Below, piece after piece: positions 1 to 64,000 of a stretch of DNA of 64,000 nucleotides. The DNA lies in NCBI RefSeq assembly GCF_949628265.1, contig NC_088787.1, positions 424,501 through 488,500 on the forward strand, written 5' to 3'. The position numbers were made by a program, and so were the translations under genes. Position 1 is the first letter of the stretch. Each line of letters starts with the position of its first letter. The notes beneath the pieces were generated by a model. That model was not told the DNA's origin and searched no databases. It saw only the letters and a program-made list of their open reading frames with translations. The stretch is from Cloeon dipterum (lineage: Eukaryota; Arthropoda; Insecta; Ephemeroptera; Baetidae).

Positions 1-3000
1 GTTGGGGCAGGAGGGCAGCACCATGGACTGGGAGTGGAGGGCGAGGAGGCGGGTGGGCGCCTCGCAGACGGAGCAGCGCGACACGTAGCGGCGGACGTCG
101 GGCGCGGCGACCGGCGCCATGCTCATGGGCATGGGCTCGGAGGTGCTGAGCCAGTAGGAGTAGTCGGAGCGGCTGGCGTAGTCGCACACGTTGTTCAGAT
201 TGCAGAAAAGGTAGGGCATGGCCGAGAAGCGGCGCAGGCAGCTGCCCGGCGCGCCCAGGTCCTGCCCGTGCGCCTTCGCGTTCCCCGTGAAGTGCAGCAG
301 CGAGTAGCCGTCCCAGAGACGCGTGCTGCCCGCCGGACACGCCGGCACCAGCACCGACTGCGAGTGACGCGTGAACACGAAGCCGCGGCTCTTCGGACCC
401 GAGTGCTGCAGCGCCGGAGGACCTCGACCCCCGGGAAGACCTGAAACAGAGTGAGAATTTTTTTTAGAAAGGGGCGTGGCAGAAATATACAAAATTGATC
501 AAAACATTCTTTAAGAACGCCGCCATTTTGTGAATTTGATTTAAATTGTGGTCAAGGTTAAGAAAGGCGGCCATTTTGAATTTTAATAAGCTTCAAGATG
601 GCGGAATTGTTGCACTTGAGACGAATTTCCCGTTTTGGGTGGATCTATTTTCGCTTGGTGGAGGACCACGGAGGCTCTGATTGGTGGTGTACGTTGTTGT
701 TGGCGAATCAGAATGTCCGCGGTCCTCCGCCGAGCGAAAATAGATCCCCTTTTTACTTCTCAAAAGAAAAATATTAAAAGTTGCATCATATTGCGTAATA
801 GTTTCAAAATGTCGTACCTGGAATGCCGGGTTGTCCGGGGAATCCGTCCCTGGCCCTGTCCCCTGGGAAGCCACGCTGTCCTGGAGGTCCCGGTAAGCCC
901 GGCCGGCCGTCGATGCCCATTCCTCCGCGCATGCCCGGCAGTCCGTCGAGGCCGCGGTCGCCGGTGCCGCCCTTGATGCCCCACATGCCCGGCAGCCCTG
1001 GCTCTCCCTTTTCCCCTGGCGGCCCTGGTTTGTAGAAGTCCGAGGGAATCGGCGCTGGATCTCCAGGATCGCCTACGTCACCCTGAAAATTTATAAATAT
1101 TAAAATGGCGGGGAATTAATAATTTTCAGTTCTCACCGGTAGGCCAGGTGGGCCGCCAATGCCGGGCACACCCTCAGGGCCGGGCACTCCGGCCTCTCCG
1201 TTGGGTCCCTTCCTGCCAGGTATGCCGTCCAGGCCCCTCAGTCCGATGTCACCTTTGACTCCCGGCCAGCCGTCCAGTCCCGGCATTCCGATGTCGCCCG
1301 GCTGCCCCTTTGACCTGTGGAATTTTAAAATTAGCTCTTAATTTCAGGTCGAAATACCCTGAGCTTACCCTGCGGGAGGTCTGCCAGGGTCGCCACGCAT
1401 TCCCTTCAAACCAGACAGACCAGGATCACCTGAAAATTGATTTTTTAATTCATTCCGGATTATTTAAAAAAAATTAATTGTTACCAGTCTCGCCAGGGTA
1501 TCCGTCGCGTCCGTTGATTCCCGCGGCGCCCGGGAGACCCACGTTGCCGATCAATCCTTTCACGCCCTGCAACACGAAAGTTCGGTTTATTCTTTTAATC
1601 TTGGCGCCTGCCAACACGTTGGGTAGACTGTGCCGCCGAGCTGCTTTTTAGCGCCGGTTGCCTAATCTTTCGATCATGAAAAAAAGGTTTCCTTTCTTCC
1701 TGTGTTAAAAAATCGCCAAAAACGCAAATTTCGACACGAAACTCGGCCATTCGATGCCTCTGGGTGCCAAACGAAGGAAAATAAAGTCAAAAACACCCTG
1801 TGGCACATAGGTGAATTAATAAAAAAATCAGAAGAAAAGGGGTATTTTAGAGAATTTTGGGGGCTTTTCGCGTACGGGTCCCACGTTCAAGTTCTTTCGA
1901 CGCAGAATTTCACCGCGAGTCCAAACAACATTGGTTTTTTCCTCTGCGACTCACACGAGCCGAGTTATTGATTTTTTAATGTGAAAAAACGTAAATCGGA
2001 CATTACTAAATTTTTTTTGGGGCCTGGCTGCGGCCCTGTGGGTCCTACGGCGATGATTTCTACGCCAGTCAATGCCCCTTGGTAGGGCATGAATTCCCGT
2101 GTTCAGTTTTTCAAAATTGGACTATTTTTCGAATTACTACGATTTTTTTAATGTCCAAATTTCAGAAAATTTTCTAACAATTCAACGGATTGATGGATTT
2201 TAAGTCAAAAGGTCTCAAACGAAAGATCTCACCAAGCTCTATCACCTTATGACCTTTTTCAGGGTCATTTACCCTGAAATCGGTTCCTGAGCCACTTTTC
2301 GCGATTTTTCCACCGCCACCTTTTAAAAAAATATTTTTAATTGACTGAAAAGGGAGTTTTAGAATTTTTCTTTAGGGAATTGAGTGGCCTCGTTCTCGAT
2401 TTCGGGCGCAGAAAAGAAAAAGAGCGGTGGTTTATTGGGGAGCGGGGAATTATGGAAAGTGCGACTCGGTGCGCGGCGTGGCTGGCACGAGTGTGTGTTT
2501 CCGAGCGCGTTGCCCGGCGACAAACACACTCACTCACTCGCCACTCCGATCGCATCGAATACGGAACTGCAGCCGCGCCGCGACAAACTAAACAAGCTCG
2601 CTACTCGCAGACCAAAGCCAACAACTTCTCGTTTCGTGAGTTAAATTGTTTGTTTTAATTTATTTAACTGCTCGTGAGCAGTGAATTTTAATTTATTAAA
2701 GTTTAGGGGGTGAGATTTATTTCTATTCAGCGTATTTTGTTGTAAAAATAATTAGGGGAAGCACGAATAAGTAAAAAATCGATTTTCCTGATTCTCCAGA
2801 GTGAATTTTCACAATTATTAATTGATAAAAATTTTTCTGAATTTTAGGAGGTGGTGGGAGGGCCGCCGCGTTGCAAAAAGACTGTGCATCTGCCGCCGTT
2901 GAGTCGACCGGCGCCCCCGGGGCCTCCGAGCGCCCCCGAGCGGCCCATGCGGGACTCGTGTTGGTTGCTGAGCAAGCTGTTCGGGGGCGGGCATCCCCCG

Positions 3001-6000
3001 ACCCCGCCGTCGCCCCCGCCCCGCTCTGCCGATCTCTCGCCCTACTCGCCGCTCCCGGCAATCGCCCCCGCACACCCCCAGCCGCCTCCGCCGCCCCCGG
3101 TACGTCTAATTTTTTTATTTTAATTTGTTAAAAATGTAATTTTTGCTTTTCAAGCTGGTGCGCGAGAAGACGTACGTGGTGACGAGTCCCGTGATCGTGA
3201 AGGGGCCCCCGGCGGCCCCCAAGAAGCTGCAAAAGCGGCGCAAGCTGGACCCCAGCAAGGCGTGGGGCGGCCGTCCGCCCCCGCAACCCTCCTTCGCCGA
3301 CGCCAAGGGCGGCGTCTTCTTCATCGTCGGCGCCGAATCGGACTCGTGATTTTTAGTGACAGATTTTGTAAGAATATTTTTGCAATAATTAAATAAATGA
3401 ATGAATGGAATTGTTTTCGTGTCGCTTTGTTGCGCAACGCCTGGCTAATTGGCTCCGAGGGGTCACTGACCGTCGAAAACGAGTTGAAAAAAATTGTTTG
3501 CCGGGTCAGTGGGTAAACTGGTTGCGTGTTGCACAATATCGATCCGTGTTATAATATTCGCGTGATCAAATCTCCTGCTCCGATGGGAATTATCAGTGCC
3601 ATTTTACAACTTTCTATCAATCGCATGGCGCAATAATCTTCTTTTCAATCCCTGAATTCATTTCTCAACAAAAAAATAAATAAAATACCGTAATGCTGAA
3701 CCCTGGAGGTCCTTGTCGGCCTTTAGGTCCGTCTTCGCCGTAGCCGCCAGGGCTGCCCTTCTGCCCAACGCGTCCAGGACGGCCAGGGAAGCCGTCGAAG
3801 CCCGGCACGCCCTCGTCTCCCCTCTCAGCATCTCGCGGCTCCATTCCTGTTAAATCACTCATTGTTAATAAAACTGGCTGGGTCCGTGCGTCAGGGTACC
3901 TGGCAGTCCGGGCGGTCCGCGCATGCCCTTGCCGCCCTTTACGCCCAATTCGCCTGGCAGTCCGGTCAGTCCGGGGGCTCCTGGATTGCCACGAGGACCC
4001 TGATGGCAGGGAAAAGGTGAGTACCGCGTTTTTAACCTTTGGAGGGCAGCTTACCGGAGGCCCTTTGACGCCGGGTCGGCCCTGCTCGCCGCGGATGCCT
4101 TTGAAGCCGATCTGACCGAACAGTCCCGTCTCGCCGGGTTCGCCCTTCGACCCTTCCGTGTAGGGTGTGAAGCCCGGATCGCCCACGAAGCCTTTCAAAC
4201 CTTTCGGGCCCGGCAGACCCTGAGGACCGGGCAGGCCTGGATTTCCCTTCATTCCCGGGCGGCCGAAAGCGCCAGGGTCTCCGTCCATGCCGAATTCTCC
4301 CTTTTCCCCGTCAGGTCCGATCATTCCAGGGTCGCCCCTTCCGCCTCGGAAGCCGTCTTTCCCTGGCAGGCCGGGTCGACCATCGAAGCCCGCCAACCCG
4401 ATTTCTCCTTTTTCGCCCTTGTTGCCGTCCTGACCTGTGACGCCGGAATCGCCAGGGCGGCCGAAGCGTCCGTTCTGGCCGCTGGGACCTCTGTCTCCTG
4501 GAAGGCCTTTGGGCCCTGGCGGAGCGTCCAGCACGAGGCCGTCGACGCCTCTTTCGCCCCTGAGCCCGTCCGAACCGTCGCGGCCGCGCAGACCCTGAGG
4601 CCCGTCGATGCCTGGGTCGCCTGAAATTCCTTTCGGACCGCTAAACGCATTATCGCCAGGTTCTCCGTTGATGCCAGGGTACCCCGGCAAGCCGGCCATG
4701 CCCTGAGAAGAAAGAATAATAAATTAAATAAAATAATCTTCAACCTGAGAAGGTTCACCGTACCTTCATGCCAGGTCGTCCCGGCAGGCCATTGCGACCT
4801 TCAGGTCCCTCGTCGCCGATTTCCCCTTTGCGGCCGCGCAGTCCGATCAGTCCCTGAGGACCAGGTCGTCCGTCCAACCCTGGCAGGCCGTTGTCTCCCC
4901 TGTCGCCAAAGGTTCCCGGAGTGCCCGGAAGGCCGTCGGTACCGTTGAAGCCGGGCAGGCCGGGCTCGCCAGGGATGCCAGGTCGGCCGGCAGGGCCGGG
5001 TCGTCCAGGGTCGCCTTTAACGCCCTTAACGCCCATGGTGCCGTTCCAGCCGTCCGCGCCGCGGAATCCGAACGAACCGAACACGCCGCTCAGTCCAGGC
5101 AACCCTGGCGAGCCGGGCAGCCCAGGTGGGCCCACCCTGATGTCACCCCTCGAGCCTTTCCGACCCTGAGAGTTGATTATTCACATTTAATGTTAAATTT
5201 AAATATTTTAAAATATACCCTGAGTCCGGTAAAGCCTGCAGGTCCAGGCGCACCCTTGTTACCCTTTTCTCCTGTGTAGCCGAGAGTGCCGGCCAAGCCA
5301 TCGTAGCCAAACAGGCCGTCGTCACCTCGAGGACCGGGAGAACCAGGTCGCCTTTTGTGTTTTTTAACTTAATATTTCATTCAAGGGCCGAAATTATTAA
5401 ATTACCCTGGCAATCCCATTTCGCCCTCCAGAATTGAAAGTCCGTTGTCGCCTCTATCACCTTTGGGACCGATGATGCCCGGTATTCCTGGGGTTCCGTC
5501 CCTGCCAGGGAGGCCGAAAGGTCCTTTGGGACCTTCCTCGCCGCGCACGCCCTGGTGTCCTTTGTATCCGGGAATGCCTGGCAGAGAGGTTCCCCGGCGG
5601 CCCTTGAGGCCAGGGGCTCCTTCGTAGCCAGCTTCACCAACTCCACCCTTCTCCCCAGGGTAGCCGTCAGGTCCTGTAAAAGGGTTACAAAACCGGCCAA
5701 CTAGAATAAGCCAGGGTACGCGCACCTCTGAAGCCAGGTTCTCCCCTGGCGCCTGCTTCTCCGTAGCTTCTCAAAATGTTTTCAGGTACGTCGCCCATTT
5801 TACCACGGACACCATCGTCACCTGGCTGTCCTATCTGGCCCCTGAAAGGTAATTTAATCTACAGGTCAGTTTAAATAAAAAAAACTTGCTTTCGACCGGT
5901 GATGCCCTTTTGACCGATCAGGACGTATTCAGGTCGCAGGTCCGCGTCTCCCTTCTCGCCGTTGAGACCGTTCAATCCGTCGAATCCGTCACGGCCCTGA

Positions 6001-9000
6001 ATGCCGACCTCGCCCCACTCGCCCTGAAATCAGGTTTTATTAAACCTCAGGAAGCTTTGAAAAATAACGCACCTTGTCGCCGCGTTTGCCGATTTCGCCG
6101 CGCAAACCTGGCAGGCCGGCGTCGCCTTCGTCACCTCTGATGCCAGGTTCGCCCGGCAGGCCGCGGTAGCCAGGGTCGCCCTTGTCCGGAATGATCGTTT
6201 GGCTGTCGCGGAAGTCTCTTATTTGACCGTCGGGGCCTCGCTCGCCCGACTGTCCGATTTCTCCCTGCTGTCCGTTCAGGCCCGCGGGGCCTCGAAGTCC
6301 TTTCGGTCCGTCCAAGCCCCTCGGACCCTTTGGGCCTCTTGCACCTGGCAGTCCTGGCTTCCCAGGGTACCCGTGCAGACCGGGCCTTCCGTCGTCGCCG
6401 CCGTCTCCTTTCACTCCTGGCCGACCTGAAAACGGAAAGGATTTTTTTAAATATTTAAAATTTTTTAGAATAAATTTTTTATTTATTAAATTTAAAAAAC
6501 AAACAATTTAATTTATTAATTTAACAATAACTTATTTTCATCAATACAATTTTTTATTACTAATTTATTTGAATTAACTATAAATTTAATTTATGTATTT
6601 AAACTTGATTTAATTTATTTAAAACAGTTTTTTTTAATAATTTTAAATTCAATAAATCAAATTTATTAATTTAAAATTAATTCAGTTTAATTAAAATAAC
6701 TTTATTTATTTATTAATGATTTTAAATTTATTTAATTATACCTATTGATTGAAATTAAATATTTAAAATGCACTAAATTTAATTAAAATAATTTATAAAT
6801 TTTTTGGATAATTTTTAATTTGTTAAATTAACCTAACGATTTAATTAAATCATTTAAAATTAATTTTAATCATATGAACTAATTTATTCAAATTTTTAAA
6901 ATATTTTTAATTTAATAAAATTCAATTAACGATTGAAATTAAGTTTTTAGATTTTGGCAAAAATAATCTGGTGAACTTTGCAGCACACGTAGCATGAGAG
7001 AGTTTGTAAAGAGTTGCTTTGCGGATGGCGGAGGCGTTTAATTTTTTTTTATCTTTGGCCGATAGCGCAGCAGAATTGGTTCAGAGCGGCCGGACATCCT
7101 CCGGCGTGGGACGGCCGCCGCTTATCAGCACTTTGCGCGTGCTTTCGCCTCTGCCGATTTAACCGAATTCCGAAAAAAAATCTGCAATGCGTGGCTCACC
7201 GTCAGGGCAGAATCCGCAGTCGTCGCCGCGGAGACCTTTGGGTCCCTTGGGCCCCGGGAAGCCGTCGATGCCGTTGAAGCCGGCGTCGCCAGGAAAGCCG
7301 GGCAGGCCGTCCTCGCCAGGTGGGCCGACGACGTCGACGCCGCCGCCGGGCCGGCCGGGTGGACCTGAAATCAGGCAGCGTCAGGGTGGGGCGCGATTTA
7401 AGGGTGCGAGGTGCTCACCAGGGTCGCCGACCTCGCCGAGGTCACCGGTGAGGCCAGGGTAGCCGTCCGTCCCGTCCGTGCCGTCGGCCCCTTTGGGGCC
7501 CACGACGTCCAGGCCCGCGAAGCCCTTCTCGCCTTGACCGCCAGGGATGCCCTGGATGCCGATCAGGCCCTGAGAGCCGGGTTCGCCGGCCACGCCGTCG
7601 TCGCCGGGCTCACCCTTGACGGACATTCCTCTGGGGCCTCTCAATCCGGGCACGCCAGGGTCGCCGGGCGGGCCGGCGGGGCCGCGAAGGCCCACCAGGC
7701 CCTGGGCGCCCTTCAGGCCGTTGAATCCCGGTGGTCCGTCCAGTCCCACGGGGCCTTGCGGCCCCTGGCCGCCGAGTTGGCCTCCGAGGTCGAGCGTGGG
7801 GTCGTAGACCCCCGGAGGACCTTCCTCGCCCTGTCTTCCCGGCCGTCCCGGTCTGCCGGACTCGCCGATGGGGCCTTTGGCGCCGTCGAGGCCGTCGATG
7901 CCCGCGTAACCCGGAGCCCCCTTGAAGCCTTTGAAGCCCGCGGGGCCCAGCGGCCCCTCCTTGCCGGGCTTGCCGCGCGGTCCGTCGTCGCCCCGCGCCC
8001 CTTTGGTGCCCTTGAAACCCGGCTGCCCCGAGTAGCCGCGGACGCCGTCCTCTCCGGGCACGCCTTCGGCTCCCTGGTACCCCTGGTCACCCTTGTAGCC
8101 CTTCTCGCCCTTGACGCCCTTCAGTTTCTTCGTGTCGATGCCCACGAACTCGACGATCACTGGGCCTGGCTCGCCGACGTCACCTCTCGGTCCCTTTGCG
8201 CCCTTCGAGCCCATCACGTTCTCGCCCTTGTCTCCTGGCGGCCCCGGGGCTCCCTCAGGGCCGATCGGACCCTGACATACGATTAATGCAAAAGTCCCTC
8301 AAAAAATAAAAAAGATCTCACCGCATCGCCCATCATGCCTGGCGCACCTGGTATTCCTTCAAATCCCACGTACCCTGGCTCACCCTGTACGAAACACCTG
8401 ATTAAATGCCCTGAGAAAGACCCTGAAACTCACGGGAGGCCCATCGAAGCCCGAATCTCCCTGCTGGCCTTTGGTGCCGAAGCTGTTGATGCCTCCCTCG
8501 CCCGCGTCACCTGGTGGCCCGTCCGGGCCGTCAGGCCCAGGGAGACCCCGTCGCCCTGAGTACCCTGGCGGGCCAGGTGGGCCGGGGCGTCCGTCCGTGC
8601 CGTTGCAGCCGGGCAGACCTTGCGGTCCCGCGGGCCCTGAGTCTCCCAGCAAGCCCTAAAAAAGCGGTTTTGGTCAGTCGTACCTTCCGAAGGGTGCACT
8701 CACCATCATGCCGCGCGTGCCTGGAAAGCCGGGAACGCCCGTGTCGCCCTGAAAAACACTTGATTAAAATGAATCAGCGGTCAGGTGGGTGGGTGGCTTA
8801 CCCTGTATCCTTTGTCGCCCTGCGAGCCAAACTCTCCGTAGGCGCCCTTCTCGCCCTTGACGCCGAAGGGTCCCTCGGGGCCCATGTCGCCTGGGAGGCC
8901 CTCGTGTCCCGGCATGCCGGGAATGCCCTTGATGCCAGGTTCGCCCTTGATGCCGTCGCAGTCGCAGGCGGCCAAGTTGGGCGCACACCCTTTGCACGCC

Positions 9001-10555
9001 TGCAACCAATCAAACTCAAATTTCTATTTCGGGACACCTTCCTCAACCTCCGGCCGCGAGATTTATTTCCAAACGGCCAGAAAGAAAAATAAATAAATCC
9101 AAGAACGGGGCAATCTGCTATTCTTTACTTTAAAAAAAAGAAAGAATAATTTACGGCGGCAATTTATTCGAATATGATTTTCTAATTTTCCGGTTGTCAC
9201 TCTGTTTTTTTCTTTCTTTCGATTCGCGGGCAGGCGAGGAGAATCGGAGAACAGCCGAGGTTCGGTTCGGTTCGTCGGCCTTTGCACTTTCACTCTCTCG
9301 GGTCTGCATCTGCGCGCCACATGGCCGCTGTTTATTCAAAGGGCACATAAACCGAGTCGCACGGCACCGCAGAGCAGAGAAAAGGAAATCTCATTCTCTG
9401 TTTATTAACTTCTCCGAATTCATGGGAAAAAAATTAAACTGTCTCTGTTTACGGACAAAATCTCATCGACAGATAAATAAAATAAATTTAAATTGTTAAA
9501 AAAATTAAACAGTCGTAATTCTTCATGTTTTTTAATTTAAAATAATTTAAAAGCCCAAGGAATGGCCATGAACGGAAACGAGAATGGGAATTCGTGTGTG
9601 GAGAAACATGTTGTCGAGCTCGTTAATCGCGATGACGGGCGAGGAAAAAACGGCGGTGGGCGCGTCCTCGGCTGCAGCCTCCTTGGCGTGGTCCATTCCA
9701 TCTGGGAGCACGTGGGGAGCGCGAGAGAGAAAGAGAGAGAGAGAGAGAACCGGAGAGAGAGAGAGAGAGAGAGGACGTAATAAGCCGCTGCGCGATAAAT
9801 CAGAGAAACGGGAGAAGTGGCGACGGCACGCGGGGTGGATTCCTCCCCCGAGAGAGCCAACACATGCGCAGGCAGGCGGCATACCTTTCCATTCACGCGC
9901 TCCAGAGTCAAAGAAAGAAAGAAAAAGAGGCTTTGTGCGTGTTAACACGCGATTTGCCGCTCATTACGGGCACAAAAGCGGCCGCTTGTTGCTCTTTTCC
10001 GCGCTTTAAAAGCCCCTACTGCGCAATTTAAATGGCACAAAATTCAAATTTTCAGAGGGGAAGGAGGGGAGGGGGCCGCGCACCCCCACCCTTGACCCGA
10101 ATCCCCAAAATTTTGGACTCTAAACCCCAAAAATTAAGTTTTTTTTAAATTGAAAATTTTTAAAATTAAATTAGGGGTTGTTTTTGGTTTTGGGGGCTTG
10201 CAGGGCCCAAAGCGTACCCCCACCCTCTCCAAAATTACCCCAAATTTTGAACTCTTGGCCCCAAAAAATTAATATTTCGGATAAATCTCGAATAAGAAAA
10301 TTCAAATCAAAATTCAGGGGTTGTTTTGGGGGTCTGGGGGGTCGAGGTTGTGACTCACTGCCGCGGGGGCCAAAGCGTGCCCCCTCCCTTCCCGAATTTC
10401 GGACTCTCGACCCCCAAAAATAAATATTTTGAAAATATCTCGATTAAAAATCAAAGTTAGGGGTGGTTTCGGGGGTTGGGGGTGTGACTCACCGCTGCGT
10501 GGGCCGGCGGGGGCCCGAGGTGGGCCGCGAGCAGGAGGGCGGCCACCAGCAGCAT
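1..10555 (-). CDS. Col4a1: Collagen type IV alpha-1-type chain, 3' end beyond the window
   Basis: Basement-membrane collagen subunit; secreted. I read 21 exons (minus strand, 5' to 3'): 10555-10493, 8999-8802, 8748-8704, 8655-8434, 8384-8322, 8271-7419, 7364-7200, 6425-6073, 6023-5890, 5841-5726, 5673-5406, 5351-5219, 5165-4764, 4702-4055, 3999-3900, 3846-3689, 1566-1485, 1429-1369, 1314-1137, 1082-818, 440 to the edge. They give 1,649 in-frame codons. Exon 1 is a 21-residue signal peptide ([20 protein letters not shown]). Exon 2 opens with the 7S cysteines ([16 protein letters not shown]), followed by Gly-X-Y repeats with interruptions and several RGD triplets. The last exon enters NC1 ([27 protein letters not shown], NDxSYWLST-like SDYSYWLST), which is alpha-1-like rather than alpha-2-like. 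About 100 NC1 residues are missing, so the full length should be near 1,750, normal for the family. One intron (5889-5842) has a GC donor. Confidence 0.95.
594..752. mobile_element. MITE family B, copy 1
   Basis: Terminal inverted repeats: GATCTATTTTCGCTTGGTGG (from 641) and its near-complement ending GAGCGAAAATAGATCC. Inner arms read GGAGGACCACGGAGGCTCTGA and, inverted, TCCGCGGTCCTCCGCC. The left flank, with ACGAATTTCCCGTTTTG, is shared with the other copies. No coding capacity. It lies in the last intron of the alpha-1 collagen gene. Confidence 0.75.
2947..3349 (+). CDS. Small proline-rich protein nested in a collagen intron, function unknown
   Basis: I do not recognise this gene. It lies wholly inside the 2.1 kb intron (3688-1567) of the minus-strand collagen gene, in the opposite orientation. 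Two coding exons, 2947-3099 and 3155-3349, joined by a 55-bp GT-AG intron in phase 0, give 115 residues. The first part is Pro-rich ([12 protein letters not shown], then a run of Pro). The second is basic then hydrophobic ([47 protein letters not shown]). The exon at 2848 begins after an AG acceptor and its frame is open upstream of the chosen Met ([15 protein letters not shown] [11 protein letters not shown]), so the true start may lie in an upstream exon; a donor-like C|GTGAGT at 2634/2635 would close a 5' exon. A poly(A) signal follows at 3392. Codon use is GC-rich like its neighbours. Confidence 0.65.
3392..3397 (+). promoter_or_regulatory. Poly(A) signal of the nested gene
   Basis: AATAAA 43 bp after the TGA of the nested proline-rich gene, on the same strand. 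Confidence 0.6.
6428..7197. other. AT-rich intron of the alpha-1 collagen gene
   Basis: Bases 6430-6990 are almost entirely A and T in short TTTAAATTAATT-like strings. I see no gene, element ends or inverted repeat. The flanking exons (6425-6073 and 7364-7200) join in phase 1 at a glycine codon. Confidence 0.8.
9000..10492. other. First intron of the alpha-1 collagen gene, with a GA microsatellite
   Basis: Separates the signal-peptide exon from the 7S exon, both in phase 0. It contains an interrupted GA/AG repeat at about 9722-9773, and, in 10040-10490, three loose tandem copies of a sequence of the type CCCCAAAATTTTGGACTCT followed by GGGGTTGTTTTGGGGG. The last of these directly abuts the splice donor of exon 1. 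No coding exon seen. Confidence 0.7.
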
Positions 10556-10888
10556 GTCTGCGCGGGTCGCTCGCTCGCACAGTCTCTGGAGTGTGTGTGC
10601 GCGGCTGCGGCCTCGGCGTCTGGAGCGGCTGGCGCGGCTGCCCCCTCCCCCGGCGCCCCTCCGGCCCCCTCCACGCCTGGGCACCGCGACAGGCGGGCGG
10701 ACGGACGGCCCTCGGGGGCCGCGCTCATACGGACGGCAGCCGGGCGCTCGGTCGGTCGCTTACTGCCCGCCACCGCCGCCCCCACGAGACGCGAGACATG
10801 TGCCTGCGACCCTGAAGCGCCGCGCCACCCTCTCAGGTTCGTCCACCCCGCACGCGACCGCTTTCCCTGATTAATTTCACTCTTCAGG
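10556..10888. promoter_or_regulatory. Shared divergent promoter region of the two collagen IV genes
   Basis: The 333 bp between the two start codons are GC-rich and must contain both 5' UTRs and the start of transcription for both genes. No TATA box is obvious. Just before the plus-strand ATG there is a pyrimidine-rich stretch ending in CAG (10875-10887) that looks like a 3' splice site, so the alpha-2 gene may have a non-coding first exon. The head-to-head arrangement of alpha-1 and alpha-2 collagen IV genes is known from Drosophila and vertebrates; common regulation is inferred from it. Confidence 0.7.
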
Positions 10889-26938
<16,050 letters not shown>

Positions 26939-27201
26939 GACTTTTCTCCCTCTCGTCGGTCGTTTTATTCTCTCTCTTAAGGTTTAATATAATAATTATT
27001 ACTGATTATTGTGATAATTCATTATTTTTTTCCTCGCTGTACGATATTATTAATAATTTAACGAGTTAGTTTCCTTGTCGCTGAGACGAGTGCCATAAAA
27101 TGTGTTCTTCTGTACATTACATTCACCTGCACAGGCAATAACCACCAGTCACTGCCAAAAATTTATTATTTTTTGTGTAACGCGCAACCACTATTAATTT
27201 A

Positions 27202-27207
27202 AATAAA
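27202..27207 (+). promoter_or_regulatory. Poly(A) signal of the alpha-2 collagen gene
   Basis: AATAAA 264 bp after the TAG at 26936-26938, on the plus strand. The facing gene (casein kinase I alpha) ends from the other side at about 27.8 kb, so the two genes are convergent with roughly 600 bp between them. Confidence 0.6.
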
Positions 27208-27352
27208 AAGTTACGGCTTCGAATCGACAAATTAAAACCAAACCTAATGGCGTTTTATTCTTTTCTGGTTCGAAAATATCTTTATTTAAAAATATATTGA
27301 GAAAATCATCTTTTGAAGCAAAAATGAAGAGCGAGAAATTCGCAATCAAAAA

Positions 27353-27535
27353 AAGATCTATTTTCGCTCGGCGGAGTACCACGGACGATCTGATTGGCAA
27401 AGAACAACGAATACCGCCGCCGGGCCAATCAGAGCCTCCGTGGTCCTCCGCCAAGGGAAAATAGATCCGCTCAAAACGGGAAATTCGTCTCAAAAAAGTG
27501 CAACAAGTCAGCCGCCTTGAAGCAAAATAACTTTC
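27353..27535. mobile_element. MITE family B, copy 2
   Basis: Inverted orientation relative to copy 1: GATCTATTTTCGCTCGGCGG on the left, CCGCCAAGGGAAAATAGATC on the right, then the shared flank AACGGGAAATTCGTCTC. It lies between the convergent 3' ends of the alpha-2 collagen and casein kinase genes. Confidence 0.75.
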
Positions 27536-27823
27536 TTGGTCGAAATTTAAATAAAAATGGCTGCTTTGCTTAACGTTGACCACCTTTAAAATCAAATCCT
27601 GAGAGAAGTTTTTGAACAACTGTTGGTTCCCGCCGGTCAGAATCAGGAGACAGTCTGCAGCGTCCATTCAGAAGCGTCCAAAAAGGGGCGTGCTAAGAAT
27701 TTCTTTGCCGCGAATTTTGTTCCATTTCCTTTAGCCTGACGTGCAATCTAGCGGACAAAACATTTTATTATTTTTTTCTGTTGGGTCGGAATAAAAGGCG
27801 CAGACATTTCAAGTAATTCTGGA

Positions 27824-27829
27824 TTTATT
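27824..27829 (-). promoter_or_regulatory. Poly(A) signal of casein kinase I alpha
   Basis: TTTATT on the plus strand, i.e. AATAAA on the minus strand, about 750 bp beyond the kinase stop codon. This would give a long 3' UTR covering 28576 to about 27810, where I see no other gene. Confidence 0.45.
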
Positions 27830-28576
27830 TCATTTTCAAACATATAAAACGGCAATAATTAATTACATTACGAATTACCAGGTAATCTAAACTTAAACTT
27901 GCTTATTAGTCTAGCGGGACACGTGGATCGCGCGGGTCCCCGAGTTGTTTTAAACTTAGGGCGTAAGAATAACATAACATATTATCGTATGATCGTAATA
28001 ATTACTCTTGTGTGTGTTTTAATTCGATTTATTCATCGCATCATCAGCATTTTAATATGCATTTATATATAAAGTTTTTAAGATTTATTTTCTCTCTGCC
28101 GTCGGCTCGACAGTCGACGCACCTCTGAACATTTACGATGGAAATCTGATTGGTGAGAAAGTCCACTGCTTCACTGAGAGTCCAAACTGTGCATTTTTGA
28201 GAGAGAGACAGACAGACGGGGGAAACTGATTCGATTTCCTTTCTACCGCCCACCTAAAAGCCAATGTAAAAAGACACAGCTTAGTCTCGGAGGAGAGAGC
28301 GGCGCGCGGGCGGCAAGCAGCACAACTTTGCTCCAAAGTCCTTCGCTCCCGTGCCAACACCCCGTTCAGCGGGGGTGTGCGCAAAGGAGCGGCGTCACAC
28401 TAGACCTTTTGACGTCCGCCTAGTGCCGAAATTTGTGAATATTTTACTTTTTTTTTGTTTTTTGGTTTAAATGAAATCGGTTGATTGGATGGTGGATAAG
28501 CTGGTGGAGACACAAGGAGAGGTTGCGGTTGCTTGTTGCTCGTGCTGGCTGATTCTTTCTTTCTTTCTTTTCGCTT

Positions 28577-31284
28577 CTATCGCTCTTTGGCAGAGGCCTG
28601 TTTGGAGGGCTCACCTGAGGGCGGCACGCCCGAGGTACCGGCCGACGGGCCGCTGATGCCGTTGCCCGACGACGTCATCACCGCCTTCTGCTTCAGCATC
28701 GTCCAGTCGAACGTGTAGTCGTACTGGAAGCTCAGCGTGCGGAACAGGATGCGGAACAGCTGCCGCAAGTACATGTAGTCCGGCGCCTCCTCGAACCGCA
28801 GCCCGCGGCTGTAGTTCAGGTACATCGCGAACTCGGCAGGGAAGCCCTAATTGGAAAATATTCAAAATTAATACGATAAAATACAAATTCGGGGAGTTTA
28901 AGGGAAATTTACGTCATTTTTCTCTTTAAAGGACAAGATAAAGGCCGCCATTTTAAATTAATTTTCTCAATTCTTAATAAAATATTATGTAAAAAAATAT
29001 AAAATCTTTAACGCCGCCATTTTGGATTTTAATTTTGAATAATTCGGTAATTTTCTTGATTTAAGGACCAAGAACTTCTAATGCAGACACCGGAAAAAAT
29101 CTAAACTGAATTTTAAACATTCCAAGATGGCGGAATAGACAAAAATCTTAAGGAAGGCCGACATTTTGAGAATTTAAAACACGAAAATCGGAGAAATCAG
29201 CAAGAATTCTTTGTTCAGAGCATTCTCGACGCTCATTGGCTGACGCTGAACGCACGTCAACAGCTCCCGCGGTTGCCTAGCAACGCGTACAGTGAGTTGC
29301 GCGTTGTCAGCCAATGAGCGTCGAGGATTCTTCAAGCAGAAATGACAAAAAATTCTTAAGGAACGCGGTTATTTGAGAATTTAATTAAGAAATTGGTCAT
29401 GGTTAAGCAAAGCAGCCATTTAGATTTAAATTTCGATCAAGAACGTTCTTTTGCTTCAAGACGGCCGACTTGTTGCACCTTTTGAGACGAATTTCCCGTT
29501 TTAAGCGGATCTATTTTCACTTGGCGGAGGAATAACGTAATTTTCGTGATTTAAAGACAAAGAACTTCAACTGAAAAAATCTAATCTGAATGTTAATTTA
29601 GTTTAAAATATTCCAAGATGTCTCGGAATAAACACAATTGAAAATAAAATTATTAAAAAACGCCGATTTCCTTCAAAATAGATTCTTCCTCGCATCAATA
29701 TTATTGAAAGTGATTTTTAACGATTTTAAATGCAGTCAAGGAGCCATTATGATTTAAACTTTGCTTCAAAAACCTAATTATGCTTCAAGATGGAGGCCTT
29801 ATTGCACTTAAGGAGACGAATTTCCTGTTTTGAGCAGATCTATTTTTGCTTGGCGGAGGACCACGGAGGCTCTGATTGTCCCGGCGGCGGAAAACGTCAC
29901 ATTTGGCCAATCAGAACGTCCGCGGTCCTCCGCTGAGCGAAAAAAGATCCTTTATTATTGCGAATTTCCACTCAGAGCCTGATTTTAAACCGCCATTTGA
30001 AAGAAATCATTAATATTTTCAGGTCGAAAGGGGATTTTCTCAAAATATTTTGTCAGTATTCAACTGAAAATATTATTAAAATAATGTTTGACATAATAAT
30101 TCAAAATTCAGCCGATCAAAACAAAGAAAATCCAAAAGTGGCCCGATTTAAATTAATTTCCGGCCGTTTTGGACCTTTTAAAAAATATTCACAGTGGAGG
30201 CCCTTGAAGGGCGGCCGGTTCGAGATTAAAATCGAGTGTCGCGCCGGCTTTTAATTAGCTTTGAGAGCCTGTAAATTTGGAATTAGCGAGATTAGAAGAA
30301 GAATCGATTAGGAGGGAAAGCTGCGTTTTTTTCCGTCAGTTTGCGAGTGCGCGACCTTGGCGGCGCCGATCGCCAATCAAACTGGGTTACGGCACACTTA
30401 GATAACAAAAACAAAGCGACGACGCACTTGCCCGGATTAATTACCGAAAACATTAGGAAATAAATAAAAAATAATGTGTTATTGGGCAAGGTGACGTCAC
30501 GATCACGGCGGGCAAGGGAATGACGTCAGCGAACCTTGCAGAGGACTTCGACCGGCGTGGACATCTTCTTCTCGCTGATCTTCTCGTACTTCTGCTTCTT
30601 GGTGGCGGCCTTGAGGCCCTGCCAGGGCAGCGAGCCGCGGTTGAAGTACATGAGGACGTAGCCGAGCGACTCCATGTCGTCGCGGCGGCTCTGCTCGATG
30701 CCGAGGTGCGCGTTGATGGACGCGTAGCGCGCCGTGCCCGTCAGGTTCTTGTCCTCGCGGTACATGATGTGCTGGCGGGTGCGCGAGTCGCGGAACTTCT
30801 TGGCCAGCCCGAAGTCGATGAGGAAGAGCTTGTTGCAGTGCCTGCCGATGCCCATGAGGAAGTTGTCCGGCTTGATGTCCCGGTGGATGAAGCTCTTGGT
30901 GTGCACGTACTCGATCCTGCCGATCATCTGGTCGGCCAGCATCAGCACCGTCTTGGTGGTGAAGCGGCGCGAGCAGAAGTTGAAGAGGTCCTCGAGCGAC
31001 GGGCCCAGCAGGTCCATGACCAGCACGTTGAACTCGCGCTCCTGCCCGAACCAGCGGATGTGCGGGATGCCGATGCCGCCGTGCAGGATTTTGTACAGCT
31101 TCGACTCGTAGAGCAGCTGCGGGTGGCGGGCGCGCACCGACTCGAGCTTCACGGCCACCTCCTCGCCGTTCGTGATGTTGATGCCCAGGTAGATGTCGCC
31201 GAACGAACCGCTGCCGATCTTACGCACCAGCCGGTACTTGGCCCCCACGATGAACTCCTGCTTGCCCGACGTGACTGAAGACAT
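28577..31284 (-). CDS. CkIalpha: Casein kinase I alpha
   Basis: Ser/Thr protein kinase of the CK1 family; in animals it primes beta-catenin/Armadillo for destruction and acts in Hedgehog signalling (family knowledge). Two coding exons, 31284-30535 and 28846-28577, give 339 residues, close to the usual ~337. Visible: glycine loop GSGSFGDIY (24-32), VAVKLE Lys46, HRDIKPDN (134-141), DFG (157-159), and the CK1-specific SIN stretch ([18 protein letters not shown]). The second exon has the alpha-type end [20 protein letters not shown] and [10 protein letters not shown]. The C-terminal tail ([23 protein letters not shown]) is Ser/Gly-rich. A TCAG|GTGAGC at 28614 could serve as an alternative donor and give another tail. 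The 1.69 kb intron is filled with MITE copies. A poly(A) signal for this strand lies at 27829-27824. Confidence 0.97.
29185..29345. mobile_element. MITE family A, copy in the casein kinase intron
   Basis: Left end TCGGAGAAATCAGCAAGAAT, arms CGACGCTCATTGGCTGACGC and TCAGCCAATGAGCGTCGAGG, centre CCGCGGTTGCCTAGCAACGC. The matching T-to-C changes in both arms (CTCATTGG / CCAATGAG) keep the hairpin paired. The right end is truncated after TTCAAGCAGAAATGAC. Confidence 0.8.
29782..29950. mobile_element. MITE family B, copy in the casein kinase intron
   Basis: GATCTATTTTTGCTTGGCGG, GGACCACGGAGGCTCTGATT and, inverted, CCAATCAGAACGTCCGCGGT then GAGCGAAAAAAGATCC. The left flank again has GAGACGAATTTCCTGTTTTG. 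A partial left-half copy of the same family is at about 29455-29530. Confidence 0.75.
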
Positions 31285-32348
31285 GTTCAGGCCGCCGCTC
31301 CTACACCTGCATCCAGCTGCACCTCGCGAAAAAGCGGCCGATTCTCAGCACTCGCAATCGATAAACTCCCAACTACACACTCGCCATTTCCTTATTTAAC
31401 AGCTGGCTTGCCAAGCTCCCGTCGACTGCTGCCTGCCAACCGAACCGCCTTCCACAACTAACAGTTCCACGCGATTTTCAAAACAAACTCGATCGATACA
31501 GTTGAAAATAATAAAATTCTTTCAAAATAAGTTATTAACTTAAGACTCCTCCCAATAAAACGTTTAATTCAAACCAACAATCGAATTAATTAAATGTTGC
31601 CAGGTTGGCAGCGTCGCGTTTGCGTTCACGGCCAGGCCCCCTTGGCGGCGCTAGCGTCGCTCTCTCACGACCGAGGTTCGAATCACGCCGCTTGGCTAAT
31701 GGCCGTTCGAAATTCGCGCCACCTCCCACTTCCGCTGATCGCCGGAAGCCACCTAATTACGTCTGTTCTCATCGTCCCGGTTCACCGTCATCAGCGTAAA
31801 AAACGACTCTCGTTGCTGTTTTTCAAAAATTCTTAGCCGCAACGTCCAAGAAACCTGCAGAATTTAATAAAACGGGAAAAATAAAGGAAATTCGCAGATT
31901 TGTTTTGATGTCAAGAACCGATTTTTATTAAATTTCTGTCAACCCAACACATTGTAAAGCCCAGTATAACCGGAAAATTGTTATTAACCGGTAGTTTTTA
32001 ACAACATTTACCGGTTTCAATATTACATAGCTGCTTAACATTCGCCCTACTTTCGTTTAAACCGGTTTCCATTCTGACCCAAACCGGTTTTCCTTGTTCG
32101 GCTCGCCTGTCAGCTGACGGGGTCGCTTCGACTGTCCGAGCGGCCGTCACTCAAAAATATTTATTATTGTTAGGCAAGAGGTGTGCTGTGGGTATGTATG
32201 TACGTGTGTGATTGTGCATTCGGTAGTGACGCAAGACAACCAACGATTCTCGGTGCTCGGTGCAGGATCAATCGGATTATGCCAAGTGCGCCGCTGGTGG
32301 CGAGCGTAAACACGACGAGGCGCACATGATCCGTTCTCCGTCGCAGTC
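31285..32348. promoter_or_regulatory. Divergent intergenic region between casein kinase I alpha and the esterase gene
   Basis: 1,064 bp between two start codons facing away from each other, holding both 5' UTRs. I see no TATA box at a sensible distance. A stretch at about 31965-32095 repeats the motif AACCGG / CCGGTT at least six times, which may be a regulatory cluster. No coding exon was recognised here. Confidence 0.5.
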
Positions 32349-35300
32349 ATGAGCCGCCTCTGGGACCAGCTGTGGGCCGTCGCCGGCCCCGACGCCCTCA
32401 GGTCTTCCTGGAACGACTCGGCGGATTTCCTGCTGCAGAACAAGGTGCGTCACCGCCCCGCTGGCTCTGATTATGTCACGGGTTCAATAGGTGGCCGAGA
32501 TATGTTATTCATCCATTTAACAGGTTGCCACCTATTGTAAGGTGTCCCCAGTGGCCTGGATAGGTCAACCTCCGATAATTTAATGTGGTTCTCAACTGTT
32601 TGTTGTCCAATTTTGGCAGGTGGGGCTGCTGTGGCTGTTGCTGCTGGCCGTGGTGGTGACGGTGACGACGCTGCTCGTGCGGAAATGGAAGAACAAAGGT
32701 ATTAGCAAACACCCTGGCCCCTGGCCCTGAGGAGACCCTTTAATCGGACTCAGGTTTCGTTGCAGACCTGATCCCGGCCGAGGTGAAGGAGGTGCTGGGC
32801 GTGGGCGGCGGGCGGCCGCGCTTCCGCAAGCGGGACAAGGTGCTCTTCTACGGACGCAAGATGCTGCGCAAGGTGACCAGCATCTCTCGGCAGGTGCACA
32901 GCACGCAGGGCAAGCGCAAGAAGCTCATCAAGTTCGCAGGCCGATGGCTGCAGTTCAAGCGCGACGCCGTCCCGGCCCAACTCAAGGTGCTCGAGCCGCC
33001 CTCCGAGTACCTCGAGGAGGCCACCACCTCCGGACAGGACGACCGCGTCCCCCTCGACGCTCTCTACATCCTCCAGAGCATAAGGTGTGCACCCTTATCC
33101 TTATTTTTTTTTCAAAATGTCATTTTTTGCTCGGAAATTAACAAATAAATTTATTTTCAAATTTTTATGGCTGCCATTGGAATAATTTTGGCGATTTTAA
33201 AACGAAAAAATCGTTTTTTTATTTTAAAAAACCTGTACCTTTTTTGATGAGGTGAAAAACCTTTTTAAAACATCTTTACAATTTTTTATTTTTGGATAAA
33301 ATCGATTTCGCGCCATTTTACTTCCAATTCGAGTCGAAATCAGGCTTTCAAAGTCGCATTTATATGGTTTAAATGACTTATCTTAATTATAACGGGTAAT
33401 TCAAAAAATTCTTGGCACTTTTTTCGCCGTTTTAATAAAAAAAAACCAGTATTAAAGAGAGAATTAAAATATTACACAATTTAAATTCAAATGTGGCTGC
33501 CTGTAGAGATAAACTGCGCCGCAATTCGTTGAAATGAAAAATTCTTGGAGAAATTCGCTTTTTTCCGCGTCACCGATGTTTCAACGCGTTAATAAACGAA
33601 TTATTCTCACCTTTTGAGGCTTGAAAAGATCGTTGTTTTGCTGAAAATAAAAATGACGGGAAATCTGAACGGCCAAAATTCGCAGCATTCATTTTTACAG
33701 ACGAAAAATTCATTTGCGGGGATCTTGAAGAGGGGCGTAACTCCCAGAAAATTAAATAGGGGGAGTGGCAGTCATCATTACCCGCGGAAAACACGACATT
33801 TTAATTCTTGAACTGATCTGAACTCTAAACAAAAATATAAAAAAAAAATTATTAGCGGGAAATTCGAAAAATTCTTGGCTCTTATTTCGCCATTTTGGAA
33901 TCAAAAAACAATATTTTAAGCTCAGAATTAAACAAAGTAGGTAAAATAGTACGCAATTAAAAATCAAAGATGGCCTCCTGAAGAGATGAACTGCGCAGAA
34001 ATTCCTGAAATTCGTTGAAATGAAAAATTCTCGGAGATTTTCGCTTTAGATCGGGTCACTGAGGTTTCAACGCGGTAACAAATGAATTATTCTCACCTTT
34101 TGAGGCTTGAATAGTTCGTTATAGGCTAAAATTCGAAATGGCGGGAAATCTAAACGGCCAAAATTCGCAGCGAATAGAAAAGGGGGCGCGGCAGTCGTCA
34201 TTTCCCGCGGGAAACAAGACATTTCAATTCTTGCAACGAAAGTTAATCGATTTTGACCTAAAATAGTCGGAAAATAGATTTGATTTCACCGTCTGACCCT
34301 TGAACAAAAATAAAATAATAAAAACTGCTGGTATTTGGTAAACGTCAAGCTTTTCTGTGAACAAATACAACTCTTTCTCAATTTTAAAAGCCAGTAAATA
34401 TTTTTCCAGCTCTTAAAGTTATGTCAATCGAGTACGTAGCAGTGAAATAATTTCTATATGAGGGGTTGTGCGCGAGTGCAAATCGTTAATCACAACCCTT
34501 GACTCTGCACATGCGATTTGTTTTGCACGGTTTCGCGGAGCAAGGCCGCGACTCTGCGCACTTGCGAAATAATGTCAGCATTGAAACCGCGAGGAGAGCT
34601 GACGCAGCTAAAAGCACTCATCTCATTTGTTTTAATGCGCCTCGTTGTCATTATCAGACACTCAATTAGGAAAAACAATTATCTCAAAGCCAAATTTGGG
34701 TCGTGGACTCAATTGGATTGAAAAATGTCATGATGAAATTTCAGGGTGTTCGGACATTTCGAGAAGCCCGTCTTCCTGACGCTGTGCAAGCACGTGGAGG
34801 TGGTTCGTCTGCACGCCGGCTCGTACCTTTTCAAAATCGGTGCGGCTTTTAATTTCCATTATTTTAAATTTATTTCCCTAAATAATATTCTTCTGAAGGT
34901 GACCCGGACGAGAACGTGTACGTGGTGCAGGACGGGCTGCTGAATGTGTACATCACGGGCACTGACTCGACGACGCTGACCCTGAAGTACGTGAAGAAGG
35001 GCGAGAGCGTGACGTCGCTGCTCAGCTTCGTCGACGTGCTCGCCGGACACCCCAGCCCCTACAAAACCGTCTCCGCCAGGGCCATCGAGGACTCCATCGT
35101 CCTCAGGCTTCCAGTCAATGCCTTCCAAGAGGTCTTCGAGGTATCGGTTGGAACTACGGATGTGTTTTTTGGCGATATTTATTGATATTTTTCTGTAAAT
35201 ACACGATTTTAATAAATATCGTTCGACACCGGGCGATATATCGACATTTCCCTATCCTTTAACACGGTGCGATATCGATGTATCGCCCAGTATCATTTGA

Positions 35301-38300
35301 CATTGGTTAAAAACGCAGTTTTCACGCCCGGAATTTTCAGGAATACCCTGACACGTTCATCAGGGTGATTCAGGTGATCATGGTGCGTCTGCAGCGGGTC
35401 ACGTTCACGGCGCTTCACCAGCACCTCGGTCTCAGCGCCGAGCTAGTCAATCCGGTAAGACCTAAAAATCATTCCTCCGACCCTGAAATCTGGAATTTAT
35501 TTTCCCATCTCTTCTCAGGGTCCGGCGCACCACCAGAAGCGGCGGACGAGTCCGTTTGTGACGTCGCCGTCCAAGAGCAGGCACTCGTGGGTGCAGGCGG
35601 AAGGTGAGCAGGCGCCGGAGGAACCGAGCTCGCTCTTCGAGGAACTCCGGCTAAAGGATTTTTTTCCCTCAGACACGATGGACGCCGAGTTCAGTCCCGA
35701 GGGCACGCAACCGGTGCCCATCGTGAGGCCGCGGACGCACAGGGCGGCCTCCTCGGCGCACACGCCCGACATGGTGCCGGAGCTCGACCCCACCATCTCG
35801 CCCCAGGTGCCTTTCCCCTCCCCTCCCCTCTCGTTATTCACTCAGAGCTAACCCTCAACTCAGCCTTCGCAGTGGCGCCTCATGCGGTTTCTTTTCGTAA
35901 CTACTTTAATTTTTTTACTCACGAGGCACATTTTTTGCCGGGAGAATTTGGACAACGCCCCTTTTTGTTTGTTGCAGCCTCCCGACCTGACGCGCCGCCG
36001 CACGGTGCCCGATTTGAACGACGAGGACACCCTGATCGAGATCGCCACGGCTGCCTTCGTCAGGGAGCTCGGCCTCGACGACGCCACCGTGCTCCAGGGT
36101 GGAAAAGTTCAGCTCAGGGACGTGCCCGTCGGCACCCACCTCATGAAGGAAGACTCGCACAAGGTACCAAACATGCCCTGACCCTGAGACTCGAGAATTA
36201 ACTAGTTTTTATTAGGACGTGGCGCTGATTTACGTTATCTCCGGCATGCTGACGGTGTCGCAAAAGAGCGCGGTGAACCCGCAGGAGGACGACGAGGTGT
36301 ACATGTTCTCGGCGTCGCATGGCGAGGTCGTGGGTGGGCTGGCCGTCCTCACGGGCGAGCCCAGCTTCTTCACCATCAAAGCAAAACACTTTACTAGGAT
36401 TGCTCTTTTATCAAAGAGCACTTTTTATAGGTCAGTATAATTATTATCGTTAAAAAATCGGATCTCAGGTCGGGGAACCCTGAGAAAGGTCATCAGGGTA
36501 GGCTAGGTTGAAGCGCAGACTGAAACCTATCTGACGAGGGGTCGTGGTTGATGGTGGGACGAACGGCCGAATTTAAACAAAAATAAAACCACTTTTATGT
36601 GAAGTCGGAAAAGCGTAAAAAATTAATTTTAATTTTTCTATGGGCGAGAAAAATCTGAAAATCGGTTTCCAGACCGGCAACGATCTTTAGCGTGTGATTC
36701 AGTAGGTAAAACTCTTTAAATTTGTTCCGTTTGGAAAAAATCTCAAATTTCGGATTTGTGACAGAAAATCACGTTTTTCAAAGTTCAAAAATTATCTAGT
36801 CCTAGTTTTTGACCGGATCTGCTCGTATTTGGTCTCAAAATGTTCACAGATAAATTCCGCGTTGATTTACTGTGCGGTTTGTCGAATTTTTTCCCCAATC
36901 GCGAAAAATTGCGATCACCGGAAGCCGGAAATTGTGTCTTTTAAATAATTTTATTAACACATTCAACGAATATTCCTGATTTTTTTTCCAGTATCATGCG
37001 AGAACGGCCGAAGGTCGTTCTGCACGTGGCCCGAACCGTGGTCCGCAGGCTGTCACCTTTCGTGAGACAGGTCGACTTCGCCCTGGACTGGGTCTTTCCC
37101 GAGAGTGGCCGCGCACTCTACAGGTTGGAATTCCCTGATTTAACTTCTGATTTATTTATTTATTTCTCGTGCTTTTTAGACAAGATAACGATTCTGACTG
37201 CACTTACGTGGTGCTGAGCGGGCGTCTTCGATCTGTGATCACGCACGCGAACGGCAAAAAGGAGCTGGTCGGCGAGTACGGCAAGGGCGACCTCGTCGGA
37301 ATTGTTAGTTTCTTTCTTTTAAATTAAGGTTACAATTTATTTAATTAATTTTCAGGTCGAGATGGTGACCAAAACCAAGCGGAGCACCACCGTCATGGCT
37401 GTGAGAGACACCGAGCTTGCAAAATTGCCTGAAGGTTCGAAGACGTAGCCGAAAATGTGGTTTCTATTAAAATTAAATTTCAGGTCTCTTCAACGCGATC
37501 AAACTGCGCTTCCCGATCGTGGTGACGCGGCTGATCAGTTTGCTCGGCCACCGCATCCTTGGCTCCTGGCAGAAACCCTCCATCGGCCGTGCCATCGATT
37601 CCAGGCCAACTCAGGTAATTTTTTCGCTTATAAATCAACCTTTTAACCCCAGAAATTTAATTTTCCAGGTGAATTTGTCCACGGTGGCGGTGGTGGGTAG
37701 TTCGGACGACGTGCCGCTGACGGCGTTCTCGCACGAGCTGTTCCACGCGCTGGCGGCGACCGGCCACTGTCTGCGGCTGACGTCGGAATCGATCCGCAAG
37801 TCGCAGGGCATGTCCATCCTCGACCCGAACAACGAGTACCGGCTGACGTCGTGGCTGGCCCAGCAGGAGGACCAGCACCGCATCGTGCTCTACCAGTGCG
37901 ACACCTCCATGTCCGCCTGGAGCCAGCGCTGCATCAGACAGGCCGATTGCGTCCTCATCGTCGGACTCTTCGAACGCGGACCCAACGTCGGAAAGGTCAG
38001 TTGATCGCCATTTTTAAAACTTCGGCGCAATTCCTCACGGGGAGACGCCTTGATATGGATTTTTACAAAGGAGTGCAAGCCATTTCCTAAACAAATTTAA
38101 TGCGGCAGCCATTTTTTGAAAATGGAGGAGGGAAAATTATTAAGAACGCTTTTTGGAATTTTAAAAATTAAAATGCGAGATCTTGCATTTTTATTAGATA
38201 TTTGAATAACATAAAACTCAAACAGATATACTATCGCCACCATTTTAAACCATCTTAGAGGATTTATTTGGCTTCAAAGCTATTTAAAAATGGCGGAAGA

Positions 38301-41300
38301 AAGATTCATGTACGAAAACCTTAATTCGCCGCCATCTTGAACCAGCTGATAGGAAAAAATTGGCTACGACGCCATTTAAAAATGGCGGAAGCAAGAATTC
38401 TTAACGAAATCCTTGATTCGCCGCCATTTTGAATAATCTTAAAGGAAAAATTGCCGAAATAAATTTAAAAATGGCGGCTCCTTTAAAGGATTTTCCTTCA
38501 TTTTTCTATTTTGTTTTCAATTTTCATCCAGATGGAAAAGGAGGTTGAGCGTCTGGGCATGCGGACGCAGAAGGAGCTGGTGCTGCTGCATCGAGAAGGC
38601 AGCGCCAAGCCGAAGAACACGGTCGAATGGCTGAACAACCGCACCTGGATATCGCAGCACCACCACCTCATCTGCCCAAAACGCATGTTCTCGAAGCGAT
38701 CGCAGAACCAAATCGCGGAATTGTACAGCAAACTCATGCTGACGCCGCCGGACATCCACTCGGACTTTTCGCGGCTGGCGCGCTGGCTGACGGGCACCTC
38801 GGTCGGCCTCGTGCTCGGCGGCGGCGGCGCCAGGGGCGCCGCACACGTCGGCATGATCAAGGCCATTTTGGTGAGACAAACAATTCGATTTTTCACAAGA
38901 ATTCTTTGTACGAAAATTCTTCTGTCAACTCAACTGTTCCCACGGTTGCTTAGCAACAGCTCAAATTGCGCGGGAACGAGAATTTTATAAACAAAGAATT
39001 CTTGCCGCTTTCTTTGTTTTTTTTCCACAAGAATTCTCTGCACGAAAATTCGTCGACGCTGATTGGCTGTTGTACGCGCATGACAGATTCCCCGGCGCAT
39101 TTAAGCAAGGGTTCCTGACGCATGCGGGTACATCAAGAATTCTTGGAGCAAAGAATTTTAGCGAAATTATCCTTTTCAAGTGAGACAAGAGGAAATTATT
39201 TCAAATTGCAGGAGGCCGGCATTCCGATCGACATGGTCGGGGGCGTGTCCATCGGCGCCTTCATGGGCGGGCTCTGGTGCCTGGAGAGGGACATCGTCAC
39301 CATGACCCAGAAGGCCAGGGAGTGGTCCAAGGTAATTAAAAAGAATAATTCAAGATGGCGGCTCTTGGGGCCGAATTAACCGCGTTAAATTGTTCTGCAG
39401 AAAATGACGAGCTGGTTCAAGCAGCTGCTGGACCTGACCTACCCTGCGACCTCCATGTTCACGGGCAGCGTGTTCAATCAGACGATCCGCGACACGTTCG
39501 GCGAGACGCTGATCGAGGATCTGTGGATCCCGTACTTCACGGTCACGACGGACATCTCGGCGAGCGCGCCGCGCATCCACACCCACGGTCTGATAAATAC
39601 AACTTTACAAACGCTTTCTCTTTCTTTCTTTATCTCTCTCTCTCGACAACTCTGAAGGCTATTATCCCCGACGACGCGACCCTCACGCTTCACACCCTGC
39701 TAATTTTCACTTCCACCCGCCGGACCGCTTCGAAGCTTTCAAATCTCCCTTCTTAAAATTCAAAATGGCGCCCCCTGCCATTTTGAATCTTTCTTTCAAA
39801 GCTGCGAAACTGTCCGGCGAGGCGAGTAGCATGCGCCTCTCCCGAAAGCATTAATTCTTTTATCAAGTCTGCGGTGAATGGACGGGGTTGTTTTGCATCC
39901 AAAAGACTGAATTGAAGGGGTGTGCTGTGTGTATGCTGACGCGGCGGTTTGCTTGTCAGGATCGTTGTGGCGTTACATTCGGGCGTCCATGTCCCTTTCC
40001 GGCTACATGCCGCCCCTGTGTGACCCCACCGATGGCCACCTGCTGCTCGACGGAGGGTACGTCAACAACCTGCCAGGTAATTTGACTCTCTCTGCAATTA
40101 ATATTAAGAAAATGGGTCCTAAAATTGCATCTCTCTCTCTCTCTCGGCTGCAAGTCGGTTCGTTTGATGATGGCGTGAATGCGTGTGCATGTCCACATTT
40201 TTGGTTTAAAATCTTTCTTTTTCTTCGCGCTCACACTCTCTCTTTCAACTTTAGAGTAGAGCGGCGACTTGCTCGGTGTGTTTCCTCATTTCTTTTAGCT
40301 GTTGTTTGCTCTAAATTGGATTGGTTTGGAATTAGAACACGTGCTTTTGGCGCCAAAAAATATTCGCGCGCTAGAGAAAGCCGGAATTTTCCGCTTACCT
40401 TGATCAATCGATGAATAATCGAAGAAACATGTGAAAAGGTCGATTTAATTGCGGAAGTAAACACGCAAATCGGATAATTAAGCTAAAATTCTTTGCTCCA
40501 AAAATTCTCGACATACGCGCATGCGTCAGGAACCCCCGCTTAAATGCGCGGGAGATTCTGTCATCCGTACAACAGCCAATCAGCCGAATCAGCGTCTAGG
40601 AATTTCCGTGCAGAGAATTCTTGTGCAAAACCTTTGCCTGTAAAGTTCTCGACGCTGATTGGCTGACGCGACAACCTCCCTCTCAATCTGTTATTGCTAA
40701 GCAACCGCGGGAATAGTTGACAATCGGGTTGCGTCAGAGAATTTTCGTTCAAAGAATTCTTGAGAAAAATCGAAGAAAACAGCAAGAATTCTTTGTTTAT
40801 AAAATTCTCGACGCTGATTGGCTGACGCTGAATTTTCGTGCAAAGAATTCTTGCTGCCTGTCTCTCTCTCCCCACTTCTAATTTTCGAAAAATGGCGCCA
40901 AACACGCGTGTTTGAAGAAATGTGCCTGCTGAAAGCCGAAACTGGATTTGAAATGCGCGAGGAAACGCACTGTTGCAAGCGAGTCGCCGAGGTGGTAGTC
41001 TTGTCTGTCTGTCCTCGCAAGGTCGCCGCGCATAATAGACTTCAGGTGGTGCAAAAAGAGGAAAATTTACGAACGAAAAGCGAGTAGTTGTCTGACTCTT
41101 GGTGCCGACAGGCGTGCTTTGGAGGTACTGCCGCGCCAGCATGTCGGTGGCGGGCATTTTCCCGCCCGTTTGCGACCCGCACGACGGGCACTTGCTCATC
41201 GACGGGTGTTACGTCAACAACGTGCCAGGTAACCCATCAAACACCAAAAATGAGACACGCAGACATAAATTCAATTCAATATTATTCACATACTCGCTTT

Positions 41301-43392
41301 TGCTCTCCCGTTCGACTTGTGAGGATTAAGCGCGGTCGAGGTCGGCCATTAAAGAAATACAAAAATGGAGGCAACATTCGCACCTCGACCGTCCTTAGTG
41401 TGGATGACTCGAGGCAATTTTAGAACCCATGCTTTTGTTCCCCCTGTAAAATAACAACACGCCTTTCGAATTGGGCCTAAATTTAAATAATTTATTGGAA
41501 CATGAAAATGGCGGCTGCTCGCGTCCTTTAAGAAGCGACTGTTGCGCCTGCCGCCCAATTCGAGGACCCTCTAACAAAAATGCACAGTCATATTCCCGTA
41601 CTTTCGGCCGGTACTTTAGGCATTTTTGTGTTTCTTTTCGTGTTCAAAGCGGACGTGATGCGCAGCCAAGGTGCGAGGCACATCCTGGCCATCGACGTGG
41701 GCTCGCAGGACGACAAGGACCTGACCAACTACGGCGACACGCTCTCAGGCTGGTGGCTGCTGTGGAAGCGCTGGAATCCCTTCACCTCGCCCGTCCGCGT
41801 GCCGAACCTGCCAGACATCCAGACGCGACTCGCCTACGTCTCCTGCGTCCGACAACTCGAGGTGACAGCAAAATTCTTCCTGCCACGCCCATTTTAATGG
41901 AAATTCGGAAAATTCTTTCACTCTCCCGCATTTTTTTGACTTAATTTTATCCGTTTTACACAAAAAACGATATTCATTTGTTTTTCTTTGCTGAAAAATT
42001 GTAGCTGACACGCCCCTTGCTCCAATTTCGCGCGCCTGGTGTTGGTCCCCTGGTTGATTTTACATTAAATCGAAGAATTTTAAACTGCCACGCCCATTTT
42101 AACGTGAATTCTTTAAGTCTCCCGCCTTTTTTCGCCACACAGACTCTGTTTTTGACTAATTTATAACGATTTACATAAAAAACGACGATGTTTTGTTTTT
42201 ATTTCCTAACAAATTCAACGACCACGCCCCCATTTTTAATTACCGACCGTTATATCCAATTCAGGAGGTGAAAACGAGCGACTACTGCGAGTACATCCGG
42301 CCGCCGATCGACAAGTACAAAACGCTGCAGTTCGGCAGCTTCGACGAGATCAAGGTTCGTCCTTTTTGCCTTGCCCTGAAGGTCGTGTGACTGGAAGGTT
42401 TTGCAGGACGTGGGCTTCCTGTGCGGGAAGACGTATTTCGCGGGCCTGCTGAAGGCGGGCAGCACGCTGCCGTACACCAACAGCCGGGCCGAGGAGATCG
42501 CGCCGTGCGCTCTGAGCGCGGTGCTGAGCAGCCGCACCCTGATCCGGAGGACGATGCCGGACGCCTCGCCGCACTACACCTTCACCGACCTGGCGCAGAT
42601 GGTGTGCAAGGAGCCGAAATACGTGGACGAAGGTCTCTTAAAATTCATTAGTTTGTAAAAAACCGCTATTTTCATGATGCAATGCGAAAGTTTGGGATAA
42701 TTGATGCTAAATTAAAATTGCGCATGCGTCAAGTCAGTCAAGTGTCTTGTTTCTAGTAAAGCAGCGCTTTCTAGGCCCCCTAGCGAGCATTACTCTAAAG
42801 AGAGGAGTTCTAAGAGGAGTGTAAGTTAAGGAGTAGTAGAGTATCAGCTGTGATGCCATTGTCGCATGCTAGTATCTACTCTCCTTTCCTTACACTCGAG
42901 TGATGCTCGCTGGGGGGCCTAGAGAGCCGGCGCATCTGATTGGTCGCCGTGCTGCTTTGCTACGAAACAGTAATTGACGCATGCGCCGTTTGCTTGCAAG
43001 CTTGAAAAATCATTTCGGCGAAGGGTTCTCGCTCGCAGCCACCGCGCTTTCTGCTTAGTCCATTGGTTTTTTTTATTTTATTTTATTAAATTGAATTTTG
43101 GTGCTGCGATGGATCGGAAGGCCGGGTGGAGTCGCCAGGTGAGCGCAGCGGACTGCTTCAACGCTTTCTTCTCAAACTTGCAGAGTCGTCGAGCGAGGAG
43201 GACTACTACGAGGACGACGACGACGACGAGGACGACACGGACCAGGAGGCGCAGGTGGGCGGCTACGTGTCCGAGCCGACGGTCGGCACCAGCATGCGCC
43301 AGCCCAAGCAGAAGGGCTACTCGCTGTCCGACAACGAGCTCGACGACGCGCGCATTGGTAGAATCGATTTAACAGACGTCTCCTACGTCTAA
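32349..43392 (+). CDS. sws: Neuropathy target esterase / Swiss cheese lysophospholipase
   Basis: ER-anchored patatin-type phospholipase (PNPLA6/7 family) that deacylates phosphatidylcholine and lysophosphatidylcholine. Exons: 32349-32444, 32620-32698, 32766-33084, 34745-34839, 34899-35140, 35341-35454, 35519-35603, 35673-35806, 35978-36163, 36216-36430, 36992-37123, 37180-37303, 37356-37434, 37484-37614, 37669-37995, 38532-38870, 39212-39331, 39401-39587, then 39960-40076 or 41112-41228, 41650-41861, 42265-42354, 42407-42632, 43184-43392. Sum 3,858 nt, 1,285 residues. Membrane segment ~33-52 ([20 protein letters not shown]). Cyclic-nucleotide-binding-like domains follow from ~165 and ~400-600. 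The patatin domain has GGGGARG (~882), nucleophile motif GVSIG (Ser ~912) and Asp of DGG/DGC (~1032). The acidic tail ([14 protein letters not shown]) ends in TAA. Exons 7-8 flank a 69-bp intron whose retention would keep the frame. Confidence 0.96.
33085..34744. repeat. Direct repeats inside an esterase intron
   Basis: Two related stretches of about 430 bp (approximately 33370-33810 and 33840-34230) share ATTCTTGGAGAAATTCGCTT-like, TCACCTTTTGAGGCTTGAA and GGCCAAAATTCGCAGC blocks in the same order. A third, shorter copy lies downstream of the gene at about 43690-44410. No coding capacity. Confidence 0.6.
38876..39175. mobile_element. MITE family A, two adjacent diverged copies
   Basis: First copy about 38892-39003 (CACAAGAATTCTTTGTACG and ACAAAGAATTCTTGCCGC ends, centre CACGGTTGCTTAGCAACAGC). 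Second about 39025-39175 (CACAAGAATTCTCTGCACG, GTCGACGCTGATTGGCTG, right end CAAGAATTCTTGGAGC). They lie in the esterase intron between the exons carrying GGGGARG and GVSIG. Confidence 0.65.
39960..40076 (+). CDS. sws: Alternative exon A of the esterase (catalytic Asp, DGG form)
   Basis: 117 bp with AG acceptor before 39960 and GT donor after 40076, phase 1 at both ends, 39 residues. It reads [18 protein letters not shown] through [13 protein letters not shown]. The DGG is the form I associate with vertebrate PNPLA6/7. Splicing to 41650 gives LPADVMRSQ, the expected continuation. Confidence 0.9.
40485..40858. mobile_element. MITE family A, clustered copies between the two alternative esterase exons
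   Basis: At least two copies: about 40490-40625 (AAAATTCTTTGCTCC left end, GTGCAGAGAATTCTTGTGC right end) and about 40630-40858 (arms CTCGACGCTGATTGGCTGAC twice, centre GCTAAGCAACCGCGGGAA). They occupy the middle of the 1,035-bp stretch separating alternative exons A and B. Confidence 0.7.
41112..41228 (+). CDS. sws: Alternative exon B of the esterase (catalytic Asp, DGC form)
   Basis: 117 bp, same phases and the same 39-residue length as exon A, with 28 of 39 residues identical. It reads [18 protein letters not shown] through [13 protein letters not shown]. Including both exons would duplicate the active-site strand, so they are expected to be mutually exclusive. The DGC form resembles what I recall of Drosophila Swiss cheese. 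Confidence 0.9.
42719..42986 (+). mobile_element. MITE family C, copy 1
   Basis: Terminal inverted repeats TTGCGCATGCGTCAAG and ATTGACGCATGCGC. Inner landmarks are AGGCCCCCTAGCGAGCAT, GGAGTAGTAGAGTATCAGC and GGGGCCTAGAGAGCCGGCGC. About 268 bp, non-coding, in the last intron of the esterase gene. Confidence 0.8.
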
Positions 43393-43607
43393 AACCGAGG
43401 CTGTGTGTTGCACAGATTGAGCCGCTGATGCTGCACCGCAACTCTCAAGACTGTACTCCGAGATTCGAGGCCCAAGCGGGAGCGGACACGCCCCCCCCCC
43501 TCCACAAGACCACAAGAGAGTCTCGTGCTAAAGACAAGTGTGATACACGCGATATAGTCAACGTTTGGTTCCTCCATTTTATTTGTTGCACGGATTGTTA
43601 GCCAAAG

Positions 43608-43613
43608 AATAAA
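43608..43613 (+). promoter_or_regulatory. Poly(A) signal of the esterase gene
   Basis: AATAAA 216 bp after the TAA at 43390-43392, plus strand. Confidence 0.6.
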
Positions 43614-43871
43614 GAAAATTATGCGTTGTTTCAGTATAAATATATTTATCGTGTATTTTACCTCTGATATTTAAGTTTTACTTCAGATCGAGTCGAAATC
43701 ACGCTTTCAAAGACGTATTTTATGGATAAAATAAATTAACGTAATATTGGCGGGGAATAAAAAAAATTCTTGGAGCGTTTTTCGCCATTTTGATATAAAA
43801 AAATGATATTTAAAATCAAGAATTAAAATACTATGTGTGAAACTAACGTAAAATTTAGGCAAAATTAAAAC

Positions 43872-44140
43872 TGCGCATGCGTCAATTACTGTTTCATAGT
43901 AAGCAGCGCGTCGACCAATCAGATGCGCCGGCTCTCTAGGTAGGAACGTGACGACCGCTTCCATACTGGAGTGTGAGGAAAGGAGAGCAGATACTAGCAG
44001 GTGACAACGGCATCAGAGCTGATACTCTACTACTCCTTAACTTACACTCCTATTAGAGCTCTTTACAGTGATGCTCGCTAGGGGGCCTAGAGAGCCGGCG
44101 CTTCGCTGCTTACTACAAAATACGACACTTCTTGACGCAA
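43872..44140 (-). mobile_element. MITE family C, copy 2 (inverted)
   Basis: The same element as at 42.7 kb in the opposite orientation: left end CTGCGCATGCGTCAATTACTG, CCAATCAGATGCGCCGGCTC, GATACTCTACTACTCC. The right terminus is shortened to CTTGACGCAATT. It lies just beyond the esterase poly(A) signal. Confidence 0.75.
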
Positions 44141-44815
44141 TTAAAAATCAAAGATGGCCGCCTGAAGAGATGAAATGAAAAATTCTTGGAGAATTTCGCT
44201 TTTTACTGAGTCACTGATGTTTCAACACAGTAACAGAGGAATTATTATCACCTTTTGAGGCTTAGTTGTTTTGCTAAAATTCAAAATGGCGGGCTATCCA
44301 AATCCAAACGGCTAAAATTCGCAGCATTCATTTTTGGACAACTTCACTGGCGGGGCCCATATAGATGGAAAAAACATCTGACGGGAAATTCAAAAAATTC
44401 TTGGCGTGCTAATTGCGAACGACAGGAAAATAAAAGCATTGTTTCAGTATAAAATATATTCATCGTATATTTATTATATAGATATATTTATTTATGCATA
44501 GAAGTTAGTTAATCTTTAGACACGTCTAATATTATGCTGAATATCGCGACTCGCTGCGATTGTGAGGGCAGCGAATCCTTGATCACCAGGGGACATGGCG
44601 AACGAAGCTTCCTTCCACTTTATTTAATCAGATACCAGACACTTAAATTACATAAATTATTTCAATTTGTTCGCTGTCCGGCATTTCGTCCGATACTTGG
44701 AGTTCAAAAAGCAAACCTAAGAAATCGGTTAAGCTAAGAAGTGGTCGCAGCGTTCGTTCAGCGAAGAAGACAAGGCACAGAATTTTAGTTTTCAGTAGCG
44801 AGATGCGACGAGTGT

Positions 44816-47800
44816 TCAATGAGGCAGCTGGCGCAGGCTCTCCACTTCCTTGCGCGTGCGGTTGAAGGCCTGTGTCTTCACAAAGTCGACCGTGTTGTAA
44901 ATGGTCGGCGGGCCGAGCGACAGAGTGCTTTTGCTCGGCTGCCGACTCGCCAGTCCGCCGCTCGCGCCGCCCATCTCCAGGTCCAGGTCCAGGTACTTCA
45001 GCTTGTCCAGACCCTTGCTCGACGGCACGAATTTGTTGTTCACGATGTGAAAAAAGTTCTGAAATTAACATTTTTCATTAGTTAAGGAAGCAAAAGCGTT
45101 AAAAGTTGGTTAAATTGCGAATAAACACTAGAAAATCGAAGAAAGCAGCAAGAATTCTTCGTTTTTAAAATTCGTCGACGCTGATTGGCTGACGCTTAAC
45201 GCTCCCGCGCATTTTGAGCAGTTGCTAGGCACCCGTGGGAACTGTTTACAAGTGCGTTGCGTCAGCCAATCAGCGTCGAGGAATTTTTCAGCAGAGAATT
45301 CTTGTGAAAAATCAAAGATTGGCAAGAATTCTTTGTTTCAAAAATTCTCAGCGCTGATTGGCTAACACAAAACGCTCCCGCTCAATTTGAATTGTTGCTA
45401 GGCAACCGTGGGGACCGTTAAAAATCGCGATGCGTCAGCCAATCAGCGGTGGCGAATTTCTGTGCCGAAAATTCTTGGGAAAAATTCGAAAAATCGAAGA
45501 AAGCAGCAAGAATTCTCGACGTTGTCGCGCATTCGTCAGGAACTCCCGCTCAAATGCGCGAGACGAGATTCTGTCATGCGCGTACAACAGCCATTCAGCG
45601 TCAAAGATTTTTCGTGCAGAGAATTCTTGTGAAAATTCTTTGTTTATAAAATTCTCGACGCAAAACGCTCCCGCGTGTTTTGAGCAGTTGCTAAGCAACC
45701 GTGGGAACAGTCAACAATCGCGCTGCGCCAACCAATCAGCGTTGAGTATTTTATAAACAAAGAATTCTTGCTGTTTTCTTCCGTTTTTGTGTTTAAAATA
45801 AGAGTTAAATCAGATTTTAATTAATTTACGGCAGGGTAAATCGACAGATTAATTAAGAAATGATCAGGCAACTGGATTCCCGCTAATCAGTAGCAGGATG
45901 GTTTTGCATGGGGTTCTTTTGACGGCAAAATTCTTTGCTCAAAAAATAAATCGACGTTGGAAGGCACCAGGTTTTCTTTTTCGAGTTTAATTATCTCTCA
46001 ATGAGGTTTCTTTTACATTAATTTATATAATGTTACATCGAGATGATTTAATTTCAAAGCGAGCTTTATTATTTTTATTTACCTGCTCTTCGTCGGATTC
46101 TTCAGAGCACGAGTTTCCGTGGAAAAAAGCGCCGACAGGTCCGAACGTGCCGGGGGGCGTGGGGCTGGGGGCGGCCCTCTGCCTCCGCTGGCGGCCCTCA
46201 GCGCCCCTCTGGGTCGGCGGGGCGGCCAGGGTGAAAGCTTGCTCGTCGGGGCTGTCAGGGGCGTTTCGCCGCCTCGGCTTGAGGGCACGGTCGACGCAGG
46301 GGGCGGGCGAGGGGCTTGGCTCGCTCCTGCGGGGCTTGAGGTCGCGGTGCACCGAGGGCGGGGGCGGCGGACTGCCCAGCTCTTCAGAGTCGTCCTCGGA
46401 GCGCGGCGTGCCGGGCTCCTCCGAGGTCTCGTGCACCTCGAACTGGAAGACGGTGCCGGTGGCCGTCGAGGACGAGGAGGACGTCGTGGCCGCCGCGTTC
46501 GAGTAGCAGTTGCGGCCGGCGGCTGGGTGCTGCCGCGGAAAGTCGTACATCTCGTCCAGGCAGTCGGGGCTGCGCGGCGCCGGACGCGTCGGCGCGCTCG
46601 CCCGGTTCTCCAGCACGCTCTCGATGTTCAGGTAGCTGTGCACCTCGGCCAGGTGCGACGGCTTCGGTGGGCGTGGCGGCGCCGACACCTCCTCGCCGCC
46701 GCCGCCGTTGCCGCCCCCGATCGCCCTGCTGAAGCGCTGAGCGGCCACCAGAGAGCCCAGCTCCGCAGAACTCGGCTGCTCTTCTGTCGTTGACGCCTCC
46801 GAGCTCTCAGACGCCCGTTTTCTGCACCAAGAAAAAAAAACAGCATTAAAGGACACGTCAAGGGCCGCCATCTTGGATTTATAAAAATTGCAACAAACAT
46901 TTTAAGAACGTGTGGGACAATTGGATAGGTTGAAAACACCGAAAGGAAGACCTAAATGGCGGAATTCAGGCCTGGAATCTAAGGACACGTCAATTGGTCG
47001 CCATCTTGGATTCGAAATTTGGCGCCAAGCACTTTTCCAAGCGTTCTTCCACAAACAACAGCTCGAAATTTTTAAATATAAACAGTTTTTACTAGTTTGG
47101 AGTCTACACGCCGCCATTTTGTATTTTTCCTTTAAAGTAAATTAATTTGTTAAGCTGTAACTTGTTCATTTTTGGCCTTTAGGAGACATTTCAACAAACC
47201 ACCACCTCTAATGACGTTAAAAATTAAATTCTTGGCCACCTTTTAAATTTTAAAAAATATATGGCCTTTAAAATGCCACCATTTTGATCTTTATCTTGAA
47301 CCTTTATACAAAATTTTGTATCACACCAAAAAATAAAATTCAAAATGGCGGATGTCCCAGGCCTTTAAGATACCAAGTGGAAGATTCCTTTAAAGTCGAA
47401 ATAAAAAATACGTACAAGCTGAGTTCGGAGACGCTGTCCCTGGGGAAGGTGTTCCAGTTGACAGAGGGCGCCCTGGCGACGTCCCAGGTGAAGACGTCGT
47501 CGTCTGCCTGCGCGAGGGAAACGGGGGCAGCGAGGGTGCGCGGTTGGTCGTAGAAGTCATCGACAGGGTGCGGCGCGTCAAAGAGGCGCGTCGGCTTCTG
47601 GCCCCTGGAAGTCATTGAAGCGACCTGGGCCTCGAGTTGTTTGGTCAGCACGCCAGGTGGCGGCTGCCCTGAGTAGCACTCGCTGATGAAAATGTATGGC
47701 GTCGACCCTGAGCTCTGAGAGGGCGGCTCAGGGTCGGTCAGGGGCGGGAACGAGAGCTCCTCCACCTCCACGGAGCCGAAGGTGGCGTCCATCTCGGCCC

Positions 47801-48434
47801 GGAGGCCGCACACTCGGCACACGCACTCCACCCACTTGTCCATCTCGACCTTCGAGTCCGCCGCCAGGTAGTACGTCCGTCGCGGCGTCTTCAGGTCGAA
47901 CAGGTTCTCCCGGCACTTGACCCGCAGGTGCGCCGGACTCTCGATTCCAGCGTCAACCTGAGGAAAAATCGATTAAATGGTCGTATTACAGATCATGGCC
48001 ACCTTTACGGCTAGAATTGGTCGTAAAACGGATCGTGGCCACTCTTAAATGGTCAAATTGTAGTTGGGGACTACTTTTTTGGCGGTAAATAACGTATTTG
48101 GAAGCAAGAATTTTGAAATATCGGTTGCTTTACAGAACCCGACCACTTTAAAGAGAAAAATTCGCACCTGCTCGCATTGGTCCAGGTCGATGCGGCCCTT
48201 GAGTTTGAGGCACTTCTTGTCCGTGTAATACTCGAGCCAGTACTGTGCGGGCAGGTCGCCCTGTCGCAGCACGAACCAGCGGCGCCGCCACCTCTGCAAA
48301 AGAATTCGGGTGAAATTGCGTTGCCTTTTCAACGGAAACGAACTCACGCTGACGGCGCGCCACAGGCGCTGCGTCGGCGGCGACTTGGTCAGCCATCCCT
48401 CGTGCACGATCTCGTTCGAGTGCCGCTTGGACAT
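44816..48434 (-). CDS. dos: Gab/Dos-family docking protein, with an apparent 2-bp frameshift in the PH domain
   Basis: Adaptor that links receptor tyrosine kinases to Grb2/Drk and the phosphatase SHP2/Corkscrew (family role). Exons 48434-48348, 48293-48168, 47959-47416, 46821-46083, 45058-44816; 1,739 nt, i.e. 578 codons plus stop plus 2 nt. The PH domain starts at once (HEGWLTKSPPTQRLWRA, RWRRRWFVLRQGDLP, WLEYYTDKKC, IDLDQCEQ) and ends with FDLKTPRRTYYLAAD and MDKWVECVC. Exon 3 opens VDAGIE as expected but then leaves the frame; the open frame resumes after one GA too many in the GAGAGAG run at 47944-47938. Two PxxxRxxKP Grb2-SH3 motifs are visible (PSVHRDLKP, PCVDRALKP), plus APPRPPKP. Near the C-terminus are LKYLDLDLE, a SHP2-type site, and TVDFVKTQAFNRTRKEVE, matching the Gab C-terminal tail but with Phe for Tyr. 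Confidence 0.9.
45059..46082. mobile_element. Cluster of four MITE family A copies in the last Gab/dos intron
   Basis: Adjacent copies at about 45133-45307, 45321-45480, 45500-45632 and 45630-45768. Each has AAGAATTCT-type ends and CCCGC..TTGCTAGGCA or TTGCTAAGCAACCGTGGGAA centres, with ATTGGCTGACG and CGTCAGCCAATCAGCG arms where preserved. They fill about two thirds of the 1,024-bp intron. Confidence 0.75.
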
Positions 48435-48937
48435 TGTCCTGCCTCCGTGCGGCCCAGTGCGTGGTCTCAGTCTCGCAATTTTTCACTTGTTGTTCGCCTC
48501 TAAAAGTCAAACACTCGCCATTGACATTGCGCTGCCTCGGGCTGCCTGCTGATGCCTCCCACCAACCGACCGCTCCCTCGCCGCCATCTTAAAAACGGCG
48601 GTGAATTCGAAATCCGTATTACATTGATGTTAATTTTAAAACCAAGATGGCGGGGGCTCCGCTCTGACTGGTTTTAAACTCTATGATTGATCAACAACGC
48701 TGCTCATTGGCTGATGGGAAACCGGTTTGTGATTCATCGTGGTACCGGTTTTGAAGTGAAAATATTTCGATTAAAATTCCTCTGTAGCTTTGTTGGTTGC
48801 TGTTTCCCACGGTTAAAAGTTAGAAAACCGGTACGAAACACATTCGTGCTGCAACTCGTCGTCCAGAGCAACGGACGTAAACAAACGGAGCGAAATTGAA
48901 AAATTCTTTTCGTTCGGTCGAGTCTGGATCGCGCGGG
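48435..48937. promoter_or_regulatory. Divergent promoter region between Gab/dos and the coiled-coil gene
   Basis: 503 bp between start codons pointing outward. It contains GCCGCCATCTTAAAAACGGC and CCAAGATGGCGGGGGC, a pair of YY1/Pho-like ATGGCGG motifs in opposite orientation, and several ACCGGTTT motifs. No TATA box seen. Confidence 0.5.
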
Positions 48938-51224
48938 ATGCTGGCAAATTCGGGTCACGAGCAGCCGCTCACCTTCTACCGAAAAATGGCCGAGCTGCAG
49001 GAGCGGCTGCATCAGCTGTCAGTGCCGAACTGCGCCTTTTTTCACGCACGAATTTCTCACGCAAATTATTTCTGCTCCGCAGGGAGGAGGAGCGCACGAT
49101 GCTGGCCGAAAAATACGCCGCCCTGGTGAAGAACAGGCGCAGGAGGTTCGGCCCCCGCTCTTTTTGCACGAATTCTTTGCGAATGCACTTTATTTAGTTG
49201 CGTTTTTTCGTAGCGTTGACAGCACCTGTAGCTTCCTCTGAGATTTGAAAGTAGAGGCAGGTTTATTTTTGTAAATTTTCCAAATTTTCGAGTCGTTTTA
49301 ACGTTGAGCTTGCAGGAATGGCGACACGATTCTGCAGCTGAAAGAGGAGTATTCCCGATTTTTGGAGCACGAACGCCAGCGGAAAATGCGCACGAGGAAC
49401 ATGATGGCCTCGCTCGAGAGTTTGGAGCAGCACGCCGCCGTCATGCACGCCAAGACCGAACACCTCAGGGCCTCCAGGGTACCAGAGAAAAATTCTTTTG
49501 AAAAATATATTTTTATTTTCGATTTAGCGGCAGTGGGACAGTCTAAACGCGCGTCTCCAACCGAAACTGACCATGAGCGACAGCTTTGCCGTGAGGCGGC
49601 CCGAGTGGCCAGGGTTGGACCTGGACCTGGATCAGGTGCTCGACCTGTCGGGCAAGAAGAAAAAGGAGGAAAAACGCTTAGTGTCGAGAGAGGTGGAAAA
49701 CTTTTTGGCCTCCATCAACGAGAGGGTTGAGGCGAAATCGATTGGCCTACATTCCGCCGCCGCCGCCGCCGCCGCTGGTGACACGCAAGCCAAACGTCAC
49801 GCAGCTTCCGTGTCCGTGCCCTCCGACCAAGCCTGTCACGAGGTGCGTCTTCATTTTTCCCCTGCAATAAAAGCGATTGACACGAATTAAAACGAGACTT
49901 GCAAACTTTTGTCCTTGTTAGACGTAAATAAACTGCAAAAGCGCCATTTTGGCTAAAAATATTAACCGAATTGTGCATCATTCGGAACAAGTTAATGCCA
50001 CGGAAAATTAATTAACCACTTTCCTGATTTCAGGTGTTGGAAAACCTTAAAGAGGAGCCTCTGGAGGAGATTCAGGTCGAGCCGTACCTTCCTGCTCAGG
50101 TCGCACCTTTCGAAGAACCTCAGGTTCACGAGAAAAGGGTTTACGATGAACCCGTCGAAGAAGCTCCGCTTGAATTCAGACGGAATTCCGACGCTCCAGC
50201 ACACAAAGAAAATCAGGTCGCGCCTTTGGAAGGGTCTCAGGTCGCACCTTCCGTACAACAATTTTTGGAGACGAGTATTTCCGAGCCAGAACCGATAAAT
50301 GATGTCCATTCTCAGGGTGACTCTCATCAAGAACCTCAGGTTTTATCTCCGGGTCCGTCATACCAACCGTACAATGAAGAACCTCCGAGACCTTTGCACG
50401 AAGAACCTCAGGAAGAGCCTTACCATAAAAATCAGGTCGAACCTTACCAAGAGCCTCAGGTCGAACCTTATCGTGAATCTTACCAAGAACCTCAGGTTGA
50501 AGCCTACCGTGAGTCTCTAGTAAAACCTTACGAAGAACCTGAACTGCAACCTTACCAAGAACCTGCCCAGGTTCAACCCTTTGAAGGTCATCAGGACAAA
50601 ATAACTTACGAACATCCTCAGGAACGACCTTTCGAAGGTTCTCAGGAACAACCTCTCGAAGGTCCTCAAGAACAACCTTACGAAGGTCCTCAGGAACGGC
50701 CTTTCGCTCAGGAACGACCCTTTGAAGGTTCTCAAGAAGTACCTTACGAAGGTCAGGAACGACCTTTCGAAGGAGCCCAAGCGGAACCGATCCCGGCGTA
50801 CCAGGAGCCGGAGGCTGCGCCCTTGCAGGACTATCAGGGTGCGCAGGAGGCACCTGAGCAGGTCGGCCCTGGCAGGATGTACGAGGAGGCGAGCTCGGAA
50901 AGCTGGGCCGAGCCGCACGCCGAGCTGGAGCAGCAGATGGCCGACATCCTGCGGCACGCGCCCACTCCCAACCGCCCTCCGCCCCCGCCCTCCAAGTCAG
51001 GGTGAGTCTCCTTCCCTTTATAATTTGACAAACCATTTTCTTAAACTCTGTCCTTCAGGGTGTCACCTTCGTCGTCGTGGGGCAAGATCAAGAACCTGAG
51101 CGCCCTGAGGACGCGGCCGGCGAGTCCGTCGTCGTCGTCGTCCAAGTCTTCGAGCGGCTCGAAACGCAGCTCGCCAAACCGCAGTCCCAGCACCTCCCGA
51201 AGCCCCAGAAGGGCCAATAAATGA
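48938..51224 (+). CDS. Coiled-coil protein with Glu/Pro/Gln repeat region, function unknown
   Basis: Not recognised. Exons 48938-49017, 49083-49145, 49316-49478, 49528-49842, 50034-51001, 51059-51224; sum 1,755 nt, 584 residues. The start is the first Met after the upstream gap (MLANSGHEQPLTFYRK). Residues ~10-125 are charged and helical, with heptad-like Leu spacing (MAELQERLHQLEEERTM, ILQLKEEYSRFLEHERQRK, MASLESLEQHAAVMHAKTEH), probably a coiled coil. A short Ala run (HSAAAAAAAG) follows. Residues ~208-490 are a degenerate repeat of units such as EPYQEPQV, RPFEGSQE and QPYEGPQE. The C-terminus is basic and Ser/Pro-rich (SSSSSKSSSGSKRSSPNRS). The stop codon overlaps an AATAAATGA string, and a poly(A) signal follows at 51268. 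Probably intracellular, since no signal peptide or membrane segment is visible. Confidence 0.85.
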
Positions 51225-51267
51225 TTCAGACCTTAGATAATAATTAAATGTTGAACCTTTTCGATTA

Positions 51268-51273
51268 AATAAA
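51268..51273 (+). promoter_or_regulatory. Poly(A) signal of the coiled-coil gene
   Basis: AATAAA 44 bp after the TGA of the coiled-coil gene, plus strand. Downstream, to 51640, the sequence is AT-rich without a recognisable feature. Confidence 0.6.
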
Positions 51274-51714
51274 CTTATTAAATCTTGATAGAAGACAATT
51301 TTTATTTTTAAAAGCAGCGGCAGACCATTTTAATTATTTTGAAAATAATTGAAAAAAATTACAATTTTTAGCACAGTCCTGACATTAGGAATTTTCCAAA
51401 TTATTATTTAAAAATTTAATACAGCTTTTCCAGATGCTAAAAGTAAATAAATAATTCGGTAAAAAGCATTTTTTTATCTTTTTTCTATTGATGACGGCAA
51501 AATAAACAACATTAATTTTAATGTTGGCTCGTTGCGAATTATTAATCTTCCAGTGTAGAGACTGCAACGAATCAAAAACTTTCTTCACATCTAACAAGTC
51601 CATAAATATTAAAAAAAGCAACTCGATTAGAAAAAGTGTTTTTATTCCAAAAAGTTAAGAAACCTTTAAAAGCCTACAACCCTAAGAGAATTTAGTTCTC
51701 GCCTCCATCTCGGT

Positions 51715-52515
51715 TTACTTCGCTCTGCAACCGCTCACGACGAAATCTGAGAAGCGGCAGTAGACGTTGGTTTGGTGTTTTAGCTCATCGGTGGCGGGGA
51801 CGGCGTGCAGATTTGGCGTCGCACCAGGCAGCGAGACGAGCATCACGAAATCCTGATTCGTCGTCACGTTCACGGCGACAGGGATCGGAATATTTGCCCC
51901 GGGTCCGAAGGGGATGAAGTCGCTGCGGCACCACATGACTTTGTCGTTCAGCTTGTCGTAAAAGCCTTGGTCCCAGATTATAATCAGCGTCGGATTCACT
52001 CCTTTGATTTAATTTAGCGTTTGTTTTTTTTCTTGGAATATTTCACCTCTGATAAAATTGTAGATCATTTCAAACTCCTGCTTGGTTTCTGCGTAGGGAA
52101 GCGAGCCCCTCATCTTCAAACACGTGTTGAGAGATGACATGCCGTACTGTGGAAAAATTGCTATTGAGAAATGCTAAATTTGTGCCAAAATTATACCCAT
52201 CTTGTGTCGATCGCTCTCGTGGTGAGAGCAGATTTAGATTCAGTCAGCGGAATCCCTTTTAAAACGAAATTAAATGTGGAAAATATGAAAAAGAAAATCA
52301 TACAGCTAGTGCACGAAGAGTCAATTATAAAAAACCCGTCAAACGTCATGCACGGTGAGCTTAGATCTTGCTCGGCGGGAATCCGACTATGTGGCTTATT
52401 TAAATCGGTGGAAAAAGAATTTAAAGGTCTTGTCGTTGACAAAAAAAAAAGGATTGTGAAATACCTCCAAGGTGAAATCGTAGATTTTCCAGAAGCGGTT
52501 CGCCGCCTTATTAGC
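51715..52515 (-). CDS. C-type-lectin-like protein, 3' exons
   Basis: Three exons joined in frame: 52515-52465 (phase 0), 52146-52047, 52001-51715 with TAA. They read ANKAANRFWKIYDFTLE, then YGMSSLNTCLKMRGSLPYAE..FEMIYNFIRG, then VNPTLIIIWDQGFYD.., KVMWCRSDFIPFGPG.. and a terminal VYCRFSDFVVSGCRAK. The order of the motifs (a Cys in a GM-like/Leu-Ala helix region, an IIWDQG strand, a WC loop, a final Cys-x-Phe) resembles a diverged C-type-lectin fold; this is a fold-level guess, not a firm assignment. The 52001 acceptor is an AAAGGAG tandem, so one residue may be optional. A poly(A) signal on this strand lies at 51646-51641. The 5' part is probably the open frame at 52956-52590, but I could not find a splice joining the two in frame. 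Confidence 0.6.
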
Positions 52516-52589
52516 CTGAAGGAGAAACACCAAGGAAGTCAAACGCGAACGTTTCCTCGTTCATAGCTTCAAATATTATTACCGAAAAA

Positions 52590-52956
52590 TAATGTTTTTT
52601 TTTTCATTTGTTTTTGGCAAGTATTTTATACTTTTCATTTCTCCGCTTTCGTAGAGTTTGATGATCATTTCGGCGGCAAGATCAAAGTTGGTCGAGTAAT
52701 ACTCGTTTGTCACGTCATAAACCACGTTGAATAAGAAAGTATTTATCTTCTTTTTGCCGTAAACGTCTTCCAACGGCGAGTACTTGACTTGTTGTTGACG
52801 AATCGCTCTTTGCATCGAATAGAAGTCACTTTTGAAAATTTGAATTTCTGATTCAAAAGTGTTATAATTTTTTACAGGGGATAAAACATCCTGGACATCA
52901 TTTTCAAGTACACGTGCCCATTGATTTTGGTCGAGTTGTACACCTTTGGGTTTCAT
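52590..52956 (-). CDS. Probable 5' exon of the C-type-lectin-like gene
   Basis: Open frame beginning MKPKGVQLDQNQWARVLEND and continuing with helical, charged sequence (FKSDFYSMQRAIRQQQVKY, YDVTNEYYSTNFDLAAEM). Composition is protein-like, and it lies directly upstream of the lectin-like exons on the same strand. No signal peptide is visible at this Met. The only good donor-like site (AAAA|GTATAA near 52622) has the wrong phase for the next exon. It could belong to a different transcript. Confidence 0.4.
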
Positions 52957-53599
52957 TGTTTAAATTAATAATTTTTCTCATTAACTTTTCGTCGACTTAA
53001 CCAGTCCTGTGTGCTCTGCAAGGCATTGAATCATTTGCTGCAAGACCGATTTAAGCGTTAATATATTAACGAATTTGTATTTATTTTTGGTTTTACTTTG
53101 GCTGCGTAACTGGTGCGGCTCAAAAATAGCCAGTGTTCCAAATTTTCTCGGCCTCGCCTTTTAGCAACAAATGAAGATCGAATTGGAACAGAACAAATCA
53201 TAAAATATATAAAAGATATACTTTCTTTAACCCTGAAATTTCTCCTGCAAAGTTGATAATGCATCTTCGATTTAACGTCGACTCCCATGGGCGCCTTTTA
53301 GCAAAATTATATTAAACTTTAATAATATATTTGAACAAGGGTCGGAAATTGACAGACTAATTAACGCTTTTCACTGATTTTCAGCTGAATGAATAAAAAT
53401 TAACCCTGCTCTGGGTTTGATTAAAACACACACTGTCAAAATTAAACCTAAGTTCTATTTATGCCATTTTAGAGTTTTACGGGTATTTGGATTTTCATTA
53501 ATTTGGTATAGATAAGAGCGTTAGTCAGGGCTAAAGGTTTGAGGCCCAGACTGCAGCATGTCATCCAATTTTCCTTCCAGTTCACCTATACGAGAATGA

Positions 53600-54949
53600 T
53601 AAATGATGTTTACATAAAATTTACGGATTTTGTGCGTGTCTGCACAGAAAGCCGAAACTTGAGGACATTTGACGCCCAAAATATTTTGGTCGACATATAG
53701 AACCAATTAATTCTATGAATTAATTCGTCACCCCCGCCATGGTCAACCAAAATTGGAAGGGAGCCATGTTTATTAACAGACATATGTTCACGAGACACGC
53801 TTGTCACGGTTTTCACTATTTGATCTGTAATAAATTGACCTATCACTCCTGCGCGAGTGAGGACTGCGAGTGCAAATTCTGTGATATTAAACAAATTAAC
53901 TTTTACCATTTTTTTGAATGTGTTAAGAACAATCTGACGTTGTGCCAAGCCGCCAAAGCAAAAACGAGCATTGATATGTGATTTAATTACTCTATATTTT
54001 ATGTCTGTTGTACACCTTTTGGTGTTTAATAAATATTTCATTCATTAATTCTATGAAGAACATTCTGGAGACGTTCGTCTCCAAATTTGAATACCAAGAG
54101 TATGATGAGTGGAAATTTCCTAGAAAAATTATAATTACTTTAAAGAAGACAAACGATGTTACACCTCATCGAGAAGCACTGGCCTCTCTTTCGAAAGAAT
54201 TTCTTTACCAGATTCCTTTTGGTGTGACGAAACTGCGGGTAAGATATTTTTTCCCAGCTATATCTCAGTTATTCAAAATAATATTGTTTCAGATTTGCGC
54301 CTGGGAAACAATTGACTTCCAATGTGAGAGAAACCGTTTGCTGCGCTACCTGCGCAGAGCAGGAGGAACTCTGAAATCTCTTATCTTCCAATTCTTAAGG
54401 CCAGAATTGAATATCACTTTCCAACATATCTTTGATCACTGCATCGAATTGGAAGAAATTGTGCTAATCCATTCCTTTATGAGTCTTGAATTTCCAATAG
54501 CTTCTTTTGGACAGTTGAAAAGTTTACACTGGACAAACTTGTAAGATGTCTATTTTGAAACAAAATAATTCAAATACAACTCAACTATTTTATTAACAGG
54601 ATTGGCGCTGGACAAAAATACGGTACGGCACCGTAGAACTTGACAGAATTTTTTCAGCGCCTCTTCTGGAAGACATTTCTATCTGCATTCCCACCAAATT
54701 AAATCTGGGTAACAAAGAGTTTCTTTTGAACCAGATTAGGAATCGTAAGATTTTGACCAAATTGACTAAGATGAAGCTTTATTGGTATCATGTCGAATAC
54801 AATTACGATTCCAATGAAGAAGAATTCCAAGAGTTGGCTCGTGAACTTTTCGTATCAAATATTGTTTACATGGAGAAGCAGTGTTTTGAATTTTCCCGCT
54901 CTAACTCACAGGTAATCAAATGGAAACTTCCCATCAGCTGATCCCATCT
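53600..54949 (+). pseudogene. F-box/LRR-like pseudogene, interrupted by a LINE fragment
   Basis: Truncated relative of the intact gene at 55.1-57.3 kb. Recognisable parts: about 53605-53705 (VYIKFTDFVRVCTESRNL, matching VDIKFTEFVRVCRESRNL of the intact copy), 54044-54237 (NSMKNILETFVSKFEY.., DVTPHREALASLSKEFL), 54294-54540 (ETIDFQCERNRLLRYLRRAG, ELNITFQHIFDHCIELEE) and 54600-54941 (APLLEDISICIPTKLNLG). The intron positions of the intact gene are conserved. Breaks: an in-frame stop at the insertion flank, the 324-bp insertion itself, and a frameshift near 54625, where a TACGGTACGGCAC string appears duplicated by four bases. No first exon is found upstream. Confidence 0.8.
53720..54043 (+). mobile_element. 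5'-truncated non-LTR retrotransposon (LINE) 3' end
   Basis: 324-bp insertion flanked by the direct repeat ATTAATTCTATGAA (53706-53719 and 54044-54057); the paralogous intact gene lacks it. It encodes an ORF tail ending at a TGA near 53981 with a Cys/His cluster (CASEDCECKFCDIKQINFYH, then HFFECVKNN), typical of the zinc-knuckle-like C-terminus of LINE reverse transcriptase proteins. The insert ends with TTTAATAAATATTTCATTCA rather than a pure poly(A). Strongly 5'-truncated, non-functional. Confidence 0.8.
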
Positions 54950-55119
54950 TCTGCTGGGGTTGCCACATGTGAGAATTAACGCAAGGATGTTTCATAATCA
55001 ATAAGGTTAGGATCGTGTTGGGCCCAAAATCCTGTTCAAAATGATTAAATTCTCTTAATTGGACAGTAAATTGCCCGTTTCAAGCACAGAACAACCGAAA
55101 TATTATTATTCCAAAGTAA

Positions 55120-57316
55120 ATGCAGATGGCATCCCTAGCTCCCTTGCTCGCCAGCGCCACCAAGCCGTAACTAGAGGATTTGTTTACGCGTCTCCTCCAC
55201 GCTACCGGTGGTTCGTGCGCGTGAGAACTGTTTTGTTTTCAAATTTCTCGATTCCAACAAAATTTTAGGTGAGTTAGGTGTTTTATGAAAAAAAATTAGC
55301 TCAATGAAGCCTCGTCAATTAATTTAAACGTTTATCAGGGTCCCCGAGGCGTCAAATATCAGCCAAATGAATACAAATATTCACTAACTTTTAACCACGC
55401 GGACGATTAGACGTTTGAAAGCTGAAATATTTAGCTTTTCCGAAACTTTAACATAATTATTCCATTTATTGGTTAAATATTACATAAAAACGTAATTCTA
55501 GAATTAAAAAAAGGTAGACCTGAACAGTAAATTTATCTATCAACAGACAGAACAAAAATTAAAAATAAATCTAACCATCAAATTTGTTATTTTAATTTAC
55601 AAATTCCTCCAAATAATTTATCTTCGATACTAAAGAGTCCTTATAGAATTTACCAAATTTAGAGATTTTAGGGAATAAGAAAGTAATTGATTTTATTTCG
55701 TTGAAATTTTTAATTATATAAACGCTATCGGTTTCCAAAATTGAATCCCGTTTATTTTTCCAGATAAATAAAAAAGCGACGTAGAAAACGAAGTGTTGAA
55801 GTTCATCCCAGTTCTTTTATCCCTGCAAGATTTGCCGATCAACACAATCGTTAAAAATATTGGGGGCTACAGAGAACTCATTACCAAGAAGATTGGTATT
55901 GTTTAATCATTTTTATTATCTTAGCTTTCGTTTATATTTAACAAATTCTAGCTCCTCCAATGCGCAAAATTTTGTTTGACGAAGCAATGGAAAGCATGGA
56001 AGAAATTGGAGAAGACCAGGTTTGGGCTGCTCTTCCATACCTTGACCAGCACAAGACGACTGAACGTTTTTCAATCAAAGATTTTGCTAGACTTTTCCGC
56101 TTGAAAAGCAAATATGGAGGTTTTTCTGAAGCATCCGTTTCAATAGAAGAGGTAAAAATTAGAGCCGTGCGTATTGCCGAAACATAATAAAAAATTTTGA
56201 TTTTGCTTTCAGTTTCTTCAATATCTGGTTGATTTTGTTCCGAATTTGAAAGAGCTCGAGATTGAGGACCCAAGGCCACATTTGAATAGAGAGTTGTCAA
56301 AACAAATACGGCTACAGCCACTTGCCATTGACCTGCTCTTGAAGATAGAAAACTTAACGGAAGTCAGCATTAACGGAGTTGACATCAAATTTACAGAATT
56401 TGTGCGAGTCTGCAGAGAAAGCCGAAACTTGAAGTTCATTTTAGCAGACAATATTCTGGTCGATATGGAACCAACTAATTCCATGAAGAACATTCTGGAG
56501 ACCCTCGCCTCCAATTTTGCCTACCAAAAGTATGAATGGAAATTTCCTAGACAATTTGGAATGACTTTGAAGAAGACAGACGATGTTACACCTCATCGAG
56601 AAGCATTAGTGTCTCTTTCGAAAGACTTTCTTGAACTGATCCCGTCAGGCTTGACGAAACTGGAAGTAATATTTTTTTTCCAGCTGTTGTGCTGTTATTC
56701 AAAATAATATTACATTTCAGATTCAGGCCCGCCAAACAATTGACATCCAAAGCGAGAGAAACTGTTTGTTGCGCAACCTGAGCAGAGTAGGAGGAACTCT
56801 GAAAGCTCTTATCATCGAAGACTTAAAGGCAGAATTGAATATCACATTCAAACATATCTTTGAACACTGCATCGAATTGGAATCACTGACATTAACTGGC
56901 TCATACGTAGCGGATGGTGGGCCGATAACTTCTTTTGGCCGGTTGAAAAGTTTTACCTGGATAAACAAGTAAAATATATATTTCGAATCTAAATGATATA
57001 AATCTAACCCGATTATTTTATTTACAGGTTCTGCTTTGGAGCAGAATGGTCTGGCACCGTAGGACTTGGCAGATTTTTGTCTGCGCCTCTTCTAGAAGAC
57101 ATTGCCATTTGCTTACCCACTGAAATAGATCTTGGTGACAAAGAGTTGCTTTTGTACCAGATTAGGAATCGCATGATATTGACCAAATTGACTAAGATGG
57201 AGATTAGGTATTACGTCAATTTCATTCGCCGATATCACAATGAAGAAGGATTCCATGAATTAGCTCGTGCACTGCGCTCTTTAGGTTGCGAATCATATAT
57301 TATTCGTACGTATTGA
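55120..57316 (+). CDS. F-box-like / leucine-rich-repeat-like protein, intact
   Basis: Exons 55120-55166, 55777-55895, 55952-56151, 56213-56665, 56721-56968, 57028-57316; sum 1,356 nt, 451 residues plus TGA. The N-terminus is MQMASLAPLLASATK; residues ~29-43 (LLSLQDLPINTIVKNI) resemble the start of an F-box. Then come DQVWAALPYLDQHKTTERFS and a series of Leu-rich strands (FLQYLVDFVPNLKELEIEDP, NLTEVSINGVDI, NLKFILADNILVD, GTLKALIIEDLKAELNITF, HCIELESLTLTGSYV, RLKSFTWINK, APLLEDIAICLPTEIDLG). A likely role is substrate recognition for a ubiquitin ligase, but this is inferred only from the F-box/LRR resemblance. Exon 1 ends in a weak donor (GTAACT) and exon 2 uses an unusual AAAAAG|C acceptor, so the first junction is the least certain. 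A poly(A) signal follows at 57394. Confidence 0.8.
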
Positions 57317-58146
57317 ACTGCCCTAAATCTCAAAGCAACCTAGCTCCTGTGGAATGATCTTGCACCGAATCTGTGTCTCAACAAACACCTATAAATAAAT
57401 GCATTTAAGGAACTCTTAATACAACAGTTTTTCAACAAGTGTTGAGCTCATGTCTCACCTTTTTTTTTCAAAATTGTGCTCCTAATTGTGAAAAAAATGT
57501 CAGCCACAGCATGGACTATTTCTTAAATCTTTTTTTGTTCCTTCTTTGTAAAAGGCATTTGTTGTTGGAATAAATTTAATCCCTTATTTTAATTTCCGAT
57601 CAATTTATTTACGGTCTGCATTACTTGTTTTAGAAATAAAACGTTCCAAAACCAGCAACTAAATAAAAGGATTTGAAAAATATTTCACAAGAAGGGCGTG
57701 AGTAGTAGGGACTGCTGACGTTCATACAATATATGTTTCAAAGTGTGGGAGGCAGGGTTTAATAATAAATACACAACTCATTTATTGCACTCGTATTTTA
57801 TTTGGGGAAATTCAATTCTCGCCGTCTTTGCGGCTCTTAACACCTTAACAGAATGGTCACCTCTTCGCCCGCAAAGGACGCAAAGAAGTGACGAGCTTTG
57901 ACTGATTAAATTAATCTGGGGGAAAAACGTTTTAGTCGCCGCTGCAGAGATGAAAAGAAAATAGATTCGGTGGTATTTTGGGTCTGAAAGAACGCCACGT
58001 GAACCACGTATACTTCTGCGTGGCTCAATTTTGTGGAGATCCTCAAAAGCCGCTGCAAACCTAGCACTCTATGAAGACTTACTATCACCCAGGAATTTAT
58101 AGTAGCAGCGGTTACGGTAACACAAATCGTTTTTTGGAGAGGAACG
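57317..58146. other. Gap after the F-box-like gene
   Basis: Contains the 3' UTR with AATAAA at 57394-57399. Beyond it I see AT-rich sequence and one GC-richer stretch at 57800-57900 (GCCGTCTTTGCGGCTC) without coding signal. Confidence 0.5.
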
Positions 58147-58705
58147 GTTTTGAATTTACCCGCTGTAACTCGCAGGTAAACAAATGGAAACATCCCCAGC
58201 TGATCCCAGCATCTTCTGCTGGGGTTGCCACATGTGAGAATTAACGCGAAGGTGTTTCAAAATCAATACGTTAGGATCCTGTTGGGCCTGAAAACCTGCT
58301 GAAAATGATTAAATTTTCCGAATTGGACACTAATTTGCCCGTTTCTAGAACAGAACATCCGGAAAATTATTATTCCAAAGTAAATGCAGCTGGCAACCCT
58401 AGCTCCCATGCTCGCCAGCGCCACCAAGAAAGACGTAAGTAGGGGATTTGATTACGTCTCCTTCTTGCTATCGGAGGTTCGTGCGCGTGAGAACTGTTTT
58501 GTTTTCAAATTTCTCGATTCCAACCAAATTAAAGGTCAGTTAGGAATTGTAAGAAATAAAGTGAACTCAAAGAATCCTCGCTTATTACTTTAAACGGGTA
58601 GCCGGGTTCCAGAGGCGTCAAATATCAGCCAAATAAATAAAAATATTCATTAATTTTTTACCACGCGTTTGATTAGACGTTTGAAAGCTGAAATGTTTAA
58701 ATATA
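58147..58705 (+). pseudogene. Duplicated 5' fragment of the F-box-like gene
   Basis: About 560 bp closely matching 54,885-55,440: the tail of the preceding copy (TTTGAATTTACCCGCTGTAA versus TTTGAATTTTCCCGCTCTAA), the intergenic part (TCTGCTGGGGTTGCCACATG in both) and a first exon at 58384 (MQLATLAPMLASATKKD) followed by a good GTAAGT donor. No later exons of this copy follow, so it is a truncated duplicate unless it splices to something beyond recognition. The donor here is stronger than in the intact gene and shifts the phase by 4 bp. Confidence 0.7.
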
Positions 58706-58934
58706 ATTATAATATTTGTTCGAGGAATATCTATGAGAAATACCAATTTCTCTCCAAAGAAATAAAAGGCGAAATTGGTTTCCTCCCAAGTGCCACGGAT
58801 CTCATGTTCTGCTTTACAATTAAGAAAATGCTTCTACCGATAAATAACAAGGAACCTTTTTTGAGGTACGTTTTCCCGCCAATTACTTCAAATAAGCACT
58901 CCTGGCAAAATTTTATTGTATCCTGCTTAATTAC

Positions 58935-59680
58935 TCAAATCTCAATTTTTCCCTTTACATCTTTTTGGCACTCATTCGGTGACGGACACTTTGGCTTCGA
59001 GCACGCCGACTAAATTTGAGAAGAGTATATAATTAATTAAAGAAGTTCCGATTTGAAATACCTCGCATATAAAAGAAGCTTCCGAGTAGCAATCAATAGG
59101 TTCTATACATAGTTTATTCTCCCGAATTCTGGAAATCATGCAGTAGGGCCGAGTAAAGTTTCCCAAATTCAACGTGTAGTTTAGTCGAGTTTGCACATTG
59201 TTTGGACACCAGGTGACACTGGAGCACGAATTCGTGGCTATTGTTCAGCGGATCGTTCTTCGAACACGGCACCGCACTCGTCCACAAAAATTCTATGGGC
59301 TCTGAAGCAAGGTTATTTTTTTCATTTTATCAATCGTGATTTTTTTACCTCTTTCAGTAAACAAAAAAGAACTGATGAGACTTTCATGAAAATCGTCGTC
59401 AAAATTTGAATCGTCGAATTGGTCAATTTCCAGCAGCTGCAGTTTCCTGTACAAACACGCCTCCACTGCTTTGCCAAAGTTGACCTATTTGATGGGAAAA
59501 AATAGAGTTCATTCTAAGTTTCGGCATGCAGAGTTTATTATACTTGGTCAACGCTGTCAAAGGTAATTTTCAATCCTCTTTTGATGAACTTTCCGATCGG
59601 CCGGTCTCGAACATCAAATAATTCGGCCTTGCTGTCTTTTATGCAAATTAATTATTGTTTTTCAGGTTCCGTCCAAATTT
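58935..59680 (-). pseudogene. C-type-lectin-like gene, apparently frameshifted
   Basis: Minus-strand exons: about 59640-59551 (ELFDVRDRPIGKFIKRGLKI..FDSVDQ, ending at a GTATAA donor), about 59485-59353 (VNFGKAVEACLYRKLQLLEI..LFTER, phase 1), about 59306-59062 (EPIEFLWTSAVPCSKNDPLN, later YCMISRI.., CYSEASFICE) and 59009-58935 (SACSKPKCPSPNECQKDVKG, TGA). VNFGKAVEAC, FLWTSA and CYSEASFICE are typical C-type-lectin positions, in the right order. Inside the third exon FLWTSA and CYSEASFICE are in different frames, so there is a net 1-bp slip somewhere near 59,170-59,260. It could be a decayed gene or an assembly indel. The N-terminus is not resolved. Confidence 0.6.
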
Positions 59681-59981
59681 TTACCACGAGTTAATTCGAC
59701 AAAATCTTTAAAAAAAGGTAAAAATTATTAAAAATTTTAAAATTTAAGACAAATATTGCCAAACCTTCACTTAGTGCTGTGTCTAGTAAGTTCTAATTAA
59801 AAATAAAACGTTTTATAGAAGAATTGTAATAAAATTATGAACTAACCTTTTTTATTCGAGTGTAATTTCTGCAAAATTGATATGGACCCTCGTTTTTTGG
59901 ACTGGTGGTCGTCGGCTTGATTGTATTTAGACTCGGCATCGGTCGCGGCGCCCCATGTGATAAAAAATCGTTTTAAATAAG

Positions 59982-60235
59982 AGATGGAGATCGAGAGGCC
60001 AAGATCAAAGCAACAGCCTGTTCGACGACCTCTTGTGATGCTTTAATTTTCTTGCTGCGAAAAAGTGAAGCTCGCACGGACGAGAATTAATTAAGAAAAG
60101 AGGCATATAATTGATATTAATCTGCGCATTGAATTGTTTATCGCTGTTGGAGAAGGAGAGAGGCCAAGATCAAAGTGGCAAGTACGGTAACCTTTTTGAC
60201 CCTTTGTGATTCTAAAATTTCTTAAACATTTTTTA
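59982..60235 (+). repeat. Degenerate tandem duplication
   Basis: GAGAGGCCAAGATCAAAG occurs at about 59993 and again at about 60160, each followed by a related TTTGTGAT or TTGTGATGCTTTAA stretch. Otherwise 59,700-60,468 is AT-rich intergenic sequence in which I see no gene. Confidence 0.45.
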
Positions 60236-60468
60236 AAATTTTGCTGCAATTTTGTGTAAAATAATAAATAAAATTGGACACCTGATGAATTCAAGCCGCG
60301 ACATATAAATTTTAAAAATTATTTTTCTCGCTCCCGTCAATTTTGAATTTACTGAAAACGCCGAATTAGACCATTTATAAATTTATATAGCTGCTTGGTA
60401 ACAGCAACCGCAATATCTACGCCCTTGAGACGAAATCGCTTGCCCTTTCCTCTGCGACTCCTCTGTGA

Positions 60469-60478
60469 TATAAAAAGG
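60469..60478 (+). promoter_or_regulatory. TATA box of the yellow-family gene
   Basis: TATAAAAAGG at 60469-60478, followed 32 bp later by an arthropod initiator TCAGTC (60499-60504, A+1 at 60501). The spacing matches a canonical TATA-Inr core promoter. It would start a 32-nt non-coding exon, 60501-60532, ending CTG|GTAAGA. Confidence 0.8.
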
Positions 60479-60802
60479 CGCACTTGAATAAATGTGATTC
60501 AGTCCGAAAAGCAACGCGGACCTTCACTTCTGGTAAGAATTTCCTTTTTATACTAATCAAATCTCGTCAGTCGGCTAGATTAAAATTATAGCAAGGAATA
60601 TATTTTCGTGAATAGTAGAAAAATTGGTTCCTATTTTAGGGGTTAAAAGTTTTTGCAAGAAAAATACCGAAACCGAGCCAATAGAGAATATGAAAAATTC
60701 ACGTAATCGCCGTGCTAATATATTTTTGGATTTTCGTTGTCTGTGCCGGCACTTTGCATAATTATCTTTTTATTTTGTTGCCAGTTGAAAAAGGCAGGAA
60801 GC

Positions 60803-62154
60803 ATGGCTCCGTTCTTGGTCGCCATTTTCTTGCTCGGCCTTTCATCTCTGGCCACCGCAGCCAACTTCAAACAAGTCTTTGGCTGGAATGAATTGGACTA
60901 CGAGTGGCCGTCGGAGGCCAGCAGGACACTGGCCCTGAAAAATGGAACTTTCAAACCTGAGAATATAGATCCGCGTTTCATGGCTGTCTACGGATCAAGG
61001 CTATTCCTCAGCCTGAACAAAGATGACGGAATTCCGGTGACTTTGGTGTCCATGCCGACGAGCAGCGCGTCCTCCGCAGCCCCGAAGCTCACTCCATTCC
61101 CTTCGTGGGAGATGAATGTAAGTTGCAAAAATAAATGCTCTTCTCGTGAATCCTCATGATTGACAACTCGATATTCCTGTTTTTGCAGGGACACGGAGAC
61201 TGCAGCAAGATCCAGCAGGCAAAAGGGCTTCAAGTGGACTCCGTTGGAAGGCTGTGGATGCTCCACCAGGGAAGCGACACCTGCAAATCCAATTTATGGA
61301 TTTTCAACTTGAAAAACAACCAAACCGAACTCATTCATCCGTTATCTTTTCCCGGCTGGGTGCAAGATTTGGTGATCGACGAAACGCCAAACGGAACCTT
61401 CGCCTACATCACGCGCTGGTGGTTTGAAAAAGGCTTTCTCGTCTTCAGTTTGGAGAAAAATGAATCTTGGATTGTGGACATGCCAGAAGTAGATGCTTAT
61501 TCCATTGCCCTGTCCCCCAAAAAGCTCTACTTCAGCGCATTCAGCTCCAGGAAACTGTATTCAATTTCCGTTGCCTCAATCAGGAACGGAACTCGAACTG
61601 CAAATCCGGAACTAATCGGAAACTGGACTGCAAGATCGTATAGAATGCTGATTGACAGTCACGGGACCATGTATACCGCTTTCACGTGGAAGGATTACAT
61701 GTCCTCTTGGAACTCTTTACAGCCATTTCACGAACAACGAGTTTATCAGGTATTGATTCCAATTTTGAGACTACAATACAAATAATTTATTTTAAATCAA
61801 CCTTAGAATTATTCTTGAATTCTCGGTTTATTTAAATGTATTTCAGTAAATTGGTGATGCCGATGCGTGTCTGATGAGAAATAGAAACAAGCAAAAGGGT
61901 ACTTAGCGAGATCCGGAAAATTCTCTCACTCGAAATATCGAACAATTATTTCTATATTTATTTTCCACTTTCTATCTTTCCTATCGGTTATTAAATTCGG
62001 TGCATTGTTTTGTTTTAGGTCGCCGGTTTGGACATTGTTAGGCCATTTACTTTTTCCTTGGACCAAAATGGAAATCTTTGGATGACGGTCTTTGACAATA
62101 AAAGAAATCCAAAATACAGGCTTTTGAAGGCTGCTGTTGGAGCAAAATCACCAG
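60803..62154 (+). CDS. Yellow / major royal jelly protein family member, 3' end unresolved
   Basis: Secreted six-bladed propeller family. A non-coding exon 60501-60532 splices to 60785; coding exons are 60803-61117, 61189-61749 and 62019 onward. Signal peptide MAPFLVAIFLLGLSSLATA. Family landmarks: FGWNELDYEWPSEASR, AVYGSRLFLSLNKDDGIPVTL, CSKIQQAKGLQVDSVGRLWM, SYRMLIDSHGTMYTAFTWKD, FTFSLDQNGNLWMTVFDNK. Several NxT/NxS sites (NGT, NQT, NES, NWT) suggest glycosylation. At 62154 the sequence is CCAG|GCAAGT, a good GC-type donor in phase 1; if used, the last exon lies beyond 64,000 or was not recognised. If not used, the frame runs 21 codons to a TGA at 62214-62216, giving a protein of about 357 residues, short for the family (about 400-450). 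I cannot assign it to a named yellow subgroup. Confidence 0.88.
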
Positions 62155-62216
62155 GCAAGTTGCAATTTGGAAATTTGTTAACTATTAGCCATGCAAAAAA
62201 CTTTTTGGCAACATGA

Positions 62217-64000
62217 CGGTGGATAATAAGAGAATTCTTTAATTTAAATTTAAAAATTTTGCGTGAGAGGTTAATAAAAAATCTCTAGGATCTTATAAAA
62301 GGATCGAGTTTTAAAATTAACTTTTCTGCGGGTGGAAGACGACGATATAGACGACCGTCAAGTTTTTATTTTTATCAATGTGCAAAAATGTTTGTTTCAA
62401 CAAAGATATATTTAATTTAAAAATTAATTGAGCTATAAATAAGTTTGTTGAGATTGGTCAATAAGGAATTAATAAAATTTGGGCAATGCTTGCCAATTTA
62501 ACAATAAAAGAACATGATTTGAATTTTTAGAATGCGGCACTTCATGTCACAAGAATGAAACTGCAGCCTAAGGTTTCCAGGAGTGTCCCTTTGCTAGGTT
62601 AGCTGAAAGGGTGGCGAAAACTGACCAACCCTGAGAGTGCACCCGCGCCTGCTCGACTTCCCTGCAAAGCTCCGAGACCTTTGTAAAAAATTAAATTCGA
62701 GTAGTAGTTTGGATATTAAATGTTTGAAAGGGAAACCATCAGCGAGTTTTACTTTAAACCATATATAACAACCTCAAAAATACCGTGGATGTTAGGTACC
62801 ATATTTTCACCCCTGCAATTGGAATCATGGTGTACTCTTATAACTGTCATGCATAAAAGATTGAACTGCCAGAATGATATGCCATTTTGGTGCAGTCCAT
62901 CAAGTTTGTAGGCCCCCCTCGTTTTTGCAATAAAGTTAATTTTTTTCATTTATTCTTATTGGTATCTCCTCCTATGTTTAGGGATGTGCAAAACCGATTA
63001 TCGATTATTTTTTCTTTTTCCTCTATGATGTTGGGACTGTCAAATGAGTACGAATCATCAATTTTTAAGCATTTTGGCAGATTTTAGAAATCGATTATTT
63101 TCGATTATTTCATCCAAACCGACTATTTTTCGATTATTTCCCATAAAAAAGCGATTATTGTCTGATTTCTTAAAAAGGGGTTATTTTCCACTATATTTTG
63201 TCGAAAACCACGCAATCCGCGAACGTGCAACAGTGTTTTAAGAATCAGAGAGGTTGACAAAGCCAATTTTTTAAAGGAATCTTACAAAACAGATAATTTT
63301 TAAACAATGAATCATTTAAATATACAGTAGTTATTACTTTAATAGCTCAAATTTTAACATTTTTATCTTTTAACAGTAATGTGCGTGAGCAATGATTGAT
63401 TTGCAACGTAATAATTTGTAAGGACCGCATGAGGTAACCAGTTGCAGAAAGTTGTTGTTACTTAAAGTATAGCTCTACTGCAAGAACAAATTATTTTTAA
63501 ATTTACCCGAAATTTTATAAAAGCTTAAATTTTCCAAATTTGCGAGAAAATCGGCTATTAAGCTTGCATTTTAGTCATATTGCCAGTCTAATCAATATCT
63601 TGATTTGAAATCATAATTTATTTCACCAGAAGAGAAATTTAGATCATAAATCACATACCATTAATTGGACAGATCGTGACGAAAGGAATCAAAATCAAGC
63701 GAAACTCTTTTACTAACTTTATAATTTGTCAAGCAGTTAGGCAATATCTGAACTTTAATTTTTTGACAGACCTGATTTCATTATTGTTCATTGTAGAAGT
63801 TGCTTAATTCCAAATTTTTTTTTAGCAAAATGAACAAATTGCTAAAGCGAACAATAAATGCAAAAATATTTTTAATCTTTAGCGGACTGTTAATTGTAAG
63901 TTCTACTTTAACTTTTTCACTCAAACAATTATTTTTTTAAAGTGGAATGCTGATTCTGGGCAACAATTGAAAATTATTTGAATTGTTGGATGCCATAAAC
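62217..64000. other. AT-rich region with no recognised gene
   Basis: No exon with protein-like composition was found. At 62988-63160 the stretch GGGATGTGCAAAACCGATTA is followed by at least five degenerate CGATTATT repeats, which looks like the edge of a dispersed element, but no matching opposite end is visible in the window. If the yellow-family gene has a further exon, this region is its intron. Confidence 0.5.

Follow-up and report, generated by a model that had tools for sequence, protein, structure and literature searches.

Neuropathy target esterase (NTE) is the enzyme through which organophosphate-induced delayed neuropathy arises. It is also a cause of inherited disease in humans, and the swiss cheese (sws) gene of Drosophila, the orthologue of PNPLA6/NTE, provides the fly model (PMC9025805). 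In the human enzyme the catalytic pair is formed by Ser1014 and Asp1134, and the same article reports four canonical human isoforms. It also describes two sws isoforms of 1425 amino acids each, and isoforms of equal length are what an exchange of equal-length exons would give (PMC9025805). Mutually exclusive exons occur in insect genes such as Dscam, 14-3-3zeta, Mhc and MRP1, and like the NTE exons described here they are homologous, arranged in tandem and alike in length and phase. The NTE case differs from these in consisting of two exons instead of a large cluster, and in exchanging a segment that carries a catalytic residue. Since one survey gives nine mutually exclusive events with an effect on catalytic sites (PMC7954323), exchanges of this kind are known and rare. 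The same segment surrounds the catalytic Asp of Pseudomonas PlpD and of bacterial RssA patatins. Such introns are not known from bacterial genes.

The window, that is, the whole stretch of 64,000 nucleotides of Cloeon dipterum DNA that was analysed, contains an NTE gene in which the catalytic-Asp segment is encoded twice. It is very probable that these are tandem-duplicated exons of the patatin domain, most likely included one per mRNA to give two full-length enzymes. This A/B pair is known here from one animal genome and from its DNA alone. The relevant features of the gene are as follows.

38532-38870, + strand: NTE exon stretch with the putative oxyanion-hole motif; an AG precedes its left edge and its start is approximate
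39212-39331, + strand: exon with GVSIGA, the catalytic Ser motif of patatins
39401-39587, + strand: exon preceding the alternative pair, ending in phase 1 with the weak donor GTCTGA
39588-39959, + strand: intron ahead of exon A, 372 nt
39960-40076, + strand: alternative exon A, 117 nt, its first Gly begun by the upstream exon
40077-41111, + strand: A-B intron, 1035 nt, containing dispersed-repeat sequence
41112-41228, + strand: alternative exon B, 117 nt, its first Gly begun by the upstream exon
41229-41649, + strand: intron past exon B, 421 nt
41650-41861, + strand: exon following the alternative pair, starting in phase 1

The gene had been named NTE in the original prediction, and both its domains and the restriction of genome protein matches to this locus bear out that identity. 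In three-frame scans of 35000-44982, the cyclic-nucleotide-binding domains come first along the strand, followed by the NTE P-loop-like domain and then the patatin domain. The cyclic-nucleotide-binding family PF00027 matches at E 5.2e-11, with a second match (E 1.7e-4) that is under the family cut-off, and the NTE P-loop-like domain PF24179 is recovered in two parts in two frames (E 6.7e-35 and 2.8e-18). The patatin family PF01734 matches at E 2.8e-20, with GVSIG (GxSxG) present; this family also matches four stretches besides NTE. When the 190-Mb genome (10 contigs) was searched with the catalytic-domain protein, all six matches among the best candidates scored lay at the NTE locus, and no NTE paralogue was found elsewhere in the genome among those candidates. 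Five tandem copies of the telomere word TTAGG gave no exact match. A hydrophobic stretch near 32584-32680, noted by eye in the translation, is a candidate for the N-terminal transmembrane segment of an NTE. At about 25000-27000, NTE is preceded by the 3' part of a type IV collagen gene that has Collagen and C4 domains and runs on the same strand.

Exons A and B are adjacent and internal, with more exons of the gene on either side. Each is flanked by AG and GT and is in phase 1 at both ends. A GT at 39588 follows the upstream exon, and an AG at 41648-41649 precedes the downstream one. The first base of the shared Gly codon is supplied by the upstream exon end at 39587, and the exon at 41650 opens with bases 2 and 3 of an Ala codon. 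Exon A encodes DGGYVNNLP and exon B encodes DGCYVNNVP. The patatin motif DG[G/A] therefore fits exon A (DGG), whereas exon B (DGC) departs from it. Inclusion of A alone or of B alone joins in frame with zero stops, and inclusion of both or of neither is likewise in frame. Two 117-nt exons with the same phase-1 boundaries, each carrying the patatin-Asp segment, were what had been predicted, and their coordinates, AG/GT flanks and frame all hold. By splice-site position, the coordinates of the four junctions proposed at the same time (39587-39960, 39587-41112, 40076-41650 and 41228-41650) are also correct.

The two segments share 28 of 39 residues, a recount that returns the figure given earlier, and 78 of 117 nucleotides. 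They match each other at E 1.6e-18 in a tblastn search of the 64-kb window, where no third copy of the exon was found (next best E 0.11). Their 39 base differences are distributed over codon positions 1, 2 and 3 as 15, 5 and 19. Nei-Gojobori estimates of dN 0.28 and dS 1.53 are rough, with silent sites near saturation, and maximum likelihood gives a dN of 0.21, its dS (39) being unusable. For comparison, exon A was given 39 random changes in each of 20,000 sets: in none are as many as 28 residues still identical (the mean is 16.1 and the maximum 25), and a stop codon arises in 13,756 of them. Because the silent sites are near saturation and no random set keeps this much of the protein, the duplication is old, with both exons kept as coding. 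The protein identity of A and B is thus maintained by purifying selection.

Twelve exon stretches, a part of the gene, were queried against the window (13 queries, with A and B entered apart), and among these only A/B has a strong second copy. No convincing duplicate was found for the 11 other queried stretches, whose weakest chance-level matches have E values of 0.007 and 0.011. Remnants of the duplication were sought in the flanking introns as well, but the best same-strand match, of 11 nt at E 0.045, is not convincing. The differences between the two segments had been predicted to cluster around the active site. They are instead spread along the linear segment, the 11 differing residues lying at a mean distance of 13.18 residues from the Asp, compared with 13.19 under random placement.

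The human gene is interrupted by an intron at the corresponding place and in the same phase. The PNPLA6 variant c.3428-44G>A gives p.Pro1142_Ala1143ins14 (PMC13282554). By arithmetic on this variant, c.3428 falls on base 2 of codon 1143, which puts a human phase-1 intron directly past residue 1142. This is eight residues past Asp1134, provided that PMC9025805 and PMC13282554 number the protein alike, and in exons A and B, too, the boundary comes eight residues past the Asp and in phase 1. Human PNPLA6 also has the DGG of exon A, since a forward primer given in PMC13282554 translates as HLLMDGG; the suggestion that the DGG form is vertebrate-like is confirmed to this extent. Human NTE is left with no activity by either this 14-residue insertion or the substitution T1115P (PMC13282554). 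By arithmetic, T1115P maps into the A/B segment 19 residues before the Asp, at the position of the last Ser of RASMS here.

These human data help to weigh what the two exons might do in the messenger. Skipping both would lose the catalytic Asp. Inclusion of both, always or often, would lengthen the enzyme by repeating the 39-residue segment in tandem, and such an arrangement is permitted by the anatomy: A joins to B in frame without a stop, and an intron of 1035 nt is long enough to be spliced normally. The repeat would, however, insert 39 residues at NNLP|A, a junction where 14 residues abolish the activity of the human enzyme (PMC13282554), and by this analogy joint inclusion is expected to yield an inactive protein. 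In addition, one patatin active site should not be able to hold two catalytic-Asp segments. Homologous neighbouring exons that have the features predictive of mutual exclusion and yet are not exclusive are reported from only six of 1705 fly X-chromosome genes (PMC3228551). Routine inclusion of both exons is most improbable on these grounds. Because neither exon means no Asp, and both mean 39 residues where 14 kill the human enzyme, splicing of one of the two is the most likely arrangement.

A different possibility is that one copy is dying or has never been used, and the weak upstream donor that the two exons share could be read in this way. Against this, 28 of 39 residues have been kept despite near-saturated synonymous sites, and both copies are free of stops and have intact splice sites. 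A copy left unused for so long should have decayed, and a dead or dying exon is very unlikely here. In the preferred reading, tandem exons used one per mRNA, each messenger would take exactly one of A and B, and the two enzyme forms would differ at 11 residues of the 39-residue catalytic-Asp segment. The pair has the features used in PMC3228551 to predict mutually exclusive exons, namely similar length, same phase, compatible splice sites and homology. The original prediction of mutual exclusion is in this respect supported, with a conserved pair that has all of these features.

It had also been proposed that different lineages each kept one copy of the duplicated exon. This view is unsupported, and it is doubtful for flies, which have the two sws isoforms of 1425 amino acids (PMC9025805). 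Given their equal length, flies probably share the pair and already have it in their annotation; an entry for it in FlyBase or UniProt likely exists. A literature search that covered few subscription papers found no description of this pair in NTE/sws. Fly sws presumably carries the DGC form.

Bacterial relatives were compared with the two forms as a guide to which is older. At E values up to 1e-10, 31 of 149 genomes gave matches, and 30 homologues, all from one bacterial phylum, were aligned. The residue next to Asp-Gly is Gly in 24 of these, Ala in four, Leu in one and Phe in one, with Cys in none, and the Cys of form B at this place is thus unusual. At position 7, 11 homologues have Ile as in A, 15 have Val and none has Cys as in B. 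Elsewhere B is closer to the bacteria: its Phe17, Val20 and Val38 occur in 28, 20 and 19 of the 30 homologues, compared with zero, two and nine for the residues of A at the same positions. The RssA model scores B at 53.2 bits, slightly above A at 50.7 bits. Because the Cys of B is missing from all 30 bacterial sequences, yet B matches bacteria at other sites, neither form is simply ancestral and each is a mosaic.

In the CDP stretch, A and B both carry two inserted residues. Neither PlpD nor any of the 30 bacterial homologues has this insertion, and the two forms therefore probably descend from one NTE exon. PlpD, which has DGG, was the only solved structure to match at E values up to 0.01. 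Among viral contigs no relative was found. A lone locus from the search of genome contigs was set aside as a probable chance match: its frame is short and lies opposite an open frame of 319 aa, and nothing in the genome that contains it matched the alignment.

The DGC and DGG forms might differ in substrate preference, redox sensitivity or organophosphate reactivity, with tissues switching between them, although this suggestion is tentative. If the forms do differ, the pair would be ancient in arthropods, and work with a single sws cDNA would have seen one of two enzymes. If insects make two versions of the active site, earlier rescue and inhibitor work based on a single cDNA may have to be repeated with the other form. 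Human PNPLA6 has DGG like exon A, and the choice of insect isoform could therefore matter for modelling the human enzyme.

Several mechanisms are capable of making neighbouring exons exclusive. Crowding of splice sites is made improbable here by the 1035-nt A-B intron, and frame-dependent decay by the fact that A and B together are in frame. A mixture of U2 and U12 sites does not fit either: judged by the general consensus, none of the seven donors read is U12-like. Because these three mechanisms do not fit the anatomy, exclusion would more plausibly be enforced by regulation, through RNA structure or splicing factors, although this step is a weaker one than the exclusion itself. Donor strengths were compared using generic position weights. 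On this scale the donor of exon A (CAG|GTAATT) is equalled or bettered by 0.7% of the 731 GT sites in 30000-45000, and that of exon B (CAG|GTAACC) by 2.1%. The common upstream donor at 39587 (ACG|GTCTGA) is weak, with 25.6% of the same sites scoring as well or better. A weak shared donor may help regulated exon choice.

A search for competing RNA structures in 40077-41111 had been proposed, and two candidate stems were found when paired intron elements were sought.

39651-39675 (5' arm) with 41022-41046 (3' arm), + strand: candidate stem S1, weak, which would loop out exon A
40112-40131 (5' arm) with 41411-41430 (3' arm), + strand: candidate stem S2, which would loop out exon B

The 5' arm of S2 begins about 36 nt past the end of exon A. 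S1 and S2 cross each other, and the resulting topology resembles a bidirectional pairing model named in PMC6071210. Within the preferred reading, the two stems might set the choice of exon. They were picked after the fact among eight region pairs of one species. Dinucleotide shuffles of the proximal regions rarely reach the observed scores, with five of 200 for S1 (first intron and B-proximal part of the second) and two of 200 for S2 (A-proximal part of the second intron and the third). When whole introns are shuffled the counts rise to 16 of 200 for S1 (first and second introns) and five of 200 for S2 (second and third). Partition-function folding of 39588-41649 assigns 16.2 expected pairs to S2, but 0.0 to S1.

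Comparison with real sequence is less favourable to these stems. Window placements with the same spacing reach the run scores of S1 and S2 in 40 and 62 of 600 cases, and placements at random places do so in 30 and 50 of 600. The best duplex energies of the two region pairs are equalled in 19 and 29 of 100 shuffles and, for real placements, in 47 and 82 of 100; in the S1 region pair, moreover, a duplex other than S1 is the best one. Candidate stems are thus present, but as splice-regulating structures S1 and S2 do not rise above the real-sequence controls in the window. Because real placements match both their run scores and the duplex energies of their regions, the stems are not claimed as regulators, and control of exon choice by this crossing pair is improbable.

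The introns also contain repeats that could form RNA structure. One inverted repeat lies within the A-B intron.

40262-40355 (left arm) with 40893-40989 (right arm), + strand: inverted repeat S3 in the A-B intron, with one genome match per arm

The arms of S3 flank a dispersed-repeat insertion in this intron. The run score of S3 is equalled in none of 200 shuffles and in 24 of 600 real placements, and its pairing energy in none of 100 shuffles and 16 of 100 real placements. S3 is a candidate for a test of splice control. The acceptor region of exon A (39934-39956) could pair with 40975-40997 at -26.5. The latter segment overlaps the right arm of S3, such that the acceptor pairing and S3 would compete. 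Whole-region folding gives this acceptor pairing 0.0 expected pairs.

Two introns carry inverted copies of a dispersed repeat, at 38884-39172 and 40472-40774, that are 73% alike and bracket three exons, exon A among them. The energy of the RNA duplex between these copies is -327.6, compared with a mean of -102.9 for 30 shuffles. Pairing of this kind could loop out the three exons or favour circular RNA. Words of the AARATGGCG type, noted by eye, recur in the introns of the gene near 39353, 39763, 40890 and 41504.
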